NCBI RefSeq assembly: GCF_030814135.1
Contig: NZ_JAUSUQ010000017.1
Coordinates: 1 to 57,429, forward strand
From: Caldalkalibacillus uzonensis
GTDB lineage: Bacteria > Bacillota > Bacilli > Caldalkalibacillales > Caldalkalibacillaceae
DNA length: 57,429 nt
Direction: 5' to 3'
Shown here: piece after piece, positions 1-57,429 of the stretch
Position numbering within the stretch: the first letter of the stretch is position 1
Layout of the letters: every line of letters begins with the position of its first letter
Notes under the pieces: generated by a model
The model's input: only the letters and a program-made list of their open reading frames with translations
Told to the model about the DNA's origin: nothing
The model's database searches: none
Made by a program: the position numbers and the translations under genes

Positions 1-109
1 AATCAAACAGCGTAGTTAACCGAAACAGAATCAACAGGTGCATTAACATGACTCGTTCCAGCAAATACCAATCTGCTGGTGTTAACATCCCCTAGCTTTT
101 TTCATGGAC

Positions 110-1015
110 TTAAATTTTCGGGATAGGTAAGATCAGAACGCCGTCCAATGTGAGGCGGCCTGAATCGGCATCAAAAGTTTCAATTCCTCATAGGTAAGAT
201 CAGAACAAGGAGCTTCTAAACCAAAAATTATTGTCAATGTCGTTTCAATTCCTCATAGGTAAGATCTGAACACGAGGATTATGTCAAGGAGTTGCGCCGA
301 GAAAGCGCGTTTCAATTCCTCATAGGTAAGATCTGAACCCCCAAGTTACCCTCATAGAATAACCTCCACACAGAGTTTCAATTCCTCATAGGTAAGATCT
401 GAACTTGTAAACCTGCGCTGTGTAGACCTGCCGTCCCACCAAGTTTCAATTCCTCATAGGTAAGATCTGAACGCCTGTATGTATCTCGAGTGATCCTAGT
501 ATTTTCAACAGTTTCAATTCCTCATAGGTAAGATCTGAACCGGGAAGAGGCAGACATTATACGCCAGGCCAGAAAAATGTTTCAATTCCTCATAGGTAAG
601 ATCTGAACGTTCCGGGGTAGACGTTGAGTTGAAACTTAGAAATGGTTTCAATTCCTCATAGGTAAGATCTGAACCGCGAGAATACGAGAAAGGACGGTGA
701 ACACCGCTGAGGTTTCAATTCCTCATAGGTAAGATCTGAACTCAAACTCGGCCAATTCTTCAAACCACAGAGCCATCACAGTTTCAATTCCTCATAGGTA
801 AGATCTGAACTTTTGTATTGACACAAAAGTATCTGGATTCCCGCGATCAGTTTCAATTCCTCATAGGTAAGATCTGAACACGCGAAGGGATGCGCGAAAG
901 CTACGGTCGGCGCACGAGTTTCAATTCCTCATAGGTAAGATCTGAACTTGACCGAATATATCTCGAAAGAGGTATACGATTTGATGTTTCAATTCCTCAT
1001 AGGTAAGATCTGAAC
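110..1015 (-). CRISPR. CRISPR array, 13 full repeats plus one degenerate repeat
   Basis: Thirty-base repeats start at 177, 242, 309, 375, 443, 511, 579, 645, 712, 781, 850, 918 and 986, with spacers of 35-39 bp, all different. On the + strand each begins GTTTCAATTCC and ends AAGATCTGAAC. The reverse complement therefore ends in ATTGAAAC, the usual 5' handle of crRNAs cut by Cas6, so transcription is read as leftward. This agrees with repeat decay at the left, trailer end: the copy at 177 has ATCAGAAC for ATCTGAAC, and a copy at 110-139 keeps only its right two thirds. Repeat type resembles those of type I-B or III systems; the subtype is inferred. Bases 1-109 show nothing identifiable. Confidence 0.97.
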
Positions 1016-1170
1016 CCAAAAAGTACTGCTAATATTACTTTCGATCTTTAACTTGAAAATCCTGCTTCCATTCAAATGTTTTACACGGTTAACTCCAAAC
1101 CTTTATTTAACTGTATCCAGAACATATTTGACAGAATATTCTGCACCGTCGATCCCCCGGGTTTTTAACA
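1016..1170 (-). promoter_or_regulatory. CRISPR leader (inferred)
   Basis: AT-rich stretch between the cas6 stop codon and the first intact repeat on the reading strand. Its position, at the end opposite the degenerate repeats, makes it the leader where new spacers would be added and from which the array would be transcribed leftward. It holds the palindrome AGAATATTCT near 1136-1145. I see no clear sigma-A promoter. Confidence 0.6.
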
Positions 1171-1186
1171 CTACTCAGGATCGACG
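1147..1186 (-). repeat. 9-bp inverted repeat around cas6 stop codon
   Basis: CGTCGATCC at 1147-1155 and GGATCGACG at 1178-1186 are perfect reverse complements with a 22-base loop. The structure spans the cas6 stop codon and the start of the leader. No U-tract follows on the minus strand, so it is not a classical terminator; its role is unknown. Confidence 0.5.
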
Positions 1187-1923
1187 ACACGAAACATGCC
1201 AAAGCCGGATGAATTTCTGACACCAAGCCCTACACAAAGAGCAAAATTAAGTAAATCAGGGTGCCCTTCCACTTCATATTCTCCCATGTAACCTGTGATA
1301 TAAAACTGTTTAAACTGTGTGACCACCTTATCTCTTTTTCTCACTTTGATAGGTTTAATCGAGAATTCTCCATGAACGTTTTGTTGAAAATAGGCTTTAT
1401 ACTTATTCTTCAGATTTTGTTCAATTAAAAGCGGAAAAACTGGATCTTCAGGGTAAAAAAAGTGGGTTCGTCTTTTTCCGTTGTCACCTTCTACCGTTTG
1501 ATGAATGGTTAATGGAGACAGCATCATAATCCGACACGGAAAATTCTTAATAGATGGCATCGAATAGTGAAGTTCTTCTACACTGACTTTCCCCTCCCCA
1601 ATCATGAGCGAAGAAGAGGCCAGCAGTGACTGTCCTACACTTTGTATAAATTCTGGTACAATCGAACTGATTTCCCATTCGACTGGGCCCGTAAACTCAA
1701 TCATCCTCTGTTTTAAATCAAGATGATGTTTACCAAACAGACGGCTAAACGTAAACAATTTAAAAGTTTTGGCCCCTTCCTGGTAGCCATGGTCATGCAA
1801 AAAACGGGCCAACGTTGTATCACCAATATGATGATAAATAACCCCTTGTAAAATATGCTGGTAATTAACCGGCAGCTGCAGTTTTTCCCCCTCAGGTCTC
1901 AATATAACCCGTAACCTCATCAT
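1171..1923 (-). CDS. cas6: CRISPR-associated endoribonuclease Cas6
   Basis: Cas6 cuts the CRISPR transcript inside each repeat, leaving the 8-nt handle seen in the adjacent array. The protein (250 aa from this start) has the family signature glycine-rich loop GLGVRNSSGFGMF in its last 20 residues and a ferredoxin-like N-terminus beginning MMRLRVIL, with candidate catalytic histidines at about 31-32 (YHHIGD). The ATG at 1923 is preferred over an upstream one at 1947 because GGAAGGGGG lies 6-7 bases before it. It is read toward the array. No cas1, cas2 or effector gene lies to its right, so the rest of the system must be left of the window or elsewhere. Confidence 0.9.
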   Translation of the reverse strand: MMRLRVILRPEGEKLQLPVNYQHILQGVIYHHIGDTTLARFLHDHGYQEGAKTFKLFTFSRLFGKHHLDLKQRMIEFTGPVEWEISSIVPEFIQSVGQSLLASSSLMIGEGKVSVEELHYSMPSIKNFPCRIMMLSPLTIHQTVEGDNGKRRTHFFYPEDPVFPLLIEQNLKNKYKAYFQQNVHGEFSIKPIKVRKRDKVVTQFKQFYITGYMGEYEVEGHPDLLNFALCVGLGVRNSSGFGMFRVVDPE

Positions 1924-1946
1924 AACGTCCCCCTTCCAATCGCCCA

Positions 1947-2618
1947 TTAGCCAATGTGCTTCAACGCCTCCCTGCGGCTCAGAGCAGGCAAGTCCGTTTC
2001 TTCTACAAAACGCCGGACCGAGCCGGGATTGGTTTTGGCATACTCTCTCAATGCCCAGCCGATCGCTTTTTGGATAAAAAACTCCTGTGAATCCTTACAT
2101 TTTACTATATAAGCATAAAGCAGCGCCTCATCCGTTTCCGCTTTATACTTCAACTGGTGTAGAATTGCGGACCGTTTCAGCCACAGATTGGGGTTGTCAA
2201 TCCAGCGGTTCATGTACGTGCGTCCGCGTTGAGGATGCTCTTTAACGTAATCCCCAACCAGGTTTGTGGCAATCCCGTCCACTGTGTCCCACCATGATTT
2301 ATGTGTGATCAGATACTCCAACAGATCAATATCCTCAGCATTGAATGTTTTCTTTGTTCTTTCCAAAATGCCGATGGCCAGATATTGAAACTCCCTCTCA
2401 GGCAAGTTCCACAAACCTTTTACGACAGTTTCCAATTGATGTTCCGCAAGCGGATGATCCTTTAAAAATTGGCGCAGCAATTCCCGTCTCTGTGGTGTTT
2501 TGATCCCTAAGAAATCAAACTGGTTCCTCATGTATTGCTTCATCGGCCGTGCATTCTCCTCGTTTTGATGAAGTCTGAAAAAGGTTTCCAGCTCCTGAAG
2601 AAACGTTGCGGCTTGCAT
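1947..2618 (-). CDS. AlkD-type DNA alkylation repair glycosylase
   Basis: The 223-aa all-helical HEAT-like protein belongs to the AlkD family, which removes N3- and N7-alkylated purines, including bulky adducts, without flipping the base. The active-site segment KSWWDTVD is present, with Trp110 and Asp114 in the spacing of Trp109 and Asp113 of the Bacillus cereus enzyme, and a later tryptophan in QKAIGWALREY. Length matches the family (about 220-240 aa). The stop codon lies 23 bases upstream of the chosen cas6 start, so both may share a transcript although their functions are unrelated. Start ATG at 2618 has AAGGAGG just upstream. Confidence 0.9.
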   Translation of the reverse strand: MQAATFLQELETFFRLHQNEENARPMKQYMRNQFDFLGIKTPQRRELLRQFLKDHPLAEHQLETVVKGLWNLPEREFQYLAIGILERTKKTFNAEDIDLLEYLITHKSWWDTVDGIATNLVGDYVKEHPQRGRTYMNRWIDNPNLWLKRSAILHQLKYKAETDEALLYAYIVKCKDSQEFFIQKAIGWALREYAKTNPGSVRRFVEETDLPALSRREALKHIG

Positions 2619-2752
2619 GACCCTGCCTCCTTTTCAACGGTCAACTTCCGCTGTTCAATATTCAATAGTGGAAAATATTCGACCTGCTGCAACTCCATTC
2701 CTGCTTTAAATTACCGAATTCTTTCCCTTCCATTCAAAGCCGGAGGGACATG

Positions 2753-2820
2753 TCCGACCCGAGACGGATTTAAAAATCAATCTGCGGCTCGTCGTTTTTC
2801 CCTCAACTGCGGGCTACAAT
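2753..2820 (+). promoter_or_regulatory. Candidate lia promoter with possible LiaR site
   Basis: A sigma-A type -10 (TACAAT, 2815-2820) lies 38 bases before liaI but has no good -35, as expected of an activator-dependent promoter. An imperfect inverted repeat TCCG(ACCCGAGA)CGGA at 2753-2768, about 60-70 bases upstream of the likely start of transcription, is a possible LiaR-binding site. The match to a LiaR box is inference from position. Confidence 0.4.
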
Positions 2821-2858
2821 AAAATCAAGCCGGTCGGAAAAAGGAGGGTTGCAGTGAC

Positions 2859-3248
2859 ATGTCAGGAAAGAAACTTTTAGGCTTACTACTGTTGCTCATC
2901 GGTGCCTCTGCCTTGTTGGGCATGCTGGGTATCCATGTAGGCGGGTTAATCAGCCTCGCCATCGGGGCTCTCCTGATCGCTTACGGAGCCAAACAGTGGA
3001 AGGCAGGCTCCCGGATATGGGGAGGTATCGTGCTGGGTTTCGGTCTGCTTATCCTGGTTGGTTCGTTGCCTGTGGTGTTAAGCCTCTTACTCGGCGTCGC
3101 TTTGATCTACGCCGGATACAAACTGATTACAAACGAACCGGATTCACCATCACACACTTCACCGTCTTCCGGTTACAAACCTGTGGATGAAACACTGGAT
3201 GACCCGTTTGATGAAGAATGGGAAAACATTATGAAATCCAACCCGTAA
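2859..3248 (+). CDS. liaI: LiaI-like membrane protein
   Basis: A 129-aa protein with three to four hydrophobic segments in the first 90 residues and an acidic cytoplasmic tail ending FDEEWENIMKS. It sits directly before a PspA/LiaH gene and five genes before the LiaR-type regulator, the position of liaI in Bacillus, where LiaI anchors LiaH at the membrane under envelope stress. The GGAGG ribosome site is 8-9 bases before the ATG. Sequence identity of LiaI is low across species, so the name rests mainly on topology and gene order. Confidence 0.75.
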   Translation: MSGKKLLGLLLLLIGASALLGMLGIHVGGLISLAIGALLIAYGAKQWKAGSRIWGGIVLGFGLLILVGSLPVVLSLLLGVALIYAGYKLITNEPDSPSHTSPSSGYKPVDETLDDPFDEEWENIMKSNP

Positions 3249-3306
3249 TGAGCAATTGAAAGCTCCGTGCAAAAAATTAAAAATATGATTTAAGGAGGCA
3301 TTTGCT

Positions 3307-4014
3307 ATGGTGTTTAAACGCTTGCGTGACATTACCCTGGCCACGATTCATGAGGGACTGGATGCACTGGAAAATCCAGTGGCCATGCTCAACCAATACT
3401 TAAGGGACATGGAAGCAGAAATTGAAAAGGCAGAAGCAGCTGTCGTCAAACAATCCATGATTGAAAAGAAATTTATCGAGTATAAAAACCAAGCCCAACA
3501 CATGGTGGAGAAACGCATGCGCCAGGCTACCCTGGCTGTGGAAGCCGGTGAAGAAGAGCTGGCCCGCCGTGCACTGCGCGAGAAGAAACACTATGCCGAA
3601 AAAGTGAAGCAGTATGAACAGATGGCTCAAGATGCCAGACAAAAAGTGTTGGAACTGAAAGAACAATTAAAAGATCTCAAGGAAAAGTACACCCAGATGC
3701 GGGACCGCAAATATGAACTGATTTCCCGGGCCCATGCCGCCAAAACAAAAAAACAAATGCACACGGCCTTGTCCAAATTTGACACCGACAGCGCTCTAAA
3801 AGGGTTCAAACGTATGGAGGAACGCATTTTGGAAATGGAAACAGAATTGGAAGTACGTCAAACCGGACGGCCAGCTTCCCTGGAGGAACGCTTGGCAGCT
3901 CTGGAGCCCGACGAGGAGATTGAACAGGAACTGGCACAACTGAAAAAAAAGAACGAGCAGCCAAAAGACACTGAAGCTGCTTCACCAACCCAGAATACAC
4001 ACAAAGAAGCTTAA
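3307..4014 (+). CDS. liaH: Phage shock protein A homologue LiaH
   Basis: A 235-aa, almost wholly coiled-coil protein of the PspA/IM30 family (Bacillus LiaH 225 aa). The N-terminus MVFKRLRDITLATIHEGLDA and the following LENPVAMLNQYLRDME are typical of the family. These proteins assemble into large rings or rods and support the membrane when cell-wall antibiotics or lipid II inhibitors perturb it. The ribosome site AAGGAGG is well placed. It is 58 bases after liaI, and a rho-independent terminator follows, so liaIH is likely the main transcript, as in B. subtilis. Confidence 0.93.
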   Translation: MVFKRLRDITLATIHEGLDALENPVAMLNQYLRDMEAEIEKAEAAVVKQSMIEKKFIEYKNQAQHMVEKRMRQATLAVEAGEEELARRALREKKHYAEKVKQYEQMAQDARQKVLELKEQLKDLKEKYTQMRDRKYELISRAHAAKTKKQMHTALSKFDTDSALKGFKRMEERILEMETELEVRQTGRPASLEERLAALEPDEEIEQELAQLKKKNEQPKDTEAASPTQNTHKEA

Positions 4015-4023
4015 TCTCAACCA

Positions 4024-4055
4024 GGCGGGCGAGTCATCCTCGTTCGCCACTTTTT
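4024..4055 (+). terminator. Terminator after liaH, inside the lia operon
   Basis: GGCGGGCGAG (4024-4033), loop TCATC, then CTCGTTCGCC (4039-4048) form a 10-bp stem with two G-U pairs, followed by ACTTTTT. It should end most liaIH transcripts and allow limited read-through into liaGFSR. Confidence 0.8.
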
Positions 4056-4153
4056 ACCTTGTGCATACCTGAATCACATGATGCATGGCAGGATAGCCAA
4101 GCTGGCATTTCTTAGGTACACTAATAGAAGGTTGTTCACAAAGGAGACTTTAT

Positions 4154-4177
4154 ATGGAAAGAATGAACTGGCTATGA
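4154..4177 (+). CDS. Seven-codon upstream ORF coupled to liaG
   Basis: ATG at 4154 is 7 bases after the strong ribosome site AAGGAG (4141-4146) and encodes MERMNWL before TGA at 4175-4177. That stop overlaps the ATG of liaG as ATGA. The best ribosome site in this region therefore serves the short ORF and not liaG itself, which suggests that liaG is translated by re-initiation. Whether the peptide has a role of its own is unknown. Confidence 0.5.
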   Translation: MERMNWL

Positions 4178-5079
4178 GACGTTTGCTCGGCATCAGTTTA
4201 ATCGCCATTGGTATACTGATTGCAATTGTATCTGTGGGTAAGCCGCTGTTGCCGTCCTGGGATTTTCGCACCGGCTGGCAAGCAGGAGAATCACACATCC
4301 TTCCTATTGAGGACGTCAAACGTATTGACATTAATGTACAGAGTGCTGCTGTGTATATTTCCACGGCAGAGACAGACCAGATCGGCTTGGAATTGAAAAA
4401 AAGGGAGGGCAGCCAGTCGACGATTGAAACCATCCAGCAAGGAGAGCGGTTGATTGTCAAAGTGAACCAGTCGTCCTTTAATTTTTTGGGAGGCATCATA
4501 GCCCTGTTTAGCGGGCAATTCAAAGAGGAACTGTACGTCACCTTACCCCATAACTACAGCGAATCCCTCTATGTTAAGTCCTCTTCCGGGTCCTTGGCCA
4601 TCAGCGGTTTGGAAAAGTTGCAGGATCTGGACGTTGATATAAGCTCAGGAAGTGTCACGATTGAAGATGTCTCCGTTGAATCATTCCGTTATGACGGCTC
4701 TTCCGGGAGGCTGACCGTGAGAGATCTGCAAGCCGAGCTGAATGACATCAAGATCAGTTCCGGAAAAGTCAATCTGGAAAGGATTGCAGGGGAGATTCGG
4801 GGCAAGTCCTCTTCCGGGTCTGTCACCATTGACATGGTTTCCTTGGATGCCCCGGTCAAATGGCAGGGCAGTTCCGGAACCATCACGCTCCATCTGCCTG
4901 AGACGTCTTCATTTGAGCTGACAGCGTCAACAAGTTCTGGATCGGTTTATTCCGACTTCCCGCTCATGGTGCATGCCCAGTCCCGCCGTGATCTGAAGGG
5001 GACGGTAGGTAACGGTGATGTGCCAATCGAATTGCGGGTCTCATCAGGAAAGATTAACATTGAGCGTAATCACCGCTGA
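4174..5079 (+). CDS. liaG: LiaG-like DUF4097 protein
   Basis: A 301-aa protein with one N-terminal membrane segment (MRRLLGISLIAIGILIAIVS) followed by an extracellular repeat region rich in short strands and the recurring turns SSSGS, ISSGS, GSSGR and SSGK, about one per 20 residues. This is the DUF4097 putative adhesin fold, a right-handed beta-helix. It stands between liaH and liaF, as liaG does in Bacillus; its function there is undefined. ATG 4174 was chosen because residues upstream in this frame are not membrane-like; the start depends on coupling to the short ORF just before it. Confidence 0.8.
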   Translation: MRRLLGISLIAIGILIAIVSVGKPLLPSWDFRTGWQAGESHILPIEDVKRIDINVQSAAVYISTAETDQIGLELKKREGSQSTIETIQQGERLIVKVNQSSFNFLGGIIALFSGQFKEELYVTLPHNYSESLYVKSSSGSLAISGLEKLQDLDVDISSGSVTIEDVSVESFRYDGSSGRLTVRDLQAELNDIKISSGKVNLERIAGEIRGKSSSGSVTIDMVSLDAPVKWQGSSGTITLHLPETSSFELTASTSSGSVYSDFPLMVHAQSRRDLKGTVGNGDVPIELRVSSGKINIERNHR

Positions 5080-5135
5080 TTTCTTGTGCATACAGACGAA
5101 GGAGCGGACGCTCAAGCTTCATTGGAGGAAACCTT

Positions 5136-6092
5136 ATGCGATTAACAGGCCGTATGATCTTGGGAATAGTTATCCTCTTTATTGGGCTCAGTGCGCTGTT
5201 TTCAGCCTTAAATATGATCTGGCTGTTCAGCATGGTGATCGTTCCCGTCCTGTTCTTCGTGATCGGACTTTACTTATGGCAGCGCGGGCGCAAGATGATC
5301 GGCGGTATCTTTGCTGTAATTGGGATTATATCCTTCTTTCACAATGTCCTCAGGATTGATATTGCCGGTCTATTAGTGGCTGCTCTCATGATCTATTTCG
5401 GTTACCGCTTGCTGCAGCCAAATAATCCCCAGCCGAAGGAAGAGGAATGGATGGACTGGGAGTGGACCGAAGATGACGGGAACCCCCTCGGAACTGGACA
5501 ACACGCCCAGCAGCAAGAAAAGAAACACAAACGGAAACATAAACAAAAATGGCGCTTTGAAGATGACATCGACCGCGAAGTGGAGAAAATTGTGCATAAA
5601 GTCAAAGAAACCGTTCACCACGGCCAGCACTGGATAGAGCAGCATCTTCATCATCACGGCGGAGCGGCCCATTCTGCTAAACAAGATGGGTCGGATCACC
5701 ATCAACACACCCGTTATCACCAACCTTACCAAGTCTCCAGTTTGATTGGTGATTTCATGTTGCACCATCACCGCTTTGAGCTGCGCGACATGAAAGTGAA
5801 CAACGGGATCGGCGATGTCAAAATTGACCTGTCCAAAGCCATCATCCCGCCCGGGGAGACCACGTTGCAGATCAATGGTTTGGTAGGAGACATCCATGTC
5901 TATGTCCCCTACGAACTGGAGGTGTCTGTTCAGGCCGGTGTTTTTCTGGGGGATCTGGACATACTGGGCTATCACCAGGACGGATTGACCCGCCGTGTGA
6001 CAACCCAGACCCCAGGTTATGACAGTGCAACCAAACGGGTTAACATCATCCTGTCTCTCGGTATAGGAGACATTGATGTGAGGTATGTGTAA
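5136..6092 (+). CDS. liaF: LiaF-type inhibitor of the LiaS kinase
   Basis: A 318-aa protein with four membrane segments in residues 5-95 and a C-terminal LiaF domain (about 200-318) of beta-strands containing VNNGIGDVKIDLSKA and GIGDIDVRYV. LiaF holds the sensor kinase LiaS off in unstressed cells. It is about 75 residues longer than B. subtilis LiaF (241 aa); the extra length is a charged linker with a histidine cluster (15 His between 161 and 212). Ribosome site GGAGG precedes the ATG. Its stop overlaps the liaS ATG by one base (TAATG), so the two are translationally coupled. Confidence 0.9.
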   Translation: MRLTGRMILGIVILFIGLSALFSALNMIWLFSMVIVPVLFFVIGLYLWQRGRKMIGGIFAVIGIISFFHNVLRIDIAGLLVAALMIYFGYRLLQPNNPQPKEEEWMDWEWTEDDGNPLGTGQHAQQQEKKHKRKHKQKWRFEDDIDREVEKIVHKVKETVHHGQHWIEQHLHHHGGAAHSAKQDGSDHHQHTRYHQPYQVSSLIGDFMLHHHRFELRDMKVNNGIGDVKIDLSKAIIPPGETTLQINGLVGDIHVYVPYELEVSVQAGVFLGDLDILGYHQDGLTRRVTTQTPGYDSATKRVNIILSLGIGDIDVRYV

Positions 6093-7150
6093 TGAACCGT
6101 ATGTTGTCTAATATACAGTGGCAATGGGTCCGGTATTCGGTCGGCTTGGGTCTCGTTATCGGCCTGCTTTCACTCTTGCTTATCTCCATTATCAGCAAAC
6201 AGGATATGGTGACTATTGCCCTGCATCCCATTGCTGGGCTTCCCTTTATTTTATACTTCCTGATGTCTGTGATGCTGATAGGGTCCGTATTCGGCTTTGT
6301 GGCGGGCAAACAGATGAAAAAAAGGCTGGATAAGCTGGAAGAAGCGGCCATGGCCTTTGAACGGGGCAACTATAATTTCCGGGTGCCAGATCTGGGCAGC
6401 GATGAAATCGGCACTGTCGGCAAAAGGCTGAATGTGATGGGCAAGCGGGTCAAAGAACAAATTGTGTCCTTGCAGCGTTTATCCACGGAACGGGCCGAAT
6501 GGAGCGAAAGACTGAAGCAAGCGGCCATTACAGAAGAACGCCAGCGTCTGGCCAGGGAATTGCATGATGCTGTCAGCCAGCAGCTGTTTGCCATTTCCAT
6601 GATGACCTCTGCGGTACAGCAAACACTGGCCGCTGATCCTGCCAAAGCTGAGCAGCAAGTGGCCATGATCGAAGAGATGGCCGGTAACGCCCAGTCCGAA
6701 ATGCGGGCGCTCTTGCTTCACCTGCGGCCGGCCCATTTGGAGGGAAAAGGGTTAAAAGCAGGAATTGAAGACCTGCTTAATGAACTAAAACAGAAGCATG
6801 ATCTGGCCATTTCGTGGGAAATAGAAGACTTGCCCGACTTGGCCAAAGGGATTGAGGACCATCTGTTCCGCATCATCCAGGAAGCTATTTCCAATGTCCT
6901 GCGCCACGCCAAGGCCTCATCACTGCAGGTTTGGCTGGCAGTCGTACAAGACCAAATCCGCCTTAAAGTGCAGGACGACGGCATCGGCTTTAATCCCGAT
7001 AAAGAAAAGCATTCCTCATATGGGTTGCGTACCATGAACGAACGGGTCAACGAAATCGGAGGTGTGCTGGAAGTCATTTCGCTGCCCAACAAAGGGACGC
7101 AAATAAACGTGAAAGTCCCGCTTGTCCAAATGGAAAAAAAGGAGGAGTAA
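6092..7150 (+). CDS. liaS: Sensor histidine kinase LiaS
   Basis: A 352-aa kinase of the HisKA_3 type: two membrane segments (about 13-36 and 48-70) with a short loop between them, HAMP linker (about 72-125), dimerisation helix with H-box RLARELHDAVSQQ (phospho-acceptor His158), and a HATPase domain with N-box EAISNVLRHAKA and G-box DDGIGF. The loop between membrane segments is only about 12 residues, an intramembrane-sensing layout. It phosphorylates LiaR when LiaF inhibition is relieved by lipid II antibiotics or membrane stress. Confidence 0.95.
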   Translation: MNRMLSNIQWQWVRYSVGLGLVIGLLSLLLISIISKQDMVTIALHPIAGLPFILYFLMSVMLIGSVFGFVAGKQMKKRLDKLEEAAMAFERGNYNFRVPDLGSDEIGTVGKRLNVMGKRVKEQIVSLQRLSTERAEWSERLKQAAITEERQRLARELHDAVSQQLFAISMMTSAVQQTLAADPAKAEQQVAMIEEMAGNAQSEMRALLLHLRPAHLEGKGLKAGIEDLLNELKQKHDLAISWEIEDLPDLAKGIEDHLFRIIQEAISNVLRHAKASSLQVWLAVVQDQIRLKVQDDGIGFNPDKEKHSSYGLRTMNERVNEIGGVLEVISLPNKGTQINVKVPLVQMEKKEE

Positions 7151-7153
7151 CCG

Positions 7154-7786
7154 GTGATTCGTGTGCTGTTGGTCGACGATCATGAAATGGTGCGCATGGG
7201 GCTTGCTGCATTTTTGGCCACTGCCCCGGATATTGAAGTCGTAGGTGAGGCAGACAACGGAGAAGAAGGCGTCAGGATGGCTTTGGAGCTTAAACCGGAT
7301 GTCATTCTCATGGATCTGGTTATGGATGGCATGGACGGCATAGAAGCCACCCGCCGGATTATGAAACACAATCCCCAAGCACGCATCATCGTGCTGACCA
7401 GCTTTGTCGATGACGAAAAAGTATATCCGGTCATTGAAGCCGGGGCCATGAGTTACTTGTTAAAAACCACCCGTGCTCCCCAGATTGCCGAAGCCATCCG
7501 TGCTGCTTATAAAGGAGAACCCGTGCTGGAAGCCCAAGTGACCGGCAAAATGATGCAGCGCATGCGCTCAGGAGAACAAAAGCTGCCACATGAAGAACTG
7601 ACCGAACGGGAACTGGAGGTATTGCGCCTTATCGCTGAAGGAAAAACAAACCAGCAAATTGCCGATGAACTTGTGATCGGGATTAAGACGGTTAAAACCC
7701 ATGTCAGCAATATCCTGACCAAACTCAACGTGGAAGACCGCACCCAAGCAGCCATATATGCCCATCGCCATTCGCTGGTGAAGTAA
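7154..7786 (+). CDS. liaR: Response regulator LiaR
   Basis: A 210-aa NarL/FixJ-type regulator: receiver domain with Asp8, Asp9, phospho-acceptor Asp54 (ILMDLVMDG) and Lys104-region (LLKTT), then a LuxR-type helix-turn-helix (LTERELEVLRLIAEGKTNQQ). It starts with GTG behind GGAGGAG, three bases after liaS. In Bacillus, phosphorylated LiaR activates the promoter upstream of liaI, so this operon should be autoregulated. Confidence 0.95.
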   Translation: MIRVLLVDDHEMVRMGLAAFLATAPDIEVVGEADNGEEGVRMALELKPDVILMDLVMDGMDGIEATRRIMKHNPQARIIVLTSFVDDEKVYPVIEAGAMSYLLKTTRAPQIAEAIRAAYKGEPVLEAQVTGKMMQRMRSGEQKLPHEELTERELEVLRLIAEGKTNQQIADELVIGIKTVKTHVSNILTKLNVEDRTQAAIYAHRHSLVK

Positions 7787-7825
7787 TTAAGTCATCAGAT
7801 GGTTTCGAAAGCAGTATACAGCCTT

Positions 7826-8395
7826 TCATTCATCTTTCATGCTTTCTATCCCATTCAGGATCACTTCCAGGCCGTACATAAATTGCTGATCAAAATCAAA
7901 ATCATAGGGGTATCCAAAAAATGACTCTGTGCCCATCTTAGCCACATCCTGCATCCTAATTTCATCAGCAACAAAAGCAAGGACATAATTATTCAGCAAA
8001 TGACCTGTTTGGATCAGGTTTTCTTTTTTCACTCCCATATTTTCTAACTTGTTTAAGATGGTTAGAATAATGTTAATCCTGGCGGGGGTTGAGGGTGGTG
8101 TTTCGTTAAAAATCTCCACTGAGTCCCTGATCTGTAAAAGGTTCTTCCGGTAAGCTGACATCATTTGTATAATCTGCTCCCTTTCATTGTTAGAATCAAC
8201 ATTTAAAGGGATTTGTTTACAGATGTGTTCGGCGATCAATTCAAAAAGCTCGTGTTTATTCTTGATGTGCCAATATAAGGAAGCTGGCTTGATTTGGAGC
8301 CTGTTGGCCAGTTCACGCATGGTCAGCGACTCTATGCCCTTCTCGTTTAAGATAGCTATGGCCTGATCAACAATTGTTTCTTTAGAAACAGTCAC
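7826..8395 (-). CDS. TetR-family repressor
   Basis: A 189-aa regulator with an N-terminal helix-turn-helix (ESLTMRELANRLQIKPASLYWHIKNK) and a mostly helical ligand domain like that of TetR class proteins. The GTG at 8395 is chosen because GGAGGGA lies 8 bases upstream; the longer frame to 8434 would run into the operator. It is divergent from the small membrane gene at 8518, and three palindromic sites lie between them, so it probably represses both. The ligand is unknown. Confidence 0.88.
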   Translation of the reverse strand: MTVSKETIVDQAIAILNEKGIESLTMRELANRLQIKPASLYWHIKNKHELFELIAEHICKQIPLNVDSNNEREQIIQMMSAYRKNLLQIRDSVEIFNETPPSTPARINIILTILNKLENMGVKKENLIQTGHLLNNYVLAFVADEIRMQDVAKMGTESFFGYPYDFDFDQQFMYGLEVILNGIESMKDE

Positions 8396-8424
8396 TTTAT
8401 TATCCCTCCGGAAAAAATGATTGA

Positions 8425-8479
8425 CACCTAACACTGTTAGATGTTAAACCTAACAGTGTTAGGTGACTAACGTTGTTAG
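8425..8479. promoter_or_regulatory. Three tandem palindromic operators of the TetR regulator
   Basis: Three 13-bp palindromes occur in 52 bp: CTAACACTGTTAG (8428-8440), CTAACAGTGTTAG (8450-8462) and CTAACGTTGTTAG (8467-8479), centres 22 and 17 bp apart. The first two form a perfect 16-bp inverted repeat, 8425-8440 with 8450-8465 (CACCTAACACTGTTAG and its complement). A TTGACA hexamer at 8421-8426 abuts the first site. The positions between two divergent starts point to repression of both genes. Confidence 0.85.
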
Positions 8480-8517
8480 TTTAAATATATCATAAGGTGT
8501 AGGAGGAACAAATAAAG

Positions 8518-8751
8518 ATGGATAAGAGAATAGAGATGATAGTCGGATTGTTTTACGCGGCTGGTGTGATTATGGCCGCTGCTGCATTTATGACTGTCGG
8601 TTTGCTGACAGGAGCATGGTTGGCTGCATTGTTTGCCTGTGCAGGAGCCGGAATTGGGTTTGGACTGATCATGCATGGACTCCTTGTTTTTTTAGATTAC
8701 CGCTATGATAAGAAAGTTAGTTGGAGGAAGGATAATAATAGCCATGGCTAA
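8518..8751 (+). CDS. Small membrane protein next to the TetR operator
   Basis: A 77-aa protein with two membrane segments (about 8-28 and 32-58) and a charged C-terminus (YRYDKKVSWRKDNN). AGGAGG lies 11 bases before the ATG. I do not recognise the family. Its end overlaps the start of the next, truncated reading frame by 8 bases, so the two were one translational unit under TetR control. A role in efflux or membrane stress is possible but not shown. Confidence 0.7.
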   Translation: MDKRIEMIVGLFYAAGVIMAAAAFMTVGLLTGAWLAALFACAGAGIGFGLIMHGLLVFLDYRYDKKVSWRKDNNSHG

Positions 8752-8884
8752 AACCAAAGGGTACAAGGGAATCGGTATGAAAGGGATTATCGCCAAATTT
8801 TACGCCAAAAATGCCCAAAAAACGATGGACGACTACATCCAACACGCCCAGGTCATCACCAGCAAATTAGAAATTATTTCGTGA
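8744..8884 (+). pseudogene. N-terminal remnant of a class I SAM methyltransferase
   Basis: This 46-codon frame starts MAKTKGYKGIGMKGIIAKF and continues YAKNAQKTMDDYIQHAQ, which resembles the start of UbiE-like class I SAM-dependent methyltransferases of Firmicutes. In those the next residues lead into the glycine-rich SAM-binding motif LEIAPGPG. Here the frame ends in KLEIIS and a stop, so the whole catalytic part is gone. The following 75 bases up to the ATPase gene contain no recognisable remainder. The match is from memory of the family, not from a search. Confidence 0.55.
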
Positions 8885-8959
8885 TTGCATGTCACATAAA
8901 TACAGAATACAAAAAACATGTCATTGGCAGGTATTTCAGATGTATGGGTAATAGCTTGT

Positions 8960-10042
8960 TTAAATGATATATGATGCTAAAGTTTGCTGGTGCGGTTGCG
9001 GCTCTGCAAAAACAGGCACAAGCCCTACCCGCTCGCCTGGCATAAAACGGCGGCTGCTGGCCGGTTGATAGATTGTCCACGTTTGTTCCCCAACTTGAAC
9101 CGTATAATGAATTTCCTGTCCTTGATATTGGGCAAAGGTGACGGTGGCTGCAACTGACGTCTCTCCAGCTGGGAAGAGCTTAAACTGCTCGGGACGGACG
9201 GGATAAAGGTTTTGCCGTTTAAATTCAGCCACCACGCCGGTATCCGGCCACCGTTCTGCTGGGGCATGAGCCGGCCTAAAGCACTCACCTTCCCATCTTC
9301 CTTCAACCAGATTGCATTTGCCCACAAAGGTGGCCACAAAAGGGCTTTGTGGCTGGGTGTAAATTGTCTCAGGCGGTGCAGCTTGTTCAATATGACCGTC
9401 ATTCATCACAATGACCCGGTCAGCCATAGCCAACGCTTCGCTCTGATCATGGGTCACATAGACAATAGCTGCTTGCGTCTGTTGGTGAATAGCCTGAATT
9501 TCCCTTCTTAACTCCATCCTCAGCTCGGCATCCAGTGCACTTAAAGGCTCATCCATCAGCAACAAGCCTGGCAGTGGCGCTATGGCCCGGCCCAATGATA
9601 CTCTCTGCTTTTGTCCTCCTGACAGCTCAGCTGGATACCGGTCAGCAAACCTGTCCATCCCTGTCAGCTTCAACACCTCTCTCACCCGCTGCTCAATATT
9701 TTCTTTTAATTTGGATGTCACATACCGGTGGTGTAACAGAGGAAAGCGGATATGTTCGGCAACGGTCATATGCGGCCATAAGGCAAAAGACTGAAAAACC
9801 ATACCGATGTTGCGTTTCTCTGGAGGCAAAGCATGTGACGGGGAGGCGACCACCACCCCATCGATCGTAATCGTGCCAACAGTCGGTTTAATAAAGCCAG
9901 CCAGCAGCTTGAGCAAGGTCGTCTTCCCACATCCGGAGGGACCCAGAATGGCCACGAACTCACCCCGCTCAATGGTCAAGTTAACAGCTGAAAGTGCGGG
10001 TTGCCCTGCATACGTTTTGCTGACATCATGAAGCTGAATCAT
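8960..10042 (-). CDS. ABC importer ATPase, FbpC/AfuC type
   Basis: A 360-aa ATPase: Walker A GPSGCGKTT (34-42), Q-loop, signature LSGGQKQRVSLGRA, Walker B LLLMDEPLSALDAELR, switch His in YVTHDQSEAL, and a C-terminal TOBE-like beta domain after residue 235. This layout is that of the CUT1/ferric-type importers (FbpC, AfuC, PotA). It overlaps the end of the permease frame by 17 bases and has AAGGAAGG before the ATG, so it is the last gene of a five-function operon. Confidence 0.92.
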   Translation of the reverse strand: MIQLHDVSKTYAGQPALSAVNLTIERGEFVAILGPSGCGKTTLLKLLAGFIKPTVGTITIDGVVVASPSHALPPEKRNIGMVFQSFALWPHMTVAEHIRFPLLHHRYVTSKLKENIEQRVREVLKLTGMDRFADRYPAELSGGQKQRVSLGRAIAPLPGLLLMDEPLSALDAELRMELRREIQAIHQQTQAAIVYVTHDQSEALAMADRVIVMNDGHIEQAAPPETIYTQPQSPFVATFVGKCNLVEGRWEGECFRPAHAPAERWPDTGVVAEFKRQNLYPVRPEQFKLFPAGETSVAATVTFAQYQGQEIHYTVQVGEQTWTIYQPASSRRFMPGERVGLVPVFAEPQPHQQTLASYII

Positions 10043-11717
10043 TTTGTTTCAACACCTTCCTTCTCCACAGCTTGTCAGCAGCCATAAAGGCGACTCCTCC
10101 ACTGAGGATCACAGCGACAATCAGACTGGAAAATGCCGTTGAATAGGGAGTATAGCCAGCTTGTTCATAACTGAAAATGATCACACCAATCGTTTCTGCC
10201 CCGCTTGACCACAGCAAGCTGGAGACCGTCAACTCCGTCAAGGCCGTTAAAAAGACAAGCACGACACCGGCCAATACCCCCGGCAGAAGCAGGGGAAGCA
10301 TGATGTTCTTCCACCTCGTCAGTGCTGAAGCGCCAGCTGTTCTGGCTGCTTCCTCTATGGAAACATCGACTTGGGTCAATGCCGCATAACTGGCCCGCAG
10401 TTGCAGGATAAGAAAGCGTGTGACATAAGCGATCAACAACAGCCAGATTGTACCATACAATCCCGGATTCCATCCTGGCACAGGCTCCATCCAGGCCAAA
10501 ATCATACACAAAGCGAGCACCGTGCCGGGCAAAACATAGGGCAAGGTGACCATCATTTCAGCCGCTTTGGTCCACAACGAATGGTATTTATGGCGCAGAT
10601 AGGCGAGCACCGTGCCGGCCAGCACACAGATCGCCGCTGTAGACAGGGCCAGTTTCACACTGTTTTTCAGAGCGGCTAATGTTTTGGGGTCTTTAAATAA
10701 CACATAGTGATAGTTTTTAAACGACAAATTAGCCAGGCTAAAGTCGAGTCCGTAGGCCTTAATCAATGCTGTGGCTGCCATGGTCAGCAGGGGAACAAGA
10801 CTGGTGGTCAGCAAAAATCCCCACATGAAGAGTTCGATTAACCTTCTGCAGCTTGACGCTAAGAAGATACGGGATTCAGGATCCGGTTTGACCGTTTCCG
10901 TGATACGATTGCGCTTTAGAAGCAGCCACTGCAATAACGTGCCGATCAAGGCGATAATCCCCAACAGAACAGAGAGGACAGCAGTCCTGGAAAAAGCAGC
11001 AGGCCCAAAAGCAGCGACCTGTTCATAAATGTAAGTGCTGAGCACACGGATATTGGCTGGTATGCCTAAAAAGGCCGGTATGCCGAAATTATCCAAATTG
11101 GTTAAAAAGGCCAGCATTCCCCCGCTGACAATCCCTGGCAAAGCCATGGAAAAGATGATTTTGGTCATCACTAGTTTCTGGCCAGCGCCGCTGGTGCGAG
11201 CCGCTTGTTCCAATTCCCGGGGAATCCTGCGCAACACATCGACTGTGAGCAGGTAGACCAGGGGATAATGGGACAAGCCCATGACAAAGATAATCCCGCC
11301 CATGCTATACAGGCTAGGGACGTTCAACTCCCAGGGCAGCCAGCTAACGGCAGCTTGTACCGGTCCATTTGTGCCGAAAAATTGAACCCAAGCCAAGGTT
11401 GTAATATATGACGGAATAATAAACGGCAAAAAGATAAACAGCTGCATCCATTTTTTGTGTCTCAGATTGAGATAAGCCACTGCCCAGGCGATGGTCACCC
11501 CTAAACATACGGAAACCCCGGTAGCACCCAAGACAATGAACAATGTATTTTTCACGGCAGTCCATGTCGCCGCCTCCTGCAAAATCTGACTGTAATGAGC
11601 CAGAGTCAAACCCTCATCTGCTGTAAAGCTCAGGCCAATAAGGCGTAAGACAGGGATGACAAAAAAGATGCCAATCAGCAGCAAACCTGCCAGGGGCCAC
11701 CAGCGCTTGGAATACAT
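10026..11717 (-). CDS. Double-domain ABC permease, FbpB type
   Basis: This 563-aa segment carries two homologous permease halves, about six membrane helices each, with EAA-type loops (EQAARTSGAGQKLVMTKI in the first, EEAARTAGASALTRWKNI in the second). That is the FbpB/AfuB arrangement. The reading frame is open upstream into the lipoprotein gene with no stop between them. An ATG at 11717 has an excellent ribosome site (AAGGAGAGAGG, complement of 11721-11731), and MYSKRWWPLAG has the positive charges expected inside the cell. I therefore read it as a separate start, with read-through fusion as the alternative. Confidence 0.85.
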   Translation of the reverse strand: MYSKRWWPLAGLLLIGIFFVIPVLRLIGLSFTADEGLTLAHYSQILQEAATWTAVKNTLFIVLGATGVSVCLGVTIAWAVAYLNLRHKKWMQLFIFLPFIIPSYITTLAWVQFFGTNGPVQAAVSWLPWELNVPSLYSMGGIIFVMGLSHYPLVYLLTVDVLRRIPRELEQAARTSGAGQKLVMTKIIFSMALPGIVSGGMLAFLTNLDNFGIPAFLGIPANIRVLSTYIYEQVAAFGPAAFSRTAVLSVLLGIIALIGTLLQWLLLKRNRITETVKPDPESRIFLASSCRRLIELFMWGFLLTTSLVPLLTMAATALIKAYGLDFSLANLSFKNYHYVLFKDPKTLAALKNSVKLALSTAAICVLAGTVLAYLRHKYHSLWTKAAEMMVTLPYVLPGTVLALCMILAWMEPVPGWNPGLYGTIWLLLIAYVTRFLILQLRASYAALTQVDVSIEEAARTAGASALTRWKNIMLPLLLPGVLAGVVLVFLTALTELTVSSLLWSSGAETIGVIIFSYEQAGYTPYSTAFSSLIVAVILSGGVAFMAADKLWRRKVLKQNDSAS

Positions 11718-12809
11718 TGTCCTCTCTCCTTCTTCGGCTTGGTGAGCCAAATATTGCTGCCCAAAAATGTTACCAAACTGTTGCTTGTCTTGTTCCCGGT
11801 ATTGATAAAGTTCAGAAATATCTGCCGTCAAAATGTTTAATTCATCAACCGACTTTAATCCTTCAGGTGTAGATAAGCCAGAGCGAATGGGGGTATATCC
11901 CAGTCTCACCGCTAACTGCTGCCCCTGTTCGGACAGGACAAAGTCAACAAAGGCTTGGGCCGCTGTTATATTTTCAGTGTTATGCACAATGCCAATGGGT
12001 TCCGTGATAGCCGGCACGCCTTCTTCTGGATAAATAAGCTCAACAGGCGAGCCTTCCTGTTTGGCCCGGGCGACTAAAAAGTCAACCACAACGCCGTATG
12101 CTTTTTCACCGGAAGCCACTGCCTGCAACACTCCGCCGTTTCCTTGGGTGACGGTCATGTCATTCGCTTTTAATGCTTCAAAAAAATCCCACCCAAAGGC
12201 GTCGTTTCTGCTCATCACGCCCACGTTGTAAGCGGCCGCACCTGAGTAAAACGGGCTGGGCATAATGCCTTTGCCTCTGGCCTCTTCTGAGCTGAGGACA
12301 TGCCAGCTAGACGGCATCTCTGTGACCAGATTGGAATTGACGGCCATAGCAGTGGTGATCACTTTGGTCCCATAGTAATAACCGTCGGGATCGACAAATT
12401 CAGCCGGTATGTCAGCCGCTTGGGAAGAATGGTAAGCAAGCAGCAACCCTTCTTCTTTTAAGCTTTCAAAGGTAACTGCGTCGGCAACCAGCAAAACATC
12501 AGCTTGAATACCTCCGGCCATGTGTTCAGCCTGAATTTTGGCTATCACTTCTTCTGTGCCTGAACGGAAGATGTCCACCTGAACCTCGGGATAATGGGCA
12601 GTAAATGCCTCAACTAAAGCTTGAGCATCCTCGTCAGGTTGTGACGTATAAAAATGAAGGATGCCGGATACTCCTGCCCGTTCTTCTACCTGTGTATCAG
12701 GGGCCTCATGGTCTTGTTCCTGACTGGCAGAAGATTCTTCGCTTTGACTGCAGCCGGCGAAAAGAAGTGCAGCGCACAACAAGATCATGACCCACATATA
12801 TTTACGCAT
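11718..12809 (-). CDS. Lipoprotein substrate-binding protein, FbpA/AfuA type, lacking a stop codon
   Basis: From ATG 12809 the protein has a lipoprotein signal with lipobox LLFAGC (Cys20) and a periplasmic-binding fold of the ferric/sugar-phosphate/2-aminoethylphosphonate group (LHFYTSQPDEDAQALVEAF near the mature N-terminus; SGAAAYNVGVM and EPIGIVHN further on). It should present substrate to the permease that follows. GGGAGG lies before the start. The SurE stop overlaps the ATG by 8 bases. The expected stop after FGNIFG is missing, and the frame continues through QQYLAHQAEEGERT into the permease, so the C-terminus given here is nominal. Confidence 0.82.
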
Positions 12810-13623
12810 GATGACTTTCCTCCCTAACTGAAGACGATGTTTGAAATGAAAGTGGTTTAAACCACTTTCTAATTTGCTCAATTTTTCGCCTGTTGTTAAA
12901 CTGGTGATCAACAGAAACAGGCGTAACTGTAATGTAACCTTCTTTCAGTTTCAAATAATCGCTGTCCCTGTTAAACTCAGTTAATTGGATTAAGTGATCT
13001 GTGAGCCAATAGTAGACTTGTCCGTAAGGGTCATTTAAGCCCACATAGCGGTAGCGGGAAACGGTCATATCTAAAGGAACAACTTCAACTCCCTTGCACA
13101 GATCTTTGGGCAGGTCAGGCAGATTGATGTTTAGAAAAATGCCTTGGGGAATAGTATGCTGTAAAATCATTTCCGCCACATGGTAAAACAGTTGTTTGAC
13201 TCTGGTGTAATTCACTTTCTTTTCTTTAAAAGCCTGTAACGATACGGCAACAGCAGGAACGTGATAGAGCGAGGCTTCCACAGCTCCGGCCATTGTACCG
13301 GAATAATAAATATCGCGGCCCAGATTAGGTCCCAGATTAATGCCGGAGAAGAGGATATCCGGTTTTTCCTTCAGTAATACTTCTACGCCGAGCTTGACAC
13401 AATCGGCTGGCGTTCCATTTACGCTCCAAACACCTTTTGACCCAGGGAAAAGATCCACAGGTGTCAGTTTCAAAGGGGTTCGCAGGGTATTGGCATGGCC
13501 GACAGCACTTTTCTCCTGATCCGGACAGACAACGTAGACATTGCCGAAATGTTGCAAAACCTGGGTAAGGGCTTCCACTCCTGGCGCAAAGATGCCGTCA
13601 TCATTGGTGACCAAAATGTTCAA
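12802..13623 (-). CDS. surE: SurE-type 5'/3'-nucleotidase
   Basis: A 273-aa phosphatase starting MNILVTNDDG with metal ligands Asp8, Asp9 and Ser39 (DQEKSAVGH) and the NGTPADCVKLG and SGINLGPNLG motifs of SurE. SurE hydrolyses nucleoside monophosphates and other phosphate esters. The TTG start at 13623 is supported by GGAGGTGA 7 bases upstream and by a TTGA overlap with the stop of the preceding gene. It ends inside the ribosome site region of the lipoprotein gene. Being within a transporter operon is unlike the usual surE-pcm context and suggests that it dephosphorylates the imported compound. Confidence 0.9.
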   Translation of the reverse strand: MNILVTNDDGIFAPGVEALTQVLQHFGNVYVVCPDQEKSAVGHANTLRTPLKLTPVDLFPGSKGVWSVNGTPADCVKLGVEVLLKEKPDILFSGINLGPNLGRDIYYSGTMAGAVEASLYHVPAVAVSLQAFKEKKVNYTRVKQLFYHVAEMILQHTIPQGIFLNINLPDLPKDLCKGVEVVPLDMTVSRYRYVGLNDPYGQVYYWLTDHLIQLTEFNRDSDYLKLKEGYITVTPVSVDHQFNNRRKIEQIRKWFKPLSFQTSSSVREESHHA

Positions 13624-14417
13624 TTTGTCACCTCCGCAACCGGGTTTGTCACGCTTTGAGTCACAAAACGCAAATTTTTTTCCAGCCAAACCAGCTCCCG
13701 CGAGGCATCAAACCCTTCAATAATGACAGGAACATCTCTGATTTGCAAAAACATGTCCAGAATATCCGGCTTAATATCCCCCGAGCCAAGTGGCAAGTGC
13801 AGGGTTTGAGCTGTGGCATCACTGATATGGATTTTGTTCACATGGGGCGTTTGCCGCCAGATGGAGATAATATCCTGATCAAGGGGGATATGGGCCACAT
13901 CAAAGGTGGTTTTAAGCACAGGGCTGAAGGGGTTGATCATCTTGGCCACCATACCAGGTGTGGTGATAAACTCATCTTTTTTCCATTCCATCATTTCCAG
14001 TGAAAGGGTCAAGCCATAGCCCCGTCCCAAGTCAACAATACGTTCTAAAGCATGGAACATCCGGGCTTCATACCACTCGGTCTCCACAGCAGCCAGCGTC
14101 AGTTTACCAGGGTGAAAGGTGACGTTGTCAGCACCTATACGGGAGGCCAGTTCCAGGGAGCGTTTGATCTCGTTAATCGATTGGAGCCGGATCCCCTCGT
14201 TTAAGGCACATAGATTTAAATCCCAGCTGGCAGCATGAACTGTAAGGAAAATTCCTGTTTCTTTTCGGGCCCGGTCTATTGTATCCACATCAGAACCGTG
14301 TTCCCAGACATGTTCAGCCCACACTTCAACGCCAACAACACCTGCTTCCTTGGCCAGGTAAATAACATCTTCGATCGGATAGGCCCAACACAGGGTAGAA
14401 GCTATACCGACGTGCAC
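13620..14417 (-). CDS. TIM-barrel sugar phosphate isomerase/epimerase-like protein
   Basis: A 265-aa protein of the xylose isomerase-like TIM-barrel superfamily (AP endonuclease family 2 fold). Recognisable strands include GVEVWAEHVWEHG, LTVHAASWDLNL, NVTFHPGKLT, LSLEMMEWKKDE, TTFDVAHIP, KIHISDATAQT and VPVIIEGFD, with the His/Glu/Asp metal-site residues such folds use. GTG 14417 is chosen because AAAGGAGG lies 11 bases upstream; the ATG at 14516 has no ribosome site. First gene of the operon with SurE and the importer. Substrate is unknown; a sugar or sugar phosphate is the natural guess. Confidence 0.8.
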   Translation of the reverse strand: MHVGIASTLCWAYPIEDVIYLAKEAGVVGVEVWAEHVWEHGSDVDTIDRARKETGIFLTVHAASWDLNLCALNEGIRLQSINEIKRSLELASRIGADNVTFHPGKLTLAAVETEWYEARMFHALERIVDLGRGYGLTLSLEMMEWKKDEFITTPGMVAKMINPFSPVLKTTFDVAHIPLDQDIISIWRQTPHVNKIHISDATAQTLHLPLGSGDIKPDILDMFLQIRDVPVIIEGFDASRELVWLEKNLRFVTQSVTNPVAEVTN

Positions 14418-14517
14418 TGTATTGGTTTCCTCCTTTCCCAAGTAACCTAAATTAGCGAGATTCTCCACATTATCCAACAAAAGAGGTTCTCCCCCTTTCG
14501 CTGTTGCTGTTTCCATC

Positions 14518-14568
14518 TTAATAAACGATTATTAATTTGGTATTAAGAGGAACATAAGCTTTTGTAAA
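14518..14568 (-). promoter_or_regulatory. Candidate promoter and operator of the SurE/importer operon
   Basis: On the minus strand TTTACA (14563-14568) and TAATAC (14540-14545) are 17 bp apart. Just downstream is the inverted repeat TTAATAA-ACGA-TTATTAA (14518-14535), placed where a repressor would block transcription. No regulator gene is adjacent, so the controlling protein is unknown. Confidence 0.4.
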
Positions 14569-14771
14569 AAAATATATAAAGCAGGGAGAAAAGTGAGTAG
14601 AACGTGCTTCTAGGCTGATAACAAGGGTGAGGAGAATTGAGGAGAGTTTTAATGTAAATATAGTGTTAAAGATTAACAAAAACTTAATTAAACACTCGAC
14701 GTAACCACAGTATAACTTTCCGACTTTTACCTAAACTATAGACGTAACTACCTAAAAAAGGAGTTCGGTTT

Positions 14772-15056
14772 ATGAGCAAAAAAGAAAAGACCGCTGTCCC
14801 AAATTTGCAAACGGCCAACTTTTCACCGGGAGAAAACACCTATCTTACTGAAATAGGACAAAACGATGAAACATATAAAGCCTTATACTGGGAAGAAGTG
14901 AAGTCACCCACTGCCGATACTGCCGCTGATCATCCCGGAGATGAAAATCAATCCAGAGCTGAACACAGAGGGGTTGAGAATCCCGGCAAAGAGTATGATA
15001 CACATAAAGTAGCTGAAGAATATGGGCGAAAAAGTCTGGATGAACATTTAAGATAA
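14772..15056 (+). CDS. Hypothetical hydrophilic protein
   Basis: A 94-aa soluble, highly charged protein (MSKKEKTAVPNLQT at the start, EEYGRKSLDEHLR at the end) without cysteines or membrane segments. AAAAGGAG lies 8 bases before the ATG and the composition looks coding. I do not recognise the family. It stands alone, divergent from the importer operon and convergent with the genes to its right; low complexity and charge suggest a mostly disordered protein. Confidence 0.6.
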   Translation: MSKKEKTAVPNLQTANFSPGENTYLTEIGQNDETYKALYWEEVKSPTADTAADHPGDENQSRAEHRGVENPGKEYDTHKVAEEYGRKSLDEHLR

Positions 15057-15070
15057 ATACAGCTGTCCCG

Positions 15071-15264
15071 CTACTGTGCAAAGTACAAATGATAGTGGCG
15101 GGCACAGCGGGGGTTAAAGGGGGCACCGCAGGCGGGGCAGTGAAACTGACAACCGAGATCGTCCTTAATGGATAATTCCCGGCCACAAGCCCCGCACAAG
15201 ATGGCGGTTGTATCCCACTCTGCTTGAGGCCTGCGGTCTGCTTGATGCCAATTTTACGCCGCAT
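15071..15264 (-). pseudogene. Small zinc-ribbon protein with an apparent frameshift
   Basis: An ATG at 15264 with GTGGAGG 5-6 bases upstream opens MRRKIGIKQTAGLKQ. One frame over, the sequence continues EWDTTAILCGACGRELSIKD and then CQFHCPACGAPFNPRCARHYHLYFAQ before TAG at 15071. The second part has three Cys pairs typical of a zinc ribbon but no start codon of its own after an upstream TAA. The two parts join near 15222 if one base is gained or lost. Either the gene is broken or the base sequence has an error there. Confidence 0.5.
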
Positions 15265-15316
15265 AGAATCCTCCACCTCTCATTCAAGACGGGCCAAATG
15301 GCCGCTTATGGCCGGT

Positions 15317-16699
15317 TTATCCCTTCCCCCCCAGCACTGCTTTGGCCAGTTCCAGCTGCTTTTTAACCTGGGTGAAACCTGTGCCTCCTTCGCTCTGGCG
15401 TGCGCTCACCACTTGCTTCGGTTGCAAAGTCTCGTAAATGTCCTCTGCAAACAGCGGGCTGAACCGCTGATACTCGTCCAGGCTCAGATCAAGCAAGAAT
15501 TTCTTATGCTGAATGGCATACAGCACCACTTGCCCGATAATGGCATGAGCCTCGCGGAACGGCAAACCTTTATTCACCAAATAGTCGGCGATATCAGTAG
15601 CATTGGAATAGTCTTCTTGCACCGCTTGGCGCATCTTCCCTGTGTTAACCTGCATCGTTTCAAGCATAGGGGCCAAAAGCTGTAAGGCGCCTTCCAGTGT
15701 GGCCACGGTATCCAGCATGCCTTCCTTATCTTCCTGCATATCTTTGTTATAGGCCAGAGGCAAACCTTTCAATACGGTGAGCAGTCCTATCAGATGTCCG
15801 TAGACCCGTCCCGTTTTGGCCCGCAACAGCTCAGGCACATCCGGATTTTTCTTTTGGGGCATAATGCTGGAGCCTGTACAGAAGGCATCATCCAGTTCGA
15901 TAAATTGAAACTCCTGGCTGGACCAAATCACCAGTTCCTCTGACAGCCGGGAAATATGCATCATCAATACTGAGGCGTTGGATAAAAACTCCAAGATAAA
16001 ATCCCGGTCACTCACCGCATCCAGGCTGTTGGGATAGATATCATCAAAGCCTAACAGTTCCGCTGACCGCCTCCGGTCAATGGGAAAGGTGGTCCCGGCC
16101 AAAGCCCCTGCTCCCAAGGGGGAGAGGTTAACCCGCTTCAAACTGTCTTTGAAACGCCCCTTATCCCGCTCAAACATCCAAAAATAGGCCAACAAATGAT
16201 GGGCAAAGGATATTGGCTGGGCCCGCTGCAAATGGGTATAGCCGGGTAAAATCGTCTCCACATGGGCGTCAGCCTGCTTGATGATGGCCTGCTGTATATC
16301 CTCCAGCAGTTGGATCAAGAAGCTAATCTTTTTCCGCAGATAGAGATGCATATCGGTGGCTACCTGGTCGTTCCGGCTGCGTCCGGTATGCAACTTGCCG
16401 CCCACGGGGCCAATTTCATCGATGAGCAGTTTCTCAATGTTCATATGGATATCTTCATGTTCCACACTAAACTGGATCTCGCCTTTTTCAACTTTTTCCT
16501 TAATTTTTAACAGACCCTGCTTAATCTGCTCCGCTTCCTCCGGGGCAATCACACCGCACTCGCCCAACATCTGCACATGGGCCAGACTGCCCTCAATATC
16601 TTCTTCTGCTAGCTGCTGGTCAAAGGAGATCGAAGCTGTATACTCTTCAACCAGTTTATTTGTCGCTTTGGTGAAACGTCCTCCCCACAATTTAGTCAT
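15317..16699 (-). CDS. argH: Argininosuccinate lyase
   Basis: A 460-aa enzyme of the fumarase/aspartase superfamily that splits argininosuccinate into arginine and fumarate, the last step of arginine synthesis. Key segments: [31 protein letters not shown], and the mobile signature loop [12 protein letters not shown] with the catalytic serine. ATG 16699 has GGAGGAAG 6-8 bases upstream and gives the normal length. The frame stays open upstream to 16852 without a ribosome site. It lies 186 bases after argG and shares its transcript. Confidence 0.96.
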
Positions 16700-16885
16700 A
16701 TCTGCTTCCTCCTCTGCTGGCTCACGAATCTGCACATACTCTAAATCACTCAAGTGATAAAAAGAAGAGTGGGCCACTATTCGGCCAGCTTTGGCCTTGA
16801 CCCACACCCCTGCATTGTACATCATCCTCATCACTGAATAAACTTGACTCACTGGATGAAGCTGTTGCTGTTGCTCTTGTTCCAG

Positions 16886-18154
16886 TTATTGCTGAACTTT
16901 GGCGGCCACAGCTGATTCAACCTTCTGCTGGCTTTGTCCCTGGCCCGCTGTATTCTGACCCTGCTTATGCACCTCAGCATACACTTTGGTGGGCAAGCCC
17001 CACAACTTGATAAACCCAACAGCCGCATTGTGGTCAAACAGGTCTCCTTTAGAGTAGGTGGCCAGTTCCTCGTTATAGAGGCTGTGTTCAGAGTAACGGC
17101 CGACAACTGTATGATGCCCTTTATGCAGCTTCACCCGTACTTTGCCGTTCACCGATTTTTGTGTTTCTTCTACAAAAGCATCCAGGGCCTTTTTCAATGG
17201 GGAATACCATAGTCCGTCATAGATGATTTTAGCCATGTGCTGGTCAACGAGTGCTTTAAACTGGGTCACTTCCCGGGTCAGCGTCAGGAATTCCAGTTCT
17301 TTGTGGGCGTTGATCAGGATCAGTGCAGCCGGATTTTCATACACTTCTCTGGATTTAATGCCCACCATACGGTTTTCAATATGGTCGATCCGGCCTACCC
17401 CATGTTTGCCACCCAGTTCATTTAAGGTTTCAATCAGGCTGACTAGGCCCATCTTTTCCCCATTCAAGGCCACCGGTTCCCCCTGCTTAAATTCGATTTC
17501 AATGTACTCAGGGACATCCGGTGTTTTTTCCAGGGGTTGTGTCCAGGCAAAGGCCGCTTCGGGCGGCTCAGTCCACGGATTTTCCAGTACGCCTGCTTCA
17601 CAGGCCCTGCCCCAGATGTTGGCATCAATGGAAAACGGGTTATCCAGATCAACCGGGATGGGGATGCCTTTTTGCTTGGCATATTCAATCTCTTCATCCC
17701 GGGTCATGCTCCATTCCCGCACCGGAGCAATCACCTGCAGGTTGGGATTGAGCGCTTGAATGGACACTTCAAAACGCACCTGGTCATTACCTTTACCCGT
17801 ACAGCCGTGGGCCACAGCCACTGCCTCTTCTTGCTCGGCCACTTCCACCAGCAGCTTGGAAATGAGCGGGCGAGAGATGGCTGAAGAAAGGGGATATTTC
17901 CCTTCATATAAAGCATTGGCTTTGAGTGAAGGTAAAATATATTCCTTGGCCAGCAATTCCTTAGCATTAATCACGATCGATTTGATGGCTCCGACATCCA
18001 ATGCTTTTTGCTTAATTTTATCCAAATCTTTTCCTTCCCCAATATCCAAAGCCAGGGCAATCACATCATAACCATATTTCTCTTGAATCCATTTTATCGA
18101 AACAGAGGTGTCCAGTCCCCCTGAGTAGGCCAGTACCACTTTTTCTTTCGCCAT
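16886..18154 (-). CDS. argG: Argininosuccinate synthase
   Basis: A 422-aa enzyme joining citrulline and aspartate with ATP. The N-terminal PP-loop AYSGGLDTS (9-17) binds ATP, and [13 protein letters not shown] and the citrulline/aspartate-binding segments follow. The last 25 or so residues form a glutamine-rich tail ([13 protein letters not shown] ... VQQ) beyond the usual end, encoded by CAG/CAA-rich DNA; it is probably unstructured. The gene has its own ArgR-type promoter 60-80 bases upstream, separating argGH from carAB-argF. Confidence 0.96.
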
Positions 18155-18211
18155 GTTATCCTCTCCCTCACTCCATCTTGAATTTAACCATGCTTAAATG
18201 AATCTTTAGTT

Positions 18212-18254
18212 ATTATATCGTATTTTTATTCATGTTGCATTATAAAAATAAATT
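18212..18254 (-). promoter_or_regulatory. ArgR-controlled promoter of argGH
   Basis: On the minus strand, TATAAT (18212-18217) is 17 bp from a weak -35 ATGCAA (18235-18240). Two ARG boxes cover it: CATGAATAAAAATACG (18219-18234) and a second A/T-rich box at 18237-18254. They match the Bacillus ArgR/AhrC consensus CATGAATAAAAATKCAA. Arginine-bound ArgR should repress from here. Confidence 0.75.
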
Positions 18255-18257
18255 TTT

Positions 18258-19262
18258 TTATCCCAGTAGAGCAGAGAGCAGTGCTTTTTGGGCGTGCAAG
18301 CGGTTTTCCGCTTCGTCAAACACCACGGAATGGGATCCGTCGATAATTTCAGCCGTGACTTCTTCTCCCCGATGGGCTGGCAGACAATGCAGGAAAATAT
18401 AATCCGGTTTGGCATGCTGACATAATTCAGTATTGACCTGATAAGGTTGAAAAACTGATTCACGCTGGGCTTGTTCCGCTTCCTGCCCCATGCTGGCCCA
18501 CACATCAGTAACAACAACGTCAGCCTCATGTACAGCTTGGAGCGGATCATGGGTGATCAGCACCTGGCTGCCTGTTGCTTTGGCCGCTTGTATTGCTCCC
18601 TCCACAATGTTCGGATCAGGTTCATAACCTTGCGGCGTAGCCAAGGCGATATGCATACCTACTTTAACTGCGCCTTCTAACAGAGAGTGGGCCATATTGT
18701 TACCGTCTCCCACATATGCCAGTTTCAAACCTTGCAAACGGCCTTTATGTTCCAAGATTGTTAACAAATCAGCCATCACTTGGGCAGGATGGTGGGTATC
18801 GGTCAAGCCATTGATCACGGGCACCGTAGCAGCTTGGGCAAACGCTTCTAACCCTTCATGACTGAAGGTACGGATCATCACCCCATCCACATACCGGGAC
18901 AAAACCTTAGCCGTATCAGCCATGCTTTCACCGCGGGAAAGCTGAATATCTTGCTTACCCAAAAAAATGGCTTGCCCGCCAAGCTGGATCATGCCCACCT
19001 CAAAGGAGACCCGTGTGCGGGTAGATGGCTTTTCAAAAATCATGCCCAGCACTTTACCTTGCAGGTAAGGATGGGGGGTGCCCTCTTGCTGCATCCGTTT
19101 CAAATCCAAAGCATGTTGCAGCAGCCAGTGAATCTCTTCCGGGCTGAAATCTGACAGTGTTAAAAAATCTTTCCCCTTCAATTCCCGTTGTACCTGGCAC
19201 GACTCCAGGGAGGCAGCGGGGGCCGCCGGTAAGGCCCCTGTTTCTGATCCAGGATGTGTCAT
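18258..19262 (-). CDS. argF: Ornithine carbamoyltransferase
   Basis: A 334-aa enzyme making citrulline from ornithine and carbamoyl phosphate. The carbamoyl phosphate-binding motif STRTRVSFE, the HPAQVMADLLTI segment and the ornithine-loop HCLPAHRGEEVT are all present. The N-terminus has about 25 extra residues rich in Ala and Pro (GALPAAPAASLE) before the conserved KGKDFLTLSDF. The ATG overlaps the carB stop as ATGA, so argF is translationally coupled to carB, which supplies carbamoyl phosphate. Confidence 0.96.
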   Translation of the reverse strand: MTHPGSETGALPAAPAASLESCQVQRELKGKDFLTLSDFSPEEIHWLLQHALDLKRMQQEGTPHPYLQGKVLGMIFEKPSTRTRVSFEVGMIQLGGQAIFLGKQDIQLSRGESMADTAKVLSRYVDGVMIRTFSHEGLEAFAQAATVPVINGLTDTHHPAQVMADLLTILEHKGRLQGLKLAYVGDGNNMAHSLLEGAVKVGMHIALATPQGYEPDPNIVEGAIQAAKATGSQVLITHDPLQAVHEADVVVTDVWASMGQEAEQAQRESVFQPYQVNTELCQHAKPDYIFLHCLPAHRGEEVTAEIIDGSHSVVFDEAENRLHAQKALLSALLG

Positions 19263-22200
19263 GAGGATAGCACCCTTTCCGTTACAAGACTCTTATACTC
19301 ACTTAACGACCGCACATCATGGGCGGATCCCTTCAGACTGTCTAACAGCAACTTGAGCGTGTCAGGACAAGTGAAGCAAGGCAGCTGATACACCAAAGCC
19401 AGCTGGCGCAAAGCAAAGCCAAAGGTGCCTAGTACGCGACCCTGGTTGGGAGAGTTGAACAGGGCACCAATCTCCCCGTTTTTCATCATCGCTTCCACTT
19501 GCTCCAGGTCATGGTCAATCGTTTCTACCGGTAACCCTCTGGACTGTAAGAAGTGCGCCGTCCCACTGGTGGCCAGCAAGCGGATACCAACTTTGCTCAG
19601 ACGCTGAATCAGCGGGAAAACGGCCGCTTTGTCCCGGTCGCTAATCGCACATAACAAGGCAGGCTGCTGCTTTTGTTCCGCTTTATGTCCGGCTTCCGGA
19701 TCAGGCTCAAACGCTTGAGCCAAAAAGGCATATTCCTCGGGCATGGCTTTCCTGGCCGCTTCTGCCACACTAAGCCCCAAGCCCAGAATCTCACCAGTTG
19801 ATTTCATCTCCGGTCCCAAAGCAGGGTCCACATCCTTCAGCTTGCCTGTAGAGAAGACAGGCGCTTTTACCGTATAAAACGCCGGTGCTGGCAACAATCC
19901 TGTCTGCTGCGCGATCGCTTCCAGCCGCTCTCCTAATTGCACCCGGGTGGCCCACTCAATCATCGGCACCCCCGTCACCTTACTCATAATAGGCACCGTA
20001 CGCGAGGCCCGGGGGTTCACTTCCAGCACATACACCTGTTCTCCATCTACGACAAACTGGATATTCATCATGCCAATCACAGGCGCCCGGGTGGCAATCC
20101 GCTCTGCATAATCAACCAAAGTTTCCTTCACCTTGTCTGTCAGGTTAGGTGGCGGAAACACCGCTAAACTGTCTCCGGAATGGACACCAGCCCGTTCCAC
20201 ATGCTCAAAGATACCAGGAATGACCACCGTTTGCCCATCGCTGATGATATCCATTTCACATTCCAGCCCGGGCAAGTAAGCATCAACTAACAGAGGCCAG
20301 ATCCTTTCATCAGCTTCCTGCTCCATTTGTTTAAGGTAAGCATCCACTTCTTCCTGACGGTGAAAAAGAAACATGGACTGGCCGCCAATCACATACGAGG
20401 GACGCACCAGCACGGGAAACCCCAAACTATTCACCGCTTCTTGCAACTGATCCACATGATGAACAGTTGTTCCTTTGATATGGGGAATGTTCAGTTCGTT
20501 TAACAATTGATAGAAATGTTCCCGGTCTTCCAGTTTGTCAATCATCTCTACACTGGTCCCCAGTACCGGAACGCCTTCAGCTGCCAATGCCTCGGCCACC
20601 TTGATGGCCGTCTGGCCGCCAAACTGGACAAAAACCCCTTCCACTTGCTCTTTCTCAATCACATGCAGAATATCTTCCACAGTGAGCGGTTCAAAATAGA
20701 GTTTGTCGGCGACAGCATAGTCGGTGCTAACCGTCTCAGGATTGTTGTTCACCACAATAGCTTCATAGCCTTGCTTCTTGATGGCCATGGTGGCATGAAC
20801 GGAACAATAATCAAACTCCACCCCCTGCCCGATACGGATCGGTCCAGAGCCAATGACCAGCATTTTTTTGCCATCGCCACTTTCCACCTCATCAACTTGG
20901 CCGTGCCAGGTTGAATAGTAGTAAGGTGTAACTGCCTCAAATTCCCCGGCACAGGTATCTACCTGCTTATAAACGGGAACCAGACCAAGCTGTTTGCGGC
21001 GCTGGCGAATTTCCCTTTCAGATACTTGAAAGAGACGCGCCAAATAACGGTCGGCCATGTTTTTCTGCTTTGCTTCTGTCAGCAGCTCATTGGGCAGTGT
21101 ACCCCAGGTGTAACTTTTCAGATTTTCCTCAAATTCTATCAAACCTTTGATTTTCTCCAAAAACCAGGGGTCGATTTGGGTCAGTTTATACAAGTCTTGT
21201 GTTGTCCAACCACGCCGGAAAGCTTCTGCCAGGGCAAACAGTCTCAAGTCCGTAGCATGGGCCAAATGCTCTTCTAAAGCTTCGTCTGTTAATCGTTTCA
21301 ACGCCGGCCATTCCAGTCCTGCTGTATTGACTTCAAGGGAACGGATGGCTTTATTGAGAGCCCCTTCGAACGTGCGGTCAATGGCCATCACTTCTCCCGT
21401 TGCTTTCATTTGGGTACCCAGTGTCCGGTCCGCTTCAGAAAACTTGTCAAAGGGGAAACGGGGAATTTTCAGGACGATATAATCGATGGCCGGCTCAAAG
21501 GAGGCATAGGTGTTGCCGGTAATAGGATTCTTTATTTCATCAAGATGATAGCCGATGGCACATTTGGTGGCGATGCGGGCAATAGGATAACCGGTCGCCT
21601 TGGAAGCCAAGGCCGATGAACGGCTGACCCGCGGATTCACCTCGATAATGTAATACTGATCGGAATAAGGATCCAAGGCAAATTGGATGTTGCAGCCCCC
21701 GATGACCCCCAAAGCCCGGATCACTTTTAGGGAGGCCTCCCGCAGTAATTGATACTGTCTATCAGTCAGGGTTTGAGAAGGAGCCACCACAATGGAATCC
21801 CCAGTGTGGATGCCCACCGGATCCATGTTTTCCATATTACACACGGTGATGCAAGTATCATTGGCATCCCGCATAATTTCATATTCAATTTCTTTCCAGC
21901 CCTTGATACTTTTCTCGACCAGTACTTGTTGGATAGGGCTCATCTTAAGACCCTTTTTCAAGAGCCGCTCCAGTTCCTGTTCGTTCTCGGCCACGCCACC
22001 CCCTGAGCCTCCTAAAGTATAAGCAGGGCGGGAAATGACGGGATAGCCAATCTCCCGGGCAAAGCGCAGACCTTCCTCTACACTGCGCACAATTTGGGAT
22101 GCAGGGATGGGCTCTCCAATAGCCAGCATCAATTGCCGGAATTGCTCCCGGTCTTCTCCTTTTTGGATGGCTTCCACCGATGTGCCCAACACCTCCACAC

Positions 22201-22534
22201 CGTGTCTGGCCAAAATTTCTTGTTCAGCCAGTTGCATGGTTAAGTTAAGCCCTGTTTGGCCGCCCAAAGTGCCGATAATCCCATCTGGCCGTTCTTTTTG
22301 GATAATGGTTTCTACTGCTTCTACAGTCAACGGCTCCAGGTAGACCTGATCGGCGATCTGTTCATCAGTCATGATGGTCGCTGGATTGGGATTGATGAGC
22401 ACGACCTCAATCCCTTCTTCTTTTAAGGCCAGGCAGGCCTGCGTGCCAGCATAGTCAAATTCAGCCGCCTGACCAATAATGATCGGCCCGGAGCCGATAA
22501 CCAGCACTTTCTTGATGTCTTTACGCAAAGGCAT
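19259..22534 (-). CDS. carB: Carbamoyl phosphate synthase large subunit, arginine-specific
   Basis: A 1091-aa protein with two homologous ATP-grasp synthetase halves (MPLRKDIKKVLVIGSGPIII at the start of the first; KKMLVIGSGPIRIGQGVEFD opens the second) and a C-terminal MGS-like regulatory domain (about 950-1091). It forms carbamoyl phosphate from bicarbonate, ammonia passed from CarA, and two ATP. Position between carA and argF and ArgR control mark it as the arginine enzyme, distinct from PyrAB. ATG 22534 follows AGGGAGG and overlaps carA by 14 bases. Confidence 0.95.
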   Translation of the reverse strand: MPLRKDIKKVLVIGSGPIIIGQAAEFDYAGTQACLALKEEGIEVVLINPNPATIMTDEQIADQVYLEPLTVEAVETIIQKERPDGIIGTLGGQTGLNLTMQLAEQEILARHGVEVLGTSVEAIQKGEDREQFRQLMLAIGEPIPASQIVRSVEEGLRFAREIGYPVISRPAYTLGGSGGGVAENEQELERLLKKGLKMSPIQQVLVEKSIKGWKEIEYEIMRDANDTCITVCNMENMDPVGIHTGDSIVVAPSQTLTDRQYQLLREASLKVIRALGVIGGCNIQFALDPYSDQYYIIEVNPRVSRSSALASKATGYPIARIATKCAIGYHLDEIKNPITGNTYASFEPAIDYIVLKIPRFPFDKFSEADRTLGTQMKATGEVMAIDRTFEGALNKAIRSLEVNTAGLEWPALKRLTDEALEEHLAHATDLRLFALAEAFRRGWTTQDLYKLTQIDPWFLEKIKGLIEFEENLKSYTWGTLPNELLTEAKQKNMADRYLARLFQVSEREIRQRRKQLGLVPVYKQVDTCAGEFEAVTPYYYSTWHGQVDEVESGDGKKMLVIGSGPIRIGQGVEFDYCSVHATMAIKKQGYEAIVVNNNPETVSTDYAVADKLYFEPLTVEDILHVIEKEQVEGVFVQFGGQTAIKVAEALAAEGVPVLGTSVEMIDKLEDREHFYQLLNELNIPHIKGTTVHHVDQLQEAVNSLGFPVLVRPSYVIGGQSMFLFHRQEEVDAYLKQMEQEADERIWPLLVDAYLPGLECEMDIISDGQTVVIPGIFEHVERAGVHSGDSLAVFPPPNLTDKVKETLVDYAERIATRAPVIGMMNIQFVVDGEQVYVLEVNPRASRTVPIMSKVTGVPMIEWATRVQLGERLEAIAQQTGLLPAPAFYTVKAPVFSTGKLKDVDPALGPEMKSTGEILGLGLSVAEAARKAMPEEYAFLAQAFEPDPEAGHKAEQKQQPALLCAISDRDKAAVFPLIQRLSKVGIRLLATSGTAHFLQSRGLPVETIDHDLEQVEAMMKNGEIGALFNSPNQGRVLGTFGFALRQLALVYQLPCFTCPDTLKLLLDSLKGSAHDVRSLSEYKSLVTERVLSS

Positions 22535-23612
22535 AAGCGGAGCGGCCTCCCTTCTGGATATGTTGCAAGAATGTGTGGAAGATATAAGCCGTATCGCTTG
22601 GGCCTGGGTGGGCTTCCGGATGGAACTGTACCGTACAGATAGGCAGCTCTTTATGCACGAGCCCTTCCACCGTACCGTCATTCACATGACGATAAGCAAC
22701 CTCAAACTGCTGCGGATCGACACTTTCGTCCACCACCACATAACTATGATTTTGAGGCGTGATCATCACTTTGCCAGTGCTTAGTTCTTTGACGGGATGA
22801 TTACCGCCCCGGTGGCCAAATTTTAATTTGGCCGTTGTGGCCCCATAAGCCAGGGCAATAACCTGATGTCCGAGGCAGATGCCCAAAGTGGGATAGGCGG
22901 TGGTGACGCGCCGGACATGCTCCAGCCAGGGCTTAAGCGCGACTGGGTCACCGGGTCCATTGGAGTAGACGACACCGTCCGGATGAAGGGCTTTGATTTG
23001 CTCATACGTGGTGGAATAGGGTACAACGGTCACTTGGCATTTGGCTGCCAGTAAACAATCCAGAATTGATTTTTTCATGCCCAAATCCACCACTACGATA
23101 TGGGGGCCCGAATTGGGATAGGTGTTCATCTCTTTTGTTGATACAGCGTCCACCCAGTAAGAAGAGGAAAACGGAGGGGGTGACGCTACCTGGACTTCCT
23201 GATCTGGGGAACCGCAAGCAATCACTCCTTGTACTGTCCCGTACTTACGGATCGTTTTCACCAAAGCTCGCGTATCCACACCAGTCAGCGCAGTCAGTCC
23301 TTGTTCTTTTAACAACTGGTCTATGCTTTTAACAGCACCGTAGTGGCTGGGGATGTCACACAGCTCACTGGTAATAATCCCAGCTACTTGGGGCCTGTTG
23401 CTTTCGTTATCGTCAAGCTGAATGCCGTAGTTGCCGATCAACGGGTAACAAAAGGTGACGATTTGCCCGGCATAGGAAGGATCGGTCATTATCTCCTGAT
23501 AACCGGTCATACTCGTATTAAACACCACTTCTCCCACAGCCGGCTGCTCTTGACCGACGACTTCCCCTTTAAAAATCTCACCTGTTGCCAGTTTCACATA
23601 ACCTGCCGGCAT
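22521..23612 (-). CDS. carA: Carbamoyl phosphate synthase small subunit, arginine-specific
   Basis: A 363-aa glutaminase subunit: CarA N-terminal domain (MPAGYVKLATGEIFKGEVVG) and a class I glutamine amidotransferase domain with nucleophile motif GICLGHQ and the His-Glu pair in QFHPEAHPGP. It feeds ammonia to CarB. The ATG at 23612 has GGAG 8 bases upstream; a GTG three codons earlier is the alternative. First gene of carAB-argF behind paired ARG boxes. Confidence 0.95.
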   Translation of the reverse strand: MPAGYVKLATGEIFKGEVVGQEQPAVGEVVFNTSMTGYQEIMTDPSYAGQIVTFCYPLIGNYGIQLDDNESNRPQVAGIITSELCDIPSHYGAVKSIDQLLKEQGLTALTGVDTRALVKTIRKYGTVQGVIACGSPDQEVQVASPPPFSSSYWVDAVSTKEMNTYPNSGPHIVVVDLGMKKSILDCLLAAKCQVTVVPYSTTYEQIKALHPDGVVYSNGPGDPVALKPWLEHVRRVTTAYPTLGICLGHQVIALAYGATTAKLKFGHRGGNHPVKELSTGKVMITPQNHSYVVVDESVDPQQFEVAYRHVNDGTVEGLVHKELPICTVQFHPEAHPGPSDTAYIFHTFLQHIQKGGRSAYAFA

Positions 23613-23643
23613 CTCTCTCACTCCTACTCTCTTTTTAAGAAGT

Positions 23644-23681
23644 TATGAATTATTATACTTGGATATGAATTATTATTCAAT
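23644..23681 (-). promoter_or_regulatory. ArgR-controlled promoter of carAB-argF
   Basis: Minus-strand TTGAAT (23675-23680), 17 bp, TATAAT (23652-23657). Two ARG boxes, TATGAATTATTATACTTG (23644-23661) and TATGAATTATTATTCAAT (23664-23681), start exactly 20 bp apart and cover both promoter elements. The layout is the same as at argC. Confidence 0.9.
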
Positions 23682-23809
23682 CCCTTTTATAAAAATACGC
23701 ACCTTGTTTTTAGCCTCTATTCACAATTTGTTCATCTTCTCAGAGTAAACCTTGTTTAAAAGAAGGCTACAATATATACAGCACTGCTTTGACACAGAGG
23801 TGGGCTCCT

Positions 23810-24898
23810 ATGACAGAGAAAGAGACTTTATTCCATGAGGCCAAACAATTTATCACGGCCTGTTACCACGAGCTGAATAAGCCTGATATCATCGAAGAAC
23901 GATTAAAGGAAATTAAAAGTGAGATTAACCGTTATGGTTATTATGAACACACGTATGAGGAACTGGCCTGTGGCGCAAGGGCAGCCTGGCGCAACAGCAA
24001 CCGTTGTATCGGGCGTCTGTTCTGGAGAAGCTTGCATGTCTTTGATGCCCGCCACCTGGCAACGGAACAGAGGATTTACGAGGCTTTACTGAACCATATT
24101 ACCTACGCCACAAATGAGGGGAAAATCAGACCGGCGATTACCATTTTTAAGCCTCAGATTAAGCAGGAGCCACAGGTACGCATCTGGAACCATCAGTTAA
24201 TCCGCTACGCCGGTTATGAAACAGAAAACGGCGTGACTGGAGATCCCGCTTCTTTAAGCCTGACCCGTGCCTGTCAAGAGATGGGCTGGAAAGGGAAAGG
24301 GAGCCGTTTTGATGTGCTGCCCCTGGTCATCCAGGTCCAACAGCGGCCACCACAGTGGTTTGAGATCCCTGAGGAGCTGGTCTTGGAAGTACCTATTCGT
24401 CATCCTGAATATGACTGGTTTGAAGACTTGAACATCAAATGGTACGCGGTGCCGATCATCTCGGATATGTGCTTGGAGATCGGCGGGATTCATTACACCG
24501 CATCCCCGTTTAACGGCTGGTACATGGAGACGGAGATCGGAGCCCGAAACTTGGCCGATACCTTCCGCTACAATTTGCTGCCGGAGGTGGCCAAACGTAT
24601 GGGTCTGGAGATCAGCCGCAATGCCTCATTATGGAAGGATAAAGCACTGGTTGAGCTTAATGTGGCTGTCCTCCATTCCTACAAACAGGATGGGGTCAGC
24701 ATTGTTGATCATCATACCGCTGCCGAACAGTTTAAGCAATTTGAACAACAGGAACGAGACTCGGGGCGCAAAGTGACAGGAGATTGGACCTGGCTGATTC
24801 CTCCCGTCTCTCCGGCCACCACCCATATTTTTCATCAAACATATGAAAATAGGATGCTGAAACCCAATTATTTTTACCAAGATCGGCCATATGAGTAA
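23810..24898 (+). CDS. nos: Bacterial nitric oxide synthase, oxygenase domain
   Basis: A 362-aa haem enzyme that makes NO from arginine with electrons from a separate reductase. The proximal haem ligand is Cys66 in [15 protein letters not shown], the same number as in B. subtilis NOS. Arginine-site residues lie in [16 protein letters not shown] and the pterin/haem region in [14 protein letters not shown]. There is no reductase domain, as is normal for Bacillus. ATG 23810 is chosen for GAGGTG 7 bases upstream over a TTG seven codons earlier. Divergent from carA, next to arginine genes, but with no ARG box of its own on this side. Confidence 0.96.
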
Positions 24899-24930
24899 CA
24901 TTCCATAAGCCGTATGGTGATAGCCAATAA

Positions 24931-24966
24931 TTAAAAGGCTGCCCATCATGGACAGCCCCTTTGATC
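24931..24966. terminator. Shared terminator between nos and the RND gene
   Basis: AAAAGGCTGCCC - ATCAT - GGACAGCCCCTTT forms a stem with one mismatch; T-rich sequence follows in one direction and A-rich in the other. It can serve both convergent genes. Confidence 0.6.
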
Positions 24967-24975
24967 TTAATCATA

Positions 24976-27900
24976 TTATGATGAAACCGATTCTCCACTT
25001 GTACGCCTCTTGGCCAGCCAGCGCTTTGGCCAGCCTATGATATCCTCAGCGATCATGTAAACTGCGGGGATGAGGATCAGAGTAATCAAAGTGGCAAACA
25101 GCAGCCCTGAGATGACAACAGTGGCCATCGGAGCTTGATAGGCGCTGGAACTTCCTGTAGCCAAAGCCAGGGGGAGCATGCCTGCCACAGTCGTTAACGT
25201 GGTCATGAAGATGGGCCTCATTCTGTTTTTGCCCGCTTCGGCCAGAGCAGCACCCCGTTCCATGTTCTGCTGGCGAAGCTGCTTGGTCCGGTCAATCAAC
25301 AAAATGGCATTATTCAGTACAATGCCGGCCAGCATGACGATACCCATGCCGGACATGACGCTTAACTCTTGTTGAGTGATAAACAAGCCCAGGATCACAC
25401 CGGTCAAAGTCAACGGAATAATGGACATGACCACTACAGGATGAATCAAACTGTTAAACTGAATGGCCATGACCAGATACACCAGAAACAGGGCAATTAA
25501 GAAGATATACAGTAATTCGGTAAAAGCCTCCATCTGTTGTGACAGCTGTCCGCCAAGTTCAATTGAATACCCGGTGGGCCTTTCAAGCTCTTGGATGGCC
25601 GCTTGCACCTGACGGTTGATCGAACCCAGATCCTCTCCTTCATAATTGGCCAAGACGGTGACGACTCTGTCACCATTATCGTGATCAATTTCAACCGGAA
25701 CAGATATTTGTTCCAGTTGAATAAAATCTCCCACTGCCTTCTCGCCTAGAGAGGTCATGATCTTCATTTTCTCCAGATCTTGTGCTGTATTAATGTCTTG
25801 ATCATTGGTCAGCATGATCGGCAGGTAGGTGCCATTCACATACATGTGGCCAATTGGCTGCTTGGACATGGCCATCTGGATCTGCTGCCGCAGGGCAGAT
25901 GGAAGCAGTCCTGACTCGGTTACCTTTTCTTCGTCTATCATCATTTGTTGCTCTTCAACCATTTTGCCCAGCGAATGCTGAATTTCTGTTAAACCCTCGA
26001 TCTGTTCCAATTTATTCATGATGTTTTCAGACAGCGCCAGCAATTGGTCCAAGTCATGCCCCTTAATTTTTACCTGCACAGGATAGGCATCCATGCCTGC
26101 AAATCCCATCGTGGACGAAGCCTCAATGGGATATTGCTCCTGCAGCGATTCAATGGCTTGCAAAATGTCCTGATTGATCTCGTCTTGCGCCCTCACCGCC
26201 TCTTCTTCCGGTGTCATATTAACAAACATGTACATCATATCGCTGCTAAAAATAACAACCATATAATCTTTCACTTCATCAATCTTTTGCATCTTTAAAT
26301 GCAACTGTTCGGCAATTTCCCGTTGTTCTGCTGGCGTGGTCCCCCTTTCTAACGTGATCAACAACTCTGCCTGCCGGTCATAAACATCAGGCATGACAGT
26401 GGTAGGAACTTGAGTGAGCAGGAACAGGGAACCCACAAAAACAAAGAAGAACAGACAAACCACCGACCAGCGTCTTCTTTTCTTCTGGGCCATCCAGTGG
26501 ATGAAAGTCCCGTAACGGTTTAACAGCCTTGACTCGCGGGAATGGGTGCTGTTCTTTTTCAGTTTAATCCACTGATGAGCCAGTACCGGGATAACCGTAA
26601 ACGAAATTAAGACAGAACTCAACAAGGTAACGACAATTACCACAGACAGAATGACAATAATTTTGCCAAGTTCACCGCTCATAATCCCGATGGGAACAAA
26701 GACAACAACGGTGGTCAACATGGAAGCCAAGACGGCTGTAGCCACTTCTTTTGTTCCTTCTACCACTGCTTGTAAGCGCGGGAATCCTTCCTGCAGTTTC
26801 CGGTAAATAGACTCCAAAATCACAATGGCCGCATCCACCATCATCCCGATCCCAAGCCCCAGGCCGATCAAGGTCAGCATATTGATGCTGTAATCAAGGA
26901 ACCACATGGAAGCGAAGGTTAATAAGATGGAGCTGGGAATGGCAATACCGATAATCAGGGTGGTCCTCACATGACGCAAAAAGAGCAGAACGATGGCAAT
27001 AGCCAATACACCGCCGATTAATACGTTGCGGGTTACATCTTCAATGGAAGAGCGGATAAACTCTCCTTTGGAGGCCAGTTCCTCCAGTTGGAAGCCATTG
27101 ATTAACCCTTCTTCTTTCATCTTCTGCACTTCAGCCCGCACCGCTTCGGACAAGTCAATATCTGTTGCCTGTGTAGAACGGCCCACTTGTACTGAAATAT
27201 AGTTGGGATCGCCGTTTTTCCATGCTGCTGCTATGACTTCAGGTTGTTCTATCTTGATGTCAGCCATGTCGTCCAGTTCAATGATGCCTTCTGCTGTGGG
27301 CACAGGCAGTTTTTTCAGATCTTCAATGGTTTTTAGCTTAGTATCCCAGCGCAGGGTTACCTGTTGTCCGTCCTTGTCAATCTCACCTAGAGAAACGTTT
27401 TGGTCTTCCTGCGGAATGAGTTGGATGATTTGCTGGGCATCCACTTGATAATCTCTCATCCGTTGTTCATGCAGAGTAATGACGATCTCTTCCTGAACAG
27501 TTCCTAATAGTTGTACTTCCCGTACTTCAGGAAGGGCTTCCAGTCTGGGTTTCAGCACATCATGAGCAAAGACGGTCATTTCATCCAATGATCCCCCGTA
27601 AAGATCAAGAAAGTAATCAAAAGGGGAGTTCATTGAAAACTGAAAAGCATACACTTCATCAACATCAGGCACTTCTCCCTTGAGCCGGTTGACCACTGCC
27701 TCCAGTTCCGGAAATGCCTCATCTCCTTTGCCCTCTTCAAACATCACCGTGATGGACGTTTGGCCAATGGAAGTGGTGGAGGTAAACGAATCAACATGTT
27801 GGAGCGAGGCAATCTGCTCTTCAAGGGGATTGGTAATCTGTTCTTCCATGTCCAACACAGGTTTTTCTCCCGCATAGACGTTGACAATAGCAGCATCAAA

Positions 27901-28023
27901 GGTCACATCCGGCATCAGTTCCACGTTCAGCTTGGTGACGGCATAGCCGCCAACAACTAAAATCAGCGCCAGAAACAATCCAACAATGATTTTGCGCTTG
28001 ATTAAAACAGACAACCAGTTCAT
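24976..28023 (-). CDS. RND-family efflux transporter (AcrB/SwrC type)
   Basis: A 1015-aa inner-membrane transporter with 12 helices and two large extracellular loops. Start MNWLSVLIKRKIIVGLFLAL is typical; the first helix bundle contains GMMVDAAIVILESIYRKLQEG, whose Asp belongs to the proton-relay region, and the second half contains the counterpart GIVLNNAILLIDRTKQL. Gram-positive members such as SwrC export surfactants, fatty acids or drugs. ATG 28023 has AAAGGAG 8 bases upstream, better than the ATG at 28074. No membrane-fusion partner lies adjacent. It may be read from the upstream GntR/ABC operon, 114 bases away. Confidence 0.93.
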   Translation of the reverse strand: MNWLSVLIKRKIIVGLFLALILVVGGYAVTKLNVELMPDVTFDAAIVNVYAGEKPVLDMEEQITNPLEEQIASLQHVDSFTSTTSIGQTSITVMFEEGKGDEAFPELEAVVNRLKGEVPDVDEVYAFQFSMNSPFDYFLDLYGGSLDEMTVFAHDVLKPRLEALPEVREVQLLGTVQEEIVITLHEQRMRDYQVDAQQIIQLIPQEDQNVSLGEIDKDGQQVTLRWDTKLKTIEDLKKLPVPTAEGIIELDDMADIKIEQPEVIAAAWKNGDPNYISVQVGRSTQATDIDLSEAVRAEVQKMKEEGLINGFQLEELASKGEFIRSSIEDVTRNVLIGGVLAIAIVLLFLRHVRTTLIIGIAIPSSILLTFASMWFLDYSINMLTLIGLGLGIGMMVDAAIVILESIYRKLQEGFPRLQAVVEGTKEVATAVLASMLTTVVVFVPIGIMSGELGKIIVILSVVIVVTLLSSVLISFTVIPVLAHQWIKLKKNSTHSRESRLLNRYGTFIHWMAQKKRRRWSVVCLFFFVFVGSLFLLTQVPTTVMPDVYDRQAELLITLERGTTPAEQREIAEQLHLKMQKIDEVKDYMVVIFSSDMMYMFVNMTPEEEAVRAQDEINQDILQAIESLQEQYPIEASSTMGFAGMDAYPVQVKIKGHDLDQLLALSENIMNKLEQIEGLTEIQHSLGKMVEEQQMMIDEEKVTESGLLPSALRQQIQMAMSKQPIGHMYVNGTYLPIMLTNDQDINTAQDLEKMKIMTSLGEKAVGDFIQLEQISVPVEIDHDNGDRVVTVLANYEGEDLGSINRQVQAAIQELERPTGYSIELGGQLSQQMEAFTELLYIFLIALFLVYLVMAIQFNSLIHPVVVMSIIPLTLTGVILGLFITQQELSVMSGMGIVMLAGIVLNNAILLIDRTKQLRQQNMERGAALAEAGKNRMRPIFMTTLTTVAGMLPLALATGSSSAYQAPMATVVISGLLFATLITLILIPAVYMIAEDIIGWPKRWLAKRRTSGESVSS

Positions 28024-28137
28024 GTCACTGCTCCTTTTCCAGCATGATTTAAGGGTTGCGATGTTCTTTTTCATTGTAATGCCTTTTATTTTCCCAAGCC
28101 TCCGTCTGCGGAATGATTTTCCTCTCGTGCTGTGGTT

Positions 28138-28842
28138 TTATTGCCTGTTGGCTGGATGGATGGTCGCCCGCCTGATGACCAGCCACAGAGTGCCAAAAAA
28201 GAAGACACTCAGGGACAGACAGAGCATACTGATATGGGAAACAGGATCGACGAATACCCATTCAAACAAACGGATCAATGGGGCACGCAAAAAAGGTGTC
28301 ATGATCACGGCCATCCAAACAACCACAGCAGTCATCAGGGGAATCCAGCCGAAACGGTAATAGGCTGCACCAGCCAAGCCAAACAGGCTGAAAAGAAACA
28401 GGCCAATGACCAGATCCAAACTGAACATGGTGAGCATTTCATTATCCATAAAGGCATTAGACATTATAAAGGTCACATTAAACCGGTCAGACAGGTCAAA
28501 CCAACGGGCCAACAAGCCAAAAAACCAAACATACGCGCTAAGGGAAATGGCAGACAACACCACCAGCCCTAAGCTGCCCACAACGATGCCCCAGTAGTAA
28601 TGGTATCTGGTGATATTCATCCCTAAGATATAAGGCAATGTTTCCTTAACCATCAAAAACCCGCTGATACTGAGGTAAATATAGACAGCAAAGTTGCTGG
28701 AAACTCCAAAAGTGATGTCTGGCATGCTAACAGCCAGCACAAAACTCAGCACTGACACAGCGCACAAAATGCTCCAAAATATCACATAGCTATGCTTAAT
28801 ATCCAGCATATAAAGTTTAAGTACCGGTTTAAGGTTAGGCAT
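28138..28842 (-). CDS. ABC-type membrane subunit of a YtrA-type operon
   Basis: A 234-aa protein with six predicted membrane segments and short loops (MPNLKPVLKLYMLDIKHSYV at the start). It follows an ATPase and a GntR regulator of the YtrA type with an 8-base overlap, so it should be the permease partner. Such systems respond to cell-wall antibiotics such as bacitracin or vancomycin in Bacillus. I assign the role by context; sequence alone shows only a polytopic protein. Confidence 0.75.
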   Translation of the reverse strand: MPNLKPVLKLYMLDIKHSYVIFWSILCAVSVLSFVLAVSMPDITFGVSSNFAVYIYLSISGFLMVKETLPYILGMNITRYHYYWGIVVGSLGLVVLSAISLSAYVWFFGLLARWFDLSDRFNVTFIMSNAFMDNEMLTMFSLDLVIGLFLFSLFGLAGAAYYRFGWIPLMTAVVVWMAVIMTPFLRAPLIRLFEWVFVDPVSHISMLCLSLSVFFFGTLWLVIRRATIHPANRQ

Positions 28843-29728
28843 GCTCCTGCTCTCCCCTCTCCTGGCGGGTTGTTAAATAAATCATCAGTTTTTGAATGGG
28901 CACGGAGTCAATCTTAACCGCAGCGTGCCTTGCCTTGCGGGTGATTTCATCTGGTACATCTCCAAAAACAGCTACTTGTTTGGTACTTCCAAACGCTTCT
29001 GAGCAAATGATCTGCAAGCCTTGCGTTAACTCATCCACTGTCTCTCTCTCCCCACTGAAATAAAAGGCCCTTTCCCGGAGCGCCTCCGTCTCCTCGTGAA
29101 GTAAAACTTCTCCCTGATCAAGAATAAGAATGCCCTCAAACACTTTGCTCACTTCATCAATCAAGTGGGTCGATAAAATAATGGTGCGGGGATGCCGGGT
29201 ATAGTCTTCTAACAACAAATCATAAAACTGCTGCCGGTGAACCACATCCATGCCGATATAAGGTTCATCAAAAATGGTGACAGGCGCCCGGCTGGCCAGA
29301 CCGACAATCACTCCTAAAGCGGACTCCATTCCTTTGGACAAAGCTTTTACTTTCTTGTTCTCATCAAGCTCGAACTGATGGACCAGTTCCCCGGCAAAGT
29401 GCGGGTCCCACCCAGGGTAAGTCAAAGCGGCCAGTCCAATAATGTCGCGCACTTTTAAATTTTTCTTAAAATTACCGCTTTCCCGGATAAAACATAACTT
29501 GCGTAAAACCTGGGAATTTTCAAAGGGTTCTTCTCCGTCGATCAACACCTTACCACTGGTGGGAAAAAGATGGGCATTAATAAGGTGAAGCAAAGTGGTC
29601 TTGCCTGCCCCGTTACGCCCCAATAGTCCGTATATTTTCCCCGGCTCAAGGGTGGCCGCAATGCCCTGCAGCGCTATTTTCTTCCCATAGGCTTTAGTTA
29701 AATTCTGCAGTTCAATTTTGCCCGTCAT
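28835..29728 (-). CDS. ABC transporter ATPase, YtrB-like
   Basis: A 297-aa ATPase: Walker A GRNGAGKTT, a signature region that reads ALSKGMESALGVIVGLA, Walker B VTIFDEPYIGMD, switch His in ILSTHLIDE, then about 90 residues of C-terminal extension. The relaxed signature (SKGM for SGG) is common in this subgroup. Overlaps the GntR gene by 17 bases and the permease by 8. Confidence 0.88.
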   Translation of the reverse strand: MTGKIELQNLTKAYGKKIALQGIAATLEPGKIYGLLGRNGAGKTTLLHLINAHLFPTSGKVLIDGEEPFENSQVLRKLCFIRESGNFKKNLKVRDIIGLAALTYPGWDPHFAGELVHQFELDENKKVKALSKGMESALGVIVGLASRAPVTIFDEPYIGMDVVHRQQFYDLLLEDYTRHPRTIILSTHLIDEVSKVFEGILILDQGEVLLHEETEALRERAFYFSGERETVDELTQGLQIICSEAFGSTKQVAVFGDVPDEITRKARHAAVKIDSVPIQKLMIYLTTRQERGEQEHA

Positions 29729-30116
29729 CTTCCGTTGCTCCCTTCTGCTCTGTGCGTGACTCCCCTTTAATCATGGAGATCAGTTCCTCCACACCAATGT
29801 CCAGTTTTTTCGCCTCCTGCAGCATTGGCAAAACGTATTCATCAAAAAACTCCTGTTTCCGCTTACGAATGAGCTTGACCCTGGCTCCCTCTGCAACAAA
29901 CATGCCAATTCCCCTCTTCTTAAACAATATTCCTTCATCTACGAGCCTATTAATGCCTTTGGCCGCTGTGGCCGGATTAATGTGATAAAAAGCAGCAAAC
30001 TGGTTGGTGGAAGGTACTTGCTCACCTTCTTTAAAATTGCCTTTGATAATCTCGTCTTCAATGTTCTCTGCGATTTGAACAAAAATCGGTTTGTTTTCAT
30101 CCAATGTTGGCTTCAT
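29712..30116 (-). CDS. GntR-family repressor, YtrA type
   Basis: A 134-aa regulator with an N-terminal winged helix (FVQIAENIEDEIIKGNFKEGEQVPSTN region) and a short C-terminal dimerisation helix pair, lacking a large ligand domain, as in YtrA. ATG 30116 has AAGGGTG 6 bases upstream. First gene of its operon, behind a near-consensus promoter and a perfect palindrome, so it should repress its own transcription until an envelope signal relieves it. Confidence 0.9.
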   Translation of the reverse strand: MKPTLDENKPIFVQIAENIEDEIIKGNFKEGEQVPSTNQFAAFYHINPATAAKGINRLVDEGILFKKRGIGMFVAEGARVKLIRKRKQEFFDEYVLPMLQEAKKLDIGVEELISMIKGESRTEQKGATEDDGQN

Positions 30117-30127
30117 ATTAGACACCC

Positions 30128-30187
30128 TTACATAAGTGGTTAATTATTTATGTAATGAAGTATAAATGTAGATGTAAAGAATGTCAA
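30128..30187 (-). promoter_or_regulatory. Promoter and operator of the YtrA-type operon
   Basis: TTGACA (30182-30187) and TATACT (30159-30164) are exactly 17 bp apart on the minus strand. The palindrome TTACATAA-N12-TTATGTAA (30128-30155) starts four bases after the -10, the right place for a repressor. Confidence 0.85.
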
Positions 30188-30197
30188 CATAAATATG

Positions 30198-30232
30198 AAA
30201 AAAACAGCTTCTAACTATAACGTCAGAAGCTG
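30198..30232 (-). terminator. Terminator of the korAB operon
   Basis: CAGCTTCT (30205-30212) pairs with AGAAGCTG (30225-30232); on the minus strand the stem is followed by seven U. It lies 11 bases from the -35 of the next promoter. Confidence 0.88.
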
Positions 30233-30295
30233 CTGTCTGGAAACAAGCTATTGAAGTCAAGGACCACATGAAATGTAACCAAAATGGCCAAGCTG

Positions 30296-31156
30296 TTATT
30301 TAAATTCAGACCATAACTGCTGCAAACGTGCATCATCTCTGACCAAATTTTGTTCAGCAATAGGCTGGTCAGGGTAATCAGTCAAAAAAGTATGGTATGC
30401 TGGCCGGTCCTCTTTGTAGATAATGCCCTGTACCAACCCTTGACGCTCCAGGACAGTGGCATAAGCTTGGGCCAGATCATGTGGATCATAATCCTCCATT
30501 TGCTTCAGATCAAGCAAATGTTCTTTGAAGTAATCATAGGTATTCACCTTGTTGTACGTGACGCAGGGGCTAAAAACGTTGATCAAAGCAAAGCCTTCGT
30601 GCTCCATACCCTGCTGGATCAATTCAGTCAGCCGTTTAATATCCCCTGCAAATGCCTGAGCGACGAAACTGGCCCCTGCACCTAAAGCCAGTTCTAAGGG
30701 TTTCACCTCACGCTCTCCCGCTCCTTCCGGAGATGTTTTGGTCACAAAACCTTGGCGGCTGGTAGGCGAGGTTTGTCCTTTGGTCAGTCCATAAATTTGA
30801 TTATCCATCACCACGTAGGTGATGTCCACGTTGCGGCGGGCTGCGTGGACAAAGTGTCCGGCACCAATGCCATATCCATCCCCATCTCCGCCTGCCGCAA
30901 TCACCTTCAGATTCCGATTCACCAGTTTTACGGCTTGAGCCACCGGTAAGGAACGCCCATGTAAAGTGTGAAAACCGTAACAACGCATGTATTCGGATAC
31001 TTTCCCTGAACAGCCGATTCCCGTGATAACCGCCACTTGATGAGGCTCAAGCCCCAAACCCAAACAGGCACGCTGTATGCCAGCCATGACAGAATAATGT
31101 CCGCAGCCTGGACACCATGTAGGTGTATCTCCTTTGAATTCCTTTAACTTGGCCAT
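30296..31156 (-). CDS. korB: 2-oxoacid:ferredoxin oxidoreductase beta subunit
   Basis: A 286-aa subunit binding thiamine diphosphate and an iron-sulfur cluster: CPGCGHYSV near the N-terminus and GDGDGYGIGAGHF with NQIYGLTKGQTSPTS. With the fused alpha/gamma subunit it converts a 2-oxoacid, most likely 2-oxoglutarate, into acyl-CoA, reducing ferredoxin. This two-subunit form is common in Bacillaceae. It starts two bases after the stop of the alpha gene. Confidence 0.92.
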   Translation of the reverse strand: MAKLKEFKGDTPTWCPGCGHYSVMAGIQRACLGLGLEPHQVAVITGIGCSGKVSEYMRCYGFHTLHGRSLPVAQAVKLVNRNLKVIAAGGDGDGYGIGAGHFVHAARRNVDITYVVMDNQIYGLTKGQTSPTSRQGFVTKTSPEGAGEREVKPLELALGAGASFVAQAFAGDIKRLTELIQQGMEHEGFALINVFSPCVTYNKVNTYDYFKEHLLDLKQMEDYDPHDLAQAYATVLERQGLVQGIIYKEDRPAYHTFLTDYPDQPIAEQNLVRDDARLQQLWSEFK

Positions 31157-31158
31157 GA

Positions 31159-32901
31159 TTAAACAACCTCCTTCACCAGCTGATGATAATGCTGCATAAT
31201 GTCTGCTTTAGTAAAAGGATCACCGTCAGCTTTACAGATTTTGTGGATTTTGTGACCGATCTGCAATTCTTTAGCCAGCAGACCAGCCAGTTGTCCACTC
31301 CAGTTATTTTCCACCACCACGATTTTTTCAGCTTGGCGGGCCAGTTCAGACAAACCTTCTGCTTGGAAAGGATACAGCACTTTGATGTGGGCCAAACCTG
31401 CATCTTCACCCTGATCTTGAAGATCCTTTACCACTTCTGTCAGCACACCTCGGGTTGAACCAAAACCCACAAATAAAGTCTGGACACTCCTTTCCTCCCC
31501 ACCTATGAATTCATAGCCTCTCATCTTAAACTGGGTTAACTTGCCCAGGCGTTTGTTCATCATGGCCTGCCGCATTTCAGGCAGTTCAGTAATATGCCCC
31601 GTCTCACTGTGTTCATTGGAATTGGCCGGGTGAACACCACCCCGCTGTCCAGGAATGGCCCGGGGCGAGATTCCGTCTTCAGTCAGGCGGTAACGTTTGA
31701 AATGAAACTCACCCAGCGCTTCCAATTCTGCCTCGCTCAACAATTTGCCCCTGTCAATCGGCTCAAAGTGTTCGGCTCTGAAATCCGGACAGGTTTGTTT
31801 GTTGAGGGACAAAACCAGATCTAAAGCAACGATCACCGGACACTGGTAGCGTTCAGCCAAATTAAAGGCGAGAGAAGCCATGGTCAGGCATTCTTCCACT
31901 GTACTGGGAGCCAGGACAATGCGCGGAATATCCCCGTGCCCCGCATAAAGCATGGTATTCAGGTCACCCTGTTCATATTTGGTCGGCAATCCTGTTCCCG
32001 GGCCTCCCCGCTGGGAGTTAACAATGACAACTGGTGTCTCTGATATGCCAGCCAGGCCGATAGCTTCAGTTTTCAGGGAAAAGCCAGGTCCTGAAGTACT
32101 GGTTAAGGCCCGCACACCGGCATATCCGGCACCTATGGCCATCAAAATTCCAGCCAGTTCATCTTCGGCCTGAACCGCCACGCCGCCCACTTTGGGCAAA
32201 TGGCTTTTCATATACTCCATTATTTCTGAAGCCGGTGTGATGGGATAGGCGGAGAGAAAGCGACATCCGGCAGCAATGGCACCAAAAGCAAAAGCTTCGT
32301 TTCCTGAAAGCAGGGCCTGATCTTGGGACTGGACCGGGGCAAGTTGAAAGGGGCTAAGTCCCAATTGCTGCACGTGTTCATAGCCCGCTTTCAAGGCGCT
32401 AATATTCAAGTCTACCAACGCCTGCCCTTTGCGCAAAAACTTCTTCTCCACCAAAGGTTTAAAAAGCTCATAGTGCAGGCCCATCAAGTAAGCAGCGGCA
32501 CCCAGGGCAACCATGTTGCGAATAATTTTGTTACCCAGCTCCTCAGCCAGGCGCGTAAAGTTAACATAAAGCACAGTGCAACCGTCTGCCTCTGCCACCT
32601 TCTCCTCTTGGTTGGTTGCCATTAAAACGTAACCACCAGCTGACATAGCGGAGATATTATGCTCGTATGATTCCTGGTCCAAGGCGACTAATATGTCTGT
32701 TGTATCACCCCAATAATATACTTTGTCACAGCTGGCCCTAATGTGATAATAGGTATGTCCTCCTTTTATTCTGGATGCAAAATGCTTGTAGGAGGCGATT
32801 TGATAGCCCTGTTGCATGAGTGTAACCGCCAAAACTTCTCCCGTGCTGTCAATCCCTTCCCCTTGCTGTCCACCAATCTTGAAAGTGATTTCAGTTTTCA
32901 T
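31159..32901 (-). CDS. korA: 2-oxoacid:ferredoxin oxidoreductase alpha subunit, gamma-alpha fusion
   Basis: A 580-aa protein: gamma domain first (ITFKIGGQQGEGIDSTGEVL, about 1-190), then the alpha pyrimidine-binding domain (SAYPITPASEIMEYMKSHLP, AEDELAGILMAIGAGYAG) and a C-terminal transketolase-like domain. ATG 32901 follows GGAAGGGG. Oxygen sensitivity differs among such enzymes; aerobic Bacillaceae carry them beside or in place of 2-oxoglutarate dehydrogenase. Substrate is inferred. Confidence 0.92.
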   Translation of the reverse strand: MKTEITFKIGGQQGEGIDSTGEVLAVTLMQQGYQIASYKHFASRIKGGHTYYHIRASCDKVYYWGDTTDILVALDQESYEHNISAMSAGGYVLMATNQEEKVAEADGCTVLYVNFTRLAEELGNKIIRNMVALGAAAYLMGLHYELFKPLVEKKFLRKGQALVDLNISALKAGYEHVQQLGLSPFQLAPVQSQDQALLSGNEAFAFGAIAAGCRFLSAYPITPASEIMEYMKSHLPKVGGVAVQAEDELAGILMAIGAGYAGVRALTSTSGPGFSLKTEAIGLAGISETPVVIVNSQRGGPGTGLPTKYEQGDLNTMLYAGHGDIPRIVLAPSTVEECLTMASLAFNLAERYQCPVIVALDLVLSLNKQTCPDFRAEHFEPIDRGKLLSEAELEALGEFHFKRYRLTEDGISPRAIPGQRGGVHPANSNEHSETGHITELPEMRQAMMNKRLGKLTQFKMRGYEFIGGEERSVQTLFVGFGSTRGVLTEVVKDLQDQGEDAGLAHIKVLYPFQAEGLSELARQAEKIVVVENNWSGQLAGLLAKELQIGHKIHKICKADGDPFTKADIMQHYHQLVKEVV

Positions 32902-32937
32902 CCTGCCTTCCCCTTCCTTTGTTTGATTTGAACTGAC

Positions 32938-33085
32938 AACTGTATTAGTTTTCACTACAGAACAAGTAGTACAGATTGCCCATTAATTCCGGTTCTGTGC
33001 TGTTTGATTATGATTATACCAAAGATCGATTATATTGAAAAATAAAACTGTATTAAATAATTTTAATCTTTGTACTAATACAGTT
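32938..33085 (-). promoter_or_regulatory. korAB promoter with three ACTGTATTA elements
   Basis: The 345 bases between korA and the DMT gene hold a minus-strand promoter, TTTTCA (33036-33041), 17 bp, TATAAT (33013-33018). AACTGTATTA occurs at 32938-32947 and 33046-33055, and its exact complement TAATACAGTT at 33076-33085. The last two form a perfect 10-bp inverted repeat 20 bp apart just upstream of the -35; the first is in the transcribed leader. Probable binding sites of an unidentified regulator. Confidence 0.6.
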
Positions 33086-33172
33086 GGCATTTTGCTCTCC
33101 TGTCCTATAACACACCTTATCTGGTAATAGACTCTCATCGGGCGAAATAATCAAGGTCTTAATCAGCATAAC

Positions 33173-33198
33173 AAGCCACCCCGTGACGGGAGTGGCTT
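33173..33198. terminator. Terminator after the DMT transporter gene
   Basis: AAGCCACCCCGT and ACGGGAGTGGCTT form a stem of about 12 bp with one mismatch. The plus-strand side is followed by TTTTGTT, the minus-strand side by TTGTTAT. Confidence 0.65.
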
Positions 33199-33246
33199 TT
33201 GTTATTCACGCTTGCCCCAACAACTATTAATAACGCTGTTTTGGGA

Positions 33247-34188
33247 CTACGCCGATGTAAGCTTTTTAGGTTCTTTCTCCGGGCTGTGTATATTTGTACT
33301 TACAGCAACCAAAAATACGCTGGTAATGACCATCAGCATTCCTATCATCTGCTTCCAGGTAATTGTTGAACCGTAAAGTGCAACTGCAATCCATGATGCA
33401 TTAATGGGTACCAGATTCATAAACATGCTCGCTTGACTTGCCCCTATGTCATGTACTCCTTTATTCCAGAGAAAAAAGGCTGCAACCGTGGCAAATATAA
33501 TCATATACATCATTTCCAGCCAAGCCTGAACGGACATCAGCGGAACACTTTTCCATCCACCTTCAAACACCGACCATATGAACAAGCCGACAGAGCCCAC
33601 GATGGTGGTAAAAGTCGTTGTTAATAAGGGCGGGGTACCCCTCATCACCACTTTTCCAATCAAACCATGGACAACCCAGCTTACCAAAGCCATGATAAAC
33701 AGCAGATCACCAACATTGAACGAAAGGGAGAGCAACGTGCGCTGTGAACCTTGTGTCACCACCAGAAGGACCCCTGTCAACGATAACAGTAGCCCTATAC
33801 CCAGACGCAGATGCCATGGTTCTTTTAAAAACAGGACTGCACCCAAGGTCATAAACACAGGGGTGGTAGCCATAATCAACGAACCATTAATAGCAGATGT
33901 ATAGTTTAGTGCAAAAAAGAAAAATGTATTGTAAGCAAAAATACCGGTAAGGGCCATGAGCAACAACCCTGCCCATCGCTGTTTAATCTCTTTGAAGTTC
34001 CATTCTGATCTGTACAAACTGATGAATAACAAAATAAGCCCTGCTGTACCGAAACGGATGGCAGCCGCTGTAATGGGAGGAATTTCGGTAATCACGTGTT
34101 GAGCAGCTGGAAAAGTGCCTCCCCAAAACAGAGGTACGAATAGCATTAAGAGATAAATTTTCCAGTAAGATTGAGTCTCCGTTTTCAA
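33247..34188 (-). CDS. DMT-superfamily permease, EamA type
   Basis: A 313-aa protein of ten membrane helices in two EamA repeats (FVPLFWGGTFPAAQHVI in the first; VSWVVHGLIGKVV opens the second). Such carriers export amino acids or metabolites. TTG start at 34188 has AAAGGGAG about 9 bases upstream. It follows the GntR/FCD regulator by 49 bases on the same strand, so the regulator probably controls it; the substrate is unknown. Confidence 0.88.
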   Translation of the reverse strand: MKTETQSYWKIYLLMLFVPLFWGGTFPAAQHVITEIPPITAAAIRFGTAGLILLFISLYRSEWNFKEIKQRWAGLLLMALTGIFAYNTFFFFALNYTSAINGSLIMATTPVFMTLGAVLFLKEPWHLRLGIGLLLSLTGVLLVVTQGSQRTLLSLSFNVGDLLFIMALVSWVVHGLIGKVVMRGTPPLLTTTFTTIVGSVGLFIWSVFEGGWKSVPLMSVQAWLEMMYMIIFATVAAFFLWNKGVHDIGASQASMFMNLVPINASWIAVALYGSTITWKQMIGMLMVITSVFLVAVSTNIHSPEKEPKKLTSA

Positions 34189-34237
34189 GTGATCAACTCC
34201 CTTTTATCTTCTACCCAAAATGAGACAAGTCCCAAGG

Positions 34238-34909
34238 TCAGGACGAAACCAAGCGGTACACTTCATTCATCGGCCGGAGCCAATTTTGTCTCATGGCCAA
34301 GGCAGCCTTCTCCTTATCTCTTTCCTCTAGCGCACCGATTATCAGTTCGTGCTCTTTTATCGAGCTTGAGGTTGAGGCTGACGGTTGTTTTAAAAAAATA
34401 TATTTAAAGCGTCGGCTGTGCAACTGCAGGATAGCTATGAAATCGGAGATATAAGGATTATCTGCTGTATCTACAATGAGGTGATGAAAGGCCTCGTCTA
34501 TTTCCATCGCTTGATATGGCTGCCCACTGTGAATAGCCTGTTCGTACAATTTATTTAAGTCCTTTAATTCTTCAATCTGCTTTTCTTGGATCACATTAAC
34601 GGCTTCCTCTGCAGCTAAAGCTTGAAGGGTTGCCAAAGGGGGATAAATTTTAAGAACATCTTCTTTCGATACTTCTGTAACCTTTGTTTCCCGTCCTCTG
34701 TGCATCTTGACAAATCCCTGAGCTTCTAGGAGCTGTAGTGCTTCCCTGACTGGAGTGCGGCTGATTCCTAAAGCCTCAGCTATTTCTGCATCATACAGTT
34801 TCTCTCCAGGTTCGAGTGTTCCGTCGATGATCCAGCGCTGCAATTGATTAAATGCTTTCTCCTTGGCTGTCATCTGAATTGGGGAGCGATAATCTTTAGG
34901 AATGGGCAT
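34238..34909 (-). CDS. GntR-family regulator with FCD domain
   Basis: A 223-aa regulator: winged helix with DAEIAEALGISRTPVREALQ and a helical FCD ligand domain from about residue 85 that includes metal-ligand type histidines (EIDEAFHHLI). FCD regulators usually bind small carboxylic acids or amino acids. ATG 34909 has GAGGTG 6 bases upstream. It lies before the DMT permease on the same transcript and behind a palindrome overlapping its own -10. Confidence 0.9.
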   Translation of the reverse strand: MPIPKDYRSPIQMTAKEKAFNQLQRWIIDGTLEPGEKLYDAEIAEALGISRTPVREALQLLEAQGFVKMHRGRETKVTEVSKEDVLKIYPPLATLQALAAEEAVNVIQEKQIEELKDLNKLYEQAIHSGQPYQAMEIDEAFHHLIVDTADNPYISDFIAILQLHSRRFKYIFLKQPSASTSSSIKEHELIIGALEERDKEKAALAMRQNWLRPMNEVYRLVSS

Positions 34910-34926
34910 ATTACACACCTCATTAA

Positions 34927-34970
34927 TTCTGATTTATCAGAAATATATCGCATATGAATACAAATGTCAA
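34927..34970 (-). promoter_or_regulatory. Promoter and palindromic operator of the GntR/DMT operon
   Basis: TTGACA (34965-34970), 17 bp, TATATT (34942-34947) on the minus strand. The perfect palindrome TTCTGATTTATCAGAA (34927-34942) touches the -10, consistent with autorepression. Confidence 0.82.
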
Positions 34971-35009
34971 TCATAAGTATGGTAAACTTTTTTCCACTAA
35001 ATGAATGAA

Positions 35010-35036
35010 GCCGTTGACCTCACAAGAGTCAACGGC
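35010..35036 (-). terminator. Terminator of the argCJBD operon
   Basis: GCCGTTGAC (35010-35018) and GTCAACGGC (35028-35036) make a perfect 9-bp stem shortly after the argD stop. The tail on the minus strand is T-rich but interrupted (TTCATTCATTT). Confidence 0.7.
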
Positions 35037-35045
35037 CTCAGTGTC

Positions 35046-36257
35046 CTACACACATTCCTCTAATACATTTAACATGTGATCTATTTCTGCTGTTGATGTG
35101 GTTAACGGCGGCAAAATCCGTACCACATCCGGCCCGGCCAAAAGCAGTAGGACCTTTTTGTCGCGGGCAGCATCCACCACAGCCTTGGCTTGTCCTTCTG
35201 CCACTAAAATTCCTTGCAACAGCCCTTTGCCCCGTACTTCTTTAATCGCTGGCTTCGATTTGGCCAACACCGTTAAACCGTCACTTAAATACTGTGCCAA
35301 CTCCTGTACACCGGGCAAGAAAGAAGGCTTGAGCATTTCGGTCAACGTGGCAAGCCCTGCACTGGCAGCCAATGGATTGCCCCCAAAAGTGCTGCCGTGG
35401 CTTCCCGGAGTAAAAGCTTGGGCCACATGGGCTTTGGCCAACAAAGCACCAATGGGAAAACCGGAGCCCAGCCCTTTAGCCAGCGTAATCACGTCCGGCT
35501 CAATCCCGTATTGTTCATAGGCAAACAAAGTGCCGGTGCGCCCCATGCCGGTCTGCACTTCATCCACCATGAACAACAACTGGTGTTCCTGACACAAATG
35601 CGCTAAGGCCTGAACCCATTCCGGATTGGCCGGAACAACGCCTCCTTCCCCTTGCACCAGTTCCAGCAGGACGGCACAGGTGTGCTCACCAGCCACTTCT
35701 TCCAGGGCATTAAGATCATTGTAAGGAAGATAACGAAACCCCGCTGGCAGGGGATCAAAGTCCTGTTGGACCTTCTCCTGGCCTGTTGCTGTTAAGGTGG
35801 CCAATGTACGTCCATGAAACGATTGTTTGAAGGTCACAATCTCGTATTTTTCAGTCTTCTTGACCTGTTTTGCATACTTGCGTGCCAGCTTAATAGCCGC
35901 CTCGTTTGCCTCTGCTCCGCTGTTGCAGAAAAAAACCTGGTCCGCACAACTGTAATCCGCCAAAGCTTGGGCCAGTTGTTCTTGCACGGGAATATGATAT
36001 AAATTGGAACAATGCCACAACATGTCCAATTGATTTTGTACCGCCTCTTTGATCACTGGCGGAACATGGCCCAAATTACAAACTGCTAAACCGGAAGTAA
36101 AGTCCAAATAGCGCTCCCCTTGCTCATCCCACACATAGGAGCCTTCTCCCCTGACAATGCTAAGTGGAAAGCGCTGATAAACCTGCATCAAGGGCCTTTG
36201 CACGTCCCGCTGCCCCGACTGAGCTGAATCATGGGCTGTATTTGCTGGCTTAACCAT
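35046..36257 (-). CDS. argD: Acetylornithine aminotransferase
   Basis: A 403-aa PLP enzyme converting N-acetylglutamate semialdehyde to N-acetylornithine. PLP-site features: FFCNSGAEANEAAIKLAR, the Asp of MVDEVQTGMGRTG and the lysine of ITLAKGLGSGFPIGA. The first 25 residues (up to RPLMQVYQR) extend the usual start. Its ATG overlaps the argB stop by 8 bases. Fourth gene of argCJBD. Confidence 0.95.
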   Translation of the reverse strand: MVKPANTAHDSAQSGQRDVQRPLMQVYQRFPLSIVRGEGSYVWDEQGERYLDFTSGLAVCNLGHVPPVIKEAVQNQLDMLWHCSNLYHIPVQEQLAQALADYSCADQVFFCNSGAEANEAAIKLARKYAKQVKKTEKYEIVTFKQSFHGRTLATLTATGQEKVQQDFDPLPAGFRYLPYNDLNALEEVAGEHTCAVLLELVQGEGGVVPANPEWVQALAHLCQEHQLLFMVDEVQTGMGRTGTLFAYEQYGIEPDVITLAKGLGSGFPIGALLAKAHVAQAFTPGSHGSTFGGNPLAASAGLATLTEMLKPSFLPGVQELAQYLSDGLTVLAKSKPAIKEVRGKGLLQGILVAEGQAKAVVDAARDKKVLLLLAGPDVVRILPPLTTSTAEIDHMLNVLEECV

Positions 36258-37053
36258 GGACCACTGCTCCTTCCATCACAATTTTGGTTCCCACGGACTG
36301 ACCCTGGCAAAAATCTAGCAAAGCACGCTCATCTTTGCCGTTCAGTATCACCACTTCCGGAACGTGTTGGGAGAGGGCAGAGAGAGCTGCTTGGACCTTG
36401 GGCACCATCCCACCGGTGATCACCTGCTCCTCGATCAGTTGTTCAAGCTGTGCTTTTGTCGCCGTTTCTAGGACGTGGCTGCCTTCTCCCTCTCCAACAT
36501 AAATCCCCGGGATATCGCTGACAAAGCACAAAGCCGCCTTCAGTGTTGCGGCCACCGCCGCCGCAGCTATGTCCGCATTAACATTGTAATGCTGGCCCTG
36601 TTGATCGATGCTGATCGGTGAAATGACAGGAATCAAGCCCTGTTCCATCAGGCTGTGCAACAAGTCAGCATTGACTTGTTTGATCTGCCCCACCAAGCCC
36701 AGCTTCTTGTGTTCCGCCACTGGTTCTGCCTCAAGCAGATCACCATCCACTCCACTTAACCCAATGGCGGCAGCACCGGCCTGTTTCAATTTTCGTACCA
36801 CCTGCTTGTTCAGTTTACCGCTCAGCACCATTTCCACCGTGTTCAGCACTTTGGGCGTGGTTACACGTAAACCATTAACAAAAGAGGAAGGAATGTTTAG
36901 CACTTTCAGCAAAGAGGAAATGGCCGGTCCTCCGCCATGGACAATCACCGGCCGCCACGAGCCGCCTTTTTGCAGATTGGCTATCTGTTTAAAAAACGAA
37001 TCAGGCAATGTTTCAAACACACTTCCACCGCACTTAATCACCACATATTGCAC
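36250..37053 (-). CDS. argB: Acetylglutamate kinase
   Basis: A 267-aa amino-acid kinase. N-terminal VVIKCGGSVF (usually KxGG), HGGGPAISSLL for acetylglutamate/ATP binding, and NVNADIAAAAVAATL in the ATP domain. The GTG at 37053 is chosen because GGAG lies 8 bases before it and it gives the family's normal N-terminus; the frame opens at a GTG directly after the argJ stop (37074), which has no ribosome site. Confidence 0.93.
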   Translation of the reverse strand: MQYVVIKCGGSVFETLPDSFFKQIANLQKGGSWRPVIVHGGGPAISSLLKVLNIPSSFVNGLRVTTPKVLNTVEMVLSGKLNKQVVRKLKQAGAAAIGLSGVDGDLLEAEPVAEHKKLGLVGQIKQVNADLLHSLMEQGLIPVISPISIDQQGQHYNVNADIAAAAVAATLKAALCFVSDIPGIYVGEGEGSHVLETATKAQLEQLIEEQVITGGMVPKVQAALSALSQHVPEVVILNGKDERALLDFCQGQSVGTKIVMEGAVVHG

Positions 37054-37074
37054 GTCCTCTGCTCCTCTCCACAC

Positions 37075-38295
37075 CTACGTTCGGTACAAAGCATTAATTT
37101 TGATATAATCGTAAGTCAAGTCACAGCCCCAAGCCGTCGCTTTTCCATCTCCCTGGTTCAGATTCACCTCGATGGTGACTGTCTCTTCTCCCAGGGCAGC
37201 ACTGGCTTCAGCTTCATTGAACGGTACCGGCAACCCTTGGTCGACTACGGTCACCGGCCCAATCTTCACTTGTACCTGCTCAGGATTAAACACTTGGCCA
37301 CTGTAACCGATCGCACATACAATCCGGCCCCAGTTGGGATCTTTCCCGTACACAGCCGTTTTAACCAAATTGGAACCAATAATCGCTTTGCCCACCGCTT
37401 TGGCCACCTGCTCGCTGGGCGCTCCCTTCACCTGCACTTCAATTAAGCGGGTCGCCCCTTCCCCGTCCCGGGCAATTTGTTTAGCCAACTCCCGCGAAAC
37501 CACCGCCAGGCCGGTTTTAAATAGATCCCAGTCCGGATGGGGGGGTGAAAGGGGGTGGTGAATCGCTTGCCCGTTGGCCAAGACCAACACCATATCATTG
37601 GTGCTGGTGTCTCCATCCACGGTGATCATGTTAAAACTCTGATCAGTCACTTCACGCAAAGCCTGTAATAAGTAAGTCTGTTCCACACAGGCATCCGTTG
37701 TGATAAAGGCTAGCATGGTGGCCATGTTAGGGTGAATCATGCCCGACCCTTTGGCCGCCCCGCCAATCGTAACTACCCGTCCGTCTACTTCCAACTGAAC
37801 GGCGTAGTGCTTTGTACATGTATCTGTGGTCAGAATGGCTTCTTCAAAGTGTTCTACACCTTGATGCTCCGGCTGGACCGCCTGGGCAATTCCAGCCTTC
37901 AGCTTATCCATGGGAATGCGCTCACCGATAACCCCTGTGGAAGAAACAGCTACCAGGTGTTCGGGCACACCCCATTTTTCTGCTATCAGGCGGCGCATGT
38001 CGTACGCGTCATCCAGTCCCGGCTGCCCTGTGCAGGCATTGGCATAGGCGGAGTTAACCAGCACCCCTTGCAGTTTCTGTTCCACGGCAATGCTGTCCTT
38101 GGTGACAAGCAAAGGTGCTGCTTGATAGGCATTGGTCGTATATACTGCCGCTGCCACAGCCGGCTGTTCCGAATAAAGCCAGCCTAAATCTTTCCGTTTC
38201 CGCTTCAGTCCGCAATGAAGGCCACCGGCATGAAATCCCTTGGGCAGGGTGACACTGCCTTGTTCAATGTGTTGAATCATTCCGATCTTGCTCAT
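37075..38295 (-). CDS. argJ: Bifunctional ornithine acetyltransferase/N-acetylglutamate synthase
   Basis: A 406-aa precursor that cuts itself before Thr193 in KGSGMIHPNMATMLAFITTDA (written here in two overlapping parts: KGSGMIHPNMA and ATMLAFITTDA) to give alpha and beta chains. It recycles the acetyl group from acetylornithine to glutamate and in many thermophilic Bacillus also uses acetyl-CoA. ATG 38295 follows AAGAGGAGAG; the longer frame to 38358 runs back into argC. There is no argA in the cluster, consistent with ArgJ supplying acetylglutamate. Confidence 0.95.
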   Translation of the reverse strand: MSKIGMIQHIEQGSVTLPKGFHAGGLHCGLKRKRKDLGWLYSEQPAVAAAVYTTNAYQAAPLLVTKDSIAVEQKLQGVLVNSAYANACTGQPGLDDAYDMRRLIAEKWGVPEHLVAVSSTGVIGERIPMDKLKAGIAQAVQPEHQGVEHFEEAILTTDTCTKHYAVQLEVDGRVVTIGGAAKGSGMIHPNMATMLAFITTDACVEQTYLLQALREVTDQSFNMITVDGDTSTNDMVLVLANGQAIHHPLSPPHPDWDLFKTGLAVVSRELAKQIARDGEGATRLIEVQVKGAPSEQVAKAVGKAIIGSNLVKTAVYGKDPNWGRIVCAIGYSGQVFNPEQVQVKIGPVTVVDQGLPVPFNEAEASAALGEETVTIEVNLNQGDGKATAWGCDLTYDYIKINALYRT

Positions 38296-38317
38296 GGTTC
38301 TCTCCTCTTCCTCTCCC

Positions 38318-39355
38318 CTATGGATAGACCGGCAGGACATTAAGACCCGCCGTTTCATCCCAAGCGTTCATGATGTTCATGTTCTGTATGGCCTGACCCG
38401 CTGCCCCTTTGACCACATTGTCAATCACAGCGACAATGATTAATCGGCCTGTGCGCTGATCATTGGCAAAACCGATATCGCAGTAATTGGACCCGTACAC
38501 CTCTTTTGTCGCTGGCCACACCCCTTCCGGGCGGATGCGTACAAAAGCATGCCCCTCGTAAAAACTGTGATACAAATCTATAATGTCCTGAGTCGCTTTG
38601 GCTTCCTGCAACTGGGTATACATGGTGCACATAATCCCCCGGGTCATGGGCACCAGATGGGTGGAAAAGGTTATCTTGACCTCTTTCTGCCCCACGCTGG
38701 ATAAAATCTGTTCAATCTCGGGAATATGCTGGTGAGCTCCCAGCTTATATACTTTTAGATTTTCATTTGTTTCCGAAAAATGAGTGCCTAGAGACTGCTT
38801 ACGTCCGGCTCCCGAGACTCCCGATTTGGCATCGATAATCAGCGTGTGCGGGTCAATCCACCCTTCCTTCAGCAGGGGAATCAATCCAAGTAAAGTGGCT
38901 GTCGGATAACAACCGGGATTAGCAATGAATTTGGCTTGAGCAATATCTTCCCTGTAAATTTCGCTTAGGCCGTACACTGCTTCTTGCAAGTAAGTTTCCT
39001 GGGCCGGATCGTGGTTGTACCACTCCGGATACAGCCGGGGATCCTTCAAACGAAAGTCTCCGGATAAGTCAATACAACGCACACCTTGTTCAACCAATTG
39101 TGGCAGTATATCCTTGCTCACTCCCGAAGGGGCAGCCAAAAAAACCAGGTCATGGTCCTGAGCCAGTTGCTGTACATCAAAGGCATCCAGGGTTTGCTCC
39201 ATGATACCGTGCAAATGGGGATAAACCTCTGCCAGTGCTTTTCCACTTTGTGAATGGGACACTACGGAGGTTAGTTGGGCATAAGGATGATGGGCCAATA
39301 GACGGATCAGCTCCACACCTCCGTAACCCGTTCCTCCGATCACCGCTACCTTCAA
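38318..39355 (-). CDS. argC: N-acetyl-gamma-glutamyl-phosphate reductase
   Basis: A 345-aa dehydrogenase: NADP-binding MKVAVIGGTGYGGVELIRLL and catalytic Cys149 in FIANPGCYPTATLLGL. TTG start at 39355 with GGGAG about 9 bases upstream. First gene of argCJBD; its promoter carries two ARG boxes. Confidence 0.95.
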   Translation of the reverse strand: MKVAVIGGTGYGGVELIRLLAHHPYAQLTSVVSHSQSGKALAEVYPHLHGIMEQTLDAFDVQQLAQDHDLVFLAAPSGVSKDILPQLVEQGVRCIDLSGDFRLKDPRLYPEWYNHDPAQETYLQEAVYGLSEIYREDIAQAKFIANPGCYPTATLLGLIPLLKEGWIDPHTLIIDAKSGVSGAGRKQSLGTHFSETNENLKVYKLGAHQHIPEIEQILSSVGQKEVKITFSTHLVPMTRGIMCTMYTQLQEAKATQDIIDLYHSFYEGHAFVRIRPEGVWPATKEVYGSNYCDIGFANDQRTGRLIIVAVIDNVVKGAAGQAIQNMNIMNAWDETAGLNVLPVYP

Positions 39356-39396
39356 CCTGCTCCACTCCCATTTCCATTTTTCTTTTTCTGCTGTTA

Positions 39397-39434
39397 GTGA
39401 ATTATTATACTTTCTATTGCATTATTATTCAATC
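39397..39434 (-). promoter_or_regulatory. ArgR-controlled promoter of argCJBD
   Basis: TTGAAT (39427-39432), 17 bp, TATAAT (39404-39409) on the minus strand. ARG boxes GTGAATTATTATACTTTC (39397-39414) and TTGCATTATTATTCAATC (39417-39434) start 20 bp apart and cover the promoter. Confidence 0.88.
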
Positions 39435-39584
39435 CTTTTTATCAAATTTTTGAGTTTAATTTTATTTTCTTGCTGACATCCACATTTGGCATTGAGTGAG
39501 AAAAGCAGGAAGTTGATGCCGCTTTTAATGTGGCAAGGTTTGCAGTAATATGATAAGTGGAGCAAACAAAGGAGAGGAGTTGCC

Positions 39585-40595
39585 ATGCAACCTATTATTG
39601 AGGTACACAATTTGCGTAAAGAGTTTAAAGCTTATTCCAGCCGCACAGGTTTAACAGGTGCATTCCGGGACTTATTTACCCGTCGTTATAAAATCGTCTC
39701 CGCTGTGAACAACATCAGCTTCAAGATCCAGCCAGGGGAAATGGTGGGCTATATCGGCGAGAATGGAGCAGGTAAATCAACGACCATCAAAATGCTGACC
39801 GGTATTCTCACCCCCACCTCGGGACATATCAGGGTCAATGGTATGAATCCCCACAAGCAGCGGGAACAATTTGTGCGGACAATCGGGGTGGTGTTTGGAC
39901 AGCGCTCCCAACTGTGGTGGGACATTGCTGTCCAGGAGTCGTTCCGCTTATTAAAAAAGGTGTACCGTGTGTCGGACGAGGACTATGAACAGCATATGAG
40001 CCATGTGATTGACACACTGGATATTGCACCGTTGTTGGATAAACCGGTTCGCAAGCTGTCCCTCGGCCAGCGCATGCGTTGTGAACTGGCTGCCGCCTTG
40101 ATTCATAATCCCCCCCTGCTGTTCTTAGATGAACCGACCATCGGCCTGGATGTGCTGGTCAAACTGAAAATACGAGAGTTTCTGAAAGAGATTAACCGCA
40201 AATATAACACGACGATTATGCTGACTACCCATGATATGACCGACATTGAAGCATTGTGTGAACGGGTGATCATGCTTGATGAGGGCAAGATCATCTATGA
40301 TGGTGAGCTGGAACGTTTGCGGCAGCAGTGGGCAGAAGGAAAGGAGATCCAGTTCCGTTTTGACCGGACCGTGAATCACTTAACCCTCAGGCAAATAACC
40401 GTACACTTGCCGGTGGAATGGTCACCAACTGAGAAAGAGAATGTGTGGCTGGCCAAGGTGAACAATGAACAAGTGATTTCAGAAGTGATCCGCCAAGTGG
40501 CAGGACAGCTCAGCATTGTCGATATGCAAGTCAATCAAATCTCCACCGAGGAAATTATCCGTAACATCTACGAAGAAGGGATTAAGCATGGTTAA
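39585..40595 (+). CDS. ABC-2 exporter ATPase
   Basis: A 336-aa ATPase: Walker A GENGAGKST, an inserted segment before it (TGAFRDLFTRRYK), signature LSLGQRMRCELAAAL, Walker B LLFLDEPTIGLD and switch His in LTTHDMTD. The N-terminal insertion and GEN-type Walker A are those of the group paired with DUF990/ABC-2 permeases. AGGAGAGGAG precedes the ATG. Its stop overlaps the next gene's start. Exported substrate is unknown. Confidence 0.92.
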   Translation: MQPIIEVHNLRKEFKAYSSRTGLTGAFRDLFTRRYKIVSAVNNISFKIQPGEMVGYIGENGAGKSTTIKMLTGILTPTSGHIRVNGMNPHKQREQFVRTIGVVFGQRSQLWWDIAVQESFRLLKKVYRVSDEDYEQHMSHVIDTLDIAPLLDKPVRKLSLGQRMRCELAAALIHNPPLLFLDEPTIGLDVLVKLKIREFLKEINRKYNTTIMLTTHDMTDIEALCERVIMLDEGKIIYDGELERLRQQWAEGKEIQFRFDRTVNHLTLRQITVHLPVEWSPTEKENVWLAKVNNEQVISEVIRQVAGQLSIVDMQVNQISTEEIIRNIYEEGIKHG

Positions 40596-41382
40596 CATGT
40601 ACCTGGAGATGATCCGCATCCGTTTTTTGATGATGCTGGCCTACCGTACTAATTATTACAGCGGGATTTTGATCTACAGCATCAATATCGGTGCCTATTA
40701 TTTTCTGTGGACGGCCATATATGGCGGGCAGGAGTCGCTGGGCGGGTTGACCGTCACCCAGATGACCACTTACGTGGCGGTGGCTTGGATGGCCCGGGCT
40801 TTTTATTTTAATAATATTGACCGGGAGATTGCCCAGGAGATTCGCGAAGGAAAAGTGGCCGTGGAAATGATCCGTCCCTACCACTATTTAACGATGAAAA
40901 CCATGCAGGGATTAGGAGAAGGGCTGTTTCGTCTTTTGTTCTTCTCCGCTCCTGGTCTGTTGATTGTCTGGCTTATTTTTCCCTTGGATTTTTCGGCCAG
41001 CGCCTGGACGTGGTTTACCTTCGGCTTGTCTCTTGTGTTCAGCTTTGTGATTAACACCCAATTAAACCTGATGACCGGATTACTAACCTTTTTCTTTTTT
41101 AATAACGATGGTTTGATCCGGGCCAAGCGCATTACGATTGACCTCTTCTCCGGCTTGATCCTCCCTATTTCTTTTTATCCAGGCTGGGCCCAAACGCTCA
41201 TGAGCTATCTGCCATTTCAAGCGATCAGTTATATTCCCAGCATGATTTTTACCGGAGCGTTTAGCGATGCCGAGGTGTGGAACGGGATCCTGTTGCAGGC
41301 CTTGTGGTCCGTGGTATTGATTGTTCCGATTCAACTGTTATGGATGCTGGCCAAAAAACAGTTGGTCGTACAAGGAGGATAG
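40588..41382 (+). CDS. ABC-2 family permease, first subunit
   Basis: A 264-aa protein with six membrane helices, starting MVNMYLEMIRIRFLMMLAYR, with the amphipathic N-terminal helix typical of ABC-2 (DUF990-like) permeases. ATG 40588 follows AAGGG and lies inside the last codons of the ATPase gene. Pairs with the next gene as the two halves of a membrane channel. Confidence 0.87.
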   Translation: MVNMYLEMIRIRFLMMLAYRTNYYSGILIYSINIGAYYFLWTAIYGGQESLGGLTVTQMTTYVAVAWMARAFYFNNIDREIAQEIREGKVAVEMIRPYHYLTMKTMQGLGEGLFRLLFFSAPGLLIVWLIFPLDFSASAWTWFTFGLSLVFSFVINTQLNLMTGLLTFFFFNNDGLIRAKRITIDLFSGLILPISFYPGWAQTLMSYLPFQAISYIPSMIFTGAFSDAEVWNGILLQALWSVVLIVPIQLLWMLAKKQLVVQGG

Positions 41383-41385
41383 GGC

Positions 41386-42171
41386 ATGTATTACTTCTCT
41401 ATCTTGTGGCAATACACGTTGCAGTATATGAAAACCAGAATGACTTACCGCGTTGATCTGTTTGTGGAACTGATGTCCGATCTTTTGTTCCAGGCGGTAA
41501 ATCTGGTGTTTATTTTAGTGGTGTTTAGCCATACGCCCTTGCTGAGCGGCTGGAGCCGGGAAGAGATTATGTTTATTTACGGCTTCTTTTTGGTGCCGTT
41601 TGCCATTTTCGCTGCGTTCTTTAATATATGGGATTTTAATGAACGCTACATTGTCAAAGGGGAAATGGACCGTATCTTGACACGGCCCATTCACAGCTTG
41701 TTTCAGGTCATCCTGGAGCGCATGGAGTTGGAATCCCTGTTTGGAGCCATCACTGGCTTGGCGATCATGTTTTATGCGGGATCTCAGCTGGGCTTGACCA
41801 TCTCCTGGTATGATCCGCTTATCTTCCTGTTGATGGTGCTGGGCGGGGCTTGCATTTACGGCGGGGTGTTTGTCTCGCTGGCCAGCATCAGCTTTTGGTC
41901 TGACAGCCGCACCGACATTATGCCCATGATGTACAATATTGCCAACTACGGACGCTATCCGGTGGACATTTACCATCGGGTGATCCGCTTTGTGCTGACC
42001 TGGATATTGCCCTTTGCCTTTGTGGGCGTCTACCCCTCCGCCTATTTTCTAGGACGGCAAGAGTGGTATGTGTACGCCTTTTTGACACCCTTGGTGGGAT
42101 TCATCTTTCTCAGCATATCCGTATGGATCTGGAATCAAGGAGTGAAACGGTACCGTGGTGCGGGCAACTAA
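41386..42171 (+). CDS. ABC-2 family permease, second subunit
   Basis: A 261-aa protein with six membrane helices (MYYFSILWQYTLQYMKTRMT at the start). It contains the conserved segment FVGVYPSAYFLG before the last helix. AAGGAGG lies before the ATG, three bases after the previous stop. The three genes form one ABC exporter transcribed divergently from argC. Confidence 0.87.
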   Translation: MYYFSILWQYTLQYMKTRMTYRVDLFVELMSDLLFQAVNLVFILVVFSHTPLLSGWSREEIMFIYGFFLVPFAIFAAFFNIWDFNERYIVKGEMDRILTRPIHSLFQVILERMELESLFGAITGLAIMFYAGSQLGLTISWYDPLIFLLMVLGGACIYGGVFVSLASISFWSDSRTDIMPMMYNIANYGRYPVDIYHRVIRFVLTWILPFAFVGVYPSAYFLGRQEWYVYAFLTPLVGFIFLSISVWIWNQGVKRYRGAGN

Positions 42172-42175
42172 AACA

Positions 42176-42197
42176 GGGAGCCCAACCGAGGGCTCCC
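42176..42197. terminator. Terminator between the ABC-2 exporter and ogt
   Basis: GGGAGCCC (42176-42183) and GGGCTCCC (42190-42197) form a perfect 8-bp stem. The minus-strand tail TGTTTTAG is the better U-tract, so it mainly ends the ogt transcript. Confidence 0.7.
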
Positions 42198-42200
42198 CTA

Positions 42201-42737
42201 TCACGAGTCCTTTTGTTCAATTGGCGCCCCTTCCAAGAGCAACAGCTGCCGCTTAATCTCCAAACCGCCACCATAACCCACTAAAGCCCCGTTTGAACCA
42301 ACTACTCTATGACAGGGGACAATGATGGGAACCGGATTTTTGTTGTTGGCACCGCCTATGGCCCGTACTGCTTTTGGTGCTCCGACTTCCTTAGCTATTT
42401 CTTTATATGAACGTACTTCACCATAAGGAATGTTGAGCAGGGCTTGCCATACCAATTTCTGAAACGGGGTGCCCACGAGATGTAACTCACAATCAAACTG
42501 GGTCCGCTCCCCTTGAAAGTAGGCTTCCAACTGGTTCATCTCATGGGCCAACGCATCTTGATCATGAAGCAGCCTGTCCGTTAAAAAGTTTTTTCGTGAC
42601 CAGTTGGCCAGTGCTGTCAGCACATTTTCACCCTGGCCAAATTCAATGGCACATAACCCTTGTTTAGTCCTAGCCAGAGTTAACGGTCCAATCGGCGTCT
42701 GGATCTCCGCGTAAAAAATGTTAAAGGTGCGAGACAT
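42201..42737 (-). CDS. ogt: Methylated-DNA--protein-cysteine methyltransferase
   Basis: A 178-aa suicide repair protein taking methyl groups from O6-methylguanine. The acceptor Cys142 is in PCHRVVG, preceded by the helix-turn-helix region SYKEIAKEVGAPKAVRA and the Asn hinge GGANNKNP. It is a repair gene like the AlkD glycosylase at 1947-2618, but far from it. AAAGGAG lies 11 bases before the ATG. It follows queG by 24 bases. Confidence 0.95.
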   Translation of the reverse strand: MSRTFNIFYAEIQTPIGPLTLARTKQGLCAIEFGQGENVLTALANWSRKNFLTDRLLHDQDALAHEMNQLEAYFQGERTQFDCELHLVGTPFQKLVWQALLNIPYGEVRSYKEIAKEVGAPKAVRAIGGANNKNPVPIIVPCHRVVGSNGALVGYGGGLEIKRQLLLLEGAPIEQKDS

Positions 42738-42761
42738 ACCATACCCGTCTCCTTTATCATG

Positions 42762-43922
42762 TTAATGATTGAACATGTTTAAGGCATGTTCAACTTCAGC
42801 CAGCACATCCTGATCCGCTTCTAACCTTTGTGCCTCTTTTAGCGCTTGCCGTCCCTCCTCTGTTCCGATTTTTCCCAAGGCCCAAGCTGCTGTGCCCCGA
42901 ATGGCTGGCCGGGGATCATTGTGCAAGAGGTCAATCAATTCAGGGACAGCTGTTTCGTCTTTAAAATTACCTAAAGCGATAATGGCATTGCGTTGCAAAG
43001 GTTTTTTCCCCCGCCAGGCAGAAGCAGTGGGGCCAAACGTTTTCCGGAATTCCCGTTTGCTCATGTAGAGCATTGGTTTTAACAAGGGCTTGACGACCTG
43101 TGGATCAGGTTCCATTTCTGGATGATGGGTAAAGTTCTTTTTGCGGTTATGGGGACAAACCGTCTGGCAGGTGTCACAGCCGTACAGCCGGTTACCTATT
43201 TTTTCCCGGTAAGGGAGCGGCACGAAATTTTTAACCTGGGTCAAATAGGCAATACATTTGTTGGAGTCCAGCTGCCCTCCCTGGACCAGGGCCCCTGTTG
43301 GGCAGGCTTCAATACATTTGTTACAGGTGCCGCAAGACTCAGTCACCGGCTGGTCCGGCTCAAAAGGAATGGAAGTGAGCATTTCACCCAAATACACCCA
43401 GGAACCGAATTCTTTGGTAATAATGGCTGTATTTTTCCCACTCCAGCCTATACCTGCCCGTTCAGCCACTGCCCGGTCAGATAAAGCACCGGTATCCACC
43501 ATTGATTCACAGTGAGCATCTGGCACTCTGCTCTTGATAAAGGATTCCAGTTTTTGTAGTTTATCACGCAAAATATGGTGATAATCCAGCCCCCATGACG
43601 CCCGGCACAAAATCCCCCTGTAAGCGCCTTGCTTGGAACGGGGGGGATGCTTCAGGCGAGAGGGATACGCCAGAGCGATGGCAATGATTGATTGTGCTTC
43701 AGGCAAAATCTTGGTAGGGGTGGTACGCTTCTCAATGTCCGGTTCCTCAAAGCCGGACTCATAGCCCAATTCCCGGTGACGTATCAAGCGCTGCTTCAAT
43801 TCGGCAAAGGGGTCAGCCGCAGCAAAACCAATTTTATCAATGCCGATCGAGCGGCTGTAATCGATGATCTCTTGCTTTAATTGTCTCAGGTCGAGATTCT
43901 GGTCTGTTTGAGCCAGCCCCAT
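42762..43922 (-). CDS. queG: Epoxyqueuosine reductase QueG
   Basis: A 386-aa enzyme making the last step of queuosine synthesis in tRNA (Tyr, His, Asn, Asp anticodons). Cobalamin/iron-sulfur reductase core, two 4Fe-4S motifs (CGTCNKCIEACP and CDTCQTVCPHN) and a C-terminal pair of HEAT-like repeats (about 300-380) for tRNA binding. AAAGGAGGGAG lies before the ATG. Targets tRNA-Tyr, -His and -Asp are encoded about 7 kb away. Confidence 0.95.
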   Translation of the reverse strand: MGLAQTDQNLDLRQLKQEIIDYSRSIGIDKIGFAAADPFAELKQRLIRHRELGYESGFEEPDIEKRTTPTKILPEAQSIIAIALAYPSRLKHPPRSKQGAYRGILCRASWGLDYHHILRDKLQKLESFIKSRVPDAHCESMVDTGALSDRAVAERAGIGWSGKNTAIITKEFGSWVYLGEMLTSIPFEPDQPVTESCGTCNKCIEACPTGALVQGGQLDSNKCIAYLTQVKNFVPLPYREKIGNRLYGCDTCQTVCPHNRKKNFTHHPEMEPDPQVVKPLLKPMLYMSKREFRKTFGPTASAWRGKKPLQRNAIIALGNFKDETAVPELIDLLHNDPRPAIRGTAAWALGKIGTEEGRQALKEAQRLEADQDVLAEVEHALNMFNH

Positions 43923-43964
43923 GGCGCTCCCTCCTTTCTTGGGATGGATGTGTTGCTTAGGATG

Positions 43965-44396
43965 CTATTTTGGAATAGCCTTCACAGCCAACTCATCACA
44001 GCGGTTATTCCACTTGTTGTCAGCATGTCCTTTCACTTTGTAAAAGGTGACCTCATGTTTACGTGTCAATTGGAGCAAGGCTTGCCACAGTTCTTTGTTA
44101 GCCACCGGCTGTCCGGAGCTGTTTTTCCAGCCATTTTTCTCCCAGTTGCAATACCATTTTTGTTGAAAGCCGTTAACCATGTAGGCAGAATCACTATATA
44201 GTTTTACCTTACACGGTTCTTTGAGGGCTTTCAACCCCTCAATCGCCGCTGTTAATTCCATTCTTTGGTTGGTTGTGTATTCGCTTCCACCTGTCAATTC
44301 TTTCACATGCTGGCCATACATCAGCACAGCTGCCCATCCCCCCGGGCCAGGGTTTCCTGAACAGGCTCCATCGGTATAAATGGTTACTTCTTTCAT
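43965..44396 (-). CDS. rnhA: Ribonuclease HI
   Basis: A 143-aa RNase HI that removes RNA from RNA-DNA hybrids. Catalytic residues are visible: Asp9 (YTDGAC), Glu47 (RMELTA), Asp69 (YSDSAY) and Asp133 (RCDELA), with His in KGHADN. Start follows AAAAGGAG. Single-domain form without the N-terminal hybrid-binding domain. Confidence 0.94.
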   Translation of the reverse strand: MKEVTIYTDGACSGNPGPGGWAAVLMYGQHVKELTGGSEYTTNQRMELTAAIEGLKALKEPCKVKLYSDSAYMVNGFQQKWYCNWEKNGWKNSSGQPVANKELWQALLQLTRKHEVTFYKVKGHADNKWNNRCDELAVKAIPK

Positions 44397-44452
44397 GTCT
44401 AGTCGACTCCTTTTTTTTCAAGATAACCCCTTTAAGTGTAAAGTTCAAGCAA

Positions 44453-44483
44453 GAAAAAAGACCAGCGGCTTTTGCCGCAGGCC
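44453..44483 (-). terminator. Terminator of sspH
   Basis: GGCCTGCGGC - AAAA - GCCGCTGGTC (one mismatch, one G-U) followed by CTTTTTTC on the minus strand, just after the sspH stop. Confidence 0.82.
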
Positions 44484-44495
44484 TTCTGTTTTAGC

Positions 44496-44678
44496 TTAAT
44501 GTTTTTCCACCAATTCTGCAACAGGGACCTCACGCTCATGTTCAGGATTGTCATAAGGGTAAATACGGGCTGTTCCCCGCTCTTCATCCACCCGCTGGAT
44601 CCAGATCGGTTCCCCCTGGTGCAAAACAACAATTTCATCAGTAGACTCAACAATTTGTTTGGCACGTCCGACGTTCAT
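44496..44678 (-). CDS. sspH: H-type small acid-soluble spore protein
   Basis: A 60-aa protein beginning MNVGRAKQIVESTDEIVVLH and ending VPVAELVEKH, which matches SspH. It is made in the forespore and shows the host is a spore former. ATG 44678 has AGGAGG 8 bases upstream; a longer frame to 44744 lacks one. Transcribed alone, between rnhA and a divergent gene. Confidence 0.93.
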   Translation of the reverse strand: MNVGRAKQIVESTDEIVVLHQGEPIWIQRVDEERGTARIYPYDNPEHEREVPVAELVEKH

Positions 44679-44773
44679 ATTTGCAACCTCCTCTATACAC
44701 CTATTTACAGTATTGATCAGCCCGTCTAAATTATTCACCATCACTTTAAAATGTGGAGGAGGTAAGCTATACT

Positions 44774-45505
44774 TTGATTAAAACGTTGGGAAAAACTGTG
44801 GTATCAGAGGTGAAAAAGGTGGAATTGCATCTTGATGAAACGATTCTATCCAAACTTCCGCATATACAAATCGGCCTGATTCGTTACCAAGGGGCAACCG
44901 TGTCTGAATCCCCCAAAATGCTAAAGGGGCGCATTGAGTTGTTCCTGGAACAGTTGAAGACAGAATATGAACCGCAAGAAATAGGCAACATCCCTCAAAT
45001 CGGTTATTTTCGCCAATGCTTTAAAGCGTTGGGAATCTCCCCCTCAAAATACCGTCCCAGTTCAGAAGCTTTATTAAGAAGGGTGTTGCAGGGCAAGCCT
45101 TTTCCGTTTATTCATTCCGCTGCTGATGTGAACAATTTTGTCTCACTGTACCATCTTATGCCTTGCGGGCTGTATGACGCCGATCAGCTGTCTGGAGAAA
45201 GACTGGTTATGCGCTTGGGCAGACCTGGGGAAGCGTATATCTCCTTGGCTGGTAAAGAAACGTCTGCTGAAGGCAAATGGATTACAGCAGATAACGCAGG
45301 ACCTTTTGGCAGCCCAATCATTGACGCGGACCGCACGAAAACATCGTTGAACTCCACCCATATGTTGCATATTCTCTACCTTCCCGATCCGCTTAAGGAT
45401 GGTCAGGACGCCCACTCCCTGCTGCAGTCTGTAGCAGATCTGTTTATTCAAATGAACGGGGGAGAGGTATTGGACTTGAAAGTCATGAAGCAGTCTAGTG
45501 CTTAA
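44774..45505 (+). CDS. B3/B4 tRNA-binding domain protein
   Basis: A 243-aa protein consisting of the B3/B4 domain found in phenylalanyl-tRNA synthetase beta subunit, here free-standing (YFRQCFKALGISPSKYRPSSEALLRR and LYHLMPCGLYDADQL in parts). Free-standing members may act as editing factors that clear mischarged tRNA, but this is not established for this group. The TTG at 44774 is 10 bases after GGAGGAGG; GTG 44753 precedes the ribosome site and is unlikely. Confidence 0.8.
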   Translation: MIKTLGKTVVSEVKKVELHLDETILSKLPHIQIGLIRYQGATVSESPKMLKGRIELFLEQLKTEYEPQEIGNIPQIGYFRQCFKALGISPSKYRPSSEALLRRVLQGKPFPFIHSAADVNNFVSLYHLMPCGLYDADQLSGERLVMRLGRPGEAYISLAGKETSAEGKWITADNAGPFGSPIIDADRTKTSLNSTHMLHILYLPDPLKDGQDAHSLLQSVADLFIQMNGGEVLDLKVMKQSSA

Positions 45506-45536
45506 ACACATGCAAGGATATGACTGGCGGACAAGG

Positions 45537-46106
45537 CTACTCAGTGGTGGATTCAACATTTTCCCCATACTCCATGAGAAACACATCCACTTTATCACTG
45601 TCATGGCCCGTATGGGTATAGCCGAAAATCTGTTCATCATAGCCATTAATGATCACATCTAAATCATGTATGACACGATGGGCGTATAGGAGCGCCTCAA
45701 CATCTTTCTCGTGGACAGCATAAGCAACCAGGCGGGCCATGTTCTCAAAATCTTGTTGCAGCACGCCTGCAGACATTTCGCTCAACTGCTCCAGTTCCTC
45801 AATGTCAGCCTGAAAGGATACGTTATCCCAATTGTCGGGATGATTAAAGCGCTGATATTCTCCCCAGCCAACCAATTGGTTATAGCGCTGATGGAGCTGG
45901 GCAATTCGATCACGCGTTTCTCCTGTCACATACAGCTGTCCTTCCTCGTCTCTGTACGATTGCCCGTCATCTACAATCTCCACCTGACTGACCCGTTCTG
46001 CCGGGGGCCCAGACAGCCACAACATCACACTGACAAGCCCCATTCCACTGCCGGTCAACACGATCAGGCCCCACAACAATACCTTTTTGCCCAGCTTAAT
46101 CCTCAA
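45537..46106 (-). CDS. Hypothetical membrane-anchored protein
   Basis: From TTG 46106 (GGGGGAGGG about 10 bases upstream) a 189-aa protein with one N-terminal membrane anchor (VLLWGLIVLTGSGMGLVSVML) and an acidic, helical extracellular domain. The frame is open to a GTG at 46139, so the start is uncertain. I do not recognise a family. It follows the D,D-carboxypeptidase terminator on the same strand. Confidence 0.65.
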   Translation of the reverse strand: MRIKLGKKVLLWGLIVLTGSGMGLVSVMLWLSGPPAERVSQVEIVDDGQSYRDEEGQLYVTGETRDRIAQLHQRYNQLVGWGEYQRFNHPDNWDNVSFQADIEELEQLSEMSAGVLQQDFENMARLVAYAVHEKDVEALLYAHRVIHDLDVIINGYDEQIFGYTHTGHDSDKVDVFLMEYGENVESTTE

Positions 46107-46202
46107 TTTGACGGCCCTCCCCCTAACCCTTTCTATCACTTCCTAAGATAAAGGTAACATTCTCCATCTTGCCCAATCAAGCGGTCTGCTCTCTTAAACG
46201 AA

Positions 46203-46225
46203 CAGCCTCCCGACTTAGGAGGCTG
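46203..46225 (-). terminator. Terminator of the D,D-carboxypeptidase gene
   Basis: CAGCCTCC (46203-46210) and GGAGGCTG (46218-46225) make a perfect 8-bp stem, followed on the minus strand by TTCGTTT. Confidence 0.72.
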
Positions 46226-46229
46226 AAGT

Positions 46230-47597
46230 TTAGGGGGTTGGAGGCCAATGCTTGGAATGAGTTTGGGATGACAGCCCACGCATAGCTGTTTTTTTACGCC
46301 GCCTGCGTTGATACACAAACAACACCAGTAAGGCCAAGAAGGGGATGTACCACCAGCGGGCCACAACTGAGACGATATGCTCTCCCGTACCATGGGCGAC
46401 CAAGTCTTCGACTGCGACTAGCACATTGTCTTCAGTAGCGATGCTTTGGGTGCTTACCGATGCCTTAGAATCCACTGCCATTTCTGTATCTGATGACAAC
46501 TCCCGTGAATGCATGTAGTGAACAGGCACTTTCATTATAGTGTGATCTTCTGTTTCGACAACCAGATGGCCAGCCAACATGTTTTTAATAAATGGAGGAG
46601 TAACATGGGTTAATTCCAGGCGTTCATCCCACTGAAACTTTCCATCAGCTGCTTTGGGCATGGTGACATACACATCCTCTGCCAACTGAAACACATGCTC
46701 TTGCCCATACAATGTTTCAGTAACATAGTCGCCTTCGTTCCACACTTTCACGGTTTGATAATGTTCAAAGCCGTAGTCCAGGAGAGCGGCAGCTTCCTGC
46801 CACAGGTTTTGCCGGTGAGTGGCTTTCAACAAAACAACGATCAATTCGGTCCCATCTCTTTCAGCTGAGGCGACAAAGGTTTGTCCAGCAGCACTGGTAT
46901 ACCCGGTTTTAATGCCTGTTGTCCCTTCATAATCCCACAGCAAACGGTTCGTATTAACCAGGTTAGAATGCCATTCTTCACCAAACCAGGGCATGGTTTT
47001 GGTCGTTACAATTTCGCGAAACAACGGATTTTGCAAGGCATATTGAGCAATTTTAGCCATATCCATGGCCGTTGTGTAATGATCATCATCATGCAGTCCA
47101 TGCGGGTTAACAAAGTGGGTTTCGAGAGCGCCAATCTCCTTGGCCTTGGCATTCATCATCTCGGCAAATCCCTCTACACTTCCTCCTAAATGCTCAGCAA
47201 TGGCAATGGCTGCGTCATTTCCCGAATTCAACATGATGCCGTAAACCAGGTCAATTAAGGGTTTTTCTTCTCCTTCAGCCAAATAAATGCGGTTACCGAT
47301 TGCATGCCTGGCCAATTCCGAAGTAACCACCATCTCGTCTAACCGACCTGATTCCAATGCCAAAATGGCTGTCATTATTTTAGTGATACTAGCCGGATAA
47401 AATGGTTGTTCTGCATTTTTACTGTACAGTACTTGCCCCGTTTTGGCATCCATCAATACAATGCCTTCTGCTGTAAATGGATGGTGGTCCAATTCTTGAG
47501 CCTGAGGTACCGCTGGATAAAAGAGTAAACCTGATATAATCAGTCCGATGATCAGCAAGCGCACAATATCATATTGAGAAACGGATCTGTCCGTCAT
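46230..47597 (-). CDS. D-alanyl-D-alanine carboxypeptidase
   Basis: A 455-aa penicillin-binding protein of the S11 family (DacA/DacF type). N-terminal signal (IVRLLIIGLIISGLLFYPAV), active-site Ser70-x-x-Lys73 (SITK), Ser125-Gly-Asn, and KTG in GIKTGYTSAAG, then a C-terminal beta domain and a final membrane segment (WWYIPFLALLVLFV) with a basic tail. It trims the terminal D-Ala from peptidoglycan peptides. ATG 47597 has GGAG 9 bases upstream, better than 47612. Confidence 0.92.
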   Translation of the reverse strand: MTDRSVSQYDIVRLLIIGLIISGLLFYPAVPQAQELDHHPFTAEGIVLMDAKTGQVLYSKNAEQPFYPASITKIMTAILALESGRLDEMVVTSELARHAIGNRIYLAEGEEKPLIDLVYGIMLNSGNDAAIAIAEHLGGSVEGFAEMMNAKAKEIGALETHFVNPHGLHDDDHYTTAMDMAKIAQYALQNPLFREIVTTKTMPWFGEEWHSNLVNTNRLLWDYEGTTGIKTGYTSAAGQTFVASAERDGTELIVVLLKATHRQNLWQEAAALLDYGFEHYQTVKVWNEGDYVTETLYGQEHVFQLAEDVYVTMPKAADGKFQWDERLELTHVTPPFIKNMLAGHLVVETEDHTIMKVPVHYMHSRELSSDTEMAVDSKASVSTQSIATEDNVLVAVEDLVAHGTGEHIVSVVARWWYIPFLALLVLFVYQRRRRKKTAMRGLSSQTHSKHWPPTP

Positions 47598-47713
47598 CTT
47601 TTCCCACTCCATGCATATTCAAAAAAGTTATTAATCAGCTGTATCAACCTTATTTATTATGACATAAAAGCATTGCTTTGGCGATGGCAGGTTTTGGATT
47701 GACAAGGTACTAA

Positions 47714-47762
47714 AATAAAAAACGCGACTCCTTGTACCACATCTATACAAGAAACCGCGTTG
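47714..47762 (-). terminator. Terminator after tRNA-Leu
   Basis: AACGCG with flanking TTGTA pairs with TACAA and CGCGTT in an extended stem; TTTTTTATTTT follows on the minus strand. Confidence 0.78.
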
Positions 47763-47777
47763 TGCAAATAATATGTA

Positions 47778-47864
47778 TGGTGCCGGTGAAGGGAGTCGAA
47801 CCCCCACTCCCGCAAGGGAACACGATTTTGAGTCGTGCGCGTCTGCCAATTCCGCCACACCGGC
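47778..47864 (-). tRNA. tRNA-Leu (CAA)
   Basis: An 87-nt class II tRNA with encoded CCA; acceptor GCCGGTG/CACCGGC, anticodon loop CTCAAAA (anticodon CAA), long variable arm and GGTTCGACTCC T-arm. Alone, with its own promoter. Confidence 0.96.
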
Positions 47865-47885
47865 ACGTTTTTGTTGACAATGAAT

Positions 47886-47914
47886 AATATAACACGGACG
47901 CAAACCTAAGTCAA
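47886..47914 (-). promoter_or_regulatory. Promoter of tRNA-Leu
   Basis: TTGACT (47909-47914), 17 bp, TATATT (47886-47891) on the minus strand, very like the promoter of the large tRNA cluster. Confidence 0.85.
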
Positions 47915-48078
47915 CCTGTTTTTTTATGTAAAACCGCACCCAAATTTTGGGTAGCTGTATCCTATCATAATTGTTCCCAAATGTTCCTGCAAATTGAGTT
48001 AATTCGTCCAGTTTAACCATTCCTGCAAACGGAACGAATAGCGTCAAACAACTCACACTGGTGCGGTCTAATGAAGCG

Positions 48079-48549
48079 CTATACCTTTGACATTTCTATT
48101 TTATTTATCAATTGCAAAAGGAGACGCACTGAAAGAGATAGAAGAAAGATGGTTATAAACGAGTGCATCCAAGTCCATGAATGGTATTCAACTAAATCGG
48201 TATATTTTTCACAAATGACCTCAATGGTCGTTAATGCAGCGGTATACAATGCACATTGGAGAACAATGCCTAGAAATCTTGAATGTACAGTTGTTTGGTA
48301 AAGGTAAATACACATGATGGGATAAAGAAAATATTCAAAAAGAATACTAGCATCGAAATATTTACTTAAAAATCTTACAGGGTATTCAACCATTTCTTCT
48401 TTTACTACAATAACCCCAATAAATGATGAAAAATAAGCTTTCATTAAGAAAATTAAAATCGTGTCCTTCAAAAGGAGTGGTTTTCTTAAACTGAAAAGAA
48501 ATAATCCAATTCCAATGATTAGTAAACACCACAATAATATTCTGTCCAT
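48079..48549 (-). CDS. CBO0543-family membrane protein
   Basis: A 156-aa protein with about five membrane segments. Features shared with CBO0543-type proteins of Firmicutes: LRKPLLLKDTILIFLMKAYF, VEYPVRFLSKYFD, SILFEYFLYPIMCIYL and HSWTWMHSF. Function is unknown; relatives often occur in spore formers. The region is more AT-rich than its surroundings. GGGAG lies 12 bases upstream of the ATG. Confidence 0.75.
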   Translation of the reverse strand: MDRILLWCLLIIGIGLFLFSLRKPLLLKDTILIFLMKAYFSSFIGVIVVKEEMVEYPVRFLSKYFDASILFEYFLYPIMCIYLYQTTVHSRFLGIVLQCALYTAALTTIEVICEKYTDLVEYHSWTWMHSFITIFLLSLSVRLLLQLINKIEMSKV

Positions 48550-48572
48550 GAATCATGTTGTCTCCCATCGTT

Positions 48573-48992
48573 TTATTGTTTCCTAAATATGATCATTCCA
48601 CAAAGAATAGGGATAATTAATAACAATCCTACGGTTAAAGTGGGTATGGCTAGTTTTGGTGCATATATTGCACTCAACTCTCCAAGGAAACCGGCAATGA
48701 CAAATGGAATAGCGGTCTTTGACTTGTCAGCATTAGGTTTTGCATAATACCAAGCATCCCATACTGCATAAGCATAAAATCCAGGGTAAAATAACATGAA
48801 TTGGAAATTTGTCGCATCTACAGCCTGTTGGTGGAATCCATTAAAATCAAGATGAATGGCATTGTTTATATTTCCAAATACATTATCAAAGTGCTCAACT
48901 ATTATAAAGAAGACACCTTTCAAGAACTGACCATTATATATTTGTCCGAATCCGGGCATAAGAATGGAAAATAAAGCAGCCATATTTCTCAT
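48573..48992 (-). CDS. Small TM2-like membrane protein
   Basis: A 139-aa protein with three to four membrane segments. The N-terminal ILMPGFGQIYNGQFLKGVFF is like the start of TM2-type proteins; later segments are FYPGFYAYAVWDAWYY and a C-terminal pair. AAGGAG lies 8 bases before the ATG. It precedes the CBO0543 gene by 23 bases and probably shares a transcript. Function unknown. Confidence 0.72.
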   Translation of the reverse strand: MRNMAALFSILMPGFGQIYNGQFLKGVFFIIVEHFDNVFGNINNAIHLDFNGFHQQAVDATNFQFMLFYPGFYAYAVWDAWYYAKPNADKSKTAIPFVIAGFLGELSAIYAPKLAIPTLTVGLLLIIPILCGMIIFRKQ

Positions 48993-49236
48993 ATATATAT
49001 CTCCTTAAGTTCTTATCATTTTAAATAATTTTTATTTGTATAAAATAAAGGTTAACTTCTTACCTTATTTTTCTTTATTTTGTCCATTTTTATGTAAATA
49101 AAGGTTTTAATCCATTTTTCTTTTACACGAGGTATTATGTATATACCCCAGTTATTTTATGCAGCATAGCTTCTCTGAAGCCAAAAACATTGAATGATCT
49201 ACATATAGTTCACATAACGTTCCTTCTTCCGGACAA

Positions 49237-49300
49237 AATAAAAAACCCCTTTCCGTTTTCCAACTTGCATTAACGCATAATGCGAAGTTGAAACAGAAGG
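49237..49300 (-). terminator. Long hairpin terminator after the LuxR-type gene
   Basis: CAACTTGCATTA (49261-49272) pairs with TAATGC-AAGTTG (49278-49290, one bulged base); outer bases extend the stem imperfectly, and GGGGTTTTTTATTTT follows on the minus strand. Bases 48993-49236 show no gene. Confidence 0.75.
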
Positions 49301-49358
49301 AGTTGCATATTGTCGTTGCGTACTGTTCTTAACTATTATGTAACTAACAAGTATCACT

Positions 49359-49655
49359 TTAGATTATACATTTTAGGGTATAAAAGTAATCGATTACCAT
49401 TGATAAAAGTCCCCGTGTTGAACTGGTGCGTGTTTTCTTAAGTATCTTATGAATATGATTTTTTACCGTCGTTTGGGAAACGAACAATGTTTTGGAGAGT
49501 TCTTCATTTGAATATCCATATAAAGATAACATGAGTAAAATTTCCTCTTCTCTTCTGGTTAAACGGTAGCGCTTAGCAATATAATGGACAACACGTTTAT
49601 ATTCTTGCTCCTTAATTTCCACGTTATGTTGTGGCAGGTACTCAATCGGCTTCAC
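49359..49655 (-). CDS. LuxR/GerE-type DNA-binding regulator
   Basis: A 98-aa protein, mainly a single LuxR-type helix-turn-helix (YRLTRREEEILLMLSLYG, then SNEELSKTLFVSQTTVKNHI), with no receiver domain, as in GerE. GTG 49655 has GAGAGG 9 bases upstream; an in-frame GTG at 49673 overlaps that site. A c-di-GMP riboswitch precedes it, so its level should follow the cellular c-di-GMP concentration. Targets are unknown; sporulation, motility and biofilm genes are the usual ones under such control. Confidence 0.85.
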   Translation of the reverse strand: MKPIEYLPQHNVEIKEQEYKRVVHYIAKRYRLTRREEEILLMLSLYGYSNEELSKTLFVSQTTVKNHIHKILKKTRTSSTRGLLSMVIDYFYTLKCII

Positions 49656-49710
49656 TACAACCACCCTCTCCACTCATATCTTTATAATTTGAAATTAAGT
49701 TCATATGTTT

Positions 49711-49760
49711 AATAGAAAACACACCTCCGCTTAAGAAGGTGTGTTTGTTTTCTTAAACGG
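49711..49760 (-). terminator. Riboswitch expression platform: terminator and antiterminator
   Basis: Terminator stem AACACACCT (49737-49745) with AGGTGTGTT (49718-49726) and tail TTTTCTATT. A competing stem pairs CCGTTTAAGAA (49750-49760) with TTCTTAAGCGG (49727-49737), one G-U pair. Its left arm includes CGTTT, which also closes the aptamer. Confidence 0.78.
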
Positions 49761-49840
49761 CAGCTGGCTGGCATGGCATGTTGCTTTAGCCCCTATAGCT
49801 TTGCGTCACTACGTTTCCGTAGCTTTGCCCTTGTGCGTTT
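49755..49840 (-). ncRNA. c-di-GMP-I riboswitch (GEMM) aptamer
   Basis: The minus strand reads AAACGCACAAGGGCAAAG, then hairpin CTACG-GAAA-CGTAG with a GNRA loop, then TGACGCAAAGC and the receptor-like GGGGCTAAAG, then a P3 region ending CAGCTGCCGTTT. These are the conserved blocks of the class I c-di-GMP riboswitch. AAACG at the 5' side can pair with CGTTT at the 3' side as P1. It lies about 100 bases before a LuxR-type gene. The pairing scheme implies that ligand favours termination. Confidence 0.88.
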
Positions 49841-49963
49841 TTTAAGCATTATGGAATTTGAATTTTTAAGCAATTGGAAGCAGGACCAATGTCCTGTCTA
49901 TTATGTTACCATTTTTTTCTTCAATTAGGTACACGACTTATGACCTATTTTTGGGAATCATAA

Positions 49964-49992
49964 AATAAAAAACTTCTTTCACAGGAAAGAAG
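49964..49992 (-). terminator. Terminator of the tRNA cluster
   Basis: CTTCTTTC - CTGT - GAAAGAAG perfect stem (49973-49992) followed by TTTTTTATTTT on the minus strand, after tRNA-Cys. Confidence 0.88.
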
Positions 49993-50009
49993 CATACTTA
50001 AAGTTAAAA

Positions 50010-50083
<74 letters not shown>

Positions 50084-50115
50084 ACTTAAATCACATATAA
50101 AAGTGTGTATAAAAA

Positions 50116-50190
50116 TGGAGCGGAAAACGGGATTCGAACCCGCGACCCCCACCTTGGCAAGGTGGTGCTCTACCCCTGAGCTATTTCCGC
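50116..50190 (-). tRNA. tRNA-Gly (GCC)
   Basis: A 75-nt tRNA with encoded CCA; acceptor GCGGAAA/TTTCCGC, anticodon GCC between CCTT and AAGG arms. Confidence 0.96.
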
Positions 50191-50200
50191 TCGCATAGAA

Positions 50201-50275
50201 TGGCTGGGCTGGCTGGATTCGAACCAGCGCATCACGGGGCCAAAACCCGTTGCCTTACCGCTTGGCTACAGCCCA
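50201..50275 (-). tRNA. tRNA-Gln (UUG)
   Basis: A 75-nt tRNA with encoded CCA; acceptor TGGGCTG, anticodon loop TTTTGGC between ACGGG and CCCGT. Confidence 0.95.
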
Positions 50276-50287
50276 ACAGTAAAACTA

Positions 50288-50364
50288 TGGGGCGACTGAT
50301 GGGATTCGAACCCACGAATGCCGGAGCCACAATCCGGTGCGTTAACCACTTCGCCACAGCCGCC
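50288..50364 (-). tRNA. tRNA-His (GUG)
   Basis: A 77-nt tRNA with encoded CCA and the extra 5' G (position -1) opposite C73 typical of tRNA-His; anticodon GTG. Confidence 0.95.
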
Positions 50365-50377
50365 ATGTTATATAGAG

Positions 50378-50451
50378 TGGCAGGGGCAGTAGGAATCGAA
50401 CCCACACTTGCGGTTTTGGAGACCGCCGTTCTACCATTGAACTATGCCCCT
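50378..50451 (-). tRNA. tRNA-Trp (CCA)
   Basis: A 74-nt tRNA; acceptor AGGGGCA, anticodon loop CTCCAAA, encoded 3' CCA. Confidence 0.95.
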
Positions 50452-50457
50452 GCAATA

Positions 50458-50542
50458 TGGTGGAGGGGGACGGATTCGAACCGCCGAACCCAGAGGGAGC
50501 AGATTTACAGTCTGCCGCGTTTAGCCACTTCGCTACCCCTCC
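50458..50542 (-). tRNA. tRNA-Tyr (GUA)
   Basis: An 85-nt class II tRNA with long variable arm; anticodon loop CTGTAAA; encoded CCA. A QueG/queuosine target by its GUN anticodon. Confidence 0.96.
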
Positions 50543-50553
50543 ACATTTTCGTA

Positions 50554-50629
50554 TGGTGCCGGCGAGAGGAATCGAACCCCCAACCCACTGATTACAAGTC
50601 AGTTGCTCTGCCAATTGAGCTACACCGGC
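50554..50629 (-). tRNA. tRNA-Thr (UGU)
   Basis: A 76-nt tRNA; acceptor GCCGGTG, anticodon loop CTTGTAA, encoded CCA. Confidence 0.96.
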
Positions 50630-50652
50630 ACGCTATTAATCCATATTTTAAG

Positions 50653-50728
<76 letters not shown>

Positions 50729-50741
50729 AGAGACAATTGTT

Positions 50742-50771
50742 AATATAACACACGTTTTGAGATGCTGTCAA
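50742..50771 (-). promoter_or_regulatory. Internal promoter in the tRNA cluster
   Basis: TTGACA (50766-50771), 18 bp, TATATT (50742-50747) on the minus strand between tRNA-Asp and tRNA-Phe. It should drive Phe through Cys separately from the first four or five tRNAs. Confidence 0.82.
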
Positions 50772-50815
50772 TTGCTTTGTGACTAGCAGTCCCTGTTAGT
50801 TAAATAGACATAAAA

Positions 50816-50892
50816 TGGCGGAGCTGACGGGATTCGAACCCGCGATCTCCTGCGTGACAGGCAGGCATGTTAGGCCTCTACACCACAGCTCC
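50816..50892 (-). tRNA. tRNA-Asp (GUC)
   Basis: A 77-nt tRNA; acceptor GGAGCTG, anticodon GTC, encoded CCA. Confidence 0.96.
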
Positions 50893-50989
50893 ACAATGTA
50901 TCATGTTGCGCAAATATATTGGTTGCACCCTGCGGGTACCACGATTTTCGCTTCCATCGATGAAAATTCGACGTAGTAGCGCTCATATT

Positions 50990-51067
<78 letters not shown>

Positions 51068-51082
51068 TCATTCTTATGAAAG

Positions 51083-51158
51083 TGGTGGAGGGTGACGGGT
51101 TCGAACCGCCGACCCCTTGCTTGTAAGGCAAGTGCTCTCCCAGCTGAGCTAACCCTCC
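51083..51158 (-). tRNA. tRNA-Val (UAC)
   Basis: A 76-nt tRNA; acceptor GGAGGGT, anticodon loop CTTACAA, encoded CCA. Confidence 0.96.
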
Positions 51159-51162
51159 ATAA

Positions 51163-51239
51163 TGGTGACCCGTAGGGGATTCGAACCCCTGAATGCCGGC
51201 GTGAAAGGCCGGTGTGTTAAGCCACTTCACCAACGGGCC
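51163..51239 (-). tRNA. tRNA-Glu (UUC)
   Basis: A 77-nt tRNA; acceptor GGCCCGT, anticodon loop CTTTCAC, encoded CCA. Confidence 0.95.
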
Positions 51240-51265
51240 ACGTAAAATGTATCTTTGATTTAATA

Positions 51266-51359
51266 TGGCGGAGAGGGAGGGATTCGAACCCTCGAGACGG
51301 GTTATCCCCGCCTACACGATTTCCAATCGTGCTCCTTCGGCCAGCTCGGACACCTCTCC
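51266..51359 (-). tRNA. tRNA-Ser (GGA)
   Basis: A 94-nt class II tRNA with a long variable arm; acceptor GGAGAGG, anticodon loop TTGGAAA (anticodon GGA), encoded CCA. First gene of the cluster. Confidence 0.95.
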
Positions 51360-51419
51360 ATGTCTTAACGCCGCTTAAAACTTGCGTTTTTTCTTGTCTC
51401 ACCAGCGGCGACAGACAAT

Positions 51420-51448
51420 AATATAACATGTCTTCAGTGTGAAGTCAA
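51420..51448 (-). promoter_or_regulatory. Promoter of the tRNA cluster
   Basis: TTGACT (51443-51448), 17 bp, TATATT (51420-51425) on the minus strand, about 60 bases before tRNA-Ser. Confidence 0.85.
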
Positions 51449-51542
51449 CCGCCAAATGGCAATAAATTTTTCCATATTTCCTCCGCCATCAATCGTCTCA
51501 GTCATTGGCATTTGACTGGTAAAACATAGACCGTCAGCAGGA

Positions 51543-52337
51543 CTAAGCGGTGATGTCCCGTTTTATGAAGGTTAACCAAGTCACCAAGATAAACAGGATG
51601 TAATACATAGATAAGACCAGTAAGGAAAATGAGAGGGTCATGCCCTCAACGAGGGGAAGCCCATCCACATATTGCCTGAGATCAAAGTGGGCAAACAAGA
51701 TCCATTTGACCCACGGATACTGGCTTAATAAAACAGCCAACTGTCCGCCAGTAAACATCAGAAACATGGATAAGCCGATAGCCAAAGCACTGTTGGTGAA
51801 AACGGCAGCCACCATAAAAGCAAAGGTGACCATCATTACGAGCGGAATGCTCTCAAACGCATATTGCTGCAAAAGACCGCTTAATCCTTGGTCCTCTAGG
51901 AAATCCCCACCCGGATTGGTCCATAATCCTTCAAAGCCGAACAACACGCCCCCCAGCACCAGCGAACCGAGAAACAGCACCACAATCATATACATACTAA
52001 ACAGCAGTACAGCGATATATTTGGCCAACAAAATTTTGGCACGATGGATGGGACGGATGAGCAATAGCTTGATGGTCCCCTGTGAAAATTCATTGGCTAC
52101 CGATGTGGCAGCAACAATGATCGCAAACAAGGTGATCAGTCCAAACAGGGGAACCGTTACATTCATAAAATACAACAATGGGGATGCCCCTTCACTTGCC
52201 GCGATAGGAAGAACATATTTTGTGATAAAGGCGATACCCACAATGGCCATGAGCAGCAATATAAACATCACCCATGTCCCCATCCTGCGGTATAATTTTA
52301 ACTGTTCATTTTGCAGTAAGCCTAACCAGATGTTCAT
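51543..52337 (-). CDS. ABC-2 permease, YhcI-like
   Basis: A 264-aa protein with six membrane helices (NIWLGLLQNEQLKLYRRMGT at the start, followed by the first helix). The segment EFSQGTIKLLLIRPIHR is typical of bacitracin/nisin-type ABC-2 permeases. Start overlaps the ATPase stop (ATGA). Last gene of a GntR/ABC operon that resembles B. subtilis yhcFGHI by order. Confidence 0.85.
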   Translation of the reverse strand: MNIWLGLLQNEQLKLYRRMGTWVMFILLLMAIVGIAFITKYVLPIAASEGASPLLYFMNVTVPLFGLITLFAIIVAATSVANEFSQGTIKLLLIRPIHRAKILLAKYIAVLLFSMYMIVVLFLGSLVLGGVLFGFEGLWTNPGGDFLEDQGLSGLLQQYAFESIPLVMMVTFAFMVAAVFTNSALAIGLSMFLMFTGGQLAVLLSQYPWVKWILFAHFDLRQYVDGLPLVEGMTLSFSLLVLSMYYILFILVTWLTFIKRDITA

Positions 52338-53254
52338 TGCGCTTTGCCTCCTGTCATTTCCAAGAACCGTTCCTCCAAGGTTTTCTCTCCTGCAGGTCGA
52401 ATACCGTATATCTTTACCTTGGCCTGCACAAGGTGTTGGACCACGTCCGGAATTTGTTCCTTTTCCAGCATGACTTTGAATTCATGATCAGTGACATGTC
52501 GGACAGGAACAGCATGATCCTCCATGACCTGCACCGCTTGGTGAAGCGGATCGACGGTGAAGGTGATCATGTGTTGATGTGCTGAGTTTAAAAAGGTCTC
52601 AACCGATTGCACATCCAACAATTTTCCCTTGTCGATAATGGCGATGCGGTCACACATCAACTGCATTTCGGCTAACAAATGGCTGGAAACCACCACTGAG
52701 ACCCCTTCTTCCTGGGCCAAACGGCGCAGATAGTTTCTGATCTCTCTGATTCCGGCAGGATCTAAGCCGTTGGTCGGTTCATCCAAAATCAGTAAAGAAG
52801 GAGAGTGAAGCAACGCTTGGGCCAAACCTAACCGTTGACGCATCCCCAATGAATAGGTTTTTACCTTATCATCAATGCGGTCTGCCAAGCCCACCAGTTC
52901 CACAATCTCCTCAATGCGGTCGTCGGTGACATGCTCTGCCATGCGGGCAAAATGAATCAGGTTTTCATAGCCGGTTAGATAGTTGTACAGTTGCGGCTGT
53001 TCAATAATCGCTCCCACATGGGCGATGGCTTGTTCAAAATGATCCCGGATACTATGCCCCTGGATTAAAATATTTCCTTTGCTCATGGACATAAGGCCTA
53101 CCATCATGCGCATGGTCGTCGTTTTACCGGCCCCATTGGGCCCCAGCAAACCAAACACTTCTCCCGGATAAATATCCAATGAAATATCTTCGATGATCGT
53201 TTTGGAACCGATTATTTTACTCACATGGTCTAAACGGCAGACAGGTTCCATCAT
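52334..53254 (-). CDS. ABC transporter ATPase, BcrA/YhcH-like
   Basis: A 306-aa ATPase with all motifs: Walker A GPNGAGKTT, signature SLGMRQRLGLAQAL, Walker B LLILDEPTNGLDP, switch His in VSSHLLAE, then a C-terminal domain of about 90 residues found in BcrA-like proteins. GGAGG precedes the ATG. With the permease downstream it makes a complete exporter, possibly for antimicrobial peptides or lipid-linked compounds. Confidence 0.92.
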   Translation of the reverse strand: MMEPVCRLDHVSKIIGSKTIIEDISLDIYPGEVFGLLGPNGAGKTTTMRMMVGLMSMSKGNILIQGHSIRDHFEQAIAHVGAIIEQPQLYNYLTGYENLIHFARMAEHVTDDRIEEIVELVGLADRIDDKVKTYSLGMRQRLGLAQALLHSPSLLILDEPTNGLDPAGIREIRNYLRRLAQEEGVSVVVSSHLLAEMQLMCDRIAIIDKGKLLDVQSVETFLNSAHQHMITFTVDPLHQAVQVMEDHAVPVRHVTDHEFKVMLEKEQIPDVVQHLVQAKVKIYGIRPAGEKTLEERFLEMTGGKAQ

Positions 53255-53275
53255 ATATATCCTCCATTCCCCATT

Positions 53276-53833
53276 TTAATCAGTAAGCACATCCTGTCGC
53301 CCTTCATAAACTCTCTTCATCCACTCCGTCAAGCTTTGCCCATAGTGGCTGCGAATCTCATCAGCATCATAACAACCAAGGACTTTTCCCTCTTTTAAGG
53401 GCACATCCCTGGCTAAGGCGAGCACCAATTTCAAGCGGCCGCGGTGACCTTTGGACAGATGGCTGACTTTGACCTGAGCATCCAGATTCAAAAATTGCAG
53501 CATCTGCTCCGCCTTGGCTACGTTTAAATCGCCGAATTGTGAAGCAAAAAAATGCAGCGTTTCTTCAACGGTAAAGAAGGAGTAGAAAGCATCCAGTTCA
53601 GACAAATAGGCAATCTTGGCCGCATCCCGGCGCTTCAGCACCCGTCCGCCAACCAGCACTTTCCCTTCACTAGGCTGGCATAGTCCGGCCAATAGTTTCA
53701 ATAACGTTGTTTTACCGCTGCCGTTTGGGCCAATCACACCGATCATTTTCCCTTGCGGAAGTTGCAGCGTCACCTTGTTCAACGCCGTCTGACCCAAATA
53801 GCGTTTGGTCACCTGCTGACATTCAAACATCAT
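53276..53833 (-). pseudogene. YhcG-like ABC ATPase with internal deletion
   Basis: From ATG 53833 (GGAGGAG upstream) the frame is intact for 185 codons but lacks the middle of the catalytic domain. Walker A GPNGSGKTT and the signature-like HLSKGHRGRLKLVLALARD are present. The next residues, VPLKEGKVLGCYDADEI, jump straight to the post-switch region, so Walker B, D-loop and switch His (about 45-70 residues) are missing. YhcG-type proteins are about 230 aa. The product cannot hydrolyse ATP normally; it is read as an in-frame deletion derivative. Confidence 0.75.
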
Positions 53834-54224
53834 AACGCTCCTCCTTCCCGTCCTCTTCAACTACGGAGTCCAAGGCGGTTTGCACCCCGCTCAAGATTTC
53901 GCTGTTGGTAAAACCCATGGCTCTCATTTTTTTTACAAACTGCATCATATGGCTGGTTTTCAGCGTCTCCCGAAGGTTTGCTAAGTGTTCAGTATCTGTT
54001 GTCACAAAAGTGCCCTGGCCACGTCTGGTTTCAGTGACCCCCATGCGCTCCAATTCGGCATAGGTGCGTTGGACCGTATTGGGATTAACCCCAGATTGCA
54101 CCGCCATCTCCCGCACAGAGGGCAGTTTTTCTCCTGCTGCTAACTCCTGACGCACAATTCTCCAGCAAATCCGCTCAACGAGTTGTAAATAGATTGGCTT
54201 CGTTTTATCAAATTCATAGCCCAT
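53823..54224 (-). CDS. GntR-family regulator, YhcF-like
   Basis: A 133-aa regulator: winged helix (KPIYLQLVERICWRIV, LPSVREMAVQSGVNPNTVQR, GTFVTTD) with a short helical C-terminus and no ligand domain, as in YhcF/YtrA. ATG at 54224. Overlaps the damaged ATPase gene by 11 bases and follows the truncated membrane gene by three bases. Confidence 0.9.
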   Translation of the reverse strand: MGYEFDKTKPIYLQLVERICWRIVRQELAAGEKLPSVREMAVQSGVNPNTVQRTYAELERMGVTETRRGQGTFVTTDTEHLANLRETLKTSHMMQFVKKMRAMGFTNSEILSGVQTALDSVVEEDGKEERYDV

Positions 54225-54227
54225 GGC

Positions 54228-54815
54228 TTACACCTCTGTTTGCTGATCTAACAGCCAGCAGACTCCGATGAAGATACACAGGGCAAGCAGGGCATGGAAG
54301 AGATACTGGCCCAAAGCCAAAGGAGGCAATGATTCAACGTACCATTGATCTGCACCGACGGGAAGAGGGATGGTTAAACCAGTTTCAATGACCAGCCGGC
54401 CAAAAGTAGCTGCAAACACAGCGGAGTCTTGGATTTTAGATAACAACCAGGTCAGCCCCAAAACGATAAGAACGGTGATTAAACCGCTCCATTGTCCCAA
54501 CCTGGTTTTTAAAACGTGGTACACCACCCATAAAAAAATAACCCACACCCCCAAATACAGTGCTGACAATAACACGTACAACATTCCCAGGGCCATAACG
54601 GCCATCAGGGTTTGTTCCTCCGCCGGCCATATATGATGGAGATTGTATGTTAAAAAATAAAGCCAACCATAGCCCGCGCTGAGTGAAACGGAAAAGATCA
54701 AGGCCACCATCCCTGTTGTAAGCTTGGATGTGAGTAACTTCCAAGCCGGTTGTGGGGTATGCAGCCAGAGATGAAGCTGTTTGCCCTCGGCTCTCAAGCT
54801 AAAAAATAAAAACAC
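54228..54815 (-). pseudogene. 5'-truncated membrane protein, YhcE-like
   Basis: A 195-codon frame with five to six membrane segments beginning at GTG 54815 (FLFFSLRAEGKQLHLWLHTP). It has no ribosome site. The preceding frame carries a stop near 54838, and one frame over the bases read LIILHILCCVF, so the N-terminal part is lost or shifted. The terminator of the next gene lies only about 40 bases upstream, leaving no room for a promoter-proximal region. Proteins of this kind (about 250 aa) precede YhcF in Bacillus. Family name is by context. Confidence 0.6.
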
Positions 54816-54851
54816 AGCACAAGATATGCAGGATGATCAAGGTGGCAAACG

Positions 54852-54880
54852 AAAACCCCCCTCTCGTGATGAGAGGAGGG
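54852..54880 (-). terminator. Terminator of the selenoprotein gene
   Basis: CCCTCCTCTC - ATCAC - GAGAGGGGGG (one mismatch) followed by TTTTC on the minus strand. Confidence 0.8.
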
Positions 54881-54921
54881 TGAACCTCATAGGTTGGGTT
54901 GTTTGGGCCTATTCAGTCGGC

Positions 54922-55719
54922 TTAGTAAGTGGGAAACTCCTTATCATGGATATGGCCGGGCTCCTGTTTCAGCGTCAGTTGTTCCAACGCTGCTTTGATC
55001 ACAGCTTTTTGCGTTTCGGCATCATCCGGTTTACCCAAAGAGTGGCCAAATTTAAAGCCGACCGGATGAATCGCCCGGGGCGGACGCATTAATCCGGATT
55101 GTTCCTTATCTAAGGTGACCAGAACCGTTGGAATGCCTGACATTTCAATCGCACGTTGTACCGCAACCACGGTACGATGGCAAAGCGGTCATCCAGCGGT
55201 TAGCAAAACGGCATCCGCTTTGGAGCGGGTAATTTCCTTAGCCACTTGCGGCACGGTTTCATCCAAAATTTGCTTTAAGCGCATGGCATAGCCCATCATG
55301 GAAATATGCTTGTTGTTCACATCACCGATAAAACCTTCTTCTTTTAGTTCACGCAAGCGGTCCAAAGGAAAGATGACATTAATATCCTTCTTCGGTTCAT
55401 CGGTGTTGTAATGCTCTTTCGGCGCCCCATGGGTAACTGTAAATTGGGACGTATCGGCATCACCGGAAATTAAACGATAGGTGTGGTCACCGTCTGTGTT
55501 AAACGGCTCTTGGTCTTTCAAATGAGCACCCGCTGTGGAAACAATAGCAATGGTCATCTCACTCAGTTCTTTTTCATTGGGCGTGTAAGGAATCGCCTTG
55601 CGGGACATATCCATCAGTGCAACACCTCCATCAATTTTTGGCATACCCCTTCTCATCAATCTAATTGATTGAACGGCCATTATGTATCCAGGGGTTGTAC
55701 CCTCATTATACAATATCAT
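54922..55719 (-). CDS. GrdB-like reductase family selenoprotein (in-frame UGA as selenocysteine)
   Basis: Two adjacent frames, 55189-55719 and 54922-55188, are in phase and separated only by TGA at 55189-55191. Read as selenocysteine the junction is LLTAG-U-PLCHRTVVAVQ, a UxxC redox motif as in the selenoprotein B family of glycine/sarcosine/betaine/proline reductases. Continuing sequence (EMSGIPTVLVTL, GLMRPPRAIHPVGFKFGHSLG) is typical of that family's C-terminus. The protein would be 265 aa, Sec177. A SECIS-like hairpin follows the UGA. The start is uncertain: ATG 55719, or TTG 55713 behind AAGGGA. GrdB itself is longer; this short group has no proven reaction. Confidence 0.82.
55158..55175 (-). 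promoter_or_regulatory. Bacterial SECIS-like hairpin
   Basis: Thirteen bases after the UGA, GTACCG (55175-55170) and CGGTAC (55163-55158) form a perfect 6-bp stem with the six-base loop TGGTTG. A G in the first two loop positions and a distance near 19 bases from UGA to loop agree with the bacterial SECIS model. Confidence 0.72.
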
Positions 55720-55801
55720 CTTCCCTTTTAGTCTTTATTATTAAACTTGCTTTGTTTCGCAGTTAAAAAGCTTTGAAAAATTTACCATCCAATTGTGAAG
55801 G

Positions 55802-56002
55802 CTAAGCCTTTAATAAATACACTCTTGCTTCATACGGCCGAAGTTCAATCTGTGTGATCTCTTCTTGGTCTTGAACGGGATAATTGCTGATTAATAGATC
55901 CTTTAAGGCTGCTTCGACATTAATGGACGTGTAATTCGGGTTGACGGCAACCCATGGCGTGCCAGTGGTAAACCCTGCATGAGGTTCCACGGACTGATAC
56001 AT
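55802..56002 (-). pseudogene. Remnant of a GH13 alpha-glucosidase (oligo-1,6-glucosidase)
   Basis: The 66-codon frame joins two parts of oligo-1,6-glucosidase: GFTTGTPWVAVNPNYTSINVE, a segment after the catalytic domain, and LLISNYPVQDQEEITQIELR with PYEARVYLL, the extreme C-terminus. In the intact enzyme about 100 residues lie between them. Everything N-terminal of the first part is missing as well; homology stops near 55978, where an unrelated gene begins on the other strand. A deletion remnant with no function. Confidence 0.75.
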
Positions 56003-57193
56003 GTGGCCCGTGAAAGTGCCGGAATGGGCACTCGTTTTTTATTGGGGCCCCTTTCTAAAACAGGGAATGAACATCCCCGTTTTGAACAGTTGGTCCAGTG
56101 GTACCGGCACAATGTTGAAGTGCGGGATGTCCGTGGGGCAGAACGAGTGTTGCTGACAGCCATTGAGAGCGGTGCAACAACCGAAGCGTTAAATGAGATG
56201 ATGATGACGGCCATCACCGATCATTTCTATATGAATACAGGCCACACGCTCGATTTCCATAATAAGGCTTTCGAAATCCTGGAGCATATTGGCGATGAAC
56301 ACCGGCCATATGTGTTAACTTCATTGTTGCCCGAATTGGCCAATGCCCCCCGAAGTGAAGAGTTGCACAGTTGGCAAGCACCGGTCGACCTGGTACAACC
56401 GCTTCACGAGGTCTTTGAAAAGCTGCCTGATCTCTTGCACCGTCAGCCCTCTCCGGCACAGCTCTCGGTCGGTAATGAAACCATTGTTCAGCAGCTGCTC
56501 AGCGACAACCCTCTAGAAACAGACAACCTGCTCCTCCAAGTGTTAAAAGAAGGGATGACACCCGTTCGTCTGGCCCAAATCGTCACTTTAGCCGCCGCTG
56601 AACGCATCGCACGTTTTCATGTTCAAAATGATATGTGGGATTGGATCACCGTTCTGCACACCTTTACCCATGCCCATGCCGTCCATGAAGCATTAAAACG
56701 ATCCGCTTCACCCGAATTGACCCGGTCGATTTTCCATACGGCGATGAGTATATACTTGGATCGCTTTTTAAACATACCGGCCGCCCGCCGGCCCAATGGG
56801 GATCCCCATGCTGTTGATCCCAATCAGCCTGAGGCTTTATTGGCATTGCTCAATCAACAACAGCAAACGGACCAAGCCGGAAAATGGGTGATGAACTATT
56901 TGGCTGCGGGTGGAGATAAAGCCGCTTTGTTCAACACTTTAGGGCATGCCTTATTGCGTGAAGATGCTGAGTTTCATTCGTTCCAGATGTATGAGGCTGC
57001 GGTGAAAGAATATGAGGAGTGGGCCAAAGAAAAAACAGCGTTTGCTCACTATACCCAGGAAACCTTGATTTTGGCTGTGACCCGTTATCTGGCCGCCCAT
57101 GCTCCAACCCATCGTGAAACCACCCATACCGCCCATATTGCCATGCGTTTACAACGCGGTGACAATTTGTTTAAGGATGATTCCGCCGTCTAG
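55979..57193 (+). pseudogene. Unrecognised helical protein, probably 5'-truncated
   Basis: A 404-codon frame of good coding character, rich in helices, with repeated His/Asp-containing segments (AVTDHFY-like AITDHFYMNTGHTLDFHNKA; FHVQNDMWDWITVLHTFTHA). No ribosome site precedes ATG 55979 or ATG 56024, and the frame opens exactly at the breakpoint with the alpha-glucosidase remnant, so the N-terminus seems lost. I do not recognise the family with confidence; HVARESAG near the start looks like the middle of a longer protein. A terminator shared with 5S rRNA follows. Confidence 0.55.
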
Positions 57194-57217
57194 CCTTTGC
57201 ATTATTGTCCAAAATGC

Positions 57218-57249
57218 AAAAACCCCGTGAGTTATTGACTCACGGGGTT
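57218..57249 (-). terminator. Terminator of the rRNA operon
   Basis: AACCCCGTGAGT (57221-57232) and ACTCACGGGGTT (57238-57249) form a perfect 12-bp stem; TTTTTGC follows on the minus strand. It probably also ends the gene arriving from the left. Confidence 0.92.
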
Positions 57250-57255
57250 GATCCT

Positions 57256-57372
57256 GCCTGGCAACGTCCTACTCTCCCGGGGGCTCTCGCCCCAAGTACC
57301 ATCGGCGCTGGAGGACTTAACTTCCGTGTTCGGTATGGGAACGGGTGTGACCCCTCCGCCATCGTCACCAAG
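57256..57372 (-). rRNA. rrf: 5S ribosomal RNA
   Basis: The minus strand contains the conserved 5S blocks TGGCGGAGGGGTCACACCCG, TTCCCATACCGAACACGGAA, GTTAAGTCCTCCAGCGCCGA and GAGAGTAGGACGTTGCCAGG, about 117 nt in all; ends are placed by analogy with Bacillus 5S. It is the last gene of an rRNA operon whose 23S lies beyond the right edge. Confidence 0.97.
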
Positions 57373-57396
57373 CTTATATTCACTTCTTCGAACAAA

Positions 57397-57416
57397 CAGA
57401 GTGCTTGTTCACTCTG
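57397..57416 (-). other. Hairpin in the 23S-5S spacer
   Basis: CAGAGTG (57397-57403) and CACTCTG (57410-57416) are perfect complements with a six-base loop, in the spacer upstream of 5S. It may be part of a processing stem. Confidence 0.45.
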
Positions 57417-57429
57417 AATCGCTTCTAAG

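Follow-up and report, generated by a model that had tools for sequence, protein, structure and literature searches.

A PrdB-like candidate selenoprotein of Caldalkalibacillus uzonensis and its possible role beside a selenocysteine-containing peroxiredoxin

The window considered here, a stretch of 57,429 nucleotides of Caldalkalibacillus uzonensis analysed as a whole, contains on its minus strand a short PrdB-like gene interrupted by an in-frame TGA. The locus raises two questions. One is whether the TGA is read as selenocysteine (Sec), the other is what the protein does.

The in-frame UGA and the candidate SECIS hairpin

One minus-strand frame (55719-54922) contains a single TGA, codon 55191-55189. 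This is exactly what the earlier note had described: two in-phase frames separated by one TGA and joined through GUPLCHRT with a UxxC motif. Decoding of the TGA as Sec yields ...LLTAGUPLCHRTVV.... The extent of the gene, on the other hand, needs revision. The homology of close relatives begins at approximately residue 30-36 of this frame, and GGAGGTG occurs 8 bases before ATG 55614. Thus the gene probably starts at 55614 rather than at 55719 (Table 1).

Table 1. Coordinates of features in the window
Feature	Position	Strand	Comment
PrdB-like selenoprotein gene (subfamily A), candidate	54922-55614	minus	230 codons, Sec142, probable start; stop TAA at 54922-54924
UGA codon, Sec, first residue of the UxxC motif	55189-55191	minus	TGA in 27/27 subfamily-A loci
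Cys of UxxC (Cys145)	55180-55182	minus	only Cys of the protein counted from M55614
Ribosome binding site GGAGGTG, candidate	55623-55629	minus	8 bases 5' of ATG 55614
SECIS-type hairpin	55158-55175	minus	stem of 7 bp with U-G as 7th pair in the window; loop GGUU; start 13 bases 3' of the UGA
Terminator-like hairpin 3' of the gene	54855-54881	minus	terminator prediction
Alpha-amylase-type gene remnant	55802-56002	minus	Pfam Alpha-amylase, 23.2 bits over 31 residues

The host genome from which the window comes (3.88 Mb, 53 contigs) contains SelA (506 bits), SelB (380 bits), SelD (420 bits) and tRNA-Sec (73.9 bits with the Rfam model; also identified by ARAGORN, with anticodon TCA), and the earlier supposition that the host makes Sec is borne out. 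The selD gene itself has one in-frame TGA (L017, G000:C9:182097-183026). The earlier note considered the Sec trait unusual for a Bacillus with a mostly aerobic gene set. It is not rare in the class, probably Bacilli, to which the sampled genomes belong: a hand count at 429 bits or more, leaving out weaker SelA-like matches, gives 85 genomes with SelA among the 398.

The window protein has matches in 31 of the 398 genomes. All but one of these 31 are among the 85 genomes with SelA; only G128 gave no match to SelA, and its copy carries Cys at the Sec site, the replacement expected of a species lacking the machinery. The earlier note had also considered the case that all homologues end at the UGA. 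In fact, 41 of the 44 matching places in the 398 genomes have a TGA inside the match, and the other three are two copies with Cys (G001:C22 and G128) and a short fragment that ends before the site (G347). Among the more distant relatives, three (L034, L039, L058) have Cys at this site. Reading of the UGA as Trp is ruled out by the Cys in three relatives and the tRNA-Sec in the genome.

A relative with 93% identity comes from G001, a genome of the same genus. In the comparison of the window with G001, dN is 0.029 and dS 1.96 before the UGA, and the corresponding values after the UGA are 0.059 and 1.61. Selection is thus seen to extend beyond the UGA, and the frame is indeed kept on both sides, as had been claimed.

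Bacterial SECIS hairpins carry a G in the loop, and the loop in the window fits. The stem previously reported to start 13 bases after the UGA is in place, with the sequence GUACCG-UGGUUG-CGGUAC. Single-sequence folding of this hairpin is unremarkable (z = -0.48; 60 of 200 shuffles are as good), and no Rfam model matches the region up to E 10. Covariation was assessed by aligning the window with 24 of its relatives, giving 23 distinct rows. The alignment leaves out two acidobacterial rows of the subfamily, which have an additional codon between stem and UGA, and all remoter relatives, which have different hairpins. In the 7-bp stem, 98.8% of the alignment cells are paired, with far lower values in slid controls (9.9-64.6%). 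Compared to shuffles, which ignore kinship, both the number of stem cells changed on both sides (17 vs 5.7 +/- 2.2) and the covariation score (0.310 vs 0.151) are high, neither being reached in 500 shuffles. By two further measures the stem is unremarkable: it has 2 pairs changed on both sides, a number reached in 380 of 500 shuffles, and 5 further pair types, reached in 464 of 500. One covarying pair connects the third base of an Arg codon with that of a Val codon (C-G, U-A, A-U), and the other does the same for two Thr codons (C-G, U-A). Since both pairs join synonymous codon positions, selection at the protein level does not explain the covariation. Judging from the aligned rows, the hairpin is kept as a stem by paired synonymous changes.

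The UGA, the hairpin, the complete sel machinery and the selection past the UGA taken together, the window gene almost certainly encodes a true selenoprotein in which the UGA is read through as Sec. Decay of at least one neighbouring gene would suit the opposite reading, with the UGA being a stop codon and the downstream frame a relic: the alpha-amylase-type gene is a remnant in the window and is longer in G001, where the orthologous selenoprotein gene is adjoined by a 563-codon frame and contig L068 aligns piecewise with the remnant. However, this reading is refuted on sequence grounds by the selection beyond the UGA, the covarying stem, the full sel machinery and the occurrence of the UGA at all 27 loci of the subfamily that were examined.

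Relation to GrdB, PrdB and D-proline reductase

Assignment of the protein to the GrdB family, proposed in the earlier note, holds at the Pfam level (GRDB, PF07355, 36.7 bits with a cut-off of 22), and the C-terminal part around UxxC is homologous to that of the GrdB/GrdF/GrdH selenoprotein B family (PF07355, TIGR01918). However, the window protein is approximately half as long as the latter and scores 47.4 bits with TIGR01918, below the cut-off of 65.45. Its nearer relative is PrdB. The corresponding model, TIGR04483, is the closest one in NCBIfam, with 178.8 bits along 212 residues, and it also recognizes each of the 36 aligned relatives at E <= 0.001. The length, the UxxC motif with UGA and the alignment over most of the protein are common to PrdB and the window protein.

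One reading is PrdB of D-proline reductase, TIGR04483 being the nearest curated model. Nevertheless, the score is below the cut-off of 300, and the host yields no match to the PrdA model, weak ones included. The class-wide run of the PrdA search, which served as a positive control, yields matches in seven of the 398 genomes, over the cut-off only in G008 and G128. The five weak matches stand beside long GrdB frames; two of these genomes (G068 and G169) also hold members of the subfamily of the window protein, named subfamily A here. No PrdA match over the cut-off occurs in any of the 16 genomes sampled that have subfamily A. Finally, the relatives adjoined by PrdA (L054 in G008, L058 in G128, and L034) form a clade of their own with support 100/99, apart from subfamily A. 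Thus, by its sequence, the window protein is a member of a PrdB-like subfamily and not a proline reductase: unlike for PrdB, no PrdA partner was found, and its subfamily forms a separate clade and is tied to a Sec-containing peroxiredoxin. That it acts as PrdB of D-proline reductase is extremely improbable and close to refuted.

In the 27 subfamily-A loci only the UxxC motif is conserved (UxxxC in two acidobacterial rows). L039, the Cys copy in G001 (46% identity), is placed within clade A at the end of a long branch; subfamily A as labelled therefore needs two changes on the tree, whose bootstrap had not settled. A separate observation concerns G008, where a PrdA-like stretch (L087, 8893-10002) follows an intact prdA-prdB pair; the match crosses one TAG and three TAA codons, and the stretch could be either a duplicate that has broken down or a separate, related gene.

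Selenoproteins named PrdB have been reported before. The consulted parts of two studies of marine metagenomes describe "proline reductase PrdB" selenoproteins with Sec in UxxC (PMC1088965, PMC2398784), and in Table 2 of the latter, with 235 sequences, they are among the most abundant selenoprotein families. The window protein shares with them the name and the Sec in UxxC. The neighbour pairs given in the consulted part of PMC2398784 are Prx/SelW, Prx/Prx-like 2 and Prx-like 1/AhpD-like. No peroxiredoxin/PrdB-like pair was found in the parts consulted of the literature searched, including PMC2398784, PMC13188914, PMC5029168, PMC9312934, PMC1794560, PMC1088965 and PMC10298544, a scope that excluded supplements and most subscription papers. 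The family is known; the literature searched mentions neither a split from proline reductase nor a link to a Sec-containing peroxiredoxin.

Linkage to a Sec-containing peroxiredoxin and a possible role

In 20 of the 27 subfamily-A loci, a gene encoding a Sec-containing peroxiredoxin (Sec-Prx) is located upstream on the same strand. The linked loci include Neobacillus, Calidifontibacillus, Alicyclobacillus, one Symbiobacteriaceae MAG and two Acidobacteriota MAGs. The gap between the matches is 20-197 bases in 18 loci and 297 bases in one. At the twentieth locus (L063, in G032), counted both as subfamily A and as linked, the PrdB-like copy is shortened or frame-broken (107 codons) and Sec-Prx is whole, which counts against a functional pair. 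In the acidobacterial locus L032, the order of genes on the same strand is: Fur-type regulator, Cys-peroxiredoxin, Sec-Prx, PrdB-like gene, redoxin. The seven unlinked loci are the window copy, which has no Sec-Prx neighbour, its G001 orthologue, the second copies in both genomes, and three loci that belong to a single other family; Sec-Prx is encoded elsewhere in all five of these genomes. At the threshold of E <= 1e-35, Sec-Prx is present in 28 of the 398 sampled genomes, among them all 16 with subfamily A. The hypergeometric probability of this co-occurrence, not corrected for kinship, is 2e-21, or 4e-10 if only the 85 SelA genomes are counted. The remaining 12 Sec-Prx genomes lack subfamily A (three of them, G004, G037 and G094, do have remoter relatives), and thus Sec-Prx can work without the PrdB-like protein, again an argument against the pair.

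Sec-Prx has the AhpC/TSA fold (PF00578, 130 bits) with the UGA at the peroxidatic place (TPVU). It shares the Sec and the fold with the known peroxiredoxin PrxU (NF040737). However, it differs from the latter, as its score of 82 bits is far below the cut-off of 270. All 38 Sec-Prx loci have the UGA at one and the same position, and no Cys is conserved. Fourteen rows, including that of the host, have no Cys at all (L031-L033 among them lack part of the N-terminus), 21 carry one at 47 residues beyond the Sec, and three have Cys only elsewhere. Since a second Cys is not conserved, Sec-Prx needs an outside reductant, at least where such a residue is absent. The Cys 47 residues after the Sec could act as a resolving residue, and this counts against the PrdB-like protein as the reductant.

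Who might be the reductant? Eighteen further Sec-Prx loci were considered, five from genomes with subfamily A and 13 from the 12 genomes without it. In six of the latter genomes (seven loci, L105-L111), Sec-Prx is adjoined on the same strand by a gene for a glutaredoxin-TrxR fusion, consisting by Pfam domains of a glutaredoxin and a pyridine-nucleotide disulfide reductase. In a seventh, it is adjoined by a lone glutaredoxin (L112). The fusion was not observed at any of the subfamily-A loci examined; in two subfamily-A operons (G178, G023) a glutaredoxin gene directly precedes Sec-Prx. As other genomes have the fusion beside Sec-Prx, the PrdB-like protein seems to occupy the slot of the reductant, and this is the main argument for the proposed electron transfer between the two selenoproteins.

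The host has a second PrdB-like selenoprotein gene (G000:C9:116508-117209; L037, L082), 68% identical to the window copy and with a hairpin of its own. PerR-box-like sites were sought in 200 bases upstream of the genes (44 usable regions, 200 mononucleotide shuffles of each), the consensus being TTATAATNATTATAA, taken from the consulted part of PMC3953959. Such sites precede the second copies in the host (one mismatch) and in G001 (no mismatches) and the host Sec-Prx (one mismatch), with no shuffle as good out of 200 in each case. Sites with two mismatches were found at L069 (0 of 200 shuffles) and L075 (4 of 200). Only these five of the 44 regions reach the level of at most 4 of 200 shuffles, with about one expected; the other 39 do not. 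In the 200 bases upstream of the window gene there is no PerR-box-like site (four mismatches, 82 of 200 shuffles). A Fur-type gene lies beside the second host copy on the opposite strand; its best model is PerR (118.4 bits, under the cut-off of 180).

The structure model of the window protein (mean pLDDT 94.4) has a predicted Rossmann-like alpha/beta arrangement with Sec142 just before helix 143-158. A sequence search for a solved relative gave none (best E 0.88), and the matches listed by VIA-align include only common Rossmann-like arrangements (Z up to 8.4) with no clear relative. The single Foldseek match under E 0.001 (6.3e-4, TM 0.37) was not trusted as a relative. The matches listed give the modelled protein no thioredoxin fold, the fold of the usual reductants of peroxiredoxins, and this may also count against the role of reductant.

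The PrdB-like subfamily probably works in peroxide defence. The more specific suggestion that the UxxC protein directly passes electrons to the one-Sec peroxiredoxin is, in our opinion, the best single mechanism, at about even odds; against it, neighbours can share a regulon without physical contact. In the proposed scheme, Sec-Prx would reduce peroxide, its Sec turning into selenenic acid. The UxxC pair of the PrdB-like protein would then turn Sec-Prx over, with the Sec attacking and the Cys closing a Se-S bond, and this bond would be reduced by a donor of the thioredoxin or glutaredoxin type. The window copy would be an unlinked single-gene paralogue, the second host copy being the one with the PerR-box-like site. 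The complete picture is an all-selenium peroxide-reducing pair, in which a one-Sec peroxiredoxin is turned over by a repurposed PrdB of non-thioredoxin fold, under peroxide control at least in the genus of the window, and with a range from Bacilli to Acidobacteriota. We propose it only tentatively.

Rather unlikely, in comparison, is that the protein is a selenoenzyme of the peroxide regulon with a substrate of its own, which would stand beside Sec-Prx without reducing it and would instead act, by PrdB-like carbon-selenium chemistry, on products of peroxide damage (oxidised amines, amino acids or thiol adducts), either cleaving them reductively or repairing them. This would agree with the kinship to PrdB and GrdB, whose Sec acts on a carbon substrate according to the consulted part of PMC10298544, with the predicted Rossmann-like fold and the Sec at the start of a helix, and with the 12 of 28 genomes where Sec-Prx occurs without the subfamily. 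However, the known carbon-cleaving relatives work together with a subunit of the pyruvoyl type, and the PrdA model finds none in the host; moreover, the alternative neighbours of Sec-Prx are disulfide reductants, as if the position were a reductant slot. Still less probable, and a poor candidate overall, is a protein for delivery or storage of reduced selenium, which would track the Sec trait rather than peroxide. SelA is indeed present in all 16 sampled genomes with subfamily A, but only these 16 of the 85 SelA genomes have the subfamily, and all of them are among the 28 with Sec-Prx.

If the all-selenium pair exists, it could account for the many "proline reductase" selenoproteins in metagenomes of the marine surface, a setting in which one would not expect an anaerobic enzyme. 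If a branch of the selenoproteins named PrdB consists of peroxiredoxin partners, these annotations are misleading. The orphan PrdB-like branch would gain a testable function, and the use of Sec in Bacilli would have a reason, namely peroxide defence by two selenols in series.

Flanking sequences

Three terminator-like sites are predicted in the region, two of them being the stem downstream of the gene, with 1.3 expected from shuffles. The terminator-like hairpin and the absence of close neighbours on the same strand suggest that the window gene is a single-gene transcript. The leader sequences GTATAAT...GTACAACCCCT...ATACAT upstream of the gene are alike in the window (55672-55728) and in G001 (L068, 3831-3887), and this shared stretch may be a promoter or a leader of its own. 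Between the selenoprotein gene and the window end there is a 404-residue frame on the plus strand (55979-57193), for which searches of Pfam and NCBIfam gave no match at E 0.001. The sequence at the window end looks like 5S rRNA.
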